Source: Isoalcanivorax indicus (GTDB lineage: Bacteria; Pseudomonadota; Gammaproteobacteria; Pseudomonadales; Alcanivoracaceae). From it: a stretch of 64,000 bases of DNA. Numbering within the stretch: position 1 is the first letter of the stretch; every line of letters begins with the position of its first letter. The translations under genes and the position numbers were made by a program. Below, piece by piece: positions 1 through 64,000 of the stretch. Under the pieces are notes generated by a model that did no database searches, had not been told where the DNA came from, and saw only the letters and a list, made by a program, of their open reading frames with translations. The stretch is from contig NZ_QGMP01000001.1 in NCBI RefSeq assembly GCF_003259185.1, positions 434,001-498,000 of the forward strand. The letters are read 5' to 3'.

Positions 1-422
1 GCCGTCGCCAGTGCCTGAGCTGTGACGAGCGCTTTACCACCTTTGAAACCGCCGAGCTGGTGATGCCAAGGGTGATCAAGTCCGACGGTACCCGTGAACC
101 CTTCAACGAGGCCAAGCTGCGCGCGGGCATGTTGCGTGCGCTGGAAAAGCGGCCGGTGGCGATGGAAGCGCTGGAGGCGTCGATCACCCGTATCGGCCAT
201 CGTCTGCGTGCCACGGGCGAGCGGGAACTGCCTGCCCGGGAACTGGGGGAGCTGGTGATGGAAGAGCTGCGTCAGCTGGATGACGTGGCCTATGTGCGGT
301 TTGCATCGGTGTACCGCAGCTTTCAGGATATCTCCGATTTTCGTGCCGAGGTGGAACGGCTGGAAAAGGCGGGCCGTGCCGGCAAGGCGCCCCGCGCTCC
401 GGCCGGCAAGCGCGGCAGCTGA
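1..422 (+). CDS. nrdR: Transcriptional repressor NrdR (5' end outside window)
   Basis: Ribonucleotide reductase regulator with a zinc ribbon and an ATP-cone domain; it represses nrd operons when dATP/ATP is bound. The gene is open from base 3, so the start lies upstream of the window. The first visible residues include C-L-S-C, the second cysteine pair of the zinc ribbon, followed by the ERFTTFE stretch typical of NrdR. The ATP-cone then runs to the end ([11 protein letters not shown] near the start, [13 protein letters not shown] near the end). It sits 41 bp upstream of ribD, the usual gammaproteobacterial order. Identification is secure. Confidence 0.95.
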
Positions 423-463
423 GGTCTGCCGGGCACCGTCTGTCTCTGATCCGAGGCCCTCTT

Positions 464-1585
464 ATGTCCGACCTTTCTGATCGTCAGTACATGACACAGG
501 CCCTGCGCCTGGCGCGACAGGGACGCTACACCACCGACCCCAATCCGCGCGTGGGCTGTGTGCTGGTGCGTGACGGGCAGGTGGTCGGCTCCGGCTGGCA
601 TGTCCGTGCGGGCGAACCCCATGCCGAGCGGCATGCGCTGGCCGAGGCGGGCGATGCGGCGCGCGGCGCCACCTGTTATGTGACGCTGGAGCCGTGCTCG
701 CACACCGGGCGTACCGGCCCGTGTGCCGATGCCCTGATCGAGGCGGGCGTGGCGCGCGTGGTGGCCGCCATGCAGGATCCGAATCCGCAGGTGGCAGGGC
801 AAGGGTTGACCCGATTGCGTGAGGCGGGAGTTCAGGTGGAATGCGGCCTGCTGGAGGCCGAAGCGCGGGCGCTGAACCCGGGCTTTATCCGCCGTATGGA
901 GACGGGCCGCCCCTGTGTGCGGATCAAGCTGGCGGCCAGCCTGGACGGGCGCACCGCCATGGCCTCGGGCGAGTCGCAATGGATCACCGGCCCGGCGGCG
1001 CGCGAAGACGTGCAGCAGTTGCGGGCGGCGAGCAGTGCCATTGTCACCGGTGTCGGCACGGTGCTGGCGGATGCCCCTGCCCTGACCGTGCGCCCGGAAA
1101 GCTGGGTGCAGGCGAGCTATCCCGCTTTGCCGGTGCGGCAACCCCTGCGGGTGGTGGCGGATCGGCAGCTGCGCACGCCGGCGGATGCCCCGGTGGTGAT
1201 CGGGCCGGGTAGTGCCTTGCTGCTGTGCTCGCCGGAGGCTGCAGGGGGTGCCCGGGTCGATGCGTTGCGGCGCGCCGGGGCCGAAGTGCTGGGCGGCGAC
1301 TGGGATGCCAGGGCCATTGCCCTTGAACTGGGCCGCCGCGGCTGCAATGACATACTGGTGGAAGCCGGGCCGACCCTGGCGGGCGCCTTTCTGGCCGCTG
1401 GCTGTGCCGATGAACTGATCGTGTACATGGCCCCGATGTTGCTTGGCGATGCCGCCCGGCCGCTGCTGCACCTGCCGGGTCTGGCGACCATGGCCGACAA
1501 GATATCCCTGACGCTGGTGGACCTTCGCCAGGTGGGCGCTGATCTGCGCCTGACCCTGCGGCCGACCAGCGCCGACGCACGCTGA
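464..1585 (+). CDS. ribD: Bifunctional diaminohydroxyphosphoribosylaminopyrimidine deaminase / 5-amino-6-(5-phosphoribosylamino)uracil reductase
   Basis: Performs the second and third steps of riboflavin synthesis, deamination then NADPH-dependent reduction, in the cytoplasm. The 373-residue product has the usual two-domain length. The N-terminal cytidine-deaminase-like domain (about 1-145) carries the zinc site: H53-A-E55 and the PCSHTGRTGPC loop with C78 and C87. The reductase domain (about 150-365) begins near the KLAASLDGR segment. The ATG is preceded by GAGG at 7 nt. First rib gene of a run with ribE (17 bp gap) and ribBX. Confidence 0.97.
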   Translation: MSDLSDRQYMTQALRLARQGRYTTDPNPRVGCVLVRDGQVVGSGWHVRAGEPHAERHALAEAGDAARGATCYVTLEPCSHTGRTGPCADALIEAGVARVVAAMQDPNPQVAGQGLTRLREAGVQVECGLLEAEARALNPGFIRRMETGRPCVRIKLAASLDGRTAMASGESQWITGPAAREDVQQLRAASSAIVTGVGTVLADAPALTVRPESWVQASYPALPVRQPLRVVADRQLRTPADAPVVIGPGSALLLCSPEAAGGARVDALRRAGAEVLGGDWDARAIALELGRRGCNDILVEAGPTLAGAFLAAGCADELIVYMAPMLLGDAARPLLHLPGLATMADKISLTLVDLRQVGADLRLTLRPTSADAR

Positions 1586-1602
1586 TAGCGCGGAGAAGAC
1601 CT

Positions 1603-2274
1603 ATGTTTACCGGCATTATCGAAGCAAAAGGTGAAGTGCTGGCGCTGACCCCGAAGGGGGGGGACGTGACCTTGCGGCTGGACACCGGGGGGCTTGATCT
1701 CGGTGACGTGCAGCTCGGCGATTCCATCGCCGTCAACGGTGTCTGCCTGACGGTCACCAGCCTGCCGGGCAATGGCTTTACTGCAGACGTGTCACTGGAG
1801 ACCCTGGACAAGACCTCCCTCGGCGCACTGAAGACCGGTTCGCCGGTGAACCTGGAAAAAGCGCTGACCCCCAGCACGCGGCTGGGTGGCCATCTGGTGT
1901 CCGGCCACGTGGATGGCGTCGGCAAGGTGGTGGCCATGCGCCCGGATGGCCGTTCCACACGCATCGACATCGAAGCGCCCGCCGGTCTGGCGCGCTATAT
2001 CGCCCAGAAGGGCTCGATCACCGTGGACGGCATCAGCCTGACGGTGAACGGCGTGGACGGCGCGGTCTTCTCGCTGAACATCATCCCGCATACCCAGGAC
2101 ATGACCACCATCGGCATCTGGAAGGTGGGCACGCGCGTGAATCTGGAAGTTGATATCATTGCCCGCTATCTCGAGCGGCTGCTGCTGGGTGAGCGTGCCG
2201 CTGAGCCCGGCGTTGGCACTGACCACGGCATCACGCTGGGCTTTCTGGCCGAGCACGGTTTTCTGAAAAGGTGA
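1603..2274 (+). CDS. ribE: Riboflavin synthase, alpha subunit
   Basis: Dismutates two 6,7-dimethyl-8-ribityllumazine molecules to riboflavin and the ribityl-pyrimidine. The protein starts with the invariant MFTGIIE and consists of two tandem lumazine-binding domains (about 1-97 and 98-195; the second begins at SGHVDGVGKV), plus a C-terminal tail of about 25 residues. Length 223 aa is slightly above the common 200-215. A strong GGAGAA ribosome site precedes the ATG. It lies between ribD and ribBX with only 4 bp before the latter. The same enzyme is called RibC in E. coli. Confidence 0.96.
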   Translation: MFTGIIEAKGEVLALTPKGGDVTLRLDTGGLDLGDVQLGDSIAVNGVCLTVTSLPGNGFTADVSLETLDKTSLGALKTGSPVNLEKALTPSTRLGGHLVSGHVDGVGKVVAMRPDGRSTRIDIEAPAGLARYIAQKGSITVDGISLTVNGVDGAVFSLNIIPHTQDMTTIGIWKVGTRVNLEVDIIARYLERLLLGERAAEPGVGTDHGITLGFLAEHGFLKR

Positions 2275-2278
2275 TTGC

Positions 2279-3382
2279 ATGAAGCTCAATACAGTCCAGG
2301 AACTGATCGACGACATCCGTGCCGGACGCATGGTCATTCTCATGGACGATGAGGATCGGGAGAACGAAGGCGACCTGGTCATGGCCGCCGAGCATGTCAC
2401 CCCCGAGGCGATCAATTTCATGATCCGTCATGCGCGCGGCCTGGTGTGCATGCCCATGAGCCGCCAGCGTTGTGAGCAGCTCGGCCTGCCCTTGATGGTG
2501 CAGCGCAACAGCTCCGGTTTCGGTACCAAGTTTACGGTGTCGATCGAAGCCGCCACCGGCGTCAGCACCGGCATTTCACCGGCGGATAGGGCGCGGACCA
2601 TTCTGGCTGCCGCCGCCCGCGATGCCAGACCCGAAGACATCGTGCAGCCGGGGCATATCTTCCCGCTTATGGCGGAGCCGGGCGGTGTGTTGCACCGTGC
2701 CGGGCACACCGAAGCCTCCTGCGATCTGGCGGTGCTGGCCGGTTGCGAGCCCATCGGCGTGATCTGCGAGATCATCAATGAAGATGGCAGCATGGCGCGG
2801 CGTCCGGATCTGGAGGTGTTTGCCGAGCAGCATGACCTCAAGATCGGCACCATCGCCGACTTGATCGAATACCGCATGCTCAACGAAAAGACCGTGGAAA
2901 AGGTCAGCGAACATATGCTGCCCACCTGGTACGGCGACTTCCGCCTGATCGCCTTCCGCGACACCGTGGACGACATGACCCACGTGGCGCTGGTGAAAGG
3001 TGAGCCCACGCCGGAGCAGGTGACCACGGTGCGCGTGCATCAGGTGGACCCGCTGCGCGACCTGATGAGCGCGCAGATCGATGGCAAGACCGGCTGGAAC
3101 ATGCACCGTGTGCTGGAGGAATTGTCTGGCAGTGAGGCCGGGGTCGTCATCATCCTGGGACAGGATTATGTGTCCAACCACATGCAGTCGATGATCGATA
3201 CCTTCTTCGCCGGGAAGCGTCGGCCACCGCAGGGCGGCAGCCAGGCTTACCGCAATATCGGCACCGGTTCGCAGATCCTGCGCGAACTGGGCGTGCGCCG
3301 CATGCGCCTGCTCAGCTCACCGATGAAGTTCAACGCGCTGTCCGGTTTCGACCTGGAGATCGTCGAGTACGTCGAGCCCTGA
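2279..3382 (+). CDS. ribBX: 3,4-dihydroxy-2-butanone 4-phosphate synthase with degenerate GTP cyclohydrolase II-like domain (RibBX)
   Basis: The N-terminal half (about 1-200) is a complete DHBP synthase: acidic loop DDEDRENEGD at about 23-32, GHIFPL and HTEAS further on. It makes the four-carbon unit of riboflavin from ribulose 5-phosphate. The C-terminal half (about 205-367) is related to GTP cyclohydrolase II, but the three zinc cysteines are absent: after VRVH the sequence reads QVDPLRDLM where an active enzyme has the SEC...C-x-C site. This matches the RibBX variant described in proteobacteria, so true GTP cyclohydrolase II activity is probably encoded elsewhere. Often auto-annotated ribBA. 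Confidence 0.9.
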   Translation: MKLNTVQELIDDIRAGRMVILMDDEDRENEGDLVMAAEHVTPEAINFMIRHARGLVCMPMSRQRCEQLGLPLMVQRNSSGFGTKFTVSIEAATGVSTGISPADRARTILAAAARDARPEDIVQPGHIFPLMAEPGGVLHRAGHTEASCDLAVLAGCEPIGVICEIINEDGSMARRPDLEVFAEQHDLKIGTIADLIEYRMLNEKTVEKVSEHMLPTWYGDFRLIAFRDTVDDMTHVALVKGEPTPEQVTTVRVHQVDPLRDLMSAQIDGKTGWNMHRVLEELSGSEAGVVIILGQDYVSNHMQSMIDTFFAGKRRPPQGGSQAYRNIGTGSQILRELGVRRMRLLSSPMKFNALSGFDLEIVEYVEP

Positions 3383-3393
3383 CCGGATATGCC

Positions 3394-5589
3394 CTAGCGC
3401 ACGCGTACCCTGACCTCAGCCCATGCGTATTTGAGGCAGTGGTTGGGGTTCTCGTAACTGCAGGCGCCGCTGTTGCCGTTGTCATGTGTCTCGATGCGGA
3501 GCAGGTAGTCGCCCTGGCCGGGGGATTCGCTGAAGATCGTGATGGCCTGCAGGAAGCTGGAGGTTGGGGGCAGTGTGCCGAGGTAGCGGTAGTGGTACCC
3601 GGGCACCACGGTTTGCAGGTTGCTCATGGCCGGTATCAGCAGCCGGGTCGTGTCTTCCGGATCGCAACCGCCTTCGGCCAGGCAGATAAATTCCACCTCG
3701 GTAAACAACCCTCCCGTCCCGGCGTCAGGGTCCTCGATGCCGATGCCTGGCGGGAACACCAACTGACCGGAGGGGGTCACCTCGTATTCACAGTCGAGCC
3801 GGGTGTAGCTTGTGGCCACACAGGTGAGGAGGCTCTGCGTCGTGGGCATCAGCCGAGGCGGCTGATTGATGTCGTAGAGCCTGAACTGGTGCTGCACCGG
3901 GGGAGACGCCAGCGCGATGTCATCGGCGCTGGTAAAGCGCAACGCCAGGGCGCCCACCTGGGTGCCGGTGGCGCTGGCGGCCAGTTCGGCGTCCGGTGTC
4001 CAGCGTGCCTCCCAGGTGTATTCCAGGGCACCATCACTGTTGTAGGGCAACCCGTCCGGCAGCGGCAGGGACAGCGGTAACGCGTCGCAGTCCACGGCCG
4101 TACTGTGGCCCTGATGCAGTATCTCGACGGTCACGGTGCCGTCAGTCAGCCCGGCCTCACAGGCCGTGACCTCCGCAAGGCCCAGTGCCGCCCCCGGGCC
4201 GATGGCTCGCGCGGTAAACAGATAGGATTCGCTCTGACCGGGCTGGTAGGCGGCGGTCTCCCCGGGCGCGCCCGCCCGCAGTACCAGGGTGTCGCTGCGC
4301 GGCGGTGCCAGTCGGGGCGAGCCACCACGAACCCGTAATGAATAGGCGCTGTCGCTGCGTGTGGCGAGTTGGTGCTGGCCGTCCAGTGCGTTCATCTGCC
4401 AGGCGTCGGATGACGGGGCAGGGGAGGCGGACCACAGCGGTGCGCCCGGTGCGCCCGGGAACAGCAGCGGTGACAGTGCGGGATCGTAGGCGCAGGTATC
4501 GTGTAGCGAGGCCAGTTCGCGAATGTTGGGCAGGCGCCAGTCATCGAAACCGGCATGCGTGTCTGCCTGCGCCTGTTGCAGCGACGTTGCCCAATCCTGC
4601 GGCGTGGCCGCGCCCTCTGTGCAATCTTCGCCGGACAGGCCGGTCACGCAGCGTTGCCACATCAGGCCTGTCATCAGATCCACCACGGTGCCGGGGTGTG
4701 ATGTGTCATAGCGCTGCGGTGGCGTGCTGCTTGGCAGGCCGTCCGCGCAATGCGCCCGGCTTTGTGTGTCTTCGCTGGTCAGGGGCGTGCCTCGGACCAG
4801 GCGCAGGGATTGCCCGCTGTCAGGCGACTCCGGACCTGGCAGGGCTGTGTTCATGTCCAGTGTCCAGATGTGATCGCCGCGGGCGTCCGCCGTATTGCTC
4901 CACAGGGGGGCGGAGGCGGCATCAGGAAAAAAAGGCATGTCCTGCCATGGCGTTTCCTGTCGCCCGTAATGCACCAGGCTCTGGAGATCATGAAGTCCGG
5001 GGAGGCGCCAGTCGTGAAAGCCGCACAGCCCCTCGGCGTTCACCGCGTCCACGTAGGCTTCGGCAGTGCAGGGTTGATCGCCCAGGCTGGCGCCGCACAG
5101 GCTGGTGTCGCCCGGGGTGGATACGCTGTAGCGATGGTCGACGAAGCGCGGGCTCAGTTCGCTGGCGTCCTTGAGTTCCCACATCAGGCCGGTGACGTTG
5201 TCACGGGTGCAGCCCCACTGCTGCGGGAGGTCACCGCGCAGCGGCTGTGACGGGCAGTCGCCTTCGCCCTCCGGATCACCGTTGTTGCACAGGCGCGAGT
5301 AATCGAAGCCAGCCGCCCCGGCACCCGCCTTTTCCAGCGCCTCGTCGGCATCGCGACCGAAGTCGGCGTCTTGACCCGGCGGCTCATTGCCCAGGCATGG
5401 GGCGTGGTTGCCGGTATCGGCTGCGCCGCAGAACTGGATGCCGGTGTCGTTGAGTGGGCGAAAATCGATGCCGGGAGGCAGGATGTCATGGCTGGATGAT
5501 GAGCTGCCGCCGCAGCCCGCCAGGCCTGAGGCAACGCAGGCGGCCAAAGCCAGCCCGGGCAGTTGACGCCGTGAGTAGATGGTATCCAT
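3394..5589 (-). CDS. Lipoprotein with two DUF1566 (Lcl C-terminal) domains
   Basis: Predicted 731-residue surface or periplasmic lipoprotein of unknown role. The chosen ATG gives a type II signal peptide with lipobox L-A-G-C26 followed by a Gly/Ser-rich linker; the longer in-frame upstream extension has no signal character. Two DUF1566 modules are recognisable by GLMW and DWRLP motifs: about 130-268 (GLMWELK, HDWRLPGL) and 305-422 (GLMWQRC, DDWRLPNI). The C-terminal 300 residues look like a beta-rich secreted region with several cysteines and no recognised domain. It lies downstream of a second lipoprotein gene on the same strand and may be cotranscribed, although a hairpin lies between them. 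Confidence 0.8.
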   Translation of the reverse strand: MDTIYSRRQLPGLALAACVASGLAGCGGSSSSSHDILPPGIDFRPLNDTGIQFCGAADTGNHAPCLGNEPPGQDADFGRDADEALEKAGAGAAGFDYSRLCNNGDPEGEGDCPSQPLRGDLPQQWGCTRDNVTGLMWELKDASELSPRFVDHRYSVSTPGDTSLCGASLGDQPCTAEAYVDAVNAEGLCGFHDWRLPGLHDLQSLVHYGRQETPWQDMPFFPDAASAPLWSNTADARGDHIWTLDMNTALPGPESPDSGQSLRLVRGTPLTSEDTQSRAHCADGLPSSTPPQRYDTSHPGTVVDLMTGLMWQRCVTGLSGEDCTEGAATPQDWATSLQQAQADTHAGFDDWRLPNIRELASLHDTCAYDPALSPLLFPGAPGAPLWSASPAPSSDAWQMNALDGQHQLATRSDSAYSLRVRGGSPRLAPPRSDTLVLRAGAPGETAAYQPGQSESYLFTARAIGPGAALGLAEVTACEAGLTDGTVTVEILHQGHSTAVDCDALPLSLPLPDGLPYNSDGALEYTWEARWTPDAELAASATGTQVGALALRFTSADDIALASPPVQHQFRLYDINQPPRLMPTTQSLLTCVATSYTRLDCEYEVTPSGQLVFPPGIGIEDPDAGTGGLFTEVEFICLAEGGCDPEDTTRLLIPAMSNLQTVVPGYHYRYLGTLPPTSSFLQAITIFSESPGQGDYLLRIETHDNGNSGACSYENPNHCLKYAWAEVRVRVR

Positions 5590-5652
5590 GCCCCCCCCGA
5601 TGAAAAAATCTACCGGTGTCTTGAGTATGATTTTAGGGGGAGTGGGCGCGTG

Positions 5653-5682
5653 GCGTATGTCCCCCGACCAGGGGACATACGC
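5653..5682. other. Perfect 12-bp hairpin between two lipoprotein genes
   Basis: GCGTATGTCCCC at 5653-5664 is followed by a 6-nt loop (CGACCA) and its exact complement at 5671-5682. It lies between the stop of the upstream minus-strand lipoprotein gene (5719) and the start of the DUF1566 gene (5589). No T-tract follows on either strand, so it is not a classical intrinsic terminator. It may act as an mRNA processing or stability element, or a protein-binding palindrome. Confidence 0.6.
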
Positions 5683-5718
5683 TGCCGACACGCCGACGGC
5701 ATGACGCCGATTTCGAAG

Positions 5719-6480
5719 CTACTGTTGCGTCATGCCAAGCGCTTCGAGGAACTGCTCCATCGAGTAGAAATGGTGCCAGTGACCGTTCAGATCAACGCTC
5801 AGCACTGCGGGTGATACCGCATCGGTGCCAAAGTAGAAGCGATACTTCTCGCCGCCTCGGGCATCCACGACCATGCCTGATTCCGGCATCTCATCCGGCA
5901 GCCACTCGCGAGGCTTCATATCGTTGCCACGAAGGGATTTCAGGTAAAGGTTGGCGATTCGGAGTCGCAGTTGATGCTGATCCTGGATCTCCTCGCCGGA
6001 CATGGATACAGGGTGTGAGAGGGCCGTCGCTGACGCCCACGATTCTGCGGTCAGCGAGTAACTGGAGACGGGGTCCCAGCCCACCAGGCCGATATAGTAT
6101 CGGCCCGGATCCAGGCCTTCTTCGGCCTCGCAGACGCCATCCTGGCCGGGTTCTGCCCAGTCATAGCAGTCTTCATCATCATTATCGTACATGGCCCAGT
6201 CCGGAAAACGCTGCTCGCTGAGCAGCATTTCGACATCACCGGATGAGACCGACAGTGTAATTCTTGCAGCATCGTGCTCAGCCGGTAAATCATAGTAGTA
6301 ATAACGCCACTGATCTTCCCGGATGGTGCCGCTGGCGGCTTGTCCGCTGATCAGCGCAGTGCCTTTCTCGCCGCCTCCACCACTACTTCCACCACAGGCG
6401 GCAAGCAAAGCCGTCAGTAATGCGATTCCCGCACAACCCATGATGTTCCTGGTTTTCTTCGCCCCCGCGTTTTTTTTCAT
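5719..6480 (-). CDS. Lipoprotein with PPC-like (bacterial pre-peptidase C-terminal) domain
   Basis: Predicted 253-residue lipoprotein. The chosen ATG has AGGA 8-9 nt upstream; a second ATG six codons further upstream is possible. Signal peptide with lipobox L-A-A-C29 followed by a GGSSGGGG linker. Residues about 42-140 resemble a PPC beta-sandwich (ISGQ, QWRYYYYDLP, the VEMLLS strand, and an acidic segment before PGRYYIGL), a module common in secreted proteins. The C-terminal 100 residues are not recognised. The gene lies 129 bp upstream of the DUF1566 lipoprotein gene on the same strand. Confidence 0.72.
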   Translation of the reverse strand: MKKNAGAKKTRNIMGCAGIALLTALLAACGGSSGGGGEKGTALISGQAASGTIREDQWRYYYYDLPAEHDAARITLSVSSGDVEMLLSEQRFPDWAMYDNDDEDCYDWAEPGQDGVCEAEEGLDPGRYYIGLVGWDPVSSYSLTAESWASATALSHPVSMSGEEIQDQHQLRLRIANLYLKSLRGNDMKPREWLPDEMPESGMVVDARGGEKYRFYFGTDAVSPAVLSVDLNGHWHHFYSMEQFLEALGMTQQ

Positions 6481-6608
6481 GAAGCTATCCTCGCTCATTG
6501 CTTTTTATCCTTGCGCATTTGTTATTGTGAGTGCCGGGTAGTATACCCCCGACTGAATGGTAGCGTGCCGGGTCTGGCGCTGTACATTGTCCGGGGTATT
6601 GGATCGCG

Positions 6609-7313
6609 TCACTGCATTCGCAGGGTTGCCAGTACGTCTTTCAGACGGGCTTCGCTCTCCTCGTCGAAGAAACTCAGCACGATGACGATGGCGTAGCCGT
6701 CGCGGAGCAATGCCAGATAGCGCTGCTTCACCAGCTGGGGACCGAACATCGCTTGCGCCTCGAAATAGTCGAATTCGGTGCCGTTGACCTCGTGCTGGCC
6801 GCACTGCTCATCAATCTCGTAATTCACTTGCATCATGCGCAGGGCCTGGCGGGCATGGGCCAGATAATCGCAGCCGCTGGCGATGCCGGGGGCCAGGCGG
6901 ATGTTCTCGGCGGAGCCGAGGATGTTCGGGTTCAGCTTGCCCGGGGTGCCCGGCGGTACTTCGAAGAAACCAAACAGCGGCAGGGTGCTCTCCAGGGCCG
7001 AGCGGATCATGGCACGGGTGTTGTCATCACCCATCAGGGCCAGGCTCTGCTGTTGCATGGCCAGCATGTCCTCGGCGTTCTGCGAGAACCAGCCCTCGGG
7101 CTTCTCGATATGCAGGCCGAACAGGTCGTTCCGGAACAGCTGGCCGTCCTCGGAGTAGGTCAGTGCCTCGCTGGCGGAGACGGAGGGGCCTTCGCCTCGG
7201 GCTTGGGTGGTGACGTCAGCGGGGGCTTCCGTGGTGTTGGTGTCCGGGGTGGGATCGCTGCAGGCGGCGAGGGTCAGCAGGGCGGCGCAGAGCAGCAGGT
7301 TTCTTGCGATCAC
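6609..7313 (-). CDS. Hypothetical lipoprotein
   Basis: Unrecognised 234-residue lipoprotein. It starts at GTG 7313, with AGGAG exactly 7 nt upstream and a short type II signal peptide ending in T-L-A-A-C18; no ATG gives a comparable signal. A low-complexity Thr/Ala/Glu linker follows, then a globular region with two well-separated cysteines (around the ASGCDYLAHARQ and EQCGQHEV segments). The segment near DLFGLHIEKPEGW suggests a stress- or envelope-type domain, but no family can be assigned. Monocistronic, facing away from ribH. Confidence 0.72.
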   Translation of the reverse strand: MIARNLLLCAALLTLAACSDPTPDTNTTEAPADVTTQARGEGPSVSASEALTYSEDGQLFRNDLFGLHIEKPEGWFSQNAEDMLAMQQQSLALMGDDNTRAMIRSALESTLPLFGFFEVPPGTPGKLNPNILGSAENIRLAPGIASGCDYLAHARQALRMMQVNYEIDEQCGQHEVNGTEFDYFEAQAMFGPQLVKQRYLALLRDGYAIVIVLSFFDEESEARLKDVLATLRMQ

Positions 7314-7523
7314 GGGTGGTCTCCTGATTATGCCGGGCGCCGATCTGGCCCGGTTTGGGCGCAACGATACCCGGTTGGCCCGCCGCAAACCATGCCGGGC
7401 GTAGCAAAAACCCGGCGCCGCATCGGCCTGAAAGGCAGGCATTCCGCAAGGCAAGTGGGTACAATGTGGCGCTTGCCGGTACCCGGGGCCTGGACCCCGG
7501 CCTGATTCAGACAAGGGTTGGAT

Positions 7524-7994
7524 ATGAAAGACGTGAAAGTCATCGAAGGCAACTTCACTCAGGTGGGCGGTCGTTACGGCATCGTCGTGGCGCGCTTCAA
7601 CAGCTTTGTGGTGGAGTCGTTGCTGGAAGGCGCGGTGGACACGCTGCTTCGCCATGGCGTCAAGGCGCAGGACATCAATGTCATCCGGGTGCCGGGCGCC
7701 TGGGAACTGCCCGTGGCCGTCAAGCGTATCGCTGACAAGGGCGATTACGATGCCATCATCACGCTGGGCGCCGTGATTCGCGGTGGCACTGCGCATTTCG
7801 AGTATGTGGCGGGCGAAGCGGCCAAAGGTATTGCCTCGATCCAGAACAGCACCGGCGTGCCGGTGGCGTTTGGCGTCCTGACGGTGGACAGCATCGAACA
7901 GGCCATCGAGCGGGCGGGGACCAAGGCGGGTAACAAGGGCGCTGAAGCGGCCCTCTGTGCGCTGGAAATGGTCAGCTTGCTGAAAGTGCTTTGA
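7524..7994 (+). CDS. ribH: 6,7-dimethyl-8-ribityllumazine synthase
   Basis: Condenses the pyrimidine and the four-carbon unit to lumazine, the penultimate step of riboflavin synthesis; forms icosahedral or pentameric shells. The 156-residue product has the family landmarks: [14 protein letters not shown] near the N-terminus, [21 protein letters not shown] with the catalytic His, and PVAFGVLT. The ATG at 7524 was chosen over an in-frame TTG two codons earlier because AAGGG lies 8-9 nt upstream of it. nusB follows after 1 bp. No FMN riboswitch is apparent upstream. Confidence 0.96.
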
Positions 7995-7995
7995 T

Positions 7996-8436
7996 ATGAC
8001 CACGACGTCATCCCCCTCGGCGCGACGCAAGGCGCGCCGTTTTGCCTTGCAGGCCCTGTACCAGTGGCAACTGGCGGGGCACCCGGTGCATGAGATCGAA
8101 GCCCAGTTCCGGGCCCAGAACGACATGAAGAAGGTGGACCTGCAGTATTTTCATGATCTGCTGCAGGGTGTGTCCGAACGACGCGAAGAGCTGGATGGCT
8201 TGATCGCGCCCGCCCTGGACCGCAAGGTGCAGGAGCTGTCCCAGGTGGAGAAGGTGATCCTGCGCCTGGGGGCCTTCGAGCTGCTGGCGCGGCTGGATGT
8301 GCCCTACCGGGTGGTGATCAATGAAGGTATCGAACTGGCCAAGCTGTTCGGTGCCGATGATTCTTTCAAGTACGTCAACGGCGTGCTCGACAAGGTGGCA
8401 CGCCAGTGTCGCCAGGTGGAAATCGTCGCCCGCTGA
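7996..8436 (+). CDS. nusB: Transcription antitermination factor NusB
   Basis: RNA-binding, all-helical protein that with NusE (S10) binds boxA in rRNA leaders. The 146-residue sequence has the NusB pattern: a basic N-terminus (ARRKARRFALQALYQW), the central VEKVILRLGAFELL, and VINEGIELAKLFG with FKYVNGVLDKVAR at the C-terminus. It starts one base after the ribH stop, so the two are almost certainly translationally coupled, as in related genomes. Confidence 0.96.
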   Translation: MTTTSSPSARRKARRFALQALYQWQLAGHPVHEIEAQFRAQNDMKKVDLQYFHDLLQGVSERREELDGLIAPALDRKVQELSQVEKVILRLGAFELLARLDVPYRVVINEGIELAKLFGADDSFKYVNGVLDKVARQCRQVEIVAR

Positions 8437-8469
8437 CATTCCCTGGCCCGTTTCGGGCGCGAGGCCGGC

Positions 8470-9393
8470 ATGGATGAATTCGCCCTCATCAATCGTTTCT
8501 TCCGCACGGCGGCAAACGCCGCCGGGCCCGGCGTACGTCTGGGGCCCGGCGACGATGCCGCCCTTCTGACGCCGACCCCCGGATGCGACCTGGTGATGTC
8601 CATGGACACCCTGGTCGCAGACCGCCATTTTCCCGCGGACATGCCCGCTGCCGATGTGGGCTGGCGCAGTCTGGCCGTCAACCTGTCTGACCTCGCGGCC
8701 ATGGGCGCCCGTGCACGCTGGGCATTGCTGAGCCTGAGTCTGCCGGAAGCCGATGCGGACTGGGTGGGGGGGTTTGCCCGGGGTTTTGCCAGCCTGGCCG
8801 CGTCGGTTGGCTGCACGCTGGTCGGCGGAGATACGGTGCGTGGCCCGCTGTCGATCACGGTGCAGGTCACTGGCGAGGTGCCGACGGGCCAGGCCCTGCT
8901 GCGCAGCGGCGCCCGAGCGGGCCAGCGGTTGTGTGTCGGCGGTGTGCCGGGTGAGGCAGCAGCCGGTCTGGCCGCCTGGCAGCGCGGTGAGCGCGACGGG
9001 CCGCTGGTGGCGCGCCTGGCGCGACCCCGGCCGCAGCTGGCGCTCGGCGAGCAATTGCGTGGCGTGGCCAGCGCCTGTATTGATATCTCCGATGGCCTGC
9101 TGGCGGATCTGGGGCACTTGCTGGCGGAAAGTGCCGTGCCTGGTGCCGACGTACATCTGCCGGCCCTGCCGCTTTCGACAGCCCTGGCCGCGGCCGGGGA
9201 TGACGCCTCGCGCCAGGCATGGCAACTGGCGGGGGGGGATGACTACCTGTTGCTGTTTGCCCTGCCTGCGGAGCAGGTATTGCCTGCGGACTGCCATGTG
9301 ATTGGCGCCTTCTCGGCCGAGCCGGGTGTGCGTGTGCTGGATGCGAGCGGGCAGCCGGTGCCCGTGGCCCGGCATGGCTGGAATCATTTTTAA
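8470..9393 (+). CDS. thiL: Thiamine-monophosphate kinase
   Basis: ATP-dependent phosphorylation of thiamine monophosphate to thiamine diphosphate. The 307-residue product belongs to the PurM/ThiL fold: N-terminal MDEFALINRFF, the Gly-rich GPGDDAALL metal/ATP loop, MDTLVADRHFP, and CIDISDGLLADLGHL in the second half. It has GAGG upstream and is followed 12 bp later by pgpA. The nusB-thiL-pgpA order is conserved in gammaproteobacteria. Confidence 0.96.
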   Translation: MDEFALINRFFRTAANAAGPGVRLGPGDDAALLTPTPGCDLVMSMDTLVADRHFPADMPAADVGWRSLAVNLSDLAAMGARARWALLSLSLPEADADWVGGFARGFASLAASVGCTLVGGDTVRGPLSITVQVTGEVPTGQALLRSGARAGQRLCVGGVPGEAAAGLAAWQRGERDGPLVARLARPRPQLALGEQLRGVASACIDISDGLLADLGHLLAESAVPGADVHLPALPLSTALAAAGDDASRQAWQLAGGDDYLLLFALPAEQVLPADCHVIGAFSAEPGVRVLDASGQPVPVARHGWNHF

Positions 9394-9405
9394 AGGAGCA
9401 CGAGC

Positions 9406-9906
9406 ATGACCCCTCAGCCCCCCGCCCCGCGGCCCGATATGACCAATCCGGTGCACTTTCTCGCCTTCGGTTTTGGTAGCGGTCTGGCGCCCAAAGCGCC
9501 AGGCACCTTCGGGACCCTGGCCGCCATGCCGCTGTGGTATCTGCTCACCTTCCTGCCGCTGTGGGGGTTCCTGCTGGCGACCCTTGTGGTGATTGCGGTC
9601 GGGCCCTGGTTATGTGGGCAGACCTCACGGGATCTCGGGGTGCATGATCATGGCGGTATCGTCTGGGATGAATTTGCCGGCCTGCTGGTGACGTTCATTC
9701 CTCTGGCGATCCTGGGGGCCGCGCCGACGCTGGCTGTGGCGGTGGTCGGGTTTGCCCTGTTCCGGGTCTTTGATGTGCTCAAGCCCTGGCCGATCGGCTG
9801 GCTCGACCAGCGCGTGCATGGCGGCACCGGCATCATGGTCGATGACCTGCTGGCGGGGGTTTACGCCGGTATTCTGCTGTACGTCGCCTTGCCATGGCTG
9901 GTCTGA
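9406..9906 (+). CDS. pgpA: Phosphatidylglycerophosphatase A
   Basis: Inner-membrane enzyme that dephosphorylates phosphatidylglycerophosphate to phosphatidylglycerol. Residues about 11-166 match the PgpA family: GFGSGLAPKAPGTFGTLAA near the N-terminus, HDHGGIVWDEFAGLL with the acidic active-site cluster, and FRVFDVLKPWPIGWLD followed by GIMVDDLLAG. Three to four hydrophobic segments are visible. A good AAGGAG site precedes the ATG. Last gene of the nrdR-rib-nus-thiL-pgpA block. Confidence 0.95.
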   Translation: MTPQPPAPRPDMTNPVHFLAFGFGSGLAPKAPGTFGTLAAMPLWYLLTFLPLWGFLLATLVVIAVGPWLCGQTSRDLGVHDHGGIVWDEFAGLLVTFIPLAILGAAPTLAVAVVGFALFRVFDVLKPWPIGWLDQRVHGGTGIMVDDLLAGVYAGILLYVALPWLV

Positions 9907-10018
9907 GCGGGGCGGGGGTATACTGACGACAACTTCCCGGGGACCAGCGCGGCCCTTGGCACGAGATGTTCCGGGGCTGAGCTTGTTTGCCGGGGTTGTC
10001 CCCGCCTGGAACCGGTTG

Positions 10019-11290
10019 ATGGACGCAGACCCGACGCCTATTGCGGAACACACGCTTGCCCTTCAGGAGCATTCTGCGGGGCATACGGCCCGTGCCCGGC
10101 AGGTGCAGCAACTCCTGCGGGCTGGCGGGCTCCGGTTGCGCTTTCCTGCGGTGCTGGAGAGCGAGTTCCGCGCCCATCACGATGATGCGGCCCTGCGCAT
10201 CTTTCGCGCCAGCCTGACCTGGCTGGCGTTGCTGTATCTGGCCATGGCCGTTTCGGCCCTGACCGTGTTGTCCGGTTCGCATACCGGTGTCTGGCCCCTC
10301 ATTTTTGCCGGTTTTGCCGTCATCATGGTGATGGCCTGGGGACTGGCCTCGACCCCCCTGATGCGTAGACGCTACCAGCGCACCGTGACGACGCTGGCGG
10401 CGCTGATGATGATACTGGCCACCATCAACCCGATGCTGGAGCCGGATGAGGCGTTCCGGACCCTGCTGCACATCGGCACGGTCTTCGTGGTGGTGGTGGT
10501 CTATCTGGGGCTGAGCCTGCGCTTGCCCTATGCGTTGCTGGCGGGTTGGGGCGGCGGCTTGCCGCCACTGGGGCTGGCGGCATGGTTCGGGGCGCCCCTG
10601 GACTGGACGCTGGTGGTGCCCACCTATGTCGGCGCCAGCCTGCTGTGCATGGTGCTGTGCTTCCGTGATGAGCGGCAGCGGCGGCGGATGTTCCTGCAGG
10701 GGGAGCTGCTGCGCGAGGATCAGCGCCGTATCGAGACGCTGGCCCGCGAGCTGAGTCGTCAGGCGCTGGTGGATGGTTTGACGGGGCTGGCCAACCGGCG
10801 CCAGTTCGACCAGGCGCTCAAGCGCGAATGGGCCCGTGCCCAGCGTGAGCAGCAACCCCTGGCGCTGGTGTTTGCCGATATCGACTACTTCAAACCCTAT
10901 AATGATCTGCTGGGCCACCAGGAAGGCGACGATTGTCTGCGCGTGATGGCGGGTATCTTCCGTTCCCAGGCTCGCCGGGCCACGGATCTGGCGGCGCGCT
11001 ATGGCGGCGAGGAATTCGTGCTGCTGCTGCCGGGGGTGGACATGAACGGGGCCGTACAACGCGCAGAACAGCTGGCCGAGGCGGTGCGCCTGTGCCAGTT
11101 GCCGCACCCGCGTTCCGGTTGTGCGTCAGTGGTCACGCTGAGCATTGGTGTGTCGGTGATGATCCCGCAGGCTGACGATGAAAGCCCGGAGGAGCTGGTG
11201 CGCCGCGCCGATGCGGCCATGTACCGGGCCAAGGCCGAGGGCCGCAATCGGGTGGTGCAGGCGGATCAGGAGCCGATGGCGGGGGCGTGA
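10019..11290 (+). CDS. Membrane-anchored diguanylate cyclase (GGDEF)
   Basis: Predicted to make c-di-GMP from two GTP. About 423 residues from the ATG at 10019, which is the first start after the end of pgpA in this frame; its ribosome site is weak. An N-terminal region (about 55-225) holds five or six membrane helices of no recognised sensor family. The GGDEF domain occupies about 250-415, with [10 protein letters not shown], the metal segment [12 protein letters not shown] and signature YGGEEF. RATD sits five residues before the signature, so the inhibitory I-site is intact. Its last 25 bp overlap the 3' end of dxs on the opposite strand. Confidence 0.9.
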
Positions 11291-13191
11291 CGGCTGGCCA
11301 TCTGGCGTAGCCGCGTGTCGATGCTCTGGCGAATACCGTCCGCATCCAGGCCGTACTCTGCCAGCAGGGCATCACGCTTGCCGTGGTGGATAAAGCTGTC
11401 CGGCAGCCCCAGATTGAGCACCGGGACGGTCAGTCCCTGCGCCGCCAGATACTCGTTCACTGCCGAGCCCGCCCCGGTCATGCGCTGGTGATCTTCCACC
11501 GTGACCAGCAGCGTGTGGCGGCCCGCCAGGGCGCTGATCAGCGCCTCATCCAGCGGTTTGACCCAGCGCATGTCGATCACCGTGGCATCCAGGGCGTCGC
11601 CTGCTTCCAGCGCTGCACTGACCAGGGCGCCGAAGGCCAGAATGGCGACGCCGCGGCCTTCGCGCAGCGGGCGTGCCTTGCCCGGGGGCAGCAGGGTAAA
11701 GGTGTCTTCGATTTCGGCGCCGGTGCCGGTGCCGCGCGGATAGCGCACTGCGGCGGGGCCGGGATGCTGATAGGCGGTGTACAACAGCTGCCGGCACTCG
11801 TTCTCGTCAGACGGTGCCGCGATAATCATGTTCGGCACGCAACGCAGATAGCCCAGATCGAAGACGCCGCCGTGGGTGGCGCCGTCTTCGCCCACCAGCC
11901 CGGCGCGGTCGATGCCGAAGGTCACGTCCAGATCCTGCAGGGCGACATCGTGAATCAGCTGGTCATAGGCGCGCTGCAGAAAGGTGGAATAGATGGCGAC
12001 CACCGGCTTCTGGCCCTCGCAGGCCAGGCCGCCCGCCAGGGTCAGCGCATGTTGTTCGCAGATGGCGACGTCATGAAAGCGCGCCGGAAAACGCTGACTG
12101 AATTCCAGCATGCCGGAGCCTTCGCACATGGCAGGGGTGATGGCCACCAGCTTGCGGTCCTGTGAGGCCATATCGCACAGGAAGCGGCCGAACACGTCCT
12201 GATACTTGGGGCCGGCCGGCTTTGCCGGGGTGGCGGGTGCAAGCTTCTTTTTCGGTTCGATCTTGTTGATGGCATGGTAGCCCACCGGGTCGGCTTCTGC
12301 CGGGGCGAAGCCCTTGCCCTTGGTGGTATACACATGCAGCAGTTGGGGGCCTTTCAGATCGCGCAGGTTGCCCAGGGTGTCCACCAGCTCATGGATATCG
12401 TGACCGTCCATGGGGCCGATGTAGTTGAAGCCGATGGCTTCGAACAGGGCATCCGGGCTGACCATGTTCTTCATGCTTTCTTCGGTGCGGCGCATGAATT
12501 CCCAGGCCGCGGGCATCTTGGCCAGCACCTTCTTGCCGCCTTCGCGCAGGGCGATATAGCTCTTTGACGCCCAGATGCGGGCAAAATAATTGGCCAGCCC
12601 GCCCACGTTGTGCGAGATCGACATGGTGTTGTCGTTGAGGATCACCAGCAGGTTGGCGTCGGTGTGGGCGGCATGATTGAGCGCCTCGAAGGCCTGCCCT
12701 GCCGTCATGGCGCCATCCCCGATGATGGCGACAGCGCGCCGGTCCCGGTCCCCCATTTTCGCACCCAGCGCCATGCCCAGCGCCGCGCTGATGGACGTGG
12801 AGGAATGGCCGACGCCGAAGGTGTCGTATTCCGACTCTGTGCGTTTGGGAAAGCCGGACAGCCCGCCCTGTTGCCGGATTGAGGTCATGGCCTCGCGGCG
12901 CCCGGTAAGAATCTTGTGCGGGTAGGTCTGGTGCCCCACATCCCACACCAGCCGGTCATCGGGGGTCTCGAACAGGTAATGCAGGGCCACGGTCAGCTCG
13001 ACCACGCCCAGCCCGGCGCCGAAATGCCCGCCCGCCTGGCCGACGGCGTAGAGCAGATAGGCGCGCAGTTCGTCCACCACCTGAGGCAGCGCCTCACGGG
13101 GCAGGGCACGCAGGTCTGCGGGGCGATTGATGCGGTCCAGCAGCGGGGTCTGCGGCCGTGTCAGCGGGATTTCGTCGAAGGTCTTCTGCAT
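11266..13191 (-). CDS. dxs: 1-deoxy-D-xylulose-5-phosphate synthase
   Basis: Thiamine-diphosphate enzyme joining pyruvate and glyceraldehyde 3-phosphate; first step of the MEP isoprenoid pathway and source of DXP for thiamine and pyridoxal. The 641-residue product shows [30 protein letters not shown], the ThDP motif [15 protein letters not shown] with downstream NDN, and the transketolase C-terminal half ([17 protein letters not shown]). The start at 13191 (MQKTFDEIP) was chosen because Pseudomonas Dxs begins MPKTLHEIP; an ATG three codons upstream is the alternative. Third gene of an xseB-ispA-dxs operon. Confidence 0.96.
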
Positions 13192-13223
13192 GGGGGGCAT
13201 TATACCTGCCGAGGCGACGGCGG

Positions 13224-14135
13224 TCAGTGAGTACGTGCCACGATATAAGCGGCGAGGTCCTTGAGCAGGCGCGGATCGACCCCTTCGCCATGGGCATGGG
13301 CGTCCAGCAGGGTGCAGGCCTGATGACACAGGTCAGCGGCGCGGGCACGGCTGCCATCGATGCCCAGCAGCCCGGGAAAGGTGCTCTTGCCGTGGCGCAG
13401 ATCCGAGCCGCTGGGCTTGCCCAGCTCCTCGGTGGCCGCGGTGACATCGAGAATATCGTCCTGAATCTGGAACGCCAGACCAATGGCATCGCCGTAGGCG
13501 CGCAGCGTCTGACGCAGCGGCGGCGGGGCTTCGGCGGCGATGGCGCCCAGGGCCAGCGCCGCCGTGATCAACCGGCCCGTCTTCAGATAGTGCACCCGCT
13601 CCAGCGCCGCCAGGGTCAGTGCCTGGCCATTGGCCTCCATATCCTGCATCTGCCCGGCGGCCATGCCCTCGGCACCGGCGGCCTGACTCAACTGGCGGAC
13701 CATGCTGATACGCTGGTTATCGGTGTAGTCGCCGACATTGGCCAACAGCTCGAAGGCCAGCGTATGCAGCGTATCCCCGGCGAGAATGGCGGTGGCCTCA
13801 TCGAAGGCAATATGGGTCGTGGGGCGGCCACGGCGCAGCGCGTCATCGTCCATGGCGGGCAGATCGTCGTGAACCAGGGAATAGGCGTGGATCAGCTCGA
13901 TGACCACGGCGGGCAGGTCGGCGTCTTCCATGCGGCCACCGGCCAGCAGGCAGCTGCCGTAGACCAGTACCGGGCGAATCCGCTTGCCGCCCCCCAGGGC
14001 CGCATAGCGCATGGCGTCGGCCAGACGCGGCGCGGGGCTGTGCTGGTCGGGCAGATAGCGCAGCATCTGGGCATCCACCCGTTCCCGGCACGCCGCCATG
14101 AAGCGGGTGAGGGTACTGAAATCAGTGGTCGTCAT
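13224..14135 (-). CDS. ispA: Farnesyl diphosphate synthase (geranyltranstransferase)
   Basis: Condenses IPP with DMAPP and GPP to farnesyl diphosphate. About 303 residues. Both Asp-rich motifs of short-chain trans-prenyl synthases are present: [17 protein letters not shown] (first) and QIQDDILD (second), with [11 protein letters not shown] near the N-terminus. The ATG at 14135 fits the family start; another ATG lies three codons upstream. The N-terminal codons overlap the 3' end of xseB (stop at 14122), implying translational coupling; dxs begins 32 bp after its stop. Confidence 0.95.
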
Positions 14136-14385
14136 GGTTGCCATCGTCCCCGTTGGCAGCGGTAAACGGCGCCGGGGTGGCATCTGTGCTCTGCTCCAGC
14201 AGCACGCGGACCTTCTGTTCGGCCTGTTGCAGGGCCTGCTGGCATTCGCGGGTCAGGCGCACCCCGTCCTCAAAGGCCTTGAGCGACTCTTCCAGGGACA
14301 GTTCCCCGGATTCCATGCGCTCTACCAGGGTTTCCAGGGTGCTGAGGGCGTCTTCCAGACGGGTGTGCTTCGGTTTTGCGGCCAT
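14122..14385 (-). CDS. xseB: Exodeoxyribonuclease VII small subunit
   Basis: Small subunit of the single-strand exonuclease XseAB. 87 residues from the ATG chosen inside a longer reading frame whose upstream part has no family similarity. The core (LEDALSTLETLVERMESGEL, then SLEESLKAFEDGVRL and CQQALQQAEQKV) is the standard XseB two-helix hairpin. The acidic, His-containing C-terminal tail overlaps the start of ispA. First gene of the xseB-ispA-dxs operon, the usual arrangement. A weak promoter-like sequence (TTGACT) lies about 55 bp upstream on the same strand. Confidence 0.94.
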   Translation of the reverse strand: MAAKPKHTRLEDALSTLETLVERMESGELSLEESLKAFEDGVRLTRECQQALQQAEQKVRVLLEQSTDATPAPFTAANGDDGNHDDH

Positions 14386-14611
14386 GACAGGCTTCCGGCG
14401 GCGTCTCGGGGGCAAGGCGGGCAAACACTAAAAGAGTGTTGCGAGCGAGTCAATCGAGAGCGCAAAGTAAGTGTGCGCTTACAATCATTGCGGACATTCC
14501 AAAACGGCATAAGCCCGCGGTTTCCCGGCTCCCCCTGTGGCGCTATAGTGGGGGGCCTCGTCGGCGGCCCAGGCGTTCAGGATTCCCGAGATCTCCTAAG
14601 CCCTTCGGTAT

Positions 14612-15061
14612 TCACGTCTGCGGCATGTCCGGCGGGGGTTCTTCATGCCCCGAATGCCCCCCCGTCACCCCATTCTCATAGTGCTTCATCAGCGCTGTGC
14701 GCACGGTGTCGGGAATCGGCACCGCCCGACGCTGCACCGGATCGAAGTTGACCAGCGTGGCCAGGCTGCGGGCCGTGTCGCGGCCATCCTGGCTCAACCG
14801 GTGGCACAGCACGAAAGAACTGTTGCCGAGGCGCCGCACGGTGGTGGTGATGGTGACCGGACTGCCGAAACGGGTTTCGCCCAGGTAGTCGATTTCAGTG
14901 CGTACCAGCGCGATGCCGCCGCGCTGCAGATCCATGTCCGGATTGAACAGACGCAGAATGGGTTCGCGCGCTTCCAGGAACCACACCGGCATGACCGTGT
15001 TGTTGATGTGGCCGAGCGCATCGGTGTCGCAAAAACGGGGATTGATGGTGTGTGTCAGCAT
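14612..15061 (-). CDS. Acyl-CoA thioesterase, 4HBT hot-dog family
   Basis: 149-residue hot-dog-fold hydrolase expected to cleave an acyl-CoA thioester. The N-terminal RFCDTDALGHINNTVMPVWF is the 4HBT active-site segment; the Asp-Ala-x-Gly-His-x-Asn pattern contains the likely catalytic Asp. VRTEIDYLGETRFGSPVTI and LVNFDP are also typical. Substrate is not predictable. A polar tail of about 25 residues follows the domain. Transcribed divergently from dusC with only about 20 bp between starts. Confidence 0.85.
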   Translation of the reverse strand: MLTHTINPRFCDTDALGHINNTVMPVWFLEAREPILRLFNPDMDLQRGGIALVRTEIDYLGETRFGSPVTITTTVRRLGNSSFVLCHRLSQDGRDTARSLATLVNFDPVQRRAVPIPDTVRTALMKHYENGVTGGHSGHEEPPPDMPQT

Positions 15062-15082
15062 GCGCTGAGTGTAAGGGTTAGA

Positions 15083-16021
15083 ATGACGACAATGAAGCTG
15101 ATACTTGCACCGATGGAAGGCCTGGCGGATTTCTGGATTCGTCAGGCGCTGACAGACATTGGCGGCTACGACTGGTGTGTCACCGAGTTCGTGCGCGTCA
15201 ACGGCCTGCTGTTACCCCCGAAAGTATTCTATCGCTGGTGCCCGGAACTGCGCACCGGCGCGCGCACGCGCAGCGGTACCCCGGTGCATGTGCAACTGCT
15301 CGGGTCCGACCCGGCCTGTATGGCCGATAACGCCGCCCAGGCGGTCGCCCTGGGCGCGCCCGCCATTGATCTGAATTTTGGTTGCCCCGCGAAAACCGTT
15401 AACCGGCATCGAGGTGGCGCCGTGCTGCTGGATGAACCGGAACTGGTGCATCAGGTGGTGTCTGCGGTGCGTGCGGCCGTGCCAGCGTCGATTCCTGTAT
15501 CCGCCAAGATGCGGTTGGGCAATCTGGATGATGCGCTGGCGCTGGAGAACGCCCGGGCGGTGGCGGCGGCGGGCGCGAGCTGGCTGACCGTGCACGGGCG
15601 CACCAAGGTGCAGGGCTATCGCCCACCGGCCTATTGGGACCGTATCGGCGCGGTACGCGAGGCGGTGTCATTGCCGGTGATTGCCAACGGTGAAATCTGG
15701 ACGCCCGAAGACGCTGCGCGTTGTCAGCGTGAAAGTGGTTGCGATGCCATCATGCTGGGGCGTGGCGCTGTCAGCGATCCGTATCTGGCCCGCGCGGTGC
15801 GCTCCGGCGAGCGGGCGCAGTGGCCACAGGTGCGGGCTCAACTGGAAACCTTCATGCAAACCCTTGTCGGCACGGGCAAACCGGCTCAGGAAGCGGGTCG
15901 CGTCAAGCAATGGCTGAATTACTTGCGGCGGCAGTGGCCCGAGGCTGAGGTGCTCCATCAGCAATTGCGGCGTGAGCGGACGTTGCAGGGGATGTTTGGC
16001 CTGTTGGAGCGTTTGGTCTGA
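15083..16021 (+). CDS. dusC: tRNA-dihydrouridine(16) synthase
   Basis: FMN-dependent reduction of uridine to dihydrouridine in tRNA. 312 residues from ATG 15083, which has AAGGG 5 nt upstream; ATG 15092 is a second candidate. TIM-barrel landmarks: LAPMEGLADFWIR at the N-terminus, LNFGCPAKTVNRHRGG with the catalytic Cys, LTVHGRTKVQGY, PVIANGEIWTPEDA and DAIMLGRGAVSDP. The C-terminal helical domain (KQWLNYLRRQWPEA) fits DusC rather than DusA or DusB. Confidence 0.92.
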   Translation: MTTMKLILAPMEGLADFWIRQALTDIGGYDWCVTEFVRVNGLLLPPKVFYRWCPELRTGARTRSGTPVHVQLLGSDPACMADNAAQAVALGAPAIDLNFGCPAKTVNRHRGGAVLLDEPELVHQVVSAVRAAVPASIPVSAKMRLGNLDDALALENARAVAAAGASWLTVHGRTKVQGYRPPAYWDRIGAVREAVSLPVIANGEIWTPEDAARCQRESGCDAIMLGRGAVSDPYLARAVRSGERAQWPQVRAQLETFMQTLVGTGKPAQEAGRVKQWLNYLRRQWPEAEVLHQQLRRERTLQGMFGLLERLV

Positions 16022-16063
16022 TTTTGGCGGGGCTTCGTAGCACACCCTCAGCAACAAATCACT

Positions 16064-17323
16064 TCAGAAAGGCCAGTGCAACTGCACATTTCCCCCACCA
16101 AACGCCGCACGGTGCAACCGCAAGGTAGGATTGATCGTGAGCACAGCCCCCGTGGCCTCTTCCAGCGTGTAGCGGAACGGCAGGTTCACCTTGCCCAGCC
16201 AGCGGTTCTCTTCCTCATTGAGGGGGTCGCCCAGACCATTATCGGAAACCTGTTCCTGAATCATGCTGGTATGCCCGGCATAGATCGTGGGTTCCCAGAA
16301 CCACCGCTCGCCCAACTGCTGACGAATGCCCGCGAACGCATAGGTCTCCTCGCGACTTTCTCGTCCCGAGACACCGAGATTGTCTCCAAACCAGCCTGAT
16401 TCATGCAGCCGTAAATGATACAGACCGAAGGACGGCGTCAGGTGCGCGCGAGTGTGCGTCGCCATCAGTCGCACGCTGTGCATGCGTCGGCGGAAGAAAT
16501 CATCGTCAGGCTCGTCGCTGCGCGTAAAGCCGAAACTGCGGCTGGTGCGCTCACCTTCCAGTCGCAGTTGCGGGCGCAAGGCGCCCAGTGCGGGCGCCGT
16601 GGCCTCGATCATGGCCCGGGTCTGGTTGCCACTGGCGTCCAGACCCAGGTCGCGATCAATGACCCGCGCGGGCGGGGAGTAAGTGATCGCGGTCTGCAGC
16701 CCCCAGCCAGGGGCACCGTAGAGGCTGCCGCCCAGACGGGTATGGGCAAAGTAGCTCACTGGCGTGTCACGGTATTCGGCATCGCGCGGCGTCTTGTCGT
16801 TGAAGTAAGCGTCCGGAAGGATTATCGCCACGCGGGCGAGGCGCCGGTCGTCCGGCTGCCACTGGGCCTCGAACTGCACATCGGTTTCTGCCTTGTCGCC
16901 GCGCACATCACCGGCAACGGCCAGCCGGTAATCGCCAAGCCGGTGTCCGAAGCCGATGATCTGCCGGTCAAAGCGGCCGTCGAAATCCTCCGAGCGTTGC
17001 ATGCGCACGAAGGCTTCGTTGCGGCCATTATCATCACGCAGGGTCTTTTGCAGGAACATGTCGAGGTACAGCTCGTCGCTGCGTGAACTGCCCGCGGTAC
17101 CGCTGAGGCCGTCCGCGTCGGACCAGGGTTGCTCGGAAAGCTGCCGGAAACTCAGGCGATGCAGGAAGGATTCGCTGTTGTAGTTGAACTGGCGCCCTTC
17201 GAGCAACGCATCGCGGCGCAGGGGGGCAGGCTCAGTCCAGATGTCGGCAAGCACACTTACGGGTAACAGGGTCAGCAGCCCGGTGAAGATGCGGCTCAGA
17301 TGCCCCATTCCGATGGTCCTCAT
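16064..17323 (-). CDS. Predicted outer-membrane beta-barrel protein
   Basis: Unrecognised 419-residue protein. A Sec signal peptide (hydrophobic IFTGLLTLLPVSVLA, cleavage before DIW) is followed by alternating polar/aromatic stretches typical of outer-membrane barrels, and the protein ends in a terminal Phe (LHWPF), the usual BAM signal. Two in-frame Met (1 and 6) could start the signal peptide. No known porin family is evident. It is followed downstream on the other strand by dusC; the next gene upstream encodes a small membrane protein on the same strand, 20 bp away. Confidence 0.72.
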   Translation of the reverse strand: MRTIGMGHLSRIFTGLLTLLPVSVLADIWTEPAPLRRDALLEGRQFNYNSESFLHRLSFRQLSEQPWSDADGLSGTAGSSRSDELYLDMFLQKTLRDDNGRNEAFVRMQRSEDFDGRFDRQIIGFGHRLGDYRLAVAGDVRGDKAETDVQFEAQWQPDDRRLARVAIILPDAYFNDKTPRDAEYRDTPVSYFAHTRLGGSLYGAPGWGLQTAITYSPPARVIDRDLGLDASGNQTRAMIEATAPALGALRPQLRLEGERTSRSFGFTRSDEPDDDFFRRRMHSVRLMATHTRAHLTPSFGLYHLRLHESGWFGDNLGVSGRESREETYAFAGIRQQLGERWFWEPTIYAGHTSMIQEQVSDNGLGDPLNEEENRWLGKVNLPFRYTLEEATGAVLTINPTLRLHRAAFGGGNVQLHWPF

Positions 17324-17343
17324 GCTCAGGTGGAAGCATGAGG

Positions 17344-17853
17344 CTACCTGACGCAGACCGTCCGGTACAATGCCGAGGAGCGTGATATGACCTGCAAGGC
17401 CTCGGTGTCAGGCCGGTTTTCGCTGGCCAGCGGCACCAGTTCGGCCGTGGCGCAGTTCATCAGATAACGTTGATGGTTCAGGCGTTCGATGTATTCGCGC
17501 TCGAAGCGGTAGAAGATGAATTCCACCAGCGGCTGGTCGTTGACGGTGCGGGACACTATGCTGTCGCGATCAATCACGCTGAACGCCACGGTCATGGGGA
17601 AGGCATAGGTCCAGGGGCGCCAGAGCATGCTTTCCTGCTCGCTGCTGATGATGTCTGCGGTGGCGGGCAGTTGCTGGCGTTTGTGTTCGAACCAGGTGTA
17701 TTCGAAGTGGATCTGGTAGGCCAGCATGCCGAGACCGGCGAAGACCGGGATGATCCAGCGTGGCAGCCGCTTGCCGCTGATCATACGCAGTACCAGTGCG
17801 ATGCCGGCGGCGCCGAGGGCGGCAAAGATGGCGGCAACAAGATGCCAGATCAT
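17344..17853 (-). CDS. Small inner-membrane protein of unknown function
   Basis: 169 residues with two N-terminal membrane helices (about 4-25 and 32-50) and a soluble C-terminal region of about 110 residues. Not assignable to a function. The domain downstream of the helices includes FEYTWFEHKRQQLP and a SVIDRDSIVSRTV segment. It is 20 bp upstream of the outer-membrane barrel gene on the same strand, so the two may form an operon. Confidence 0.65.
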   Translation of the reverse strand: MIWHLVAAIFAALGAAGIALVLRMISGKRLPRWIIPVFAGLGMLAYQIHFEYTWFEHKRQQLPATADIISSEQESMLWRPWTYAFPMTVAFSVIDRDSIVSRTVNDQPLVEFIFYRFEREYIERLNHQRYLMNCATAELVPLASENRPDTEALQVISRSSALYRTVCVR

Positions 17854-17886
17854 GAATCACCTTTTCGTGGGGTTGGCGTCAAGACA

Positions 17887-17912
17887 AACGGGCTTCCCGA
17901 GGGAAGCCCGTT
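17887..17912 (-). terminator. Intrinsic terminator downstream of the symporter gene
   Basis: AACGGGCTTCCC at 17887-17898 pairs with GGGAAGCCCGTT at 17901-17912, an 11-12 bp stem with a very short loop. Read on the minus strand the hairpin is followed by TTTGTCTT. It lies 20 bp past the stop of the sodium:solute symporter gene and would end that transcript. Confidence 0.75.
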
Positions 17913-17931
17913 GCGGTCAGTGCATTATTGC

Positions 17932-19728
17932 CTAGTGGCTGACGGCCATGCCAGCGCCCTTCGGATAACGGACGCTTTCCACCAGCTCCTGGATTTCCAC
18001 CGGCGGCGGTGCCGTGGCGCGTGAAACCGCGAAGGCGACGGCGAAGTTGGCCAGTGCGCCGATCGGGCCGAAACCGAGCGGTGAAATACCGAACAACCAG
18101 TTCTCCGGGGTGTTGGCCAGCATGTTGGTGCCCGGAATGAAGAACCAGCCCAGATAGGTGAACAGGTACAGCAGGGTGGTGACCAGGCCGGCCAGCATGC
18201 CGCTGATGGCGCCTGCGCTGTTCATGCGGGTGGAGAAGATGCCCATCATCAATACCGGGAACAGGGTGGCGGCGGCTATCCCGAAGGCCAGCGCCACGGT
18301 CTGTGCCGCAAACCCGGGCGGATTGAGCCCCAGATAAGTAGCCAGCAGGATGGCCCCGGCCATGGAGATTCGCGCGGCCCGCATCTCGCCCTTCTCGGTG
18401 ATGTTGGGGTTGATGGTCTTCTTGATCAGGTCATGGCTGATGGCGGACGAGATAGCCAGCAGCAGACCGGCAGCCGTGGACAGGGCCGCAGCGATGCCGC
18501 CCGCAGCAATCAGGCCGATCACCCACGGTGGCAGGTTGGCAATCTCCGGGTTCGCCAGCACCATGATGTCATTGTTGACCACCAGTTCGTTACCGGCCCA
18601 GCCACGCTCTGCCTCGGTGCCGGCAAAATCGGGGTTGGTGTCGTTGTAGAACTGGATGCGGCCATCGTTGTTGTGGTCGGTGAAGGTGATCAGCCCGGTA
18701 TCCTCCCACGAGCGAATCCAGTCCGGCCGGTCTTCATAGCGGATCGGATTGGCGGCGGCGGCCTCGTAATCGTCCACCTGGCCGGTCATTTCCGGATAGA
18801 TGGTGGTCATCAGATTCAGGCGTGCCATGGAGGCGACCGCCGGGGCTGTCAGGTAGAGCAGGGCAATGAAGACCAGTGCCCAGCCTGCAGACCAGCGTGC
18901 ATCAGCCACCTTCGGCACAGTGAAGAAACGGATGATGACGTGCGGCAGGCCAGCCGTACCGATCATCAGCGACAGGGTCAGCAGGAACATGTTCATCTTG
19001 CCGCCGTTATCGCCGGTGTAGCTCTGGAAGCCCAATGCGCGCACCACGTCGTCCAGCTTCTGCAGCAAGGGGATGCCGGATTCGGTATGGGTGCTGAACA
19101 TGCCGAACATCGGAATCGGGTTACCGGTGAGCTGCAGGGCAATGAACACTGCCGGAATCGTGTAGGCGATGATCAGCACCACATACTGGGCAACCTGGGT
19201 GTAGGTAATGCCCTTCATGCCGCCGAATACGGCGTACAGGAAAACGATGGCGGCGGCGATCCAGATGCCCACGCTGCTGGGGACTTCGAGGAAGCGCGAG
19301 AAGGCCACACCGGCGCCGGTCATCTGACCGATCACGTAGGTGACCGAGGCGACAATCAGACAGACCACGGCAATCACGCGTGCGGTCCGGCTGTAGAAGC
19401 GATCACCGATGAAATCCGGCACCGTGAACTTGCCGAACTTGCGCAGATAGGGCGCCAGCAGCATGGCCAGAATCACGTAGCCGCCGGTCCACCCCATCAG
19501 GAAGGTAGAGGCGCCGTAGCCGCCCGCAGCGATCAGGCCCGCCATGGAAATGAAGGACGCCGCAGACATCCAGTCGGCTGCGGTGGCCATGCCGTTGGTG
19601 ATCGGGTGCACGCCACCGCCGGCCACATAGAATTCCTTGGTGGAGCCGGCACGCGCCCAGACAGCGATACCGATATAGAGCGCGAAGGAGGCGCCGACAA
19701 ATAGCAGATTAATGGCAAACTGGCTCAT
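17932..19728 (-). CDS. Sodium:solute symporter, VC_2705 type (acetate-permease-like)
   Basis: 598-residue SLC5/SSS family transporter with about 13 predicted membrane helices, expected to import acetate or another short carboxylate with Na+. Family landmarks: the AAGGYGASTFLMGWTGG region, DFIGDRFYSRTARV, and the long acidic insert between helices (about residues 320-390) typical of the VC_2705 subfamily rather than E. coli ActP. It is partnered by a DUF4212 small subunit encoded 6 bp upstream. Proximity to the CrbS/CrbR-like pair and acsA supports an acetate role; substrate is inferred. Confidence 0.88.
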   Translation of the reverse strand: MSQFAINLLFVGASFALYIGIAVWARAGSTKEFYVAGGGVHPITNGMATAADWMSAASFISMAGLIAAGGYGASTFLMGWTGGYVILAMLLAPYLRKFGKFTVPDFIGDRFYSRTARVIAVVCLIVASVTYVIGQMTGAGVAFSRFLEVPSSVGIWIAAAIVFLYAVFGGMKGITYTQVAQYVVLIIAYTIPAVFIALQLTGNPIPMFGMFSTHTESGIPLLQKLDDVVRALGFQSYTGDNGGKMNMFLLTLSLMIGTAGLPHVIIRFFTVPKVADARWSAGWALVFIALLYLTAPAVASMARLNLMTTIYPEMTGQVDDYEAAAANPIRYEDRPDWIRSWEDTGLITFTDHNNDGRIQFYNDTNPDFAGTEAERGWAGNELVVNNDIMVLANPEIANLPPWVIGLIAAGGIAAALSTAAGLLLAISSAISHDLIKKTINPNITEKGEMRAARISMAGAILLATYLGLNPPGFAAQTVALAFGIAAATLFPVLMMGIFSTRMNSAGAISGMLAGLVTTLLYLFTYLGWFFIPGTNMLANTPENWLFGISPLGFGPIGALANFAVAFAVSRATAPPPVEIQELVESVRYPKGAGMAVSH

Positions 19729-19734
19729 GCTGGT

Positions 19735-19995
19735 CTACTCCCCCAGGCCAAACTGGCGATCGATCCGGTTCATCCGCCAGGCGTAGAAAAAGATCAGACC
19801 GATAAAGGTCAGAATGGAGCCCTGCTGGGCGAACCAGAAGCCGAGGTCCGTGCCGCCGACGGGGATGCCTGACAGTAGAGGTCTGAGGAGGATGGCGCAG
19901 CCGTAGGACACGAAAGCCCAGACGATCATGCAGCCGATGATGAGGCGAAGATTCGCCTTCCAGTACGCCGCAGCGTTGGTCTTGTCATCTGCCAT
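19735..19995 (-). CDS. DUF4212 small subunit of sodium:solute symporter
   Basis: 86-residue protein with two membrane helices (about 13-35 and 55-75) and a WKANLRLI entry motif, matching the DUF4212 family found immediately upstream of VC_2705-type symporters. Probably required for transporter assembly or function. GGAG lies 8 nt before the ATG. Only 6 bp separate it from the symporter gene, so both are in one operon read away from the DUF294 gene. Confidence 0.88.
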   Translation of the reverse strand: MADDKTNAAAYWKANLRLIIGCMIVWAFVSYGCAILLRPLLSGIPVGGTDLGFWFAQQGSILTFIGLIFFYAWRMNRIDRQFGLGE

Positions 19996-20075
19996 GAGTT
20001 GCTCTCCAGTTGTTTTTCGGGTTTGCGAGGTCGACTCATCCTCATACTGGTCAAGAACGCGGGCAAAGAAATCCC

Positions 20076-20087
20076 AGACTTTGGTCT
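20076..20087. promoter_or_regulatory. Candidate CrbR/ErdR operator, copy 1
   Basis: AGACTTTGGTCT, an inverted repeat AGAC-N4-GTCT, lies in the 242-bp divergent region between the DUF4212/symporter operon and the DUF294 gene. The first 11 bases recur exactly at 29133-29143 in the acsA/porin divergent region. Binding by the CrbR-like regulator is inferred from shared position beside acetate genes. Confidence 0.5.
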
Positions 20088-20153
20088 GATGAAGGTGGCA
20101 GCCTGGGAAGCGCCCTTTAATGCCCTTGTAAATCAGTGCTTTGCAAAGAAATA

Positions 20154-20165
20154 GGACGAAGGTCT
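20154..20165. promoter_or_regulatory. Candidate CrbR/ErdR operator, copy 2 (one mismatch)
   Basis: GGACGAAGGTCT fits AGAC-N4-GTCT with one changed base and lies 78 bp (7-8 helical turns) from copy 1 in the same divergent region. The core AAGGTCTA also occurs, in reverse orientation, at about 29160-29167 near acsA. Confidence 0.4.
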
Positions 20166-20237
20166 AGTGCCTGGACCATTGGGCTTTTATATAGATCGTG
20201 GTTTGCTTGGAGAAACCTGAGCGAACCGGCCCGAACC

Positions 20238-22052
20238 ATGGTGGATCTCGACCTGACACAACTGCCTTTTGCCCTGCTGGACGATACGTCCCTGGAGCAA
20301 TTGCGTGCGGCGGCGGACCTGAGTTACTTCGACAAGGGCGAAGTGATTCTGGATGCCGGTCAGGCAGGCAACTGGGTCTATCTGATTCACAAGGGCGCGG
20401 TGACCGAACTGGATGTACAGGCCCCCAGTGCCCGTGCACGCATCGGGCTATACACGGCGGGCGATCTGTTCGGCGCCATCAGTGTGCTGAACGGCAAGAG
20501 CCGTTACCGGTTTGTGGCTGACCAGCAGACCCTCTGTTACCTGATTCCGGGGCAGCTGTTCCAGCGGTTGTGCAACCACAACAGCGCCTTTGCCGACTAT
20601 TTTCGCCAGCGCCTGGCGGAGAAGAGCCGTTTGCTGGCCGAGCAGCGTGAGGGCGGCGTGACCCTGGCCGGGTTCATGCTGGCGCGTATCCGTGACTGCA
20701 TGCGGGTGCCGTTGATCATGCAGGCGGACATCAGCATCCATGATGCGGTCACGGCGCTGAAGACCCACAGGGCGGACAGCCTGCTGGTCCAGCGTGGCAA
20801 CGATGTCGGTATCGTGACCAAGACAGACCTGCTCAATGCGCTGGTGCTGGATGGCCGGGGCAGCGGTGATCCGGCGGCCAGTGTCGCCAGTTTCGATCTG
20901 GTGACGGCGCGCCCGGACGAGTTCCTGTTTGCGGCGCTGGTCAGCATGACCCGGCATGAAGTGGCCCGGGTGGTGGTCATGCGCCACGAGCGGGCCGTCG
21001 GGGTGGTCGAGCTGACCGATGTGCTGAGCTACTTCTCCAGCCGCTCCTACGTGGTGGGCCTGGAGATCGAGAAGGCTGACGATCTGGATGCGCTGGCGCT
21101 GGCCAGTGCGCGCTTGCCGGAGCTGGTGCGGGCGCTGATGGCGCAGGGTGTGAAGCTGCGATTTGCCATGGACCTGCTGGCGGCGCTGAACGGGCGCCTG
21201 ATGGCCAAGACGTGGCAGTTCACGGTGCCGGAAGCGCATCAGCAGCATGGTTGCCTGATCGTGATGGGCAGTGAAGGGCGTGGTGAACAGATACTGAAGA
21301 CCGATCAGGACAACGGGCTGATTCTGGACGACGGAGCGGTGTGGCCGGGGCAGAGCGAGTCCATGAGCCGTTTCACCGAAAACCTGTTGCGGCTCGGTTA
21401 CCCGCCCTGTCCCGGCAATGTCATGGTCTCGAACCCCGAGTGGACGGGCAGCCTGTCCCGCTGGCGCGAGCGTATTCGTCGCTGGGCTGACGACGGCGGC
21501 GGTGATGCCATGCTCAAGTTGTCCATCCTGGCCGATGCCCACTCGCTGGCGGGCAATCCCCGTTTGCTGGAGGCGCTGCGCGATGCGCTGTTCGAGCGGT
21601 GCAGTGACGACCAGCTGCTGATGTCCCGCTTTGCCCGGGGGGTGCTGCGTTTCTCCACGCCGTTGACGGTGTTCGGCACCCTGAAAAAACCCGAACACGG
21701 TATCGATATCAAGAAGGGCGGCATCTTTCCCATCGTGCACGGTGTGCGTGCCTTGGCGCTGTCGCAACGCATTCGTGACACCTCGACGTTCGATCGTCTT
21801 GATGAGCTGGCGGCACGTGGCATTACCGATAGAGACCTGGCAGAAGACCTGAGTGAAGCGCTGTCACTGTTTTCCGAATTGCGACTCAAGCGCCAGCTTG
21901 CCGCACTGGAAGCTGGCGACGCGCATGCGGACGGGAATCATATCGTGGTACAGGAACTGAGCTCTCTGGAACGTGACATGCTGCGTGATGCGCTGCATGC
22001 CGTGAATGAATTCAAGCAGCGCCTGTCGTGGCGCTTTCATCTGGAATACTGA
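20238..22052 (+). CDS. cNMP-binding / CBS / DUF294 putative nucleotidyltransferase
   Basis: 604-residue cytoplasmic protein, probably a nucleotide-sensing regulator. Order of domains: cyclic-nucleotide-binding fold (about 5-125; GNWVYLIHKGAVTEL, GDLFGAISVL), CBS pair (about 145-270), DUF294 nucleotidyltransferase-like domain (about 300-430, with GSEGRGEQILKTDQDNG), and a DUF294 C-terminal helical domain (about 455-595). Genes of this type sit beside the DUF4212/symporter pair in many gammaproteobacteria. The ATG at 20238 was chosen because the conserved part begins there. The following exonuclease gene starts 13 bp after the stop. Confidence 0.87.
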   Translation: MVDLDLTQLPFALLDDTSLEQLRAAADLSYFDKGEVILDAGQAGNWVYLIHKGAVTELDVQAPSARARIGLYTAGDLFGAISVLNGKSRYRFVADQQTLCYLIPGQLFQRLCNHNSAFADYFRQRLAEKSRLLAEQREGGVTLAGFMLARIRDCMRVPLIMQADISIHDAVTALKTHRADSLLVQRGNDVGIVTKTDLLNALVLDGRGSGDPAASVASFDLVTARPDEFLFAALVSMTRHEVARVVVMRHERAVGVVELTDVLSYFSSRSYVVGLEIEKADDLDALALASARLPELVRALMAQGVKLRFAMDLLAALNGRLMAKTWQFTVPEAHQQHGCLIVMGSEGRGEQILKTDQDNGLILDDGAVWPGQSESMSRFTENLLRLGYPPCPGNVMVSNPEWTGSLSRWRERIRRWADDGGGDAMLKLSILADAHSLAGNPRLLEALRDALFERCSDDQLLMSRFARGVLRFSTPLTVFGTLKKPEHGIDIKKGGIFPIVHGVRALALSQRIRDTSTFDRLDELAARGITDRDLAEDLSEALSLFSELRLKRQLAALEAGDAHADGNHIVVQELSSLERDMLRDALHAVNEFKQRLSWRFHLEY

Positions 22053-22065
22053 TCAGGAGGTCATC

Positions 22066-22683
22066 ATGCTTCGCACGTTACGCCGCGTGGCCGATCGCCG
22101 CCGCCATGGAGAGGGCGACTACGCCCATCTGTTTCAGCCCTATCATGGCAGCGATGTGATAGCGCTGGATTGCGAGACCACCAGCGCCGATGCCCGTCAG
22201 GCCGAACTGGTGTCCATCGCCGCTGTGCCGGTGCGCCATGGCCGTGTGCTCACCAGCGAGGCGCTGGATCTGACGCTGCGCCGCCCGCACGGGCTGCAAC
22301 GTGATTCCATTCGCATCCATGGCCTGCGCCCCGATGATCTGGTGGATGGCTGTACTCTGGATGACGCGCTTGAGCGGCTCCTGGATTTCATCGGCAATCG
22401 CCCGATCGTGGGCTGGTGTATCGATTTTGATCTGGCCGTCATCAATCGTCATCTGCGCCCGCGTGCCGGTTTCGAGTTGCCCAACCGCAGTATCGAGCTG
22501 ACCCGCCTGTACCAGCGCCGCTTGCGCCGGAGTCAGCCGGATCTGGCGCCGCATGTCGGGTTTGAAGCCATGGCACGCAGCCTGGATGTGCCGGTCATCG
22601 GTCGGCACACCGCCCTGGGGGACGCCACCACGGCCGCATTGATGTATCTTCGACTCATGAAGCCGGAGCCGGCGGCCGCCTGA
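22066..22683 (+). CDS. 3'-5' exonuclease, DnaQ-like (DEDDh)
   Basis: 205-residue nuclease of the polymerase III epsilon/RNase T superfamily. Catalytic residues are visible as D-C-E-T-T (motif I), DFDLAVINRHL (motif II) and HTALGDATTAA (motif III with His and Asp). AGGAGG stands 6 nt before the ATG, one of the strongest ribosome sites in the window. Part of the DUF294-exonuclease-CrbS gene string; its role there is unknown, perhaps trimming nucleic acid or nucleotide substrates. Confidence 0.88.
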   Translation: MLRTLRRVADRRRHGEGDYAHLFQPYHGSDVIALDCETTSADARQAELVSIAAVPVRHGRVLTSEALDLTLRRPHGLQRDSIRIHGLRPDDLVDGCTLDDALERLLDFIGNRPIVGWCIDFDLAVINRHLRPRAGFELPNRSIELTRLYQRRLRRSQPDLAPHVGFEAMARSLDVPVIGRHTALGDATTAALMYLRLMKPEPAAA

Positions 22684-22720
22684 CGGCGCACGGCGCGGGC
22701 GAGGTCGACGGGGAGCCTTC

Positions 22721-25700
22721 ATGTTCACACTCTGGCAGCTTGGCAGCCTCGCTCTGCTGTATGTGCTGATCCTTTTCGTGATTGCCTGGTGGGGCGATCG
22801 CGCTGCCCGACGCGGTTCGCGGCTGGTCAATAACCCGTGGACCTACAGCCTGGCGCTCGGCGTCTACTGCACCTCCTGGACCTTCTTCGGCGCCGTGGGC
22901 GAAGCCGCCAATCATGGCTGGAGCTACCTGCCCATCTATCTGGGCCCGATCGTGCTGGTGGTGTTCGGCGGCGCCATCATTCTCAAGATCGTCACGCTGG
23001 GCAAACAGCAGCGTATTACCTCCATCGCGGACTTCATCGCCGCCCGGTACGGCAAGTCCCAGCGGCTGGCCATGCTGGTGACGATGATCGCGCTGGTGGG
23101 CGTACTGCCCTATATCGCGTTGCAACTGAAAGCCGTGACCCTGGCGTTTGATGTGCTGACCCCGGGTGAGGGTCATATGGCAGCCAACATGGACAGCGCC
23201 TTCGTCGTGGCGCTGCTGATGGCGGCCTTCACCCTGTTGTTTGGCACCCGCCATCTGGATGCCACCGAGCACCAGTCCGGCCTGATGCTGGCGGTGGCTT
23301 TCGAGTCGTTCGTCAAACTGGTGGCGTTTATCGCGGTCGGTCTGTTCTGCCTGTTCTATGTCTTTGATGGTGCGCTCGGTTTCTTCAATGAAGAGGCGGT
23401 GGGCGAGGTGGCCAGCGACCTGTTTGCCGGTGGCTGGGGCGAGCAGGATTTTGCCGCCCAGTTCCTGCTCGCTATGGCGGCCATCATCTGTCTGCCGCGA
23501 CAGTTTCATGCCGCAGTGGTCGAGAATAACGATCTGCGTCATTTGCGCACGGCGCGCTGGGTGCTGCCGTTGTACCTGGGCATCTTCGCGGTACTGGTAT
23601 TGCCCATCGTACTGGCCGGGTTGGTGCTTCAGCCCGAATTTGCCGGTCAGGCGGATATCTATGTGCTCACCTTGCCGATGCTGGAAGGGCCGGCCTGGTT
23701 GACGTTGCTGGTGTTTCTCGGTGGCATCGCTGCGGCCACCGGTATGGTCATTGTGGCGACCATTGCGGTGGCCATCATGCTGACCAACGAAGTGCTGTTG
23801 CCGCTGTGGCTGCGCCGACGCGTCAACCTGCGCAACGACCTGGGTGCGCTGGGCGCCAATGTGCGCAGTCTGCGCCGCGTCGCCATTGTGGTGGTGTTGT
23901 TGCTGGCGTTTCTGTTCCACCAGCTGATGCTGGACTTCACCCGTCTGACCAGTATCGGTCTGCTGTCGTTTGCGGCAGTGGCCCAGTTTGCCCCGGCGCT
24001 GTTCGGGGGGCTCTACTGGCGCGGCGGGCATGCGCGCGGGGCGGCCATCGGTCTGGCGATCGGCTTTGTGGTGTGGGCGTTCTGTCTGCTGCTTCCCGGG
24101 CTGGCATCGCCGGAATGGCTGGCGCGTGCCAATCAGGACGGGGTGTTTGGTCTCGGCATGTTGCGCCCACAACGGCTGTTCGGGCTGGATGGGCTGTCGC
24201 CGCTGGCTCATGGTGTCGTCTGGAGCCTCGGGCTGAATATCCTCGCTTATGTCTGCTTCTCGAAATGGGCCAGACCTTCGGCGCTGGACCGCTCCCAGGC
24301 GACCCTGTTCGTGGACATGCCGCTGGACTGGTGGCGCGACGCCGGCACCTCCGGGCTGGTCAGCCAGGGCGAACTGCTGGAGCTGGCCGGGCGCTGCATC
24401 GGCCAGGGGCGTGCCGAGTTGTTGTTCCGTGAGCACGCCGAAAAGCAGCAGTTCTTCTGGCAACCGGAGCTGCCTGCCCCCCTGCATCTGGTGCGCTTGA
24501 CCGAACGCTTGCTGGCGGGGGCCATGGGCGCCAGCTCGGCGCGTATCCTGCTGGGTACGCTGCTGACCAAGCAGGAGGCAGATCGCCATGAAGTGGCGCG
24601 CATCATGGATGAAGCGTCGCAGGTCATCCAGTTCAACCATCAATTGCTGCGCACCACCATCGAAACCATCAACCAGGGCATTTGCGTGGTGGACCGCGAT
24701 CTGAATATCGTCGCCTGGAACCGCGCCTATGAGCGTCTGTTCGAGTATCCCGAAGGCCTGATTCGTCTGGGGCGCCCGATTGCCGACGTTTACCGCTACA
24801 ACGCCCGGCAGGGGATCTATGGCGACGGTGATCTGCATGAACAGGTCAGTCGCCGTGTGAATCTGCTGCGCGAGGGTTCGGCACACAGTTTCGAACGAGT
24901 GCTGCCCAGCGGCACCGTGATCGAAGTGTCAGGCATGCCCATGCCGGGCGGGGGCTTTGTCAGTACCTTCCTGGACATCACGGCGCGCAAACGGGATGAA
25001 TGGGCGCTGCGCGAGATCAACGAGAATCTGGAACAAATGGTGGCGGATCGCACACGCCGTCTGTCGGAAGTGAACACACGCCTGCAGCAGGCGATTGCCG
25101 AAGCACAGCGCGCCAATCAGGGCAAGACACTGTTTCTGGCGGCGGCCGGGCATGATCTGATGCAGCCGCTGAATGCTGCGCATCTGTTCTGTTCATCGTT
25201 GCAACAGAAGTTGCAGACCGGCGGCCTCAGTGATGTGGAGCGGGCCCAGGAAATGCTCGGCAACATCAGTGGCGCGCTGGAAGCGGCCGAGAGTTTGATC
25301 AGTGATCTGCTGGACATCAGCCGCCTGGATACCGGCGCCATGCCGGTGGATCAGCGGCCGGTACCGTTGCGCCGCATGCTGCACAATCTGGCCAGTGAAT
25401 TCGGTGCCATGGCCGATGCACGGGGGCTGCGTCTGCGCTGGCGGCCGGCGGATGTCCTGGTGCAGACGGATGAAAAACTGCTGCGCCGCGTGTTGCAGAA
25501 TCTGCTGGGCAATGCGGTGCGTTATACCAGTGAGGGCAGTGTGCTGCTTGGCTGCCGCAAGGCGCCCGGTGCGGTGCGTATCGAGGTCTGGGATACCGGT
25601 ACCGGGATTACCGAGGAAGAGCAAAAGGAAATTTTCCGCGAGTTCAAGCGCCTGCCCAGCAGTGAGCAGCATGGCAAGGGGCTGGGGCTCGGGCTGGCGA

Positions 25701-26215
25701 TTGCTGAGCGGATCTGCAAGCTCTTGGGTCACCGTATTACCGTGCGCTCATGGCCCGGTCGCGGCACGGTGTTCAGCGTGACGGTGCCGCTGGCGGCTGA
25801 CGGCGTGGTGCCGGAGGTCGTGGAAGAAGCGACGATGTTTGCGCCACGACGGCTGGACGGCCTGACGGTGCTGTGTGTGGATAACGATGCCACCATTCTG
25901 GCTGGTCTGGCGGCCCTGCTGGATGACTGGGGCTGCCGGGTCATTCAGGCGCGCTCCGAAGCCGAGGCCCACGCCAGGCTTGATCCTGACACGGTGCCGG
26001 ATGTCATGCTGGTGGATTATCAGCTGGATGATGACGAAAACGGTTTCGATGTGATTACGGCACTGGACGGGCGTTGGGACGATGCCGTGCCGGCGATCCT
26101 GATGACGGCCAATCATGATCCGGCAGTACGCCAGCGGGCGATCAGTGAGGGGCTGGTGTTCCTGCAAAAGCCTGTGGATGCGCGCACCCTGTACGACACC
26201 CTGACCAATCTCTGA
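22721..26215 (+). CDS. crbS: Hybrid sensor kinase with SLC5 transporter domain (CrbS/MxtR-like)
   Basis: 1164-residue membrane sensor. An N-terminal SLC5 symporter-like region (about 1-500, some 12-13 helices) is followed by a linker where a STAC domain is expected (about 510-640), a PAS domain (about 645-760), coiled coil, HisKA with phospho-His near 810 (GHDLMQPLN), HATPase (NLLGNAVRY, GLGLGLAIAERI) and a C-terminal receiver (about 1045-1164) with Asp near 1098 (MLVDYQLDDD). This is the architecture of CrbS (Vibrio) and MxtR (Pseudomonas), which activate acs through CrbR/ErdR. The response regulator and acsA lie directly downstream on the other strand. Confidence 0.9.
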   Translation: MFTLWQLGSLALLYVLILFVIAWWGDRAARRGSRLVNNPWTYSLALGVYCTSWTFFGAVGEAANHGWSYLPIYLGPIVLVVFGGAIILKIVTLGKQQRITSIADFIAARYGKSQRLAMLVTMIALVGVLPYIALQLKAVTLAFDVLTPGEGHMAANMDSAFVVALLMAAFTLLFGTRHLDATEHQSGLMLAVAFESFVKLVAFIAVGLFCLFYVFDGALGFFNEEAVGEVASDLFAGGWGEQDFAAQFLLAMAAIICLPRQFHAAVVENNDLRHLRTARWVLPLYLGIFAVLVLPIVLAGLVLQPEFAGQADIYVLTLPMLEGPAWLTLLVFLGGIAAATGMVIVATIAVAIMLTNEVLLPLWLRRRVNLRNDLGALGANVRSLRRVAIVVVLLLAFLFHQLMLDFTRLTSIGLLSFAAVAQFAPALFGGLYWRGGHARGAAIGLAIGFVVWAFCLLLPGLASPEWLARANQDGVFGLGMLRPQRLFGLDGLSPLAHGVVWSLGLNILAYVCFSKWARPSALDRSQATLFVDMPLDWWRDAGTSGLVSQGELLELAGRCIGQGRAELLFREHAEKQQFFWQPELPAPLHLVRLTERLLAGAMGASSARILLGTLLTKQEADRHEVARIMDEASQVIQFNHQLLRTTIETINQGICVVDRDLNIVAWNRAYERLFEYPEGLIRLGRPIADVYRYNARQGIYGDGDLHEQVSRRVNLLREGSAHSFERVLPSGTVIEVSGMPMPGGGFVSTFLDITARKRDEWALREINENLEQMVADRTRRLSEVNTRLQQAIAEAQRANQGKTLFLAAAGHDLMQPLNAAHLFCSSLQQKLQTGGLSDVERAQEMLGNISGALEAAESLISDLLDISRLDTGAMPVDQRPVPLRRMLHNLASEFGAMADARGLRLRWRPADVLVQTDEKLLRRVLQNLLGNAVRYTSEGSVLLGCRKAPGAVRIEVWDTGTGITEEEQKEIFREFKRLPSSEQHGKGLGLGLAIAERICKLLGHRITVRSWPGRGTVFSVTVPLAADGVVPEVVEEATMFAPRRLDGLTVLCVDNDATILAGLAALLDDWGCRVIQARSEAEAHARLDPDTVPDVMLVDYQLDDDENGFDVITALDGRWDDAVPAILMTANHDPAVRQRAISEGLVFLQKPVDARTLYDTLTNL

Positions 26216-26221
26216 GGTGTG

Positions 26222-26884
26222 TCAGGAGGTCGGGGCCTCAATGGCGATATCACGCAGCAGCAAAACGGCCTGAGTACGGTTGCGCACGCCCAGTTTGCGC
26301 AGGATAGCGGTCATGTGCGCTTTCACTGTGGCCTCCGACACATTCAGCTCGATGGCGATGACCTTGTTGGCCATGCCTTCCAGCAGCATGCCCAGTACCC
26401 GAAACTGTTGTGGCGTGAGGCTGCTGATACGCCGAGCCAGTTCCTGCTCACTGGCGGACGCCGGGATGGCGCTGCTGGTGCGCGCCGCAGGCGGCAGCCA
26501 GGTGTCCCCGGCCAGCACCTGATTCAGGGCATCGACCATGGTGTCCAGGCTGGCGGATTTGGGAATAAAACCGTTGGCGCCAAAACCGATTGCGCGTTGC
26601 ATCACGTCGGCTTCGTCGCTGGCAGAAATCACCACCAGTGGTGTATCACGATAGTGGTCGCGCAAGTAGATCACGGCGGAAAAACCGTGCGTGCCGGGCA
26701 TATGCAGGTCCAGCAACAGCAGGCTGTACTGTTTCTGCTGTTCCACCAGTGTCTGCAGGGCGGGCAGGGAGTCCGCCTCTTCTATCGGCGTGTCCGGGAA
26801 GGCCGCACTGACAGCCTGGCGCAGGGCAGCGCGAAAAAGCGGATGATCGTCTGCAATCAGTATAGGGTCCATGGCGGCATTCAT
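26222..26884 (-). CDS. crbR: LuxR-family response regulator (CrbR/ErdR-like)
   Basis: 220-residue NarL/FixJ-type regulator. Receiver about 5-125 (ILIADDHPLFR; LLLLDLHMPG with the phospho-Asp; SASDEADV; conserved Lys in IPKSAS) and a C-terminal LuxR helix-turn-helix about 150-215 (LTPQQFRVLGML, NVSEATVKAHMTAILRKL). It faces the 3' end of crbS with 6 bp between the stops and lies downstream of acsA on the same strand. In Vibrio and Pseudomonas this pair activates acetyl-CoA synthetase. Start 26884 has a weak ribosome site; ATG 26872 (MDPILIADDH) fits homologues equally well. Confidence 0.9.
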   Translation of the reverse strand: MNAAMDPILIADDHPLFRAALRQAVSAAFPDTPIEEADSLPALQTLVEQQKQYSLLLLDLHMPGTHGFSAVIYLRDHYRDTPLVVISASDEADVMQRAIGFGANGFIPKSASLDTMVDALNQVLAGDTWLPPAARTSSAIPASASEQELARRISSLTPQQFRVLGMLLEGMANKVIAIELNVSEATVKAHMTAILRKLGVRNRTQAVLLLRDIAIEAPTS

Positions 26885-27064
26885 GGCTCTGCTGTGATGA
26901 GTAGGCTCCCCTGACGATGCCACAAAATGCAGTCCAGGGAAAAAGAAAACGCCACCGGCCAGGGAGATGACCGGCAGCGCAAAAGTCCCGGAGGCGTTAC
27001 GGGTGAGTCGCGATCCGGGGGCGCCCCGTACAGGTGGGGCGTTTGCAGCGTGACAGGTGTGCGA

Positions 27065-29050
27065 TCATGCCGGCGGCCGGTTCATGCGTGTCTCGACCAG
27101 CGCGGGCACCACCGCCGGATCGGCCAGCGTCGAGACATCTCCGAGACTGTCGTGCTCGTTGGCGGCAATCTTGCGCAAGATCCGGCGCATGATCTTGCCG
27201 GAACGGGTTTTCGGCAGCCCCGGCGCCCAGTGGATCAGGTCCGGTGTGGCAATGGGGCCGATTTCCTTGCGCACCCAGGCACGCAGCTCGGCGCGCAAGG
27301 TGTCGCTGGGTTCGCTGTCGTGGGTCAGGGTGAGGTAGACGTAAATGCCCTGGCCCTTGATGTCATGCGGGTAGCCCACCACGGCGGCCTCGGCCACTTT
27401 CGGGTGGGCCACCAGTGCGGACTCGATTTCGGCGGTGCCCATGCGGTGCCCGGAGACATTCAGGACGTCGTCGACCCGTCCGGTGATCCAGTAATCCCCG
27501 TCGACATCCCGTCGTGCGCCATCGCCAGTGCAGTACATGCCCGGGAAGGTGGTGAAGTAGGCTTCGCGGAAGCGCTCATGGTCACCCCACAGGGTGCGCA
27601 TCTGCCCCGGCCAGCTGTCCAGAATGACGAGATTGCCTTCGCCGGGGCCGTCTATCAGCGCCCCCTCATTGTTCACCAGTGCGGGCTGGATGCCGAAGAA
27701 AGGTTTCATGGCCGCGCCGGGTTTGGTGGCGGTGGCGCCGGGCAGCGGTGCAATCATCACGCCGCCGGTTTCCGTTTGCCACCAGGTGTCCACCACGGCG
27801 CATTGCTCCAGCCCCACCTGATCGTGGAACCAGTGCCAGGCGGCCGGGTTGATCGGTTCGCCAGCGGTGGCCAGCAGCTTCAGGCTGTGCCGTTGGCTGG
27901 CGGCCAGCGGCGTATCGCCGTCGGCCATCAGTGCCCGGATCGCGGTGGGCGCGGTATAGACGATGTTGACGTTGAACTTGTCGATGATCTGTCCCAAGCG
28001 ACCCGCGTCGGGGTAGTTCGGCAGCCCCTCGCTCATGACACTGGTGGCGCCGTTGGCCAGAGGACCGTAGACCAGATAGGTATGGCCGGTAATCCAGCCG
28101 ACATCAGCAGTACACCAGTAAACGTCGCCCGGATGGTAGTCGAACACCATCTGGTGGGTGAGCGAGGCATAGGTGAGGTAGCCGCCGCTGGTGTGCAGCA
28201 CGCCCTTGGGTTTGCCGGTGGAGCCCGAGGTATACAGGATAAAGAGCGGGTCTTCGGCGTTCATGCTTTCCGGCGGGCAGACTTCACTGGCCTCGGCCAT
28301 GGCGTCTTCAAAGCGCACATCGCGGCCGGTTTCCCAGTTGATGTGCGTGCCGGTATGCGAGATCACGAGGACCTTCTCCACGATGCAGGCTTCCGGGCGT
28401 TGCAGGGCCTGATCGACATTGTCCTTCAGGGGTACCGTACGGCCACCGCGCAATCCCGCATCGGCCGTAATCACCACACGGCTGCCGCAATCGGCGATGC
28501 GACCGGCCAGCGCCTCGGGCGAGAAGCCACCAAAGACGACGGAATGAATGGCGCCGATACGGGCGCAGGCGAGCATGGCAAACACCGCTTCCGGGATCAT
28601 CGGCAGGTACAGGGTGACGCGTTCGCCGCGGCGCACCCCCAGGCCCTTGAGGACATTGGCCAGGCGGCACACTTCCCGGTGCAGGGTAGCGTAGGTAATG
28701 GTGCGATGGGCGCCGGGGCTGTCGGGCTCCCAGATGATCGCTGGCGTGTTCGCGCGCTCCGGCAAGTGACGATCTATGCAGTTGGCGCTGACATTCAGCT
28801 GGCCGTCTGCGAACCAGCGGATATGCAGATCGTTACGGTCAAAGGAGACGTCCCGGATGTCGGTGGGCATCTTGTCCCAGGTCAGCCGCCCGGCCTGTTC
28901 GCGCCAGAATGCCTCGGGCGCTTCGATGCTGCGCGCATAAAGGGCCTGATATTCGGCCTCGCCGACCCAGGCATGGTGCTGGAAATGGGGTTTGACGGGC
29001 ACGGCGTGGTGGATGGTGTCGCCGGCGGTCGCGGTTCCCTGAGCAGGCAT
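27065..29050 (-). CDS. acsA: Acetyl-CoA synthetase
   Basis: Activates acetate to acetyl-AMP then acetyl-CoA. 661 residues, normal for the family. Visible: the ATP loop [30 protein letters not shown], and the C-terminal [11 protein letters not shown] whose Lys (about 618) is the acylation-controlled residue in homologues. It is transcribed toward crbR and away from the porin gene; the intervening 184 bp contains the AGAC-N4-GTC motif shared with the symporter region. Likely activated by CrbS/CrbR when acetate is the carbon source. Confidence 0.96.
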
Positions 29051-29132
29051 GTCAGCGGCTCCTCCTGATGGACGGGTCTGGGATTGAACAGGTCTTCGCC
29101 GAGTCTGCGCCTGCGTCTGCGGGGGCTGAATT

Positions 29133-29151
29133 AGACTTTGGTCGTTCGACC
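29133..29151. promoter_or_regulatory. Candidate CrbR/ErdR operator in the acsA/porin divergent region
   Basis: AGACTTTGGTC at 29133-29143 is identical to the 11-mer at 20076-20086. It runs into a second, perfect palindrome GGTCG-TT-CGACC (29140-29151). A further AGAC half-site lies at 29161. The cluster sits about 85-100 bp upstream of both the acsA and the porin start codons, a plausible activator position. Confidence 0.5.
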
Positions 29152-29234
29152 TCTGTGCTTAGACCTTTTGCCAATAGCCCGGCGGGCCTTCACGGCGTGA
29201 CGCTTGGTCAGGACAACTCAGGAGGACTTGGATA

Positions 29235-30425
29235 ATGAAAACAATGTTCCCACGCGCTGCCTTGGCAGCTTCCATTGCCCTGACCGCCACGGCGGCATCA
29301 GCCCAGACGCTGGAAGAGCGCATAACAGCGCTCGAAACGCGAGTGGCCAGCACGACCCAGGTGCAGTTCGGCGGCTACATCAAGGCGGATGCCCAGGTAA
29401 CCCGCTACAACCGTGACGGCAGCAACGTGCCACAGATTGGCCGGGATTTTCTCGTTCCGAGCACCATTCCCACCGCCGGTGATGGCGGTGGCGCGACCAC
29501 GGATTTCCACGCCAAGGAAAGCCGCTTCTGGATGCGTACCCGTACAGACACCGGGCAGGGCCTGCTGGGGACCTACATCGAGCTGGATTTCCTGACCCAT
29601 GGCATGGGCGATGAGCGCATTACCAACAGTTATGCGCCGCGCATTCGCCACGCCTTTGCCACGTGGGGGGATGTCCTGTTTGGCCAGACCTGGTCGACGT
29701 TCTTTGATGTGGGGGCGCTGCCGGAACTGCTGGACTTTGTCGGGCCGGTGGGCACCACCCTGGTTCGTCAGGCACAGGTACGTTACAGCCCGGGGCAGTG
29801 GGATATTGCGCTGGAAAACCCGTCCTCGACGCTCTATGACGCCAACGGTCTTATTGGCAATCCGGCGACGATCGACGACAACCGCTACCCCGATCTCATC
29901 GTGCGTTACCGTATCCCGCTGGACAACGGCAGCCTGAGCGTCGCAGCCATGGGTCGTGAGCTGTCCTACCGTGACGGTGCCAACCGCGAGAGCGAATACG
30001 GCTACGGCGTCAGTATTGCCGGCAAGTTCATGCTGGGTGACACCGGCAACGACATTCGTGCGCAGCTGGTGGGCGGCAATGCCGTGGGCCGCTACCTGGG
30101 TCTGAATGCGTTCCGTTCCGGTGAGATCGAGGCTGATGGCAGCATTGAACTGATTGATACCTGGAGTGCCATGCTGGCCTATCGCCACCTGTGGAGCGAC
30201 CAGTGGCGTTCCAGTGTGGCGGTGTCTTACGCCGAGGCCGACAATCCCGATACGCTGCCGGGCACCACGGCCAAGGCGTACCGGACGAGCCACGTCAACC
30301 TGATCTACTCACCCGTGCCACGGCTCGATTTCGGTGGCGAGGTGATCTGGGGTCAGCGTGAAAACGAGGACGGCCAGCGCGGCGAGATCGGACGAGTCCA
30401 GCTTTCGGCGAAGCTGGCGTTCTGA
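29235..30425 (+). CDS. DcaP-like trimeric outer-membrane porin
   Basis: 396-residue outer-membrane channel. Signal peptide cleaved after A-S-A (AASAQ), then a short coiled coil (LEERITALETRV) leading into VQFGGYIKADA, the hallmark of DcaP-like porins, and ending LSAKLAF with a C-terminal Phe. DcaP proteins admit dicarboxylates and other small anions; a role in carboxylate uptake beside acsA is inferred. Good AGGAG site. Divergent from acsA and followed by a strong terminator. Confidence 0.88.
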   Translation: MKTMFPRAALAASIALTATAASAQTLEERITALETRVASTTQVQFGGYIKADAQVTRYNRDGSNVPQIGRDFLVPSTIPTAGDGGGATTDFHAKESRFWMRTRTDTGQGLLGTYIELDFLTHGMGDERITNSYAPRIRHAFATWGDVLFGQTWSTFFDVGALPELLDFVGPVGTTLVRQAQVRYSPGQWDIALENPSSTLYDANGLIGNPATIDDNRYPDLIVRYRIPLDNGSLSVAAMGRELSYRDGANRESEYGYGVSIAGKFMLGDTGNDIRAQLVGGNAVGRYLGLNAFRSGEIEADGSIELIDTWSAMLAYRHLWSDQWRSSVAVSYAEADNPDTLPGTTAKAYRTSHVNLIYSPVPRLDFGGEVIWGQRENEDGQRGEIGRVQLSAKLAF

Positions 30426-30438
30426 TTCCTGCCTCGAT

Positions 30439-30472
30439 AAAAAAAGCGGAGCCTGAGGCTCCGCTTTTTTTT
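30439..30472. terminator. Bidirectional intrinsic terminator between porin and ectC
   Basis: Stem AGCGGAGCC (30445-30453), loop TGA, complement GGCTCCGCT (30457-30465), with an A-run before and a run of seven T after. It serves both the plus-strand porin transcript and the minus-strand ectoine operon. Confidence 0.92.
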
Positions 30473-30518
30473 GGGGTGCGACTCTGTTTTCAGGTGCGAC
30501 CCTGTATGGCGCCGGGCG

Positions 30519-30914
30519 TCAGTCCAGATCGGCGGGATAAACGCCATGCTCGTCGTGAACCTCGCGTCCGCTCAGTGGCGGATCAAAGACACACGCCACG
30601 ACCATGTCCTCGTCGCCACCGTACAGATAATGCTCGTCATGCTCGTTGAGCAGATAGACGGTGCCCGGCTTGAGATCATACATCTTGCCGTCGGACAGGG
30701 TTTCCACCCGGCCGTTACCGGAAATCACATACACCGTTTCCAGATGGTTCTTGTAGTGGATATGCGTTTTGGTGCCTTTGAAGATGGTCGTGATGTTGAA
30801 GGAATGACCCATCCTGTCTTCCTTCAGCGACAGACGGACAGACTGCCAGTTCCCGTTTTCAGCGCGCACTAGGCGTTCGCTGCCCAGGGCATCCTCCAGC
30901 GTACGGACGATCAT
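30519..30914 (-). CDS. ectC: L-ectoine synthase
   Basis: Cyclises N-gamma-acetyl-diaminobutyrate to ectoine, an osmoprotectant; cupin fold. 131 residues from ATG 30914, which has AGGAG 9 nt upstream. Recognisable MIVRTLEDA start, [17 protein letters not shown] with metal-binding His/Glu, and [18 protein letters not shown] near the end. Last gene of the ectR-ectA-ectB-ectC operon. A 109-bp gap with a hairpin separates it from ectB. Confidence 0.97.
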
Positions 30915-30945
30915 CGGGGTGGTTCTCCTGAATGAATAAAGAGGG

Positions 30946-30997
30946 GCCCCTCCCGGGAGATGTAACCCGGGCCGTAACACAGGGTTACGGGAGGGGC
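30946..30997. other. Intercistronic hairpin between ectB and ectC
   Basis: The left arm GCCCCTCCC plus GTAACCC (30946-30968, interrupted by a 7-nt bulge) is complementary to GGGTTACGGGAGGGGC at 30982-30997. It lies wholly within the 109-bp gap between ectB and ectC and has no T-tract. It could block 3' exonucleases or set the EctB:EctC ratio by partial attenuation; that is inference. Confidence 0.5.
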
Positions 30998-31023
30998 ATG
31001 TAACGCAGGGGCAACAAGGGCGA

Positions 31024-32911
<1,888 letters not shown>

Positions 32912-32916
32912 AGTGG

Positions 32917-33480
32917 TTACTTTCTGGTCGCTTCGGGGAAAGGGGTGCCGGTGTCCGGGGCGCTGCCAGGTTCATCACGACGTCGAGTCTGGATGTCTGT
33001 AGCGGGCTGGGCGCGATCCATGGCACCCAGATCAAGCACCGGCGATGCGTCAATGGCATCGGCGTTCATCATGGCGGCAACACGCTGCAGGGAGCTGAGA
33101 ATCAGCGACTGTTCCCAATCACTGAGCCCGGCAAAGCGGGCGATGAATTCCTCCTGCAGCGGCGTCGGCGCGCGTTCGAGCAAGGTCTTGCCTTCGTCCG
33201 TCAGGCGGGCATAGACCCGGCGCTTGTCAGTGGAGCCGCGCAGTCGCTGGATCAGCTCACGCTTTTCCAGGCGATCAAGAATCGTCGTGATGGTCGCCTG
33301 ACTCAGCGACACCTCGTCAGCAATATCGCCCATGGTCATTTCGTCACGGGCGGCAATGGCCTGCATGACCAGCAGCTGCGGGGCGGTCAGCCCTGCCACC
33401 TTGCTGAGTCGGCGCGAATACATATCTGTCGCGCGAATGATGCGGCGCAATGCGATCAACACTTCGTCATGCCTCGCCAT
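32917..33480 (-). CDS. ectR: MarR-family regulator of ectoine genes (EctR-like)
   Basis: 187-residue winged-helix regulator. MarR core at about 1-140: VAGLTAPQLLVMQAIA, MTMGDIADEVSLSQATITTIL (recognition helix), DKRRVYARLTDEG (wing). The polar C-terminal extension (about 145-187) is unusual for the family and looks disordered. Directly upstream of ectA in the same direction with a 5-bp gap; EctR1 of methylotrophs represses ectABC at low salt, so autorepression of this operon is the likely role. Confidence 0.88.
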   Translation of the reverse strand: MARHDEVLIALRRIIRATDMYSRRLSKVAGLTAPQLLVMQAIAARDEMTMGDIADEVSLSQATITTILDRLEKRELIQRLRGSTDKRRVYARLTDEGKTLLERAPTPLQEEFIARFAGLSDWEQSLILSSLQRVAAMMNADAIDASPVLDLGAMDRAQPATDIQTRRRDEPGSAPDTGTPFPEATRK

Positions 33481-33517
33481 GGTTGCTGCGGCTCTCCTGA
33501 TGGAATCATTTCGTCAT

Positions 33518-33601
33518 ATAACCTTGGCAAACGGCATTCGGTGCGGTCTGCCTCGATGAATGAACGGAAATAACCTTAGCAGCCGAAACTTTAGATGTCA
33601 A
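33518..33601 (-). promoter_or_regulatory. Putative ect operon promoter with two direct repeats
   Basis: On the minus strand a consensus -35 TTGACA (33601-33596) and a weak -10 TAAGGT (33578-33573) are separated by 17 bp. The plus-strand 13-mer ATAACCTTAGCAG (33570-33582) covers the -10, and a near copy ATAACCTTGGCAA lies 52 bp away (33518-33530), about five helical turns, inside the leader. These repeats are candidate EctR sites. The assignment is by position only. Confidence 0.45.
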
Positions 33602-33941
33602 AATATTAGGGGTCTTAACGCATCGCTCGCTGGCAGTGCAGCCGATCAGCACGATCATATGCTTTGATGGTAATGATAGCTCCCGGCTGTCGCCTCGCCT
33701 GTAAGCCCCATGAATAGGGGGTTTTGATGTTTTCAGCGCCGTGGCCGGTGCTGGGGCGGGGCTTGAAAGGTGGGGGCGCCGGCCTGATTCTCCGCCCTGA
33801 GCCGGGCGCCTGTACCGAAGAGAAGCCCGCAATGATTGTCGGTCAATTTACCGTCACTTTTCTGGTAGACTGCCCGGCCCCGAGCGACCCGCACCGGTTC
33901 TGAACCGGCTGCCGGCCTGCCCGTGACAGACGGAGACCCAG
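33602..33941. other. Intergenic region between ectR and folE2
   Basis: About 340 bp with no convincing gene. It contains a short perfect palindrome CCGGTTC-T-GAACCGG at 33894-33908, 33 bp upstream of the folE2 ATG, which could be an operator. No Zur-type GTTAT-N3-ATAAC site was found here. No hairpin with a T-tract that would clearly end either flanking operon was seen. Confidence 0.5.
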
Positions 33942-34898
33942 ATGAAACGCGAAGACGGTGCCCTTGTGCACACCATGCCTGATGTCGCCAGTACGGCGCC
34001 CCGCAAGATCCGCTCTCGGCTGGATTGGGTGGGCATGAGCGAAATTCACCTGCCGGCGCAGGTCAGCGACAGCGTGCACGGCCAGCGTCCGGTCAGCACC
34101 TCCATCCAGGCGTATGTGAACCTGGAAGATGTGAATGCCCGCGGCATTCATATGTCCCGGCTTTATCTGATGCTGGAGGAAACCTTCGGTGACCATGCCG
34201 TCAGCGCCGCCTCCATCGAGACGCTGCTGCGCAACTTCCTGACGACCCACGAAGGTCTCAGTTCCCGGGCGTTCGTCAAACTGGATTTTGAATACTCCGT
34301 ACGTCGTCCGTCGCTGAAGAGCAACTATGCGGGCTGGAAGAGCTACCCGGTCTCCCTGACGGGCACGCTGTGCGACAAGGGTCTGACTATCGAGTTGTCG
34401 GTGGAGGTGCCTTACTCCTCTACCTGTCCCTGTTCGGCTGCGCTGTCGCGCCAGTTGATTCAGGATGCTTTCCGTGAGCGCTTTGGCGATGTCGGTACTA
34501 TCAGTGCCGAGGATGCGGCGGAGTGGCTGGGCACGGAGCAGGGTATCGTGGCGACGCCGCACAGCCAGCGTTCCATTGCCCAGGTGCGGGTGCTGCTGGA
34601 CCATGCCGAGGACCGTGCCTTCCCGATCACGGCGCTGATCGACCTGATTGAGGGTGCCTTGAAAACGCCGGTACAGACGGCGGTGAAGCGGGAAGATGAG
34701 CAGGAGTTTGCGCGCCTGAATGGCCAGAACCTGATGTTCTGCGAAGACGCGGCGCGTCGTTTGCAGCAGGCGCTGGACGCCGAGGGCGAGTACACCGACT
34801 TCTGGCTGCGGGTCAATCACCTGGAAAGCCTGCATGCGCACAACGCGGTGGCCATCGTGACCAAGAACGTCGAGGGTGGTTATCTGCCGATTCCCTGA
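33942..34898 (+). CDS. folE2: GTP cyclohydrolase I type IB (FolE2)
   Basis: Converts GTP to dihydroneopterin triphosphate for folate and queuosine-type pterins. 318 residues. Conserved features: [18 protein letters not shown] with the active-site Cys, TPHSQRS, and CEDAARRLQ. FolE2 works with several divalent metals, and in many bacteria it replaces zinc-dependent FolE under zinc limitation as part of the Zur regulon. Position near thrS-hisI-cysS and a ZnuABC-like transporter fits that role. The ATG has GGAGAC upstream; an intrinsic terminator follows. Confidence 0.95.
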
Positions 34899-34925
34899 TC
34901 TGGTCCCGGTTGCGTTATCAAACCA

Positions 34926-34953
34926 AAAGCCCGCGTTCTTCGCGGGTTTTTTT
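34926..34953 (+). terminator. Intrinsic terminator of folE2
   Basis: Stem CCCGCG (34930-34935), loop TTCTT, CGCGGG (34941-34946), then seven T. An A-run precedes the stem. It begins about 30 bp after the folE2 stop. Confidence 0.9.
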
Positions 34954-34979
34954 GTGTCATCGGGGGGGCTTCGTAGTGC

Positions 34980-35094
34980 GGCCACGGTGAGGGGGGAGTC
35001 CCTTCCAGAAGCCGCCGTGAACCCGTCCCTGGGGGCTTGCGTTCGGCATCCTGCCTCACACACTTCTGGAAGGGACTCCCCCCTCACCGTGGCC
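34980..35094. repeat. Long perfect inverted repeat element (32-bp arms, 51-bp loop)
   Basis: The 32 bases at 34980-35011 are exactly complementary to 35063-35094. The element sits in the 350-bp region between folE2 and a thioesterase gene and contains no plausible coding region. The 8-mer CTTCGTAG occurs on both sides (34969-34976 and 35124-35131), as a target duplication would. It may be a palindromic non-autonomous element (MITE/REP-like), or a very stable hairpin at the convergent 3' ends. The rest of the region (35132-35248) holds nothing recognised. Confidence 0.75.
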
Positions 35095-35248
35095 TCGGAT
35101 CAGCAGTCGCTGCAAGCTCAACACTTCGTAGCTTGATGCAAGAACCAGACTTTCGGTTGGCTGGTGGTTTGTTAGCCGGGCTGCGCGTGACGCCCCCCGA
35201 GGGCCATAACCACCATAGCCTCGAAGCATGGAACCCAGCCCAAAGACC

Positions 35249-35668
35249 TCAGCCAGGCAGCTTGTCGAGCAGGGAACGCGGCAGGGGGTGGGACTGGTGG
35301 GTGCCAGGTTGGGCGCAGACCCAGATGATTTCGCCCCGGCTGAGGCAGGCGTCTTCGCCCTGGCGAAATACCGCCAGTTCCCAGGTCAGGCTGGAGTTGC
35401 CGATGCGGGCCGGACGTACGGCGATATCGATGACCTCGTCGAAACGGATCGGGCCCAGGTATTCCACCGTGGATTTCACCAGATGAAAATCCAGACCTTC
35501 TTCCGCCACCATCGCGTGATAGTCGAACGCGAGCTCGCGCAGGTACTCGTTCAGCGCCACATCGAAGAACGTCAGGTAATGGGCATTGAAGACCACGCCC
35601 TGCGCGTCGATTTCAGAGTAACGAACGCGCAGAGGGTGGCTGTAGGGAAAGTCGCTGCGTTGGGTCAT
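35249..35668 (-). CDS. Acyl-CoA thioesterase, YbgC/FadM type
   Basis: 139-residue hot-dog thioesterase. The active-site segment RYSEIDAQGVVFNAHYLTFFD is typical of the 4HBT/YbgC group, with the catalytic Asp; VKSTVEYLGPIRFDEVIDI is the second conserved strand. It starts 2 bp after the stop of the small outer-membrane gene upstream, so they form an operon. Substrate unknown, probably an acyl-CoA. Confidence 0.87.
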   Translation of the reverse strand: MTQRSDFPYSHPLRVRYSEIDAQGVVFNAHYLTFFDVALNEYLRELAFDYHAMVAEEGLDFHLVKSTVEYLGPIRFDEVIDIAVRPARIGNSSLTWELAVFRQGEDACLSRGEIIWVCAQPGTHQSHPLPRSLLDKLPG

Positions 35669-35670
35669 GC

Positions 35671-36213
35671 TCAGAAGCGGCCGCCGATGCCTACCGTCAG
35701 ATTGCTGACTTCGGAGCTGTTGCGGTCAACCGCACGCAGGTACTCCAGGCTCAGGAAGATATTGCTGTCCAGATCCACTTCGACGCCCAGGCCCAGCGAG
35801 ATATCGCTGTAGCGGCGACTGCGGCTGGAGGTCAGGCGCTCGGTGGTTTCCACCAGGGTGGTGCCAAAAAGACCGTAGGGGCGAATCGGTACGGTGTTCG
35901 GGAACTGGGCGCGCAGGTAGGCCCCGTAGTAGCGGTCGATTTCAACCCGTCGACGTGTGGCGTCGGTGAAGGTGATGGTGTCGTTACCCACACCCAGAGC
36001 GATACGGCCTTCGGCGCCGAATGTCTGCTGGGCGTTGAGCCAGCCGCCGAACGCGAACTGCAGGGCATTGACGCTGGCGTCGTTGTTGGAATGGCGAGGC
36101 TCCAGACTGCCGAACACGTAACCCAGGGAGGCGTAACCGGTGCCTTGTGCCATGGTCGGGCCGGCCACAGCCAGCAGGGAAACTATCAGGGCGCCACGCA
36201 GAAGAGCTTTCAT
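35671..36213 (-). CDS. Small outer-membrane beta-barrel protein
   Basis: 180 residues with a clear signal peptide (cleavage after P-T-M-A) and an eight-strand-barrel-like pattern: SLGYVFGSLEPR, ALQFAFGGWLNA, and the final VGIGGRF with terminal Phe. Resembles the OmpA-barrel/OmpX-size family of unknown function. Cotranscribed with the following thioesterase gene (2-bp gap). Confidence 0.78.
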   Translation of the reverse strand: MKALLRGALIVSLLAVAGPTMAQGTGYASLGYVFGSLEPRHSNNDASVNALQFAFGGWLNAQQTFGAEGRIALGVGNDTITFTDATRRRVEIDRYYGAYLRAQFPNTVPIRPYGLFGTTLVETTERLTSSRSRRYSDISLGLGVEVDLDSNIFLSLEYLRAVDRNSSEVSNLTVGIGGRF

Positions 36214-36297
36214 AGGAACTCCGGGTTTCAGTATTGTCGGTGCCTCGCAGGGCGCCGTTATTGTAACGGACTTTGCCGTGAGCGGCGACGCAAGGTG

Positions 36298-36567
36298 TCA
36301 GGGGGTGTTGTCTTCACGCTCGCAGCAGTCATGGGCGTCGTCAGGCAGCGGCACGCCGGGTACCGGGTCGAAGCCGCCCGGGTGCCAGGGGTGGCATTTG
36401 CACACCCGTTTGACCGCCAGGAAGCTGCCCCTGGCGCTACCGTGGTGGATGATGGCCTGCTTCGCATATTCGGAGCAGGTGGGGTAGAAACGGCACTGGT
36501 TGCCGACCCAGGGGCTGAGCAGGAACTGATAGCCCCGGATCAGGGCCAGCAGCAGTCGCTTGATCAT
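36298..36567 (-). CDS. yidD: Membrane protein insertion efficiency factor YidD
   Basis: 89-residue protein of the YidD family, which aids YidC-dependent membrane insertion. The chosen ATG at 36567 gives [19 protein letters not shown], then the diagnostic [13 protein letters not shown] and [12 protein letters not shown]. It lies 10 bp after cysS. YidD is normally beside rnpA-yidC at the origin; its place here in a thrS-hisI-cysS string is unusual, and the gene may be a second copy. A Cys/His-containing tail ([10 protein letters not shown]) ends the protein. Confidence 0.9.
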
Positions 36568-36577
36568 GCGCGCCTCC

Positions 36578-37960
36578 TCACTTGCGAGACCAGCGGGTGC
36601 CCTCGCGGGTGTCTTCAAGGACCACGCCCGCGGCGTCGAGTTCGGCGCGGATGGCGTCGGCGCGGGCAAAGTCCTTCGCTTTCTTGGCGGCGGTGCGCTC
36701 GGCAATCAGAGTGTCGATGGCGCTGCTGTCGAGAGCGCTGCTGTCGCGGCTGCGCTGGAACCACGCAGACGGGTCTTCGGCCAGCAGGCCAAGCATGTCG
36801 GCGCCCGCCAGCAGTTCGGCTTTCAGCCGTGGCTTGTCTGCCGGGTCGGCCTTGTTGAGGGCGCCCGCGATGCGGTGCAGGGCGCTGATGGCTTCCGGGG
36901 TGTTTAGGTCATCGCACAGTGCGGTGAGTACCGGGTGATCACTTGGCAGGGTGTATCCGGCCTCTGGCGTGATCGCGGCGTCGCGGCCCAGGGCAGCGTA
37001 ATACAGGCTGTCCAGGGTGCTGCTCGCCTGTTCCAGCAAGTCTTCGCTGAAGTTCAGCGGCGAACGGTAGTGGGCCGACAGCAGCGCAAAGCGCAGCACT
37101 TCGCCGGGATAGCGCTTGAGCAACTCGCGCACCAGGCGGAAGTTGCCCAGTGACTTGGACATTTTCTCGCCGTCGATATTGATGTAGCCGTTGTGCAGCC
37201 AGTAGCGCACGTATTCGGTGCCGTGGGCGCAGCAGCCCTGGGCAATCTCGTTCTCATGGTGCGGGAAGATCAGGTCCTGGCCGCCGCCGTGGATATCGAT
37301 CACCGGGCCGAGGTGGCGGGCGATCATGGCGGAGCATTCGATGTGCCAGCCGGGACGGCCTCGACCCCACGGGGAGTCCCAGCCGGGCTGGTCGTCGCTG
37401 CTCGGTTTCCACAGCACGAAGTCGCCGGGATATTGCTTGTAGGGGGCCACTTCGACACGGGCGCCAGCCAGCATGTCGTCCAGCGAGCGCTTCGACAGCT
37501 TGCCGTAGTCCGCCATGCTCTGCACGGCGAACAGCACATGGCCTTCGGCGGCATAGGCGTGCCCCTTGGCGATCAGGGTCTCGATCATGGCGATCATGTC
37601 GCCGACGTGATCGGTGGCGTAGGGCACGATGGTCGGGGTCAGGGCGTGCAGGGCGGCCATGTCTTCTTCGAAGGCGCGGCTGAAGCGATCGGTGATGGCG
37701 CTGATCGGCTCGCCGTTTTCGGCGGCGGCCTTCATGATCTTGTCGTCGATGTCGGTGATGTTGCGGGCGTAGATGACGTTCGGGTACAGCCGCTGCAGTA
37801 CGCGATACAGGACATCAAAGGCCACCACGGGCCGGGCATTGCCGATATGCACATAGTTGTAGACCGTCGGCCCGCAGACGTACAGCGTCACGCGCTCGGG
37901 GTCCAGCGGGGTGAAGGTGTCCTTTTGCCCGGTCAGGGTGTTGTGCAGGGTCAGTGCCAT
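36578..37960 (-). CDS. cysS: Cysteinyl-tRNA synthetase
   Basis: 460-residue class I synthetase charging tRNA-Cys. HIGH-type motif HIGNA follows C29 ([10 protein letters not shown]); KMSKSLGN is present; zinc ligands C29, the WHIECSAM Cys and the HENEIAQ His/Glu are all retained. ATG 37960 preferred over an in-frame TTG two codons earlier. It follows hisI by 7 bp. The hisI-cysS-thrS association is known for zinc-starvation-induced paralogues in pseudomonads, so a second cysS may exist elsewhere. This copy still has the zinc site. Confidence 0.94.
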
Positions 37961-37967
37961 GATCAAC

Positions 37968-38405
37968 TCAGCGTGTCTTGTTCGGGTACAGCGTCGCCGG
38001 ATCTACCAGTGGCGCCTTGTCCAGTACCAGGGTGTCGCCGTCGGCGCGCCAGAAAAAGCAGTCGCGACGGCCGGTGTGGCAAGCCGGGCCGGTCTGTTCG
38101 ACCTTGACCAGCACCACATCGCCATCGCAATCAATGCGCAATTCCACCAGCTTCTGGGTCTGGCCGGACGATTCACCCTTGCGCCACAGGGTCTGGCGTG
38201 AGCGTGAGTAGTAGCACACGCGGCCGGTGTCCAGGGTTTCTTGCAATGCGGCCCGGTTCATCCAGGCCACCATCAGTATTTCACCCGTATCGTGTTGCTG
38301 GGCAACGGCGGGCACCAGGCCGTCGGCGTTCCAGGCCAGATGGTCCAGCGCCTCGGTGAGTGGCAGCGTAAAGCCTGGTGCCTGTTGCTCGTTGTCCTTG
38401 AACAT
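37968..38405 (-). CDS. hisI: Phosphoribosyl-AMP cyclohydrolase
   Basis: Opens the purine ring of PR-AMP in histidine synthesis. 145 residues, HisI alone without HisE. Metal site: RIDCDGD and the [14 protein letters not shown] cysteines; [18 protein letters not shown] is the substrate loop. It lies between thrS and cysS, not with other his genes, matching the hisI2 paralogue found in Zur-regulated clusters. Longer N-terminus (about 20 residues before the domain) than common HisI. Confidence 0.93.
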
Positions 38406-38426
38406 GATGCCCTCGGTTGTGTGGTG

Positions 38427-40343
38427 TCAGGCGGGCAGTCGTGTGGCGGCCGCCAGTTGTGCCACCGCCTCATCCAGCGACAGTGTTTCGGTGTCGCGGC
38501 TGCCCAGGCGGCGAATGGCCACCTTGCGTTCACCGGCTTCCTGCTCACCCAGCACGAAAATCACCGGCACCTTGGTGCTGGAGTGCTCGCGAACCTTGTA
38601 GCCGATCTTCTCGTTACGCAGATCCAGCTCGGCGTGCACGCCAGCCGCTTCCAGCGCGGTCATGACCTCGCGGGCATAGTCGTCCACCGCGTTGGTAATG
38701 GTGCACACCGCCACCGGCAACGGTGCCAGCCAGAGCGGCAGGTGGCCGGCGGTCGATTCGATGACGATGCCCAGGAAGCGCTCCAGTGAGCCCAGTACGG
38801 CGCGGTGCAGCATCACCGGACGGCGGCGACTGCTGTCTTCGGCAACGTACTCGGCATCGAGTCGTTCCGGCAACACGAAATCCACCTGCAAGGTGCCGCA
38901 CTGCCAGTCGCGGCCGATGGCGTCACGCAACACGAACTCCAGCTTCGGGCCGTAAAAGGCCCCTTCGCCGGGGTTCAGTGTGTAGTCCAGCCCAACGCTC
39001 TGCACCGCTTCCTTCAATGCGGCCTCGGCCTTGTCCCAGGTCTCGTCGGAACCGGCACGGTTGTCCGGGCGGTCAGAAAACTTCACGCGCACATCGTGGA
39101 AACCGAAGTCCGCATAGACTTCGCGCAACATGCGAATGAACGCGGCGGTTTCTTCGTTCACCTGTTCTTCGGTGCAGAAGATATGCGCATCGTCCTGGCC
39201 GAAGGTGCGGGCGCGCATCAGGCCGTGCAGCGCGCCGTGAGCCTCGTTGCGAAACAGGGTGGTGAACTCGCCCAGCCGGATCGGCAGATCGCGGTAGCTT
39301 TTCAGACCCTGGTTGAAAATCTGCACATGCCCCGGGCAGTTCATCGGCTTGATCGCCATGTCCCGATGGTCGTGGGTGCAGACGGTAAACATGTCGTCGC
39401 CGTACTTGTCCCAGTGGCCCGAGGCTTCCCACAGCTTGCGGTCCATCATCTGCGGGGTGGAGACTTCCTGGTAGCCGTTCTTTTCCATCTTCACGCGGAT
39501 GTAGTTTTCCAGCGTGCGGCGCAGGCGCCAGCCTTTCGGGTGCCAGAACATGCTGCCCACCGCTTCTTCCTGCTGGTGGAACAGGCCCATTTCGCGGCCC
39601 AGTTTGCGGTGGTCGCGTTTCTCGGCTTCCTCGATCTGCTTCAGGTAGGCCGCCAGTTCCTGCTTGTCGCGCCAGGCCGTGCCGTAGATGCGCTGCAACT
39701 GCGGGTTGTTGCTGTCGCCACGCCAGTAGGCGCCGGCCACCTTGGTCAGCTTGAAGCCGTCACCGAGCTTGCTGGTGGAGGGCAGGTGCGGTCCCCGGCA
39801 CAGATCAATGAAGTTACCCTGGCGGTACAGGCTCACTTCCTCGCCAGCGGGCAGGTCGCGGATGATCTCGGCCTTGAAGGTCTCGCCCTGATCCAGGAAG
39901 AAGCGGATGGCCTCGTCGCGGTCCCAGACCTCGCGGCGGATGTCCTCGTTGCGGCGCACGATCTCCTGCATGCGTTTCTCGATCGCTTTCAGATCGTCCG
40001 GCGTAAACGGCTGCTCCCGGTGAAAATCGTAATAGAAGCCGTTTTCGATGGTTGGCCCGATGGTCACCTGGGTGCCGGGGAACAGCTCCTGCACGGCTTC
40101 AGCCATCACATGGGCGGCATCATGACGGATCAGCTCCAGCGCGTCGTCGTCGTCCCGGGTCACGATTTCCACGGCCGCACCGTCCGGCACCGTCAGGTAG
40201 ATGTCGGTGAGCTTGCCGTTCACGCGCAGGGCCAGGGCCTGTTTGGCCAGTTTCTTGCTGATGCGCTCGGCGATGTCCAGGCCGGTGGCCGGCGCGTCGA
40301 AGATCATGTCTGCCCCGTCGGGCAAGCGATACGAAATGCTCAT
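38427..40343 (-). CDS. thrS: Threonyl-tRNA synthetase
   Basis: 638-residue class II synthetase with TGS, editing ([16 protein letters not shown], metal-dependent) and catalytic domains. Zinc ligands are retained: Cys in KPMNCPGH, His in DDAHIFC and His in MLHRAVLGS. The start at 40343 fits the family; upstream codons have no similarity. It is not followed by infC-rpmI-rplT as most thrS genes are, but by hisI-cysS-yidD, the arrangement of thrS2 paralogues in zinc-starvation clusters. A Zur-type palindrome lies about 145 bp upstream. Confidence 0.94.
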
Positions 40344-40488
40344 GGGGTGCGAAGGGTCCGCTGGTTGCGTAAATAAAGGACGGGATTGTCCCACACATGG
40401 GAAAGGGTAGGAACTCGCTATTCCCGCTGCAAGGCAAACAGGCCAGGCCGAACGCGCTGGCAGGGCACTCCCGATTGGACTGCGAAGA

Positions 40489-40503
40489 TGTTATATGATA
40501 ACA
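40489..40503. promoter_or_regulatory. Candidate Zur box
   Basis: TGTTATATGATAACA is a perfect 6-bp inverted repeat with a 3-bp centre and matches the core of the gammaproteobacterial Zur consensus (GTTATA-N-TATAAC type). It sits between divergent thrS and the His-rich outer-membrane gene, 69 bp upstream of the latter's GTG. The overlapping TATGAT (40494-40499) could be the -10 for that gene, giving repression by occlusion. Confidence 0.7.
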
Positions 40504-40571
40504 ATATGCGCCGCAAAACAATCTACCCCAAAAACAACCGGCTCCGGAGTTATCCGGCCAGAGGGATCATC

Positions 40572-41981
40572 GTGAACAGAAAATCCGTATTGGCTGTGGC
40601 CGTTGCTGCTGCAGCGGCAACCTTTTCCGCGCCATTGCTGGCGCAGACTGATGAGCAGGCCCCCGGCGCGGCGCTGGGGACCACGGGTATCGACCGTGCG
40701 CGTCTCACCTCCGGTACCCAGTTCAACCCCCAGATTTCCGTGATTCTCGACGGCGTCTACTACGGCGCTTCGCGTGAAGTGCATGGGCCGGCGGGCTTCG
40801 ACGATGGCCATGACCACGGCCACAGCCACGGCGATGCCCACGGCCTGGAGGAGGGTTTCAACCTGCGTGAAACCGAGATCACCATGACCGCCTCCATCGA
40901 TAACTACCTGGATGGCGTGGTGACTCTGGCGCTGGAAGGCAGCAGCGGTATCGAGGTCGAGGAAGCCTACCTGCTGACCCGGACGCTGCCAGCCGGCCTG
41001 CAGATCAAGGCCGGGCGCTTCCTGTCGGATATCGGCTATATCAACCGCCAGCATCCGCATGACTGGCTGTTTGTGGATCGCCCGCTGGTGAGCGAACTGC
41101 TGTTCGGCGATCACGGCTTGCAGGACAACGGTCTGCAGCTGTCCTGGCTGGCGCCGACGCCGTTCTTCAGCCGTTTTGGTGTTGAGGTGCTGCAGGGTGA
41201 GGGTGGCATTGCCAGCCAGGTCGGTGAAGAAGACTTCACTATCGTGACCTATGATGGCGACACGACTGGCGCACCCGATCGGGTCCGCTGGCGCGCCAGT
41301 AATGAGCTGGAGGACAGGTCAGGTCCGCAGCTCTACACGGCCTTTGCCAAGGTCTCGCCAGATCTCGGCTTCAATCATGCTGCCCAGTTCGGCGTATCCG
41401 GCGGCTACTCAAACAGCTTCCAGGCGCAGGAAGCGCATTCCTCCGGTCGTCTGGAAACCTGGCAGGGCGATGGCTGGTTCGCCGGTGTGGACGCCGTCTA
41501 CAAGTACGATGCCGGCCGCAGCTTCGGGCATGGCAACTGGGTTGTGCAGGGCGAGTACTTCTTCCGCGAGATCGAAGCGGACTACGCCAGCCGTGTCTTC
41601 GCTGACGGCAGCACGCTGGTGCCTTCCATGGCTGGCGGTACCGATGATGTCTTCCGCAGCCGCTCTCGCCAGGATGGCCTCTATGTGCAGGCAGTGTACG
41701 GTTTTGCCCCGCGCTGGAATGCCGGTCTGCGTGCCGAGGCTGTGGGCCTGACCAACAAGAGCCTGGAAGCCAACAGCAACCGCAGCAACTTCGAGAGCTT
41801 CGATGCGTCCTATCGCTATGCGGCTCAGGTGTCCTTTGCGCCGACCGAATTCTCGCGTCTGCGTATGCAGGTCAACCTGAACGACTATGCCCATGACGAT
41901 GGCGATCACGCCCACGATGCCTGGGAAGTCATGCTGCAATACAACGTGAGCCTCGGCTCGCACGGCGCCCATCAGTTCTGA
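40572..41981 (+). CDS. Predicted zinc-regulated outer-membrane porin with His-rich loop
   Basis: 469 residues from GTG 40572 (GAGGGA 5 nt upstream). Signal peptide ends LLAQ; the mature chain has the alternating pattern of an outer-membrane barrel and ends in Phe (GAHQF). A His/Asp-rich stretch near residues 75-92 (GHDHGHSHGDAH) and more His near the C-terminus (HDDGDHAHDAW) suggest zinc or cobalt capture. It is not a TonB-dependent receptor: no plug domain. Placed directly after the Zur-like box and before a ZnuABC-type transporter, it probably passes zinc across the outer membrane; the substrate is inferred. Confidence 0.8.
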   Translation: MNRKSVLAVAVAAAAATFSAPLLAQTDEQAPGAALGTTGIDRARLTSGTQFNPQISVILDGVYYGASREVHGPAGFDDGHDHGHSHGDAHGLEEGFNLRETEITMTASIDNYLDGVVTLALEGSSGIEVEEAYLLTRTLPAGLQIKAGRFLSDIGYINRQHPHDWLFVDRPLVSELLFGDHGLQDNGLQLSWLAPTPFFSRFGVEVLQGEGGIASQVGEEDFTIVTYDGDTTGAPDRVRWRASNELEDRSGPQLYTAFAKVSPDLGFNHAAQFGVSGGYSNSFQAQEAHSSGRLETWQGDGWFAGVDAVYKYDAGRSFGHGNWVVQGEYFFREIEADYASRVFADGSTLVPSMAGGTDDVFRSRSRQDGLYVQAVYGFAPRWNAGLRAEAVGLTNKSLEANSNRSNFESFDASYRYAAQVSFAPTEFSRLRMQVNLNDYAHDDGDHAHDAWEVMLQYNVSLGSHGAHQF

Positions 41982-41995
41982 GGCGCTGCCAGTGT

Positions 41996-42031
41996 GCCGC
42001 CCCGGCGACGGTGCCGGGGCGGCCATTTTTT
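41996..42031 (+). terminator. Intrinsic terminator/attenuator between porin and znuA-like gene
   Basis: GCCGCCCCGGC (41996-42006), 6-nt loop, GCCGGGGCGGC (42013-42023), then six T at 42026-42031. It ends 20 bp before the ATG of the next gene in the same direction, so it would reduce read-through into the transporter genes. Confidence 0.85.
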
Positions 42032-42051
42032 CGCTGCACGGAGGTGTCTTG

Positions 42052-42927
42052 ATGTTGCGTAGTCTGATGCTGCTGGCGTTGCTGGTGCTGTCGCCGCTGG
42101 CCAGTGCACTCAATGTCGTCGCCACCACCACCAATATGGCCATGCTGTCTGCAGCGGTGGGCGGTGAGCATGCGTCGGTCACCGTGCTGGCGCCACCGGA
42201 CCGGGACACCCATTATCTGGAGTTGCGGCCGAACATGATGGTCGCGTTGCGCCGGGCCGATCTGCTGGTGTCTGTCGGTGCCGAGCTGGAAGTGGGCTGG
42301 TTGCCGCCTGCCATTCAGGGCGCCGGTAATCGGCGTCTCAATCCGGGCCAGCCGGGCTACTTCGAGGCGGCGGCACAGGTCGAACTGATCGATCAGGTGC
42401 CCGACGCCAATCGCTCGATGGGCGATGTGCATCCGATGGGTAACCCGCATGTGTACATGGACCCGGTGCGCATGGCCGATATCGCCCGGACCCTGGCAGA
42501 GCACATGGGACGTATCGAGCCAGAGCATGCCGAGGTATTTCGTGCCAACGCGCAGGCGTTTGCCGAGCGCATGGAGGCGTTGCTGAAGCGTCTGGCAGCA
42601 CGGCTCGACACGCCGCCGGGTGTCTTGCTGTATCACAAGGATGCGGATTATCTGATGCGGCGCCTTGATGTGCCGGTGCTGGGTTATCTGGAACCCGTTC
42701 CCGGTGTGCCGCCCACGGGCCGCCATCTGAATGCCCTGGCCAGTGAGCTCCGCGGGCGCGAAGGTGTTATGATCGCCAATCCATGGCAAAGCCGCCGCGG
42801 CCCGGACTTTATCGGTCGCGAGCTCGGTTTTCCGGTGCATGTGTTGCCCACGAATGTGCCTGTGGGTGGCGATGTGGCGGATTACGAAGCCCTGCTTGAG
42901 CAGTGGGTGGATGCGGCAACACCCTGA
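42052..42927 (+). CDS. Metal ABC transporter substrate-binding protein (ZnuA-like)
   Basis: 291-residue periplasmic solute-binding protein of the zinc/manganese cluster (TroA/ZnuA fold). Signal peptide ends at A-S-A about residue 19. Probable ligands: H54 (DTHYLE), H133 (GNPHVYMDP), H195 (LLYHKDAD) and D274 (VGGDVADY). It lacks the central His/Asp-rich loop of canonical ZnuA. GGAGGTG precedes the ATG. ATPase and permease genes follow at once. Zinc is the most likely substrate given the neighbourhood; manganese cannot be excluded. Confidence 0.87.
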   Translation: MLRSLMLLALLVLSPLASALNVVATTTNMAMLSAAVGGEHASVTVLAPPDRDTHYLELRPNMMVALRRADLLVSVGAELEVGWLPPAIQGAGNRRLNPGQPGYFEAAAQVELIDQVPDANRSMGDVHPMGNPHVYMDPVRMADIARTLAEHMGRIEPEHAEVFRANAQAFAERMEALLKRLAARLDTPPGVLLYHKDADYLMRRLDVPVLGYLEPVPGVPPTGRHLNALASELRGREGVMIANPWQSRRGPDFIGRELGFPVHVLPTNVPVGGDVADYEALLEQWVDAATP

Positions 42928-42958
42928 CGTAGCGATACCCCAGCGGCGAGATCAGTGA

Positions 42959-43534
42959 ATGTCGGACCCCGTGCTGCTTCAGGTCACTGATCTGGAAGCA
43001 GGATACCAGCGGCCTCTTGTGGGGCCGCTGTCGTTTACGCTGCATGCCGGGCGGGTGCTGGTATTGCAAGGGGCCAATGGCGCCGGCAAGAGCACCGTGT
43101 TGCGCGCCCTGACCGGCGAGGCGCGCTGCTTCGCGGGTCACATCGAGCGCCCGGGCAATGCCCGTCTGGCCTGTCAGCCACAGCACAGCCCGCTCCCCGT
43201 TGAATTGCCGATGACGGTACGTGAATACCTGCGCCTGGCGGATGCCCGCCCGGAGACACTGGGCGGCTTGCCTGCCCGGCTGGCGGTGCTCATGGATGCT
43301 CGCCTGGATCACCTCAGTGGCGGCCAATGGCAACTGCTGCGGGTGTTTGCCACCTTGTGCCAGCCTGCGCCGCTGATTCTGCTGGATGAACCCACCAATA
43401 ATCTGGACCCGGACGGCGAAGCCTTGCTGGTGACCTTGCTCGGAGCGCTGGCGCCGGAGCGTGCCGTGCTGCTGGTCTGCCATGAGGCCGATTTTGTCGC
43501 CAATGTGGCCCGCGAACAGGTGGAGATCGGTTGA
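42959..43534 (+). CDS. Metal ABC transporter ATP-binding protein (ZnuC-like)
   Basis: 191-residue ABC ATPase, short for the family. Walker A GANGAGKST, signature LSGGQ, Walker B LILLDEPTNNLD and switch His in VCHEADF are intact. Its stop overlaps the start of the permease gene (TGATG), showing translational coupling. It energises the ZnuABC-like importer. Confidence 0.9.
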   Translation: MSDPVLLQVTDLEAGYQRPLVGPLSFTLHAGRVLVLQGANGAGKSTVLRALTGEARCFAGHIERPGNARLACQPQHSPLPVELPMTVREYLRLADARPETLGGLPARLAVLMDARLDHLSGGQWQLLRVFATLCQPAPLILLDEPTNNLDPDGEALLVTLLGALAPERAVLLVCHEADFVANVAREQVEIG

Positions 43535-44325
43535 TGGATCTGCTGTTCGAGCCCATGTTCCGGGTGCCCTTTGTGACCGGGCTGTTGCTGGCACTACTGG
43601 TGCCGGTGATCGGCGTGCTGGCCCGGCTGCGCGATGAATGGCTGGCGGCGTTGGGGTTTGCCCACCTGGCTGGCGCCGGCGGCGCGCTCGGCAGCGCCCT
43701 GAGCCTGCCGGTGCTGCCCGCTGCCCTCGGGCTGGCGATGCTCGGCGTCATCGCCCGCGCGCTGTGGCGTCGCCAGGGTAATGATCTGTACGCGCTACTG
43801 ATACTGGCGGGCTGGGCCACCATGATGCTGACGGCGGCGGTATCCCGGCATGCCAGTACCCTGGGCCAGATGCTGGTGGATGGGCAGCTCTATTTCGTGC
43901 GCCCACCGCACCTGGTAGCGGCTGCGGTCCTGCTGGGAGTCAGCGTGCCGTTGCTGCCCAGGCTGATGCGCCTGTTGCTGCGGCTTACGCTGCTGCCGCA
44001 TCAGGATCAGGCCAACGGTATTCGCGTGCAGCGCTATCTGTTGTTGTTCAATCTGATACTGGCCATCAGTGTGGCGCTCAGTGCCATCACGCTGGGCGTG
44101 ATGACGGCGTTTGCGTTGTTGTATCTGCCGGCCTGGATTGCCTATGGCCTGGCCCGCAGTTGGCGGACCACCTGGATGCTGGCCGCAGGCATTGGCGTGG
44201 CAGCGTACCTCGTTGCCTTTGTGGCGGCGTTGCTGATTGATCTGCCCTTCGGGCCGGTGATGGTGGCCACCCTGTGCCTGTCGGCGTGCCTGCGCTTTCT
44301 GCCCGGTGTTGCGGTGCGGCTCTAG
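43534..44325 (+). CDS. Metal ABC transporter permease (ZnuB-like)
   Basis: 263-residue ABC-3 family permease with about eight membrane helices. Typical region: the N-terminal EPMFRVPFVTGLL and the ITLGVMTAFALLYLPAW segment. The ATG shares a base with the stop of the ATPase gene. Its stop TAG overlaps the stop of the convergent dedA gene (both within CTAG at 44322-44325). Confidence 0.88.
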   Translation: MDLLFEPMFRVPFVTGLLLALLVPVIGVLARLRDEWLAALGFAHLAGAGGALGSALSLPVLPAALGLAMLGVIARALWRRQGNDLYALLILAGWATMMLTAAVSRHASTLGQMLVDGQLYFVRPPHLVAAAVLLGVSVPLLPRLMRLLLRLTLLPHQDQANGIRVQRYLLLFNLILAISVALSAITLGVMTAFALLYLPAWIAYGLARSWRTTWMLAAGIGVAAYLVAFVAALLIDLPFGPVMVATLCLSACLRFLPGVAVRL

Positions 44326-44945
44326 TCCACGCGTCCGCGCCGCCATCGGTCCATGCTGATGGCGCCTATCGCCACCACCAGGGATACCAGCAGCAGTGCG
44401 CCGGAGATGGTCACCGCCTGTTCGGCGTTGAAGCCGGATGTCGCGGTCATGACCGCACCGCCGCCCATCCACATCAGTACCCACAGTATCCCGGCAGCGG
44501 CGTTGAAGGCGCGAAAGCGTGCGACCGGCATTTCCAGCATGCCGGCGACGGCCGGAATGGTGGGCCGCAGAGGTTTGCTGAAACGTCCCAGCAGGATGCT
44601 CTTGCCGCCGTGCCGCTCGATAAACACCTGGCTACGGGTCAGCAGGGTCGGGTAGCGACTGAATGGCCAGGTGTCCGGCAGCCGCTCACTGAGGTGTTTG
44701 CCGAGGCGGTAATTTGCCTCGCCGCCGAGAATGGCGCCAGCAAAGGCGCCAGCAAAGGCGGGCACCGGACCCGCGACGCCGGACCCGACCAATGCACCGA
44801 CAGACAGCAGCACGGTGGCTGCGGGCAGGAAGTAACCGATGCCCACGATGGCCTCGGCAAACAGCAGCAAGAAAAGGATCACGGCGATGTAGCCGGCATT
44901 GTCGGTAATAAAGGCAGCAATACTGGCGGGGTCGAGGGGATTCAT
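44322..44945 (-). CDS. DedA family membrane protein
   Basis: 207-residue SNARE-associated/DedA protein with five to six membrane helices. Signature GRFSKPLRPTIPAVAGM and the glycine-rich GAILGGEANYRLGK entrant loop are clear. DedA proteins act as undecaprenyl-phosphate or phospholipid flippases needed for envelope integrity. The start at 44945 was chosen because the family begins there. It follows the M23 peptidase gene by 38 bp in the same direction, so an envelope-maintenance operon is likely. Confidence 0.88.
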   Translation of the reverse strand: MNPLDPASIAAFITDNAGYIAVILFLLLFAEAIVGIGYFLPAATVLLSVGALVGSGVAGPVPAFAGAFAGAILGGEANYRLGKHLSERLPDTWPFSRYPTLLTRSQVFIERHGGKSILLGRFSKPLRPTIPAVAGMLEMPVARFRAFNAAAGILWVLMWMGGGAVMTATSGFNAEQAVTISGALLLVSLVVAIGAISMDRWRRGRVD

Positions 44946-44983
44946 GGGCGCAAGGGTAGCATGTCCCCCTCTGCGGGGCAGCT

Positions 44984-45817
44984 CTACATGTCGCCGGTCA
45001 GGCTGCGGGGGTCGAGTCGCTCCTGATACCAGTTCAGGCGCCAGCACAGATGCGGGCCCGTGGCGCGGCCTGTGGCGCCGACCTTGCCGATGATATCCCC
45101 CTGCGCCACGACGTCCCCTTCGGCCACCAGAATCTCGCTCATATGGAGATAGGTTGAAGACACACCCAGGCCATGATCGATGATCAGGGTGCCGCCAGAG
45201 TAGAACATATCGTCATGCACCAGTGTGACCTGGCCGCTGGCGGGTGCCTGGATGGGTGTGCCGGTGGGGGCGGCGATATCGACACCGTAATGTGGCCGAC
45301 GTGGCTCGCCATTGAAGATGCGCTGGCTGCCGTACACGCCGGTAATGCGGCCGCGTACCGGCCAGATGAAATCCTCGCGGAAGCCGGTGAGTGTGCTGTC
45401 GGTGTTGCGCGCCGCGGTGACCTGCCCGGCTTCCCGGCTGATCCGTGCCAGTGCCTCGGCGGGTGGCGTCACGGTACGTTGCGGCACCCCCTCGATACGC
45501 TGGATATCCCATTGGCGTGCCGCCAGCGTGATCTCGTAGGTGCTGCTGTCGTCGTTCCGGCGCAGGTGCAGGGAGGCAGGGCCTTCATCGTCCCGGCCAA
45601 AGCCGAAGACGAAATATCCGTCCCCGGTGACGGTAAGTCGCCTGCCATCCAGGCGCACTTCGGTGCCGGGGATCGTCTCACCGATCAGCAGTGCGCCGGG
45701 CGCGGGTTCGCCGCGCAAGGCCTTGAGCAGACCTCCGGGCGCCTCACTGGCCTGGGCAGGAGACAGTAACCAGGCCAGCAGCAACAGTGAGAGGGCAGGC
45801 AAGCGGGTGCTTTTCAT
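44984..45817 (-). CDS. M23 family metallopeptidase
   Basis: 277-residue secreted peptidoglycan endopeptidase-like protein with a signal peptide (cleavage after A-Q-A). N-terminal beta domain about 40-105; M23/LytM domain about 150-265. Active-site residues: H176 and D180 (HYGVD), H225 (YLHMS) and H256 (GPHLCW). The last zinc ligand, normally the second His of HxH, is Cys258. Its ATG overlaps the stop of the upstream diguanylate cyclase gene by 4 bp (ATGA), indicating coupling. May be active with a Cys ligand or a regulatory M23; see findings. Confidence 0.85.
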   Translation of the reverse strand: MKSTRLPALSLLLLAWLLSPAQASEAPGGLLKALRGEPAPGALLIGETIPGTEVRLDGRRLTVTGDGYFVFGFGRDDEGPASLHLRRNDDSSTYEITLAARQWDIQRIEGVPQRTVTPPAEALARISREAGQVTAARNTDSTLTGFREDFIWPVRGRITGVYGSQRIFNGEPRRPHYGVDIAAPTGTPIQAPASGQVTLVHDDMFYSGGTLIIDHGLGVSSTYLHMSEILVAEGDVVAQGDIIGKVGATGRATGPHLCWRLNWYQERLDPRSLTGDM

Positions 45818-47058
45818 GATGTCATGACTCGCAGGGTGCCGTCGTCTTCCACGCAGGCGACGCAGTTGCGGCCTGCGCCCTTGGCCTGGTAGAGGGCCTG
45901 ATCGGCCTGATGAATGAGTTGTGCGCTGTCAGTGGCGCCAGCGGTCGTGCAGGCGACGCCGACACTGATGGTGACGACGGCGCGCGGTGACTTGCTGTGC
46001 GGCAGGCCCAGGCGCTCCACCCGTGAGCGCATGCGTTCGGCAAACACGAGGGCATCGCGCAGCCGTGTGCCGCCCAGCACGACAACAAATTCCTCGCCGC
46101 CGTAGCGGGCCACAAAGTCGGTAGCCCGTTGCACCATGGTCTTGGGAACATCGGCCACCTGGCGCAGGGTATCGTCGCCAGCCTGGTGGCCATAGGTGTC
46201 GTTGTATTGCTTGAAGTAGTCGATGTCGAACAGCAGTACCGCAATGCTGTCCGGCGCGCCGCGGGCCTGATGGCGCATCTTGTGCAGCAGGCTGTCGAGG
46301 CGCTGGTCCATGCCGCGTCGGTTGATGGTGCCGGTCAGGCCGTCCTCGGTCGCCTGACTTTCCAGCGACAGGTTGGCGGCCCGCAGTTCGCTGCGATGCA
46401 GGTTGAGCACCCGGTCAGACAAAAACAGCCGCCGTTCGAGGCGTTCGAAGAAGTACTGGCCAAACAGGCTCATGATGGCGCCGCTGAGGGTGAACGACCA
46501 GATCACCAGGGATTCGGCGTGACTGAAGCGACTGAAGCCGAACAGCGCCACGGCCAGGGCCACAAGAATGACCAGGCTGGTGGGCAGGGCCCAGTGAAGC
46601 TGGATACGAAACAGGCTGCCCATCAGCAGAATGGCCAGAAAACAGATATAGAAGTAGGTGTTTGCTAACGCATGATCCACGGTCAGGCCGAGGAAGATAT
46701 GCACGCCGGCCATGGTCAGCGCCATGACGGCGACAGCCGGTTGCACAAAGGGCCGCCAGGGCGCGCCCATCCGCGTCAGGGCCCATACCGCTACCGTGGC
46801 CATGATGGCCAGCAGGCGCGGCCGCCAGGTCGCTGCGGTGGCCTGAGGGTCGACCAGATGTTCCACGGCGAAGGCCACCAGATACACAGTGATCATCAGG
46901 ACAGTGGCCCCGGGGATCAGCCGCGCACAGGTGTCCCGGAACTGCTGGCCAAAGGCGACCTCCAGGCTGTCCGGCAGGCGCAGATGCCAGGCGAGCGACA
47001 GGTCCCGGCCAGACGGCAATGTCTGGGAATCCGGAGACGGTGCGTGCTGAGTGTTCAT
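45814..47058 (-). CDS. Membrane-anchored diguanylate cyclase (GGDEF)
   Basis: 414-residue c-di-GMP synthase. Six hydrophobic helices occupy about 45-200, then GGDEF at about 235-400: DGLTGTINRRG, FDIDYFKQYND, signature YGGEEF. RATD five residues upstream of the signature is an intact inhibitory site. The ATG at 47058 is preferred over the adjacent TTG. It heads an operon with the M23 peptidase (4-bp overlap) and dedA. Confidence 0.9.
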   Translation of the reverse strand: MNTQHAPSPDSQTLPSGRDLSLAWHLRLPDSLEVAFGQQFRDTCARLIPGATVLMITVYLVAFAVEHLVDPQATAATWRPRLLAIMATVAVWALTRMGAPWRPFVQPAVAVMALTMAGVHIFLGLTVDHALANTYFYICFLAILLMGSLFRIQLHWALPTSLVILVALAVALFGFSRFSHAESLVIWSFTLSGAIMSLFGQYFFERLERRLFLSDRVLNLHRSELRAANLSLESQATEDGLTGTINRRGMDQRLDSLLHKMRHQARGAPDSIAVLLFDIDYFKQYNDTYGHQAGDDTLRQVADVPKTMVQRATDFVARYGGEEFVVVLGGTRLRDALVFAERMRSRVERLGLPHSKSPRAVVTISVGVACTTAGATDSAQLIHQADQALYQAKGAGRNCVACVEDDGTLRVMTS

Positions 47059-47224
47059 CAATGCCCCTGACCCTGAATGAAAGCCGACCGTGCCCGGCCG
47101 GTATTCCCTTGAATATCAATAGACTACCACCGTTTCATGGAAAAGACACAGGGGGGTTCCCGGCCCGTCGACGGGGCGAACGCGATGAAGTTAAGGCTGC
47201 TTTAATATTTTTTATGATGGCACT

Positions 47225-47289
47225 TTGACATCATTTTTTTAAAAAAATAAATATTTTTCATAAAGCATTTATGCCGATAAAAGCGGCAT
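47225..47289 (+). promoter_or_regulatory. AT-rich promoter region of the autoinducer synthase gene
   Basis: The 318 bp between the diguanylate cyclase and the synthase gene hold no ORF of note; 47200-47270 is extremely AT-rich, unlike the rest of the window. A perfect -35 TTGACA (47225-47230) is followed after 17 bp of A/T tract by TAAATA (47248-47253). Downstream, ATGCCG-N7-CGGCAT (47271-47289) forms a small leader hairpin. GGAG precedes the start codon. Regulation is not evident. Confidence 0.55.
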
Positions 47290-47376
47290 TCCCTTTGCTC
47301 TATCTTAAATGGCACGGCTGTCTCTATCTGGGAGGGGTCGTTCGTTTTATTCCGTATTGAGCAAAGGAGATAAGAT

Positions 47377-48630
47377 ATGAACATTAAAGTGGGTCTTGTT
47401 CAGGATGACGTTAACAGAAAAAAATATCCTGAATACCTCAGTGGCCGTATAGATGCTTTCTATAGTGAGCGCTGGGGAGCCTTGTGGGGTGGCAAGCATC
47501 TGCTGCGCGGGTTGATTCCCGGTGACAGCGCCATACAGATGATCAGCAATGATTATCTTGATGTCGCCAATCATCCGGAGGTCATCGCGGCACAGATCGA
47601 TTGCCTGAAAAACGGACCGCAGAGTCTGATGATGTCGGGTTCGCTATTGCGTGGTGATACACCACAGCGCCGCTTCGAAAAACGGATGGCAGATTATTGC
47701 GGGTATCAGTCCGCGATACTGTGTCAATCCGGCTATGCGGCGAATGTCGGCCTGATACAGAGTGTCGTGCAGGAAGGTACGCCGGTTTATATGGATATGA
47801 ACGCCCACGCTTCATTGTGGGAAGGCGTACGCAGTGGTGGCGCAGAAGTGAAGCCGTTCCGGCATAACGACATGCAGCATCTGGAGCGGCAGATGGCGCG
47901 CTATGGTCAGGGTCTGGTGTGTGTTGACTCAATCTACAGCACCATGGGCAGTGTCTGCGATCTGATGGCGGTCATAACCCTGGCAGAAAAATATCAGTGC
48001 ATGATACTGGTGGATGAATCCCATTCGCTGGGAACACATGGTCCAGCGGGTGCCGGACTTGTCAGCGAAATGGGGCTGCAGGATCGGGTTCACTTTGTCA
48101 CGGCCAGTCTTGCCAAGGCATTCTGCGGGCGAGCTGGCCTGATCCTGTGCCCGAAGCAGTTCGCCGATTACTTCTGGATGACGTCGCTGCCAGCGATATT
48201 CAGCTCATGTCTGCTGCCCAGCGAAATTGCCGGGCTTGAGGCAACCATGGATATCATTATTCGTGATGACTGGCGTCGTGAGGCACTGCATGCCAATGCG
48301 GATTACCTGCGTCATGGCCTGGCTGAACTGGGTTACAACGTGACGGCCAGTGGTTCGCAGATTATCTCGCTTGAGGCGGGTCCTGAAGATGCGACGTTAA
48401 GACTGCGCGAAGCGCTGGAGGAGCGGGATGTGTTTGGCTCCGTATTCTGCGCACCTGCGACGGCGAAAAGCCGTTCCATGATCCGGTTTAGCGTCAATGC
48501 CGGGTTGAGCAAGGCGGCGCTGGACAGGGTGCTTGGTGTATGTCGTGACATCCGCGATGAGGTGGGCATGGCTTCCTGGCCATCCACGTTGCGCTTGCAG
48601 CGGGATCAGCGCCGGTTCAATCACGATTGA
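47377..48630 (+). CDS. cqsA: Alpha-hydroxyketone autoinducer synthase, CqsA/LqsA-like
   Basis: PLP-dependent acyl-CoA transferase that makes CAI-1 or LAI-1-type signals from an acyl-CoA and an aminobutyrate/SAM-derived amine. 417 residues. Fold and motifs of the alpha-oxoamine synthase group: SNDYLDVANHPEV, LCQSGYAANVGLIQ, VDESHSLGTHGPAG with D213/H216, and TASLAKAFCGRAG with PLP-Lys K247, close to the CqsA segment TASLSKAFAGRAG. The gene faces convergent lqsR/lqsS-like genes, which supports a quorum-sensing function over biotin or glycine metabolism (BioF/Kbl). Signal chain length cannot be read from sequence. Confidence 0.9.
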   Translation: MNIKVGLVQDDVNRKKYPEYLSGRIDAFYSERWGALWGGKHLLRGLIPGDSAIQMISNDYLDVANHPEVIAAQIDCLKNGPQSLMMSGSLLRGDTPQRRFEKRMADYCGYQSAILCQSGYAANVGLIQSVVQEGTPVYMDMNAHASLWEGVRSGGAEVKPFRHNDMQHLERQMARYGQGLVCVDSIYSTMGSVCDLMAVITLAEKYQCMILVDESHSLGTHGPAGAGLVSEMGLQDRVHFVTASLAKAFCGRAGLILCPKQFADYFWMTSLPAIFSSCLLPSEIAGLEATMDIIIRDDWRREALHANADYLRHGLAELGYNVTASGSQIISLEAGPEDATLRLREALEERDVFGSVFCAPATAKSRSMIRFSVNAGLSKAALDRVLGVCRDIRDEVGMASWPSTLRLQRDQRRFNHD

Positions 48631-48646
48631 AGAAGGAGGGAGTATG

Positions 48647-48669
48647 GAGCGGGGCATGATGCCCCGCTC
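48647..48669. terminator. Hairpin between convergent cqsA and lqsR
   Basis: GAGCGGGGCA (48647-48656), loop TGA, TGCCCCGCTC (48660-48669): a 10-bp perfect stem filling the gap between the two stop codons. No T-tract on either side, so termination may be factor-assisted. Confidence 0.6.
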
Positions 48670-49680
48670 TCACTCTGTATCCAGACTTTCGAGATAATTG
48701 ATATAGCTGGATGTTGCACTGTCGTATTCAATGTCGGCCGGCGGGCTGTCAACGAGCGCACAGTACCAGGTCTGCACCCCATCTATCCGTATCGCATCAT
48801 GAACATGTTCATTCCACGGGAATATCTCGCCGTCGTCATAGTCTTCCGGCGTGGACCATAGCCAGGGCAGGGCCTTGCCATGGGTTACGCGACGAATGAG
48901 TGATGCCGGTGCATTATGGCGTTTCAGAGTAAAAAGGTGGCGCTCAAGGTCGCTGGCGTTGTTGATGACCAGGCGATACAGGTGGCCCTGCATGCTGACC
49001 AGCAGGAAACCATGTGGATCCTCGACATAGTAGTATTCGACGATATTTCTTGATGACGTCAACGTGAAGAAATACTCGATAAAGGCCGGATCATAGATGA
49101 AGTCGGGTGGTTCCAGTGCCAGCGTGTTCTGGATCATCATGGATACTTCCTGGAAGTATCGGCGCTGAAGGTCCTGAATGGTGCTGTTGATGCGCTGGGT
49201 GATATGTGGATCATTCTTGAGCATGAACTGGTCAATAATGCCCTCATTGAAGGCGCGCACGGCGATCTTTTCGTCCGCCACGCCGGTAAGCAGTATCTTC
49301 TTGATGCGTGTGCCGCGGAGCCGCTCACAGAACTGAACGCCATTCATTTCCGGCATGTCATAGTCCACCACCACAACCGAGATATCGCGGAAACGTTCGG
49401 CATTGCTGATTTCCTGTTCGATCAGAGTGAGATCCAGACGAATTACCCGGTCAGCCTGCCCGGGGGAGGGCCGGGTATAGTAGGAAAAGCAGCGTTGATC
49501 GAGCGTTATGCGTGGGCTGCGGCTTTTTATCATCTCAAGGCACTGGACTGGCGAGGAGTAGAAAAGACAGGCCAGGGACTCATCGAGTTGCAGGCTGAAG
49601 TTCTCCAGAAAACGCTGATTATCATCCAGCATGACGATGGTTGTGGGGTGAAAATAGGGCTGTATCTGCATGCTCATCAT
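48670..49680 (-). CDS. lqsR: Response regulator, LqsR-like
   Basis: 336-residue regulator. Receiver: acidic pair D19-D20 (MLDDNQ), phospho-Asp D106 (VVDYDMPEMNG), Thr in LLTGVAD, Lys in FMLKND. The spacing from D20 to D106 is about 42 residues longer than in CheY, owing to an insert at about 45-95. The remaining about 170 residues (about 165-336) contain no helix-turn-helix and do not match common output domains; this is the LqsR layout from Legionella. Its ATG overlaps the lqsS-like stop by 4 bp (ATGA), so sensor and regulator are coupled. Two further ATGs follow closely. Confidence 0.8.
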   Translation of the reverse strand: MMSMQIQPYFHPTTIVMLDDNQRFLENFSLQLDESLACLFYSSPVQCLEMIKSRSPRITLDQRCFSYYTRPSPGQADRVIRLDLTLIEQEISNAERFRDISVVVVDYDMPEMNGVQFCERLRGTRIKKILLTGVADEKIAVRAFNEGIIDQFMLKNDPHITQRINSTIQDLQRRYFQEVSMMIQNTLALEPPDFIYDPAFIEYFFTLTSSRNIVEYYYVEDPHGFLLVSMQGHLYRLVINNASDLERHLFTLKRHNAPASLIRRVTHGKALPWLWSTPEDYDDGEIFPWNEHVHDAIRIDGVQTWYCALVDSPPADIEYDSATSSYINYLESLDTE

Positions 49681-50987
49681 GAAGTTGCCTGGGGAAAAGA
49701 CATTTCAAACAGGGTGTATTCGTTGAGTCGGGAGTCGCAGCGGATGCGCCCGTTCAGGCTTTCCATGACCAGCTTGCAGAATGAAAGTCCAAGGCCGCTG
49801 CCCTGATCGATGGTTTTGGAGCTGAAGAAGTAGTCGAAAACATGTTTGACCCGTGACGGGTCGATGCCGGGCCCGGTGTCCAGAACGCTCAGACGGTTGA
49901 ACTGCTTTCCGGGAAGCGTGGTAATCCGTATGGTGCCCTGTCCGGAATTGAGCACGCTGTGCAGGGCGTTCTTGACCAGATTGAAGACCACATGCATTAC
50001 CAGCAGGTCAGAGCCGAAATAGACGAAGTCTTCGCCGCGGTCCCAGGACACCAGGTCGCGTTCATGCTCGGATTTGAACGGGAAGCGTTGCAGGGCGCGT
50101 TCGATGGTATCGTTCATCGAGTGCAGCGCAAAGCTGTCTTTCTTGATGGTGGTCTGATTGGCGCTGAGTAACAGCATGTCAATGATCGTGTTGGCATAGT
50201 CGATCTCCTCCTCGATCCGGTCTGACGCTTCACGCAGTCGCTCCAGTCGAGTGGCTCTTATGCTGCGTACGGGAAGCCCTGAAAGCATGGCTTGCTGATG
50301 GGCGTCAACGAGGTGGGGAAGATAATGAGACAGGCCGGAGGTGGCCGCCTTCATGCCCAGCAGAGGTGTGCGTAGCTCATGAGCAATGTTGCGGCCGACG
50401 GCAGCATGGGCATTGAGCTTTTCCTCTTTCACGAGTTGCGCATTGTAGTTGAAGATGCTGCCGCCAATGATGACAAAGGCGTAAATCGGCAATTGCTGAA
50501 TATACAGGGTTGCCAGCGCTACGGTGTCGGCGTCCGATGTCATGAGAAAGGCTGCCCAGCCCAGCAGAGAGCCAAGCAGGGCCACAAGGATGACCAGTAA
50601 CCAGTCATACAGCGCGAGGACAAGAAAGAACAGTGCTGCCATGGTCGACATACTCCATATCATGGAGAGATCGTTGCGCAGCAGCATGTAGGTAAAGAAG
50701 AAAGGCAGCGTATATAGCAGGAACAGTATCCAGTACGCCGGAAAGTACGGTGCCAGCTTCTTGGGCCATCGCCCATAGAGTAGCAAGGGTACGCAGATGA
50801 TCATGCCGATCAGCCGCAGGGGCAGGTTCTCGTACGCCTGCGGAAACAGATACAGCCAGACATAGTAATACAGCGGGAAGGTGATCACGCCGAGCACGCC
50901 GATCATTGGCGCGTTATAGCGAGAGTAATGGATGCTCTCGTTCAGTGAACGCCGCAGTCGCTCTTTGACAATATGCAGGTAGCTCAA
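49677..50987 (-). CDS. lqsS: Membrane sensor histidine kinase, CqsS/LqsS-like
   Basis: 436-residue receptor kinase for alpha-hydroxyketone signals. Six membrane helices (about 27-175) carry CqsS-like residues: FPQAYENLPLR, LPFFFTYMLLRND and MIWSMS. HisKA with H203 (IAHELRTPLLG) and HATPase (NLVKNALHS, DTGPGIDPS, GSGLGLSFCKLV) follow. Unlike Vibrio CqsS there is no attached receiver; the LqsR-like protein takes its place. The predicted start is TTG 50987: similarity to CqsS begins before the first internal ATG (50906). 13 bp after the arc-like gene. Confidence 0.85.
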   Translation of the reverse strand: MSYLHIVKERLRRSLNESIHYSRYNAPMIGVLGVITFPLYYYVWLYLFPQAYENLPLRLIGMIICVPLLLYGRWPKKLAPYFPAYWILFLLYTLPFFFTYMLLRNDLSMIWSMSTMAALFFLVLALYDWLLVILVALLGSLLGWAAFLMTSDADTVALATLYIQQLPIYAFVIIGGSIFNYNAQLVKEEKLNAHAAVGRNIAHELRTPLLGMKAATSGLSHYLPHLVDAHQQAMLSGLPVRSIRATRLERLREASDRIEEEIDYANTIIDMLLLSANQTTIKKDSFALHSMNDTIERALQRFPFKSEHERDLVSWDRGEDFVYFGSDLLVMHVVFNLVKNALHSVLNSGQGTIRITTLPGKQFNRLSVLDTGPGIDPSRVKHVFDYFFSSKTIDQGSGLGLSFCKLVMESLNGRIRCDSRLNEYTLFEMSFPQATS

Positions 50988-51000
50988 CCGGCACCAGATC

Positions 51001-51336
51001 TCAGCGCAGAAGTTCCAGCAGGGCTCGCCGATGGGTCATGCTCATGGCGCGGAAGCGCTCCAGCAACTGGTCTTCCTGCGTAATGATCACGGGATCACCG
51101 CCTCCGCTCTGGGGGGCTTCGGCACTGACGGCGTAAAGGTGCGGCGCGGATTCTGCAACGCCCTCCACGTTCACGGTCAGCCCCAGGCTCTCTTCCAGAC
51201 GGGCAACGATCTCGGCGTTCATGCTTCGTTTATTGTATTTGGCGAGTTCGCAGATTCGACCGCGAATGCCTTTTGGCAAGCGCACGACGAATTTCTCGAC
51301 CTCCTGACGGTTTTCGGCAGCCGCTTTCTTGTCCAT
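51001..51336 (-). CDS. Arc-family ribbon-helix-helix DNA-binding protein
   Basis: 111-residue protein whose residues about 12-55 match Arc: EKFVVRLPKGIRGRICELAK, then NKRSMNAEIVARLEESL. The C-terminal half (about 60-111) is extra: Gly/Ala-rich, ending in a helix ERFRAMSMTHRRALLELLR. It starts the operon that continues with lqsS- and lqsR-like genes (13 bp and a 4-bp overlap), and could be a transcriptional output or an autoregulator of the signalling system. No partner of this kind is part of the described Legionella or Vibrio loci. Confidence 0.85.
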   Translation of the reverse strand: MDKKAAAENRQEVEKFVVRLPKGIRGRICELAKYNKRSMNAEIVARLEESLGLTVNVEGVAESAPHLYAVSAEAPQSGGGDPVIITQEDQLLERFRAMSMTHRRALLELLR

Positions 51337-51491
51337 TGTTCAGGCATCCTCATAACTGGGATTGTGGCGGAACAGGCGCAAAGGCTCATGGTACACAGGA
51401 TTGGACGCATTCTCACCTGCGAATCCGCCGAGCCGGCCGGCCATGCTTTGCGCGCAGGGCCACGGTTCAGTATTCATCGTGCTTATGCTGT

Positions 51492-51510
51492 GATGCTATG
51501 ATATTGCATC
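51492..51510. promoter_or_regulatory. Small palindrome in the lysR/arc divergent region
   Basis: GATGC-N9-GCATC (51492-51510) lies 17 bp before the lysR ATG in a 190-bp region dividing lysR from the arc-lqsS-lqsR operon. It could be the LysR operator controlling both directions. Spacing does not fit T-N11-A exactly. Confidence 0.3.
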
Positions 51511-51526
51511 TGTTTATGGTGATCTG

Positions 51527-52477
51527 ATGAATATTGGTCGCGTTGATCTCAACTTGTTGAAATATCTGGATGTTTTGCTCAGGGAGCTGAGTGTGACCCG
51601 GGCTGCTGATCAATTGGGTATCTCCCAGCCTGCGATGAGCAATGGGCTCAAGCGGCTGCGGGAGCTGTTCAATGACCCACTGCTGATCCGGACCTCGGGG
51701 GGAATGAACCCCACCGAGCGGGCGCTGGAGCTGCAGCCGCTGGTACGCCAGGTCCTGATGCAGACGGAAGCGATGCTGACGCCGGACGAAGCGTTTGTGC
51801 CGGAGGCCAGTCGGCGGGTATTCCGGATCATGACCAGTGACTATGCCGAGGCGACGCTGGTGCCGCACCTGGTGCGCCGTTTACGGGAAGATGCGCCCCA
51901 TGTAGTGCTGGACTTCGTCACGCCGTCGGATGTGAGCTACGCCGACATGGAGCAGGGCCGGGTGGACCTGGCGGTCAACCGCTTTAACGAGATCCCGCGT
52001 TCGTTCCATCAGGTCACCCTGTGGAAGGATTCGTTCTCCTGCCTGCTGAATCGCAGCAACCCGCTGGCGCGGGACTTCAATCTGGAGAGCTATCTGAGTG
52101 CGCAGCATATCTGGGTGTCAAAGACAGGCTTCGGGGTCGGGTTCGGCATGAATCCGGAGAAGCTGGGCGGGCTGGGCTGGATTGATCAGGCGTTGGCGCG
52201 CATCGGCAAGACCCGGAAGATCTCCATTTTTACGCGGCACTACCAGATGCCCGCCTTGCTGGCGATGAACAATGATCTGGTGGCCACGTTGCCCAGCCGG
52301 GTGGCGCGGATGCAGACGCAGAACCCGCGCCTGGCCATCAAGGACCCGCCGTTCGTGATCCCGCGCTTTGAGCTGAAAATGGCCTGGTCGCCGCTGCTGC
52401 ACCATAACCCGGCGCATCGCTGGTTGCGCCGGTTGATTCAGGAAGAGGCGGAAACCATTCTGCGCGAGGAGCCCTGA
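51527..52477 (+). CDS. LysR-family transcriptional regulator
   Basis: 316-residue regulator. N-terminal winged helix about 6-65: DLNLLKYLDVLLRELSVTRA, ADQLGISQPAMSNGLKRLRE; then a linker helix and a periplasmic-binding-fold effector domain (about 92-305). NodD/PcpR-type start. Target and ligand not predictable. Divergent from the Arc-like gene, which makes regulation of the quorum-sensing operon a possibility, but LysR genes often regulate divergent partners of unrelated function. Confidence 0.87.
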   Translation: MNIGRVDLNLLKYLDVLLRELSVTRAADQLGISQPAMSNGLKRLRELFNDPLLIRTSGGMNPTERALELQPLVRQVLMQTEAMLTPDEAFVPEASRRVFRIMTSDYAEATLVPHLVRRLREDAPHVVLDFVTPSDVSYADMEQGRVDLAVNRFNEIPRSFHQVTLWKDSFSCLLNRSNPLARDFNLESYLSAQHIWVSKTGFGVGFGMNPEKLGGLGWIDQALARIGKTRKISIFTRHYQMPALLAMNNDLVATLPSRVARMQTQNPRLAIKDPPFVIPRFELKMAWSPLLHHNPAHRWLRRLIQEEAETILREEP

Positions 52478-53344
52478 TCAGGCACGCATGGTACCGGCTT
52501 CGGCCAGAGCGCCCTTGCCGACCCCTTCGAAGGCCCGTACACGGAAGTGCTTGCCGAGCGCTTCGTCAGCCAGTTCGGCGGCAATGTGCGCGGCCAGGTA
52601 TTCCACGGTGGAGTCGGTGGGAATCAGGTAACAGTGATCCTCGGGGATCACCAGTTCGAACAGGCCCTGCGGGGCTTCATAGCGGAAGCGATGGTGCGGC
52701 ACCTCGTCGATGAAGTAGGTGCCCTCCAGGTCCTCCTCCGAGCCGATGTAGATGTCTTCCCAGCGGTCGGCCCAGAGTTTCTCCCAGTACCGGCTGCGGC
52801 GACCGTTCTCGAAAATCTCGATACGTGAGCGGTGGCCGTGGGCGATGCGCTGGCAGTTGCCATCGTGCTTTTTCAGGCCGTGGGAATAGTGGTAGGAGGG
52901 GAATGTCCCGGTGTCCTCCTCACGCAAAGTGAGCACCAGCTCACTCACGTTCGCAGGCAGAATGCGGTACAGCACTTCCATCAGGTAGAGGGTGACGCTG
53001 CTCTTGGTCACCTCGGTGCCGGGGATGAAGACCGTGGAACAGGTCGGTGCTTTCATGCGGATGACGCCGCCCTGGTAAGCCCAGTCCAGGTTGACGCTGC
53101 CTTCGGCGGGTAGCCGGCTGAGGCAGTCGCTGTCGTCGGGCACCACAAGCTTGTGGTCCACTTCTTCGTCCAGGGCCTGTTTGACGGCCTTCTTGATGCG
53201 GCCGAAATCAAGCACCATGCCCATATCGTCCAGGTCGCCGGTCAGTTCGAGATCGACGATCCAGGATTCGCCGACCATGCCGCGCTTGGCATGCAGATAG
53301 GAGAAGTCCAGCACTGTGAGGTTGTCAACGAAGAGAGTGGCCAT
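52478..53344 (-). CDS. 6-carboxytetrahydropterin synthase-like, two PTPS domains
   Basis: 288 residues with two 6-pyruvoyltetrahydropterin-synthase halves. The N-terminal half (about 1-110) has the substrate-side MGMVLDFGRIKKAVK and DEEVDHKL motifs but GES where the HxH zinc ligands should be. The C-terminal half (about 140-285) has the zinc/catalytic cluster FPSYHYSHGLKKH, CQRIAHGHRS. Likely makes a 6-carboxypterin from dihydroneopterin triphosphate (queuosine branch), the product of FolE2-type enzymes. Known family layout in pseudomonads; lies alone on the minus strand. Confidence 0.82.
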   Translation of the reverse strand: MATLFVDNLTVLDFSYLHAKRGMVGESWIVDLELTGDLDDMGMVLDFGRIKKAVKQALDEEVDHKLVVPDDSDCLSRLPAEGSVNLDWAYQGGVIRMKAPTCSTVFIPGTEVTKSSVTLYLMEVLYRILPANVSELVLTLREEDTGTFPSYHYSHGLKKHDGNCQRIAHGHRSRIEIFENGRRSRYWEKLWADRWEDIYIGSEEDLEGTYFIDEVPHHRFRYEAPQGLFELVIPEDHCYLIPTDSTVEYLAAHIAAELADEALGKHFRVRAFEGVGKGALAEAGTMRA

Positions 53345-53567
53345 GGTTGCCTGCTATGATTGTCATGTGTTGCCGTCGGCGGCGCCATTATGACAGTTGC
53401 GGCGCGGATGCTCACCCTGCCGTTGAGCGAATGTCCGGCGGTGCCCGGTCCAGATGTGAACGGGCGCACGTTGGCGGCAGGAATGGGCCGCTTGGGTGAA
53501 CAGGGCGCGACGTGTGTCGCGGAGCTTTCCGGGGGTTCCGGGGTCAAATGCAACAGATGGAGCAGGT

Positions 53568-53906
53568 ATGAGCGAGACGATTTTTTCGAAGATCATAGCC
53601 CGGGAGATTCCGGCGGACATTATTTTCGAGGATGACGAGTGTCTGGCGTTCCGCGATATCAACCCGCAGGCGCCGACACACTTCCTGGTGATCCCGAAGA
53701 AGCCGATTCCCAAACTGTCGGACGCGACTTCGGAAGACCAGACGCTGCTCGGGCATCTGCTGCTGGTGGCGAGCCAGGTGGCCGCTGACGAGGGGCTGAC
53801 GGATTTTCGTCTCAACGTGAACAACGGCGCCGGGGCCAGCCAGACCGTCTTCCATCTGCATGTACATGTGCTGGGTGGGCGGTCGTTCAGCTGGCCGCCG
53901 GGCTGA
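53568..53906 (+). CDS. HIT family nucleotide-binding protein (HinT-like)
   Basis: 112-residue purine nucleoside phosphoramidase-type protein. Signature [14 protein letters not shown] (His-phi-His-phi-His) near the C-terminus and [16 protein letters not shown] in the middle identify it. Start 53568 has AGCAGG upstream; a longer in-frame reading has no family similarity. Followed within 20 bp by a DUF4124-type gene in the same direction. Confidence 0.93.
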
Positions 53907-53923
53907 CGACGGAGGTGGTGGGC

Positions 53924-54424
53924 ATGAAGCGTGACATGATGTGCCGTTATGGGCTGTCGGCAGTATTGCTGCTGGCATTGGGCTGGGCGTCGCCCGTGTT
54001 CGCCGGGGCCGATGAGCAGGCCGAGGCGTTGCCGGAGCGTGGCGCCATGTTTCGCCATGTGGACGCGGATGGCCGGGTCTATTTCTCCGATCAGCCGGGC
54101 GAAGGTGGTGAGCGCGTCGAATTGCCCCAGGGTAATCGTTTCGAGGGTCGCCAGGCCTCCGAGCGGGCCCGTTCTGCGTCGGAGCAGCGTTCCCGGCGAG
54201 ATCTGGAACGGCCACAGCAGGTAGACGAGAGCGTGGCCCGGGAGCAGGAGGCGGCGCGTGACGAGGCCGCGTTGCTTGAACAGCGCATCCGTGAGTGCGA
54301 ACAGAGCAACATCGCGGATTGCTCACGGGAAACGGTCAAGCGCCGGCTGGAAGAGGAGCGCTACCGGCAGACGCCGGAGGGCCGGCGTCAGCAGCAGGCC
54401 GTGGGGAACCGCGCGAACCCCTGA
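53924..54424 (+). CDS. DUF4124-containing secreted protein
   Basis: 166 residues. Sec signal peptide (LLLALGWASPVFA), then the DUF4124 strand pattern MFRHVDADGRVYFSDQP, followed by a long charged Arg/Glu/Gln helix-rich tail with two cysteines (RECEQSNIADCSRE). Function unknown; periplasmic. ATG 53924 with GGAGG 8 nt before is preferred over the nearby GTG codons. Confidence 0.78.
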   Translation: MKRDMMCRYGLSAVLLLALGWASPVFAGADEQAEALPERGAMFRHVDADGRVYFSDQPGEGGERVELPQGNRFEGRQASERARSASEQRSRRDLERPQQVDESVAREQEAARDEAALLEQRIRECEQSNIADCSRETVKRRLEEERYRQTPEGRRQQQAVGNRANP

Positions 54425-54451
54425 CCTTCCCCGCTAGCGACGCCTGCTCCG

Positions 54452-55210
54452 CTAGCGGCTCAGGAAACTCATCAGGCGCCGCGTAAACGCACGCGGCGCC
54501 AGTTTTTCCAGCAGCATGGTGCCGGCGAACTGCAGCCCGATGGGGTGATGAACGGCCGGCTTCTTCAGGGCCTTCCAGGCCGCTTCAGCGATATCTTCCG
54601 CACTCAGGTGCACACCCAGCCTGTCGACCACCGGGGCGCGGAAGGGCTGATCGCGGACCATCGGGGTATTGACGAACGGCGGCATCAGGTCGCAAACACG
54701 GATGCCATGGCGGCGCCACTCGATATCCAGCGCTTCGGTCAGACCGCGTACTGCAAACTTGGAAGCGGAATAGCTGGCCAGATGCGGTACGCCGTATAGC
54801 GCCGAGGCCGAACTCATGTTGATGACCAGCGGCTCCCGGGCCCCTTGCAGCCAGGGCAGGGCGGCCAGCGTCATGTTGATGACGCCCTGGACATTGATGC
54901 CGATGATGCGCGCATGCGCGGCAGCGCTGATGTCTTCAAAGTGCCCGACCTGCAGCACCCCCGCACAATTGAACAGGACGCGCAGTCCCCCGGCGCTGTG
55001 GGCGAAATCGTTGACCGCCTGTTGCGCGGCTTCGGCATCACGCACATCCAGCGGCTGATGCCAGGCATTGCCGAGTTCTGACGCCAGGGTGGCGAGGGCA
55101 TCGGCGCTGATGTCCAGCAGCCCGACCTGCCAGCCCCGTTGATGGAACAGCCGCGCTGTGGCGGCGCCGATGCCTGAAGCGGCGCCGGTAATCAGGATGG
55201 TGTGGTTCAC
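54452..55210 (-). CDS. Short-chain dehydrogenase/reductase
   Basis: 252-residue NAD(P)-dependent SDR. TGAASGIGAA nucleotide loop at the N-terminus, FNCAGVLQ, Ser of INMSSASALYG and catalytic YSASK. It starts with GTG 55210, overlapping the stop of the alpha/beta hydrolase gene (GTGA). Third gene of the monooxygenase-hydrolase-SDR operon. C-terminal tail with KLAPRAFTRR suggests membrane association. Substrate unknown, perhaps a fatty alcohol or ketone. Confidence 0.9.
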   Translation of the reverse strand: MNHTILITGAASGIGAATARLFHQRGWQVGLLDISADALATLASELGNAWHQPLDVRDAEAAQQAVNDFAHSAGGLRVLFNCAGVLQVGHFEDISAAAHARIIGINVQGVINMTLAALPWLQGAREPLVINMSSASALYGVPHLASYSASKFAVRGLTEALDIEWRRHGIRVCDLMPPFVNTPMVRDQPFRAPVVDRLGVHLSAEDIAEAAWKALKKPAVHHPIGLQFAGTMLLEKLAPRAFTRRLMSFLSR

Positions 55211-56136
55211 AGGTTTGCCTTTGTGCGAATGAAGTCGGCCATTTGCAAAATGGCGTGGTCGGCGGTATCGAGCACCCCGGCGTGGGCGGGGAAGACATGC
55301 CACATACCGGTGTACAGCAACAGGTCGACCTGACCGCCCGCTGCGTCCAGTGCCGCCTCCAGTGCCTCGGAATCGCCCAGCAGGATTTCGTCTGTGCCGG
55401 TGATGATCAGTGATGACGGCAGGGCATGCAGCGTGCCGTGCAGTGGCGAGGCGCGCACGTCGCGGCGCTGGTCAGCGCAATACAGCTCTGCCGCTTTCTC
55501 CAGGGCGGCCCACTGGAGCATGGCTTCGCCCGATACGGGGGTGCCGGCCCGGGGATGGGTGAGGTCCACCCAGGGTGACAGCATAATCAGCCCGGCGGGT
55601 GCGGGCTGGCCCGCATCACGCAGCGCCAGCGCTGTGGCCAGGGTCAGGCCACCGCCGGCGGAGTCACCGGCAATGATGATCTGGTCCGGCATCACGCCTT
55701 CTTCCAGCAGTGCCTGGTAAGCGCTGAGGGCGTCGTCCAGGGCGGCAGGGCAGGGATGCTCCGGTGCCAGGCGGTAGTCGACCACCAGCACCGTTGCCCC
55801 GCTGGCGCGACTCAGATGGCTGGTCAGGCTGCGATGGGTGGCGGGGCTGCCCACGCAGTAGGCGCCGCCGTGCAGATACAACACAACGGCCTCGGAGGCG
55901 CCGCTGGCGGGTCGCCAACGTTCTGCCGTTACGCCGCCGAGGCTGACACTGTCACGGTGGACGCCACGTGCAGGCAAGGTTGTGGCGGCCACCGCGCGCA
56001 ACCCGGTGCGCATCACCGGCACCGGTGTGCGGCCATTGAACAGGGGCTTTACCAGCAGCTTCAGGCTGGTGCGCAGGACGCTGGCCAACAGCTGTTGGCT
56101 ACGGCGCGCGGGAATTTCAGGAAAACTGATAGTCAT
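55207..56136 (-). CDS. Alpha/beta hydrolase, hormone-sensitive-lipase (LipR-like) family
   Basis: 309-residue esterase. Oxyanion motif HGGAY (89-93) and nucleophile S159 in GDSAGGG; later acid in TGTDEILL and His in GMWHVFPA. It overlaps the end of the monooxygenase gene (stop 56117) by 20 bp and the SDR start by 4 bp. Likely cleaves esters made by the neighbouring Baeyer-Villiger-type monooxygenase; that is inference. Confidence 0.9.
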   Translation of the reverse strand: MTISFPEIPARRSQQLLASVLRTSLKLLVKPLFNGRTPVPVMRTGLRAVAATTLPARGVHRDSVSLGGVTAERWRPASGASEAVVLYLHGGAYCVGSPATHRSLTSHLSRASGATVLVVDYRLAPEHPCPAALDDALSAYQALLEEGVMPDQIIIAGDSAGGGLTLATALALRDAGQPAPAGLIMLSPWVDLTHPRAGTPVSGEAMLQWAALEKAAELYCADQRRDVRASPLHGTLHALPSSLIITGTDEILLGDSEALEAALDAAGGQVDLLLYTGMWHVFPAHAGVLDTADHAILQMADFIRTKANL

Positions 56137-57571
56137 CGCGGTTCACGTTCCGGGTCAGCTGCCGGTAGTTGAAGGTAAACCCCGGCCAGTTATTGGTGTT
56201 CTTGCCGCTGGCGGTCTTGTACCAGCTGGTGCAGCCGCGCCCCCAGACGGTGTGCTGCAACTGCTCTTGCAGTCGACGGTTGAACGTAGCCTGCACATCA
56301 TGCCGCACTTCAATCGCGGCAGCATCCTGTTCCTTGGCCTCGTGCATGCAGGCCAGCACGTGGCGGATCTGGCTTTCCAGCATGTAGACGATCGAGCTGT
56401 GGCCCAGATTCGTGTTGGGCCCGTAGAGCATGAACAGGTTGGGGAAGCCGTGTACGGTGATACCCAGATAGGCTTCGGCTCCGTCACGCCAGGCGGTGTT
56501 CAGGTCCTGGCCATCGCGGCCGGTGATCTGCATGGGGGCCAGAAAGTCGGTGGCCTGAAAACCGGTGCCGTAGATCACCACGTCGGCCTCATGGTGTGTG
56601 CCATCGGCGGTGCGCAGGCCCCGGCGCTCGAAACGTTCCAGCGGGGAGGTCACGACCTGCACATTGTCGCGGGCCAGCGCCGGATAATAATCATTGGAGA
56701 TCAGGATGCGTTTGCAGCCAATCGGATAATCCGGTGTCAGGGCCGCGCGCAGGGCAGGGTCCTTGATGTGCCGGTACATATGCCGTTTGGCCAGCCATTC
56801 ATAGGGCTTCAGGATCTGCTGCAACCGGGTAAAGCCGAGCACACGGCTCTCCAGCAACGCGTAGATGCGCGCCCGGTCCAGCGTATGCAGCCACGGCATG
56901 CGCGCCATCAGTGCGCGCGACAGGCCGCTGTAGGCGCGATCCGGTTTGGCGATCACCCAGGGCGCTGAGCGCTGGAACAGCGTGAGTTGTGCCACCTGCG
57001 GCGCGATTTGCGGTACGAACTGGATGGCACTGGCGCCGGTGCCGACCACGGCCACCTTCTTGCCGCGCAGATCCAGATCATGACGCCAGCGGGCCGAATG
57101 GAAGCGCTCGCCCTCGAAGCGGTCGGCGCCCTCGATATGCAGCCACTGCGGGCGGTTCAGCTGCCCGGTCGCGGTGACCAGAAATCGGGCCGTGAACACG
57201 GCGCCGTCGGCGGCCGTGACATGCCATTGCTTCAGACGGTCATCAAACCGCGCCCCGGTCACCTCCGTGTTGAAGCGAATGTGCGGTCGTACCCGGTACT
57301 TGTCCGCGCAGTGACGCAGGTAAGCGAAAATGTCCGGCTGGGCAGCGAAGCGGCGCGGCCAGTCATGACGAGGCTCGAACGAAAACGAGTACAGGTGCGA
57401 CGGCACATCGCAGGCCGCCCCCGGATAGCGGTTATCGCGCCAGGTGCCACCGACGTCGTCGGCCTTCTCCAGAACCAGTAACGACTGCTCGCCGCGGGCC
57501 TTGAGCTCGATGGCCATCCCCAGTCCGCCAAAGCCGCTGCCGATAATCACCGTGTTGTAATGCGTTGTCAT
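56117..57571 (-). CDS. Flavin-containing monooxygenase (Baeyer-Villiger type)
   Basis: 484-residue FAD/NADPH oxygenase. FAD loop GSGFGGLG (11-18), the BVMO fingerprint F-x-G-x3-H-x3-W at 152-162, and the NADPH loop VVGTGASA (176-183). Related proteins include AlmA (long-chain alkane hydroxylation in Alcanivorax and Acinetobacter) and MymA/EthA of mycobacteria. The downstream hydrolase and SDR and the divergent AraC gene match the mymA locus plan. Which substrate it takes is unknown. Confidence 0.9.
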   Translation of the reverse strand: MTTHYNTVIIGSGFGGLGMAIELKARGEQSLLVLEKADDVGGTWRDNRYPGAACDVPSHLYSFSFEPRHDWPRRFAAQPDIFAYLRHCADKYRVRPHIRFNTEVTGARFDDRLKQWHVTAADGAVFTARFLVTATGQLNRPQWLHIEGADRFEGERFHSARWRHDLDLRGKKVAVVGTGASAIQFVPQIAPQVAQLTLFQRSAPWVIAKPDRAYSGLSRALMARMPWLHTLDRARIYALLESRVLGFTRLQQILKPYEWLAKRHMYRHIKDPALRAALTPDYPIGCKRILISNDYYPALARDNVQVVTSPLERFERRGLRTADGTHHEADVVIYGTGFQATDFLAPMQITGRDGQDLNTAWRDGAEAYLGITVHGFPNLFMLYGPNTNLGHSSIVYMLESQIRHVLACMHEAKEQDAAAIEVRHDVQATFNRRLQEQLQHTVWGRGCTSWYKTASGKNTNNWPGFTFNYRQLTRNVNRDDYQFS

Positions 57572-57676
57572 GGTGTGATGCTCCCTGTTCTGTCTGCATG
57601 CTACCTAGAGGGCGCAGGCTTGTTTATAGGGCGACAGGACATTAGATTGATATTTTCGGACAGGATCGGTGACGCC

Positions 57677-58708
57677 ATGATGCTCACACCCTCGGCCGCG
57701 CTCACCGGCAATCGCCGCAGTACGGTCAGTATTCGCCTGCTTTGCGCCCTGGGTGAGGAATTCGGGGTGCCGCAGGCCCGTTGCCTGGCGGGCAGCGGGG
57801 TGGGGGCCGCCGAGCTGGAAGACCCGCAGGCGGAGGTCAGTGCCGCGCAGGAGATGAAGGTGATCGCCAATCTGCTGGCGGCGGCCGGTGAGGTGCCGGG
57901 CCTGGGGGTGCTGGCCGGGCAGCGTTACCACCTGACCAGCTACGGGATATGGGGCTTTGCGCTGGTCAGCAGCCCGACACTGCGCAGTGCCACGGAGCTG
58001 GGCATCCGCTACCTGGATCTGACGTTTGCCTTTGCCCGGGTGACGCTGGAGGAAGAGGGCGGTCACGCACGCCTGTATTTCCATGTAGACCATTTGCCTG
58101 CCGCGTTGCAACCGTTTCTGGTCGAGAGGGATATGGCCGCCGTTGCCCTGTTGCAGCGTGAGTTGTTCGGCGTCGAGCCGTCGCGCCGCACTGTGGGTTT
58201 CCGCCATGCGGCGCCGCCGGATCTGACCGCCCATGAGGCGCACTTCGGTGTGCGGCCGCTGTTCGGCGCCACGCACAATTACGTGGGTTTCGATGCCGCC
58301 TTGCTGGATACGTCCCTGCCGCAGGCCAACGACCATACCCGACGCCTGTGTGAAGTGCAGTGCCAGACATTGTTGCAGCGCCGGCAGGCCAATGAGGGCG
58401 TGGCCGGCCAGGTCCGCAGCCTGTTGCTGGCGGAGCCGTCGTGTATGCCGGATATGGAGCAGGTGGCCGCGCGGCTGAACATGACGTCGCGCACCTTGCG
58501 TCGCCGTCTGGCTGACGAAGCGGCAGCGTTCCGTGGCTTGCAGGATGAGGTGCGTCAGACCCTGGCGCAGGAATGGCTCGCCGGGGGCATGCTCAGTGTC
58601 GAGCAGGTGGCGGAGCGGCTGGGCTACACCGAAGCCGCCAGTTTTATCCATGCCTTTCGCCGCTGGACCGGTACCACCCCCGGACGCTGGGGACGAGGTG
58701 AGCGCTGA
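57677..58708 (+). CDS. AraC-family regulator (OruR/ArgR-type N-terminal domain)
   Basis: 343 residues. N-terminal ligand domain about 20-210 of the AraC_binding_2/Arabinose-binding-like class (GLGVLAGQRYHLTSYGIWGFA), C-terminal HTH_18 about 245-340 with LNMTSRTLRRRLADEAAAF and VEQVAERLGYTEAASFIHAFRRWTG. Divergent from the monooxygenase operon with about 105 bp between starts; it probably activates that operon. This type (VirS-like) accompanies mymA in mycobacteria. Start may be 57677 or 57680. Confidence 0.87.
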   Translation: MMLTPSAALTGNRRSTVSIRLLCALGEEFGVPQARCLAGSGVGAAELEDPQAEVSAAQEMKVIANLLAAAGEVPGLGVLAGQRYHLTSYGIWGFALVSSPTLRSATELGIRYLDLTFAFARVTLEEEGGHARLYFHVDHLPAALQPFLVERDMAAVALLQRELFGVEPSRRTVGFRHAAPPDLTAHEAHFGVRPLFGATHNYVGFDAALLDTSLPQANDHTRRLCEVQCQTLLQRRQANEGVAGQVRSLLLAEPSCMPDMEQVAARLNMTSRTLRRRLADEAAAFRGLQDEVRQTLAQEWLAGGMLSVEQVAERLGYTEAASFIHAFRRWTGTTPGRWGRGER

Positions 58709-58755
58709 CCTGCGCTATCATGCTGCTTTGCGGATGCTTTGACAGGAAGGGATGC

Positions 58756-59238
58756 ATGTTGAAACCACGAGGTATGACGGGCGCACTGTGCGCGCTGGCG
58801 GGCATGATGATGCTGGCGGGCTGCCAGAGTGCCTATCGGGCGGCTGACGGGCAGGAACCCCGTGGCTATCGGGAGGTGCAGGTCAGCACCGATCACTTTG
58901 AAGTGTCATACGAAAGCTGGCGTGGCCGCGAGCGTGACCGACTGGAGCAGTGGGCCCGTTATCGGGCGGCAGAGCTGGGAAGCCAGTTGGGTTATGGCTA
59001 CATGCTTGTCGGTGAGGTCAGGCACGAGGTGGTTGCCGATGTTGCCCGCCAGCCCGACAGTGCGATGCCGGTGAGTTCGGGATCGGGGGAGTACGCAGGC
59101 AGTCACATCGTCTGGGTGCCGATGGCGGACAGGGTCAAGGCGGTGCATCGTGTGACCCTGCCGGTCATCTATGCTGAAGAGCCGGGTCCGGAGCATGTCC
59201 GCCTGCAGGCGGTATTGGGCGAAGGGCTGCCCCGTTGA
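58756..59238 (+). CDS. Small lipoprotein, CC0125/CC1285-like
   Basis: 160-residue lipoprotein with lipobox L-A-G-C (MMMLAGCQS). After a short linker it has GYREVQVSTDHFEVSYE and ARYRAAELGSQLGYGYMLV, which resembles the CC0125/CC1285 lipoprotein family of unknown function. ATG 58756 has GGAAGGG upstream. Convergent with the LEA-type gene. Confidence 0.72.
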   Translation: MLKPRGMTGALCALAGMMMLAGCQSAYRAADGQEPRGYREVQVSTDHFEVSYESWRGRERDRLEQWARYRAAELGSQLGYGYMLVGEVRHEVVADVARQPDSAMPVSSGSGEYAGSHIVWVPMADRVKAVHRVTLPVIYAEEPGPEHVRLQAVLGEGLPR

Positions 59239-59258
59239 TCATGACTCGCTGATCATCA

Positions 59259-59735
59259 CTACAAGGCCGGCATCACGAATTCGCCCCGGCGATCGAACGG
59301 CAGCGCGAACGGGACATTGCCCACCCGGGCGTTGCCGCTGATGCGATAACGCACGGGCTTGCCCGGCGTGTAATCCATGGCCTGGAACTGGCGCAAGGTG
59401 TCGAACAGGCTGGTGGTGATCCGGGTCTTGACCAGGGCATCGCCCATGGCGGGCAGAGAGACGGCCTCGTTGCTCAGCCCCCGCGCGAAGGGCCGGTCTT
59501 CCACCATGATCTGATAATCCAGCGTGCGCAGGTTCAAGGCATGGTCATTCGGATTGCGGGTGCGCAACGTGAGCTCCCATTCCTGTTCGAACATCGTGAC
59601 GCCGACCAGAGCAATGTCGGCAACGGAGACTTCCGGAGGTAGCGTGTCGCGACGCAGGCCGGTGCAGGCAGTGGTGAGCAGGATGCCGACCAGCAGCACA
59701 AACGGATAGAGGCGTCGGCGGTGCATGACGTGCAT
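59259..59735 (-). CDS. LEA type 2 / WHy-domain lipoprotein
   Basis: 158 residues with a signal peptide and lipobox L-T-T-A-C. The conserved region (LPPEVSVADIALVGVTMFEQ, TLRTRNPNDHALNL, DYQIMVEDRPFARGLS) matches the water-stress/LEA14 fold. Such proteins are linked to desiccation and osmotic tolerance. Start 59735 chosen for GGAG 7 nt upstream; a second Met three codons on is possible. Confidence 0.82.
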   Translation of the reverse strand: MHVMHRRRLYPFVLLVGILLTTACTGLRRDTLPPEVSVADIALVGVTMFEQEWELTLRTRNPNDHALNLRTLDYQIMVEDRPFARGLSNEAVSLPAMGDALVKTRITTSLFDTLRQFQAMDYTPGKPVRYRISGNARVGNVPFALPFDRRGEFVMPAL

Positions 59736-59811
59736 GGCGATCTCCGGGCAGACAGGTAGAGGCGGGATTGCAGCGGGATTGAACGATAGGACCGCGTCGC
59801 TGGCGAGCGGT

Positions 59812-61356
59812 TCAGTCGCCCGGATCAAGGTCCATGCTCAGTTGGCGGCTATTGGCCCCCGCAGATGATCGCGGGCGACCGGGAGTGCGGCGGCGACTGG
59901 CATGGCGCTGAACGATGGCGGCCTCGGTACGTTTCAGGGTTTCCGGGTCGTGGGCGGTGCGATGAGCCAGCACCGCTTGTCGTGCCGCCCGGGCCGCGCT
60001 GTCCGGGTCCACCACCGGCGCCGGATAATCATGTCCGATCACGACCCCCGCGCGCTGCTGCAAGGATCGCGGCATGGACCACGGGCAATGAATCCAGTCG
60101 CCGGGGATCGCGGCCAGCTCGGGAAGCCAGCGACGGATGAAATCGCCTTCGGGGTCCTGATCGCGCGACTGCTTCACCGGGTTGTACAGGCGCAAGGCAT
60201 GAATGCCGGTGGTGCCGGCCTGCATCTGGATCTGCGGGTAATGAATGCCGGGCTCGTAGTCTGTGAACAGTCGCGCCAGATGCAAGGCCGGTTCGCGCCA
60301 GTGCAACCACAGATGATAGCTGGCGAAGGCCACCAGCATGGCGCGCATGCGGAAGTTGATCCAGCCGTCGTGATGCAGCATGCGCATGCAGGCATCAATG
60401 AACGGAATGCCGGTGCAGCCTTCTGCCCAGGCAGCAAATCGTGCGCGGTCGACATCATCCTCGCGCATGCCATCGTAACCGGGATGCAGGTTACGCCATT
60501 CCATGTCCGGTTGATCCTCCAGCTTCTGGATAAAGTGGCAGTGCCAGTGCAGCCGGCTTTCAAAACTTCGCAGCGATTGTTGCCAGTGTGTGGTGCTGTG
60601 GGCCGGGTCGGCCTGCGCTTCTGCAAGCGCATGCAGGACCTCGCGTATGGACACGGTGCCATGGGCCAGATGGGGCGACAGACGACTGCAGGCCAGCGGT
60701 GCGGTGCGCGGGCTGGACATCGCAACACGGTATCGCTGCCCGCGTTGCGCAAAAAAACTGGTGAGCAACGCCAGGGCGTGTGTGCGCCCGCCGGGCTGAC
60801 GACCCGGGCAGGGGCGCTGATCGAAGCCCAGATTTTCCGGTAACTGCCGGGCCGCCGGCGGCGGGGCGGGTAATGCAGGATATAGCGATGACGGTGCGGG
60901 CAAAGGGGTAGACGCCATCCGGGTTTGCCAGTGCCGCGCCCAGTGATCGCGATGCCGCAGACGGCGGACCACGGCATTGGCGGGGTATTCATGGAAGGGA
61001 ATCGTGTGCTGCGCGCACCAGGCCCGCACGGCGATATCGCGCTGGAAGCTCCAGTGGTTTCCGGTTTCTTCATGGGCATGGAGGGCCGTGATGCCGTGGC
61101 GCCGACGCAGTGTGTCGAGCACTGTCAGTATGTCGCCCCGCGCCACGTACAAGGGCGCCCCGCGTTGACGCAGGGCCCGGTCCAGATCCAGCAGGCTGTC
61201 GCGCACAAACTGCCAGTGGCGCAAGGCTGAATCCGGTTGCTGCCAGGCTTGCGGCTCGACCACATAAAGGGGCACCAGTGCCCCCGCCCTGGCGGCAGCA
61301 CACAGGGGCGCGTGATCATGCACCCTGAGGTCGCGCTTGAACCAGACCACTTGCAC
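59812..61356 (-). CDS. Deoxyribodipyrimidine photolyase / cryptochrome
   Basis: 514-residue photolyase-family flavoprotein. N-terminal Rossmann domain ([16 protein letters not shown]) and C-terminal FAD domain: [67 protein letters not shown]. Expected to repair cyclobutane dimers with blue light; subclass uncertain. The predicted start is GTG 61356, three bases after the cryDASH stop. A C-terminal basic tail (about 485-514) is not part of the fold. Confidence 0.9.
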
Positions 61357-61359
61357 GGT

Positions 61360-62796
61360 TCAGGCCTTGCGCTGCTGCGGCCGGGTGTTCAGATCATTGT
61401 GCCAGCCGCGCGGCGGCGGGATGACCAGATCTGGCAGGCCCAGTGCCGTTCGCTGGTGTGTGGGTAACAGGAACGGGGTGTGGCGATGGCTTGCCTCAAG
61501 CGTTTCGAGTTCCGGTATCCAGTGACAGACATAGTCGCCCTGCGGGTCATATCGCTGGGCCTGGTTCAGCACATTGAACCAGCGGCCCTGGCGAGGATCG
61601 GTGCCCGCGCCAGCGATATAGGCCCAGTTGCCCCAGTTGCTGGCGACGTCATAGTCGATCAGTTGCTGTTCAAACCAGGCGGCGCCCAGACGCCAGTCCA
61701 TCGCCAGATCATGAATCAGAAAGCTGGCCACGTTCTGTCGGCCCCGGTTGGACATGAAGCCGGTGGCGTTGAGCTCATGCATGTTGGCATCGACGAACGG
61801 CAGGCCGGTGCGCCCCTCGCACCAGCGCTGGAAGCGCTCGGCGTTGAAGGGCGGCTCAGGAAGGCGCCGCTCGCTGATGCCATTGAACCCAAACAGGCGC
61901 GTCCCGGACCGCCCGGCGACCCAGCGAAAGTATTCGCGCCAGAGCACCTCGAAAATCAGCCAGTAGGTGCTGTCGTTGGCGATCACTTCGCGCTCGAAGC
62001 GCCGTACTTCGCTGACCAGGCGCCGGGGTGACAGGCAGCCCAGTGCCAGCCAGGGGGAAAGCTTCGAAGAGTAATCCGCGCCCAGCAGGCCATTGCGGGT
62101 CTGCTTGTAATCACGGAGGGCTTCACTGTCCCATAAATAATGCCGCAAGCGAGCGCGCCCGGCCTGTTCGCCGCCCTGAAAGTGGAAGGCAGCGCGCGGA
62201 TCAAGGTCTGCGGTGGGCCGTTCGGGTAATCCCTGATCGAAAGCGCTGGCTGTGGCCGGAATCGGCGGCAGCTTTTCGGGCGCCAGCAGTGGCGGGTCCA
62301 TGTCGACGTTTTCTTCGACGCTTTTGCGAAAACGGGTAAAGGTGCCCGGCAAGCGCGCCAGAGGAAACGGTAACTGGGCGCGTCGGAACAGGCCGTCGTT
62401 TTCCACCTCATCGACAGGCAGATGGCCCATCGCCTGACGCACGGCTTCGACCTGCGCCGCTTCTTCTGTGCCGGGTTGCTGTGTGGTGACCAGGCGCCGG
62501 GCGCCGGTCGCGTCGGCCAGACGCGGCAAGGCCTGTTCCGGGGGCTCGTTCACCACAACCAGGTCGCTGCCGCAGGCGCGCAAAGCCGAGCGAAGATCAT
62601 GCAGTGCTTCAAGCAGAAAGCGGCGCCGGTGTGCTCCGCACCGTGCCAGCGATACGCCTGTGTCGTACAGCGGTCCGGTATCGGTCACAGGCGTCAGGCA
62701 ATACACCGGAATCACCGGGCCGTCTGCACACGCCCGCCACAGCGCCGGATGATCATCCAGGCGCAGATCCTGACGGAACCACAGCAGTGTGGTCAT
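61360..62796 (-). CDS. Cryptochrome DASH
   Basis: 478-residue DASH-type cryptochrome/photolyase. MTTLLWFRQDLRLDDHPAL, then FAD domain features YSSKLSPWLALGCLSPRRL, WREYFRW, GRTGLPFVDANMHELNATGFMSNRGRQ-type segment and DYDVASNWGNWAY, all typical of Cry-DASH. The C-terminus ends without the long extension seen in plants. Starts within the DUF2256 stop (ATGA overlap) and is followed by the photolyase gene. Confidence 0.92.
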   Translation of the reverse strand: MTTLLWFRQDLRLDDHPALWRACADGPVIPVYCLTPVTDTGPLYDTGVSLARCGAHRRRFLLEALHDLRSALRACGSDLVVVNEPPEQALPRLADATGARRLVTTQQPGTEEAAQVEAVRQAMGHLPVDEVENDGLFRRAQLPFPLARLPGTFTRFRKSVEENVDMDPPLLAPEKLPPIPATASAFDQGLPERPTADLDPRAAFHFQGGEQAGRARLRHYLWDSEALRDYKQTRNGLLGADYSSKLSPWLALGCLSPRRLVSEVRRFEREVIANDSTYWLIFEVLWREYFRWVAGRSGTRLFGFNGISERRLPEPPFNAERFQRWCEGRTGLPFVDANMHELNATGFMSNRGRQNVASFLIHDLAMDWRLGAAWFEQQLIDYDVASNWGNWAYIAGAGTDPRQGRWFNVLNQAQRYDPQGDYVCHWIPELETLEASHRHTPFLLPTHQRTALGLPDLVIPPPRGWHNDLNTRPQQRKA

Positions 62797-62939
62797 GAGG
62801 GGCTGCCTCTTCGGTTGCGGCGGCAGCGCTCGGAGCAGTAGCGCACCTCGTCCCAGACGGCGGCCCATTTGCGGCGCCAGGTAAAGGGCTTGCCACATAC
62901 CGCGCAGGTGCGTGTGGGCAGGTCGCCCTTGCGGCGCAT
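62793..62939 (-). CDS. DUF2256 zinc-ribbon protein
   Basis: 48-residue gene read from the sequence between the SDR and cryDASH genes. Two Cys pairs (TCAVCGKPFTWRRKW and RYCSERCRRNRR) define DUF2256, a family found beside cryptochromes in many bacteria. It overlaps the SDR stop by one base (TGATG) and the cryDASH ATG by four (ATGA), so all are translationally coupled. Role unknown, perhaps a small partner of the photoreceptor. Confidence 0.88.
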   Translation of the reverse strand: MRRKGDLPTRTCAVCGKPFTWRRKWAAVWDEVRYCSERCRRNRRGSPS

Positions 62940-63724
62940 CACCATGGGATGTCCTGGCCGTCCCAGGCCATGAACCGGCCCGAGTCCCGGGGGGTTGCCG
63001 TCATCATGTGCCGCAGCAGGCGTTCGGCGACGAAGTCGGGCTCGAACAGCTTGTCTTCCGGCACGTTTTTCTGGAAGGGACGTGACAGCCTGGTATTGGT
63101 GGTGCCCGGATGTAACGCCAGGACCACCAGTTGCGGCGCGCGGCGGCGCATCTCGATCGCAAAGGTGCGCGTGAACTGGTTCAGTGCGGCCTTGCTGGCC
63201 CGGTAGGTGTACCAGCCGCCCATATGATTGTCGCTGATGCTGCCCACGCGGGCGGACACGCTGGCGAACACCGCCGCCTGGTCATGCATCAGCAGCGGGG
63301 CGAAGTGTCGGGCCATCAGCATCGGGCCGAAGGTGTTGACGCGAAATACGGCCTCCAGCGCCGCGCTGCTGAGCTGCTCCACGCGCTTCTCCGGGCGCAG
63401 GCGCAAGGCGGGCTCGTGCAGCAGACCGGCGCAGTTGATCAGGCCGTGCAGGGCGGCGTGCTGGCTGCGCACCTCGTTGGCCGCCCGGGCCACGTCGTCT
63501 TCGCGGGTCACGTCCAGTGGCAAACAGGTCAGTTTACCCGGGTGCTGGTTTGTCAGGGCCGCGAGTGCTTCGCTGCGCTCCGGTTGCCGGCTGGTGGCGT
63601 ATACGTGCGCCACGGTCTTGACCTGCAACAAGCGCGCAGCCAGGGCCAGGCCTATGCCTCGGCTGGCCCCCTGAACCAGTACGATCTGGTGTGCCGGGGC
63701 AGGTCTGCCCGCAGAGGAAGTCAT
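62939..63724 (-). CDS. Short-chain dehydrogenase/reductase (CsgA-like)
   Basis: 261-residue SDR. VQGASRGIGLALAARLL nucleotide loop, INCAGLL, and YRASKAALNQF with Tyr and Lys. C-terminal motif HPGTTNTRLSRPF. First gene of the operon SDR-DUF2256-cryDASH-photolyase. This association is recurrent in gammaproteobacteria; substrate unknown. Confidence 0.9.
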   Translation of the reverse strand: MTSSAGRPAPAHQIVLVQGASRGIGLALAARLLQVKTVAHVYATSRQPERSEALAALTNQHPGKLTCLPLDVTREDDVARAANEVRSQHAALHGLINCAGLLHEPALRLRPEKRVEQLSSAALEAVFRVNTFGPMLMARHFAPLLMHDQAAVFASVSARVGSISDNHMGGWYTYRASKAALNQFTRTFAIEMRRRAPQLVVLALHPGTTNTRLSRPFQKNVPEDKLFEPDFVAERLLRHMMTATPRDSGRFMAWDGQDIPW

Positions 63725-63793
63725 CGCTATGCCCGTGTCGCTGTCCAGTAGGGCAAGCGTGCGCGCGGGCTGGCGAAAAAGGCGTGAAGCGGG

Positions 63794-64000
63794 CTACAGG
63801 GTGTCGGTCAGCAGAATCCCCAGACTCACCCGGTTCTGGTAGTCGTCATAGTTGATCAGTGAGTCGCCGTAACCGCTGAACACCTGGAAGATGCCCTTGA
63901 AGCGGCTGGTCAGCGGGAAGGTGTAATCCAGCTGCACAGCGCCCTTGTTGTCCCCCCGGCGCAGATTGTTGCGCACCATGATTTCGGCCACCTGATTGCC
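63794..64000 (-). CDS. pldA: Outer-membrane phospholipase A, 3' part (runs off window)
   Basis: The last about 68 codons of an outer-membrane phospholipase A (OMPLA). Visible is the C-terminal barrel: MVRNNLR, VQLDYTFPLTSRFKGIFQVF and GYGDSLINYDDYQNRVSLGILL, close to the GYGESLIDYN hallmark of PldA. The N-terminal catalytic residues lie beyond the window. Open to base 64000 without a stop. Confidence 0.85.
   Translation of the reverse strand, partial: GNQVAEIMVRNNLRRGDNKGAVQLDYTFPLTSRFKGIFQVFSGYGDSLINYDDYQNRVSLGILLTDTL

What the first reader, a model, noticed from the sequence alone, without database searches (positions are those of the whole stretch)
47377..51336. Complete alpha-hydroxyketone (CAI-1/LAI-1) quorum-sensing module outside Vibrio and Legionella
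One 4-kb segment encodes a CqsA/LqsA-type synthase (PLP-Lys K247), a CqsS/LqsS-type membrane kinase and an LqsR-type regulator. The kinase shares the CqsS sensor residues (PQ-YENL-LR, LPFFFT, ND-S-IW-MS) but lacks the fused receiver of CqsS, so the wiring is Legionella-like with a Vibrio-like sensor. The synthase faces the sensor operon convergently. The host otherwise looks like a marine hydrocarbon/lipid degrader.
Basis: partly seen in the sequence, partly recalled or inferred. Interest (0 to 1): 0.75.

Follow-up and report, generated by a model that had tools for sequence, protein, structure and literature searches.

The report
Alcanivorax quorum-sensing module beside biofilm switch
A marine oil-degrading bacterium carries a complete set of genes for making and sensing a Vibrio/Legionella-type chemical crowd signal, and the set sits exactly between two genes that probably control biofilm formation; such gene sets are already known in other bacteria, but this setting looks new.

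Summary
47377-48630(+) is a CqsA/LqsA-type synthase (NCBIfam NF005526, 573 bits, cut-off 428). 49677-50987(-) is a CqsS/LqsS-type kinase without a fused receiver. 48670-49680(-) matches PDB 6sy9 (LqsR) end to end. The host is in the Alcanivorax family. The headline is not new: lqsA/lqsS/lqsR clusters outside Vibrio and Legionella have been in print at least since 2012 and are called widespread (PMC3376566, PMC3566124, PMC10653808). The "Vibrio-like sensor" holds for single residues, not for descent.

The module lies exactly between an AmrZ-like regulator gene, which heads the kinase-regulator operon, and a GGDEF (diguanylate cyclase) gene. In 19 of 22 family loci without the module these two are direct neighbours. 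The divergent synthase/cyclase promoter holds a palindrome like an AmrZ operator, one half-site imperfect; close matches number 24-29 in four related genomes, the window's included, and 0-5 in 50 others.

Most likely this is an alpha-hydroxyketone circuit tied to c-di-GMP control of biofilm, with a C8-tailed signal forecast from one kinase residue. Signal, binding and wiring are inferred. It is a new member of a known kind.

The parts
45814..47061 (-). GGDEF (diguanylate cyclase) gene, divergent from the synthase; GGEEF at residue 321 with an RxxD five residues upstream
   Evidence: Pfam GGDEF E 1e-45, MASE8 under its cut-off; motif; next to the synthase in 12 of 12 long family loci and in the short contig L056
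47062..47376 (.). Divergent intergenic region between the cyclase and synthase genes
47215..47233 (.). Palindrome TGATGGCACTTTGACATCA (one mismatch to TGATGGCANNNTGCCATCA), GGC-N5-GCC core with an imperfect right half, candidate AmrZ-type operator
   Evidence: Core strong before the synthase in 5 of 7 genus loci (shuffle fraction at most 0.013); 24 such sites in the genome at up to 2 mismatches; half-site geometry of amrZ1 in PMC3325190
47377..48630 (+). CqsA/LqsA-type alpha-hydroxyketone autoinducer synthase, PLP lysine K247
   Evidence: NF005526 573 bits > 428; CqsA 3hqt/2wk8; tree
48670..49680 (-). LqsR-type response regulator, receiver D19/D20/D106/T132/K155
   Evidence: PDB 6sy9 end to end; the five receiver residues invariant in 17 sequences, positions checked
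49677..50987 (-). CqsS/LqsS-type membrane histidine kinase, His203, no fused receiver; its end overlaps the regulator start by 4 bp
   Evidence: Pfam HisKA, HATPase_c; sensor alignment; hydropathy
51001..51336 (-). AmrZ-like ribbon-helix-helix regulator, first gene of the putative kinase-regulator operon (13 bp before the kinase start)
   Evidence: PDB 3qoq AmrZ E 3e-10; only homologue in the genome at E<=0.01; K15/V17/R19 = AmrZ K18/V20/R22, kept in 24 of 24
51527..52477 (+). LysR-type regulator gene that marks the site in genomes with and without the module (flank, not part of the module)
   Evidence: Pfam; found in 22 of 23 family genomes without the synthase

Best explanation
This is an alpha-hydroxyketone quorum-sensing module of the LqsA/LqsS/LqsR kind, set into the amrZ-diguanylate cyclase locus of an Alcanivoracaceae bacterium. 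The synthase joins a medium-chain acyl-CoA to an amino donor (in Vibrio S-adenosylmethionine), giving an aminoketone that becomes a hydroxyketone. The six-helix kinase, with W111 and F179 at the head-group and chain-length positions, most likely prefers a C8-tailed, amino/enamino form (V. harveyi Ea-C8-CAI-1 type). It would pass phosphate from H203 to D106 of the LqsR-type regulator, and the signal would switch kinase activity to phosphatase activity, as proposed for CqsS. The AmrZ-like protein, expected to be co-transcribed with kinase and regulator, would bind the palindrome in the divergent synthase/cyclase promoter and so tie signal production to c-di-GMP and the choice between free-living and biofilm (oil-film) growth. 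Shown here: the genes, conserved catalytic and sensor residues, gene order, the site without the module, and the palindrome with its genome distribution. Inferred: the signal, its binding, phosphotransfer, AmrZ binding and the effect on c-di-GMP. The confidence given is for the AHK module and its LqsR-type wiring; the AmrZ/c-di-GMP tie alone I put near 0.3, as in the section on the most novel reading.
For: Family model over cut-off; CqsA as best structure; clade apart from 18 BioF/Kbl-like rows; PLP lysine and 6 of 9 acyl-pocket residues the same as V. cholerae CqsA. Regulator end to end with 6sy9. Kinase sensor residues W/S/F and F at the chain-length column, which falls on residue 175 in V. 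campbellii as published. Gene order cyclase-synthase-regulator-kinase-amrZ-LysR in 12 of 12 long family loci, the window included; cyclase next to amrZ in 19 of 22 loci without the module, seen at full length in 8 of 8 longer g3/g8 stretches L115-L122. AmrZ match and base contacts; palindrome with the GGC-N5-GCC geometry of amrZ1. LuxS not found in this genome, with 5 of 14 controls positive; no second sensor of this kind.
Against: No chemistry, binding or expression data. Three acyl-pocket residues differ from V. cholerae CqsA (V32L, F79L, F257M), and pocket residues do not predict chain length even between Vibrio species (PMC3285556, passages). The palindrome is weak or absent before the synthase in 7 of 12 carriers, and absent before the window's own amrZ gene (7 of 10 core matches, shuffle fraction 0.76). 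It is rich only in four genomes although the AmrZ base contacts are the same in all, so another regulator may bind it. By my rough gene of the 24 sites lie within genes, and several stand before genes with no clear biofilm role. In P. aeruginosa AmrZ represses cyclase gene adcA; the direction here is unknown.
Confidence: 0.8

Rival explanations
1. The AHK module is real, but its place between amrZ and the cyclase gene is a neutral accident of insertion or loss; signalling has no special link to AmrZ or c-di-GMP.
For: The family tree does not settle gain or loss. Outside the family, the RHH genes of three order relatives have no cyclase gene directly beside them (L129-L131), so the pair is not shown to be a functional unit elsewhere. 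The kinase-regulator genes may only borrow the amrZ promoter.
Against: Gene order is kept in 12 of 12 long carrier loci although synthases have diverged to 57% identity; a repeated palindrome stands in the shared synthase/cyclase promoter.
Confidence: 0.35
2. The palindrome is the site of a different, unidentified regulator active in the four-genome clade; the AmrZ-like protein acts elsewhere.
For: 24-29 sites in G000, G001, G003, G005 but 2, 4, 4 in the three other genus genomes, which have the RHH gene with the same base contacts.
Against: The half-sites GGC-N5-GCC are those of amrZ1 (PMC3325190); cores of 9-10 of 10 also stand before the amrZ-like gene in 6 of 8 measured relatives without the module and in 3 of 12 carriers.
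Confidence: 0.4
3. The synthase is an ordinary BioF/Kbl/serine-palmitoyltransferase-type enzyme, and the neighbouring two-component pair is unrelated.
For: Shared fold and PLP chemistry; bioF model 249 bits.
Against: bioF score far under its cut-off of 426, NF005526 well over its own; 100/100 split from BioF/Kbl-like rows; the genome has a separate 30%-identical gene of that kind on contig C3 (kind judged by similarity only).
Confidence: 0.02

Closest known systems
Legionella LqsA/LqsS/LqsR (lqs) and Janthinobacterium JqsA/JqsS/JqsR
   Same: Synthase, kinase and a separate LqsR-type regulator in one cluster; in LqsS, as here, no fused receiver (PMC3376566 sections 8 part 1, 11, 12, 16; PMC3566124 passages)
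   Different: Synthase convergent to a kinase-regulator operon headed by an AmrZ-like gene; no hdeD between; W at the position where LqsS has S111, F where LqsS has T175/L176 (LqsS residues as given in PMC3376566); no second kinase of this kind found
Vibrio CqsA/CqsS
   Same: Synthase 45% identical to V. cholerae CqsA (172 of 382 columns); W104/S107/F162 equivalents; F at the chain-length position as in V. harveyi
   Different: No receiver fused to the kinase (436 aa against 681-691 aa ORFs in three Vibrio loci); an LqsR-type regulator instead
PhcX of Ralstonia (LqsR family)
   Same: LqsR-family regulator; the paper reports lqs clusters as widespread in Alpha-, Beta- and Gammaproteobacteria (PMC10653808, passages)
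   Different: There uncoupled from lqsA/lqsS and tied to phc genes; here in place with both
AmrZ of Pseudomonas
   Same: RHH domain, three base-contact residues; similarity over residues 4-110 to the homologue in order relative L131
   Different: Here heads an AHK sensor operon and lies near a cyclase gene

Membership tests
CqsA/LqsA alpha-hydroxyketone synthase | Passes the curated model NF005526 | tested here: met
   573.3 bits, cut-off 428
CqsA/LqsA alpha-hydroxyketone synthase | PLP lysine (CqsA K236) and separation from BioF/Kbl | tested here: met
   K247; 100/100 split
CqsA/LqsA alpha-hydroxyketone synthase | Makes CAI-1/LAI-1-type product | not testable with these tools
   needs expression and mass spectrometry
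CqsS/LqsS sensor kinase | Six membrane helices, HisKA, HATPase | tested here: met
   HisKA and HATPase_c; hydrophobic stretches 25-49, 51-75, 78-105, 105-153 (long enough for two) and 155-186 (six helices is my reading of this simple hydropathy scan)
CqsS/LqsS sensor kinase | Ligand-determining residues W104, S107, F162 of V. cholerae CqsS | tested here: met
   W111, S114, F171
CqsS (Vibrio hybrid kinase) proper | C-terminal fused receiver | tested here: not met
   No Response_reg match in the kinase
LqsR response regulator | End-to-end similarity to the solved LqsR, with phosphoacceptor D108 | tested here: met
   6sy9 residues 25-356, E 3e-65; D106 aligned. The PDB listing says only 'Response regulator'; that 6sy9 is L. 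pneumophila LqsR is recalled
LqsR response regulator | Phosphorylated by the cognate kinase | not testable with these tools
   biochemistry needed
lqs-type gene cluster | lqsA, lqsS and lqsR together | tested here: met
   12 of 12 long family loci, the window included
AmrZ | RHH domain with K18/V20/R22 base contacts | tested here: met
   K15/V17/R19 (contacts from PMC3325190)
AmrZ | Binds GGC-N5-GCC operators, own promoter included | tested here: inconclusive
   Fitting palindromes in some relatives, not before the window's own gene

The most novel reading that the evidence does not exclude
In Alcanivoracaceae an alpha-hydroxyketone circuit is hard-wired into the amrZ-diguanylate cyclase locus: the AmrZ-like protein is made with the kinase and the LqsR-type regulator, acts on the shared synthase/cyclase promoter and, in one clade, on a regulon of about 25 sites, and so couples cell density to c-di-GMP and oil-film biofilm, with a C8-tailed signal of the V. 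harveyi kind.
Probability: 0.3. Interest if true: 0.65.

Novelty: new member of a known kind. Interest (0 to 1): 0.42.

Why it matters
Alcanivorax bacteria bloom on spilled oil and must stay at the oil-water surface; c-di-GMP is already implicated in that switch in A. borkumensis (PMC6440734). In the listings that I saw, no paper names Alcanivorax together with CqsA, LqsA or alpha-hydroxyketones (capped lists from an open-licence library). If the wiring holds, it gives a harmless, culturable system in which density sensing and c-di-GMP meet at one locus, with natural relatives without the module as controls. It also offers a way into an open question: what LqsR-type regulators do, whose output domain is described as resembling a degenerate cyclase without detected activity (PMC10653808).

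Tried and rejected
BioF/Kbl identity of the synthase: rejected by model scores and tree. The 18 outgroup rows are 25-31% identical homologues that I named BioF/Kbl-like without annotating each; they are 18 of the 26 such loci held (L015-L021, L025-L043), and the divergent row L069 is a long branch next to the outgroup. Vibrio descent of the sensor: not supported (deep branches open, long branches meet, three Vibrio kinases only). Gain or loss of the module: undecided. On a LysR+PTPS tree the 20 g3/g8 genomes without it form one clade (99/99), but the family's deep branches are unresolved, the four outgroup rows lack PTPS and are long. LuxI: none found, but the control rang in 0 of 14 genomes, so this says nothing. 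Rfam at gathering threshold: 0 matches in the window. Promoter scan: 1 found, 3.3 expected; terminator-like 6 found, 3.8 expected; uninformative. The loose published AmrZ motif (A/T-rich, GCC, A/T-rich) was too weak to scan; the amrZ1 half-sites were used instead. Gene calls around the palindromes come from a home-made codon score trained on the window, so "intergenic" there is approximate; the intervals were set by hand and some include coding sequence. The g6 genome G011 (short contig) is not in the host tree; only 8 of the 22 loci without the module were measured; G020 (64% complete) was left out of the sensor search.
Full report
What is there. The interval holds four genes, not three: synthase 47377-48630(+), regulator 48670-49680(-), kinase 49677-50987(-) and a 111-aa DNA-binding protein at 51001-51336(-). 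Kinase and regulator overlap by 4 bp, and 13 bp separate the 111-aa gene from the kinase start, so these three look like one operon facing the synthase. A GGDEF gene (45814-47061, -) is divergent from the synthase; a LysR-type gene (51527-52477, +) follows on the other side.

Synthase. It scores 573 bits on NF005526, alpha-hydroxyketone-type quorum-sensing autoinducer synthase (cut-off 428), and 249 on bioF (cut-off 426). The best solved structures are V. cholerae CqsA. The PLP lysine is K247 (CqsA K236); 172 of 382 aligned columns are identical. Of nine published acyl-pocket residues (PMC3285556, passages) six are the same and three differ, V32L, F79L and F257M. In a tree of 26 CqsA-like rows and 18 BioF/Kbl-like rows (my label, by similarity) the two sets split with 100/100 support, and the 13 family synthases are one clade, 100/94.

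Kinase. HisKA and HATPase_c, no receiver. The published ligand-determining residues W104, S107, F162 and C170 of V. cholerae CqsS (PMC3376566, sections 11 and 16) fall on W111, S114, F171 and F179. The chain-length column is checked by V. campbellii, where the F lies at residue 175 as printed for V. harveyi. F is there in 18 of 21 kinases and in 12 of 12 of the family; W in 20 of 21. V. cholerae C170F and wild-type V. harveyi receptors respond to 8-carbon and not to 10-carbon tails (PMC3285556, passages), so a C8 ligand is the best forecast. Against a plain Vibrio-like label: the gate residues are Y169/F171/G175 and not F/F/F, the motifs recur in part in non-Vibrio kinases, and the three Vibrio kinases are a separate clade.

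Regulator. It aligns over residues 5-336 with PDB 6sy9; that this entry is L. pneumophila LqsR is recalled, and fits the published D108 (PMC3376566). D19, D20, D106, T132 and K155 are invariant in 17 sequences. PMC10653808 (passages) reports that the LqsR output domain resembles the PleD cyclase domain, with a degenerate motif and no detected activity.

Host and spread. Of 22 loci returned from one scan of species genomes, three are close: Alcanivorax limicola and two Alcanivorax metagenome bins, 74-90% identical; the other 19 are 25-31% identical. Among 57 genomes searched, 13 carry the synthase at 57% identity or more: 7 of 7 of the window's genus group (window included), 6 of 29 others of the family, 0 of 21 of other families in the order; the further hits at E 1e-40 are 25-30% identical. 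In a class sample 8 of 369 genomes, the window's included, pass the family cut-off, and 0 of 14 control genomes.

The setting. In 12 of 12 long family loci, the window's included, the order is GGDEF gene, synthase, regulator, kinase, RHH gene, LysR gene, PTPS-like gene; a thirteenth, L056, is a 4.4-kb contig with the first three. Of the 23 family genomes without the synthase, 22 keep the LysR gene; the one without, G020, is 64% complete. In 19 of those 22 loci the RHH gene and the GGDEF gene are neighbours; three (L084, L087, L097) do not show both. Longer stretches confirm this in 8 of 8 g3/g8 loci (L115-L122), while in G017 (L123) the GGDEF gene is missing at the site, in G030 (L124) both are, and the G012 contig is short (L125). 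So the module sits precisely between two genes that are neighbours elsewhere. Whether it came in or was lost is open: the host tree leaves the deep branches unresolved, and RHH homologues turn up in only 3 of 18 genomes of other families, without a cyclase gene directly beside them.

The RHH protein. Its only strong solved relative is AmrZ of Pseudomonas (3qoq, E 3e-10); it is the only such gene in the genome at E 0.01. The AmrZ base contacts Lys18, Val20 and Arg22 (PMC3325190, passages) are K15, V17 and R19 and are kept in 24 of 24 relatives, with similarity reaching the C-terminal part. AmrZ is known to act on cyclase genes: in P. aeruginosa it represses adcA (PMC3946381, abstract and sections 8 and 11).

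The palindrome. The synthase/cyclase intergenic region carries TGATGGCACTTTGACATCA at 47215. Its core, TGGCA-N3-TGCCA, has the two GGC half-sites with a 5-bp linker found in the amrZ1 operator. In the window one half-site is imperfect; L023 and L053 have a perfect core. Before the synthase it is strong in 5 of 12 carriers (shuffle fraction at most 0.013), intermediate in one (L060, 0.03) and not above shuffles in six. Before the RHH gene the core is 9-10 of 10 in 3 of 12 carriers, not in the window, and in 6 of 8 measured relatives without the module; between RHH and GGDEF genes in those 8 the best is 7 of 10, as in shuffles. With up to 2 mismatches the full palindrome occurs 24, 29, 27 and 28 times in G000, G001, G003 and G005, and 0-5 times in the other 50 genomes; reversed control 0-2. 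The exact core alone occurs 24 times in G000 against 4 for the control. By my rough gene of the 24 full sites in G000 are intergenic and 10 lie within genes (the window site). Sites stand before a second GGDEF gene (L175), twice before a two-kinase operon (L161), and before genes of no evident biofilm role. It is therefore probably an operator of some regulator in this clade. AmrZ fits the geometry, but identical base contacts in genomes with few sites leave room for another protein.

How it most likely works. The synthase makes a medium-chain aminoketone or hydroxyketone; the kinase reads it and controls phosphorylation of the LqsR-type regulator; the AmrZ-like protein ties synthase and cyclase transcription together. 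c-di-GMP is linked to biofilm on hexadecane in A. borkumensis (PMC6440734, parts 1 and 2 of 3 of the text; the mutation there is in a GGDEF/EAL gene, by its domains not this one). In L. pneumophila LqsS is linked to c-di-GMP through LvbR and Hnox1 (PMC11237717, passages), so a link between such circuits and c-di-GMP has a precedent by another route. LuxS is not found in the genome while 5 of 14 controls are positive. With the sensor part of the kinase as query at E 1e-5, the window's genome has this one gene and 22 of the 23 relatives without the module, all that were searched, have none.

What is known already. PMC3376566 (sections 8 part 1, 11, 12, 16) names lqsA/lqsS homologues, some with lqsR, in Ralstonia, Nitrococcus, Burkholderia and Polaromonas. 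PMC3566124 (passages) shows jqsA/jqsS/jqsR in Janthinobacterium, with a deletion phenotype. PMC10653808 (passages) finds LqsR orthologues in 310 representative genomes, 87 of them Gammaproteobacteria, and calls the cluster widespread; Alcanivorax is not in its main text, and its supplements were not seen. Paper searches, listings only: 20 of 156 papers shown, 15 of 21, 20 of 121, 15 of 58, 3 of 3. None of those shown has Alcanivorax with CqsA, LqsA or alpha-hydroxyketone counts above zero; the 21 hold Alcanivorax and autoinducer and were not opened; one review on type VI secretion (PMC10482370, not opened) holds AmrZ and CqsS. So absence from print is likely but not shown.

Verdict. A real, complete and probably working AHK module, a new member of a known kind. 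The part worth following is its fixed place between an AmrZ-like gene and a cyclase gene.

Noticed in passing
G000 C1/C2/C3, e.g. L161:6503-6567, L175:2499, L188:5494, window 47215-47233: TGATGGCANNNTGCCATCA is an expanded operator-like palindrome (24-29 sites) in four closely related genomes, the window's included, and rare in 50 others; its regulator is not identified.
   Followed up: partly
L161:3210-6424 (G000 C2): Two such palindromes precede an apparent operon of a HisKA_7TM kinase and a receiver-HisKA-HATPase protein whose kinase part is 33% identical to the window's AHK kinase.
   Followed up: partly
L069 (G097 C13, about 8955-10163): A second, divergent CqsA-like gene (371 bits, under the NF005526 cut-off) in a genome that also has a full module; no kinase or regulator of this kind was matched in the 18 kb around it.
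   Followed up: no
L062 (G226): In another order-level lineage of the class, whose synthase is 57% identical to the window's, a large GGDEF protein (860 aa ORF) also flanks the AHK kinase gene, divergently.
   Followed up: no
L054 and L055, next to the module: A tandem second GGDEF gene (31% identical to the window's) stands beside the first in two genus relatives.
   Followed up: no
L180:2731-4131 (G000): A relative of the alkane uptake protein AupA (499 bits, under the cut-off of 840) lies about 219 bp from a two-mismatch palindrome.
   Followed up: no
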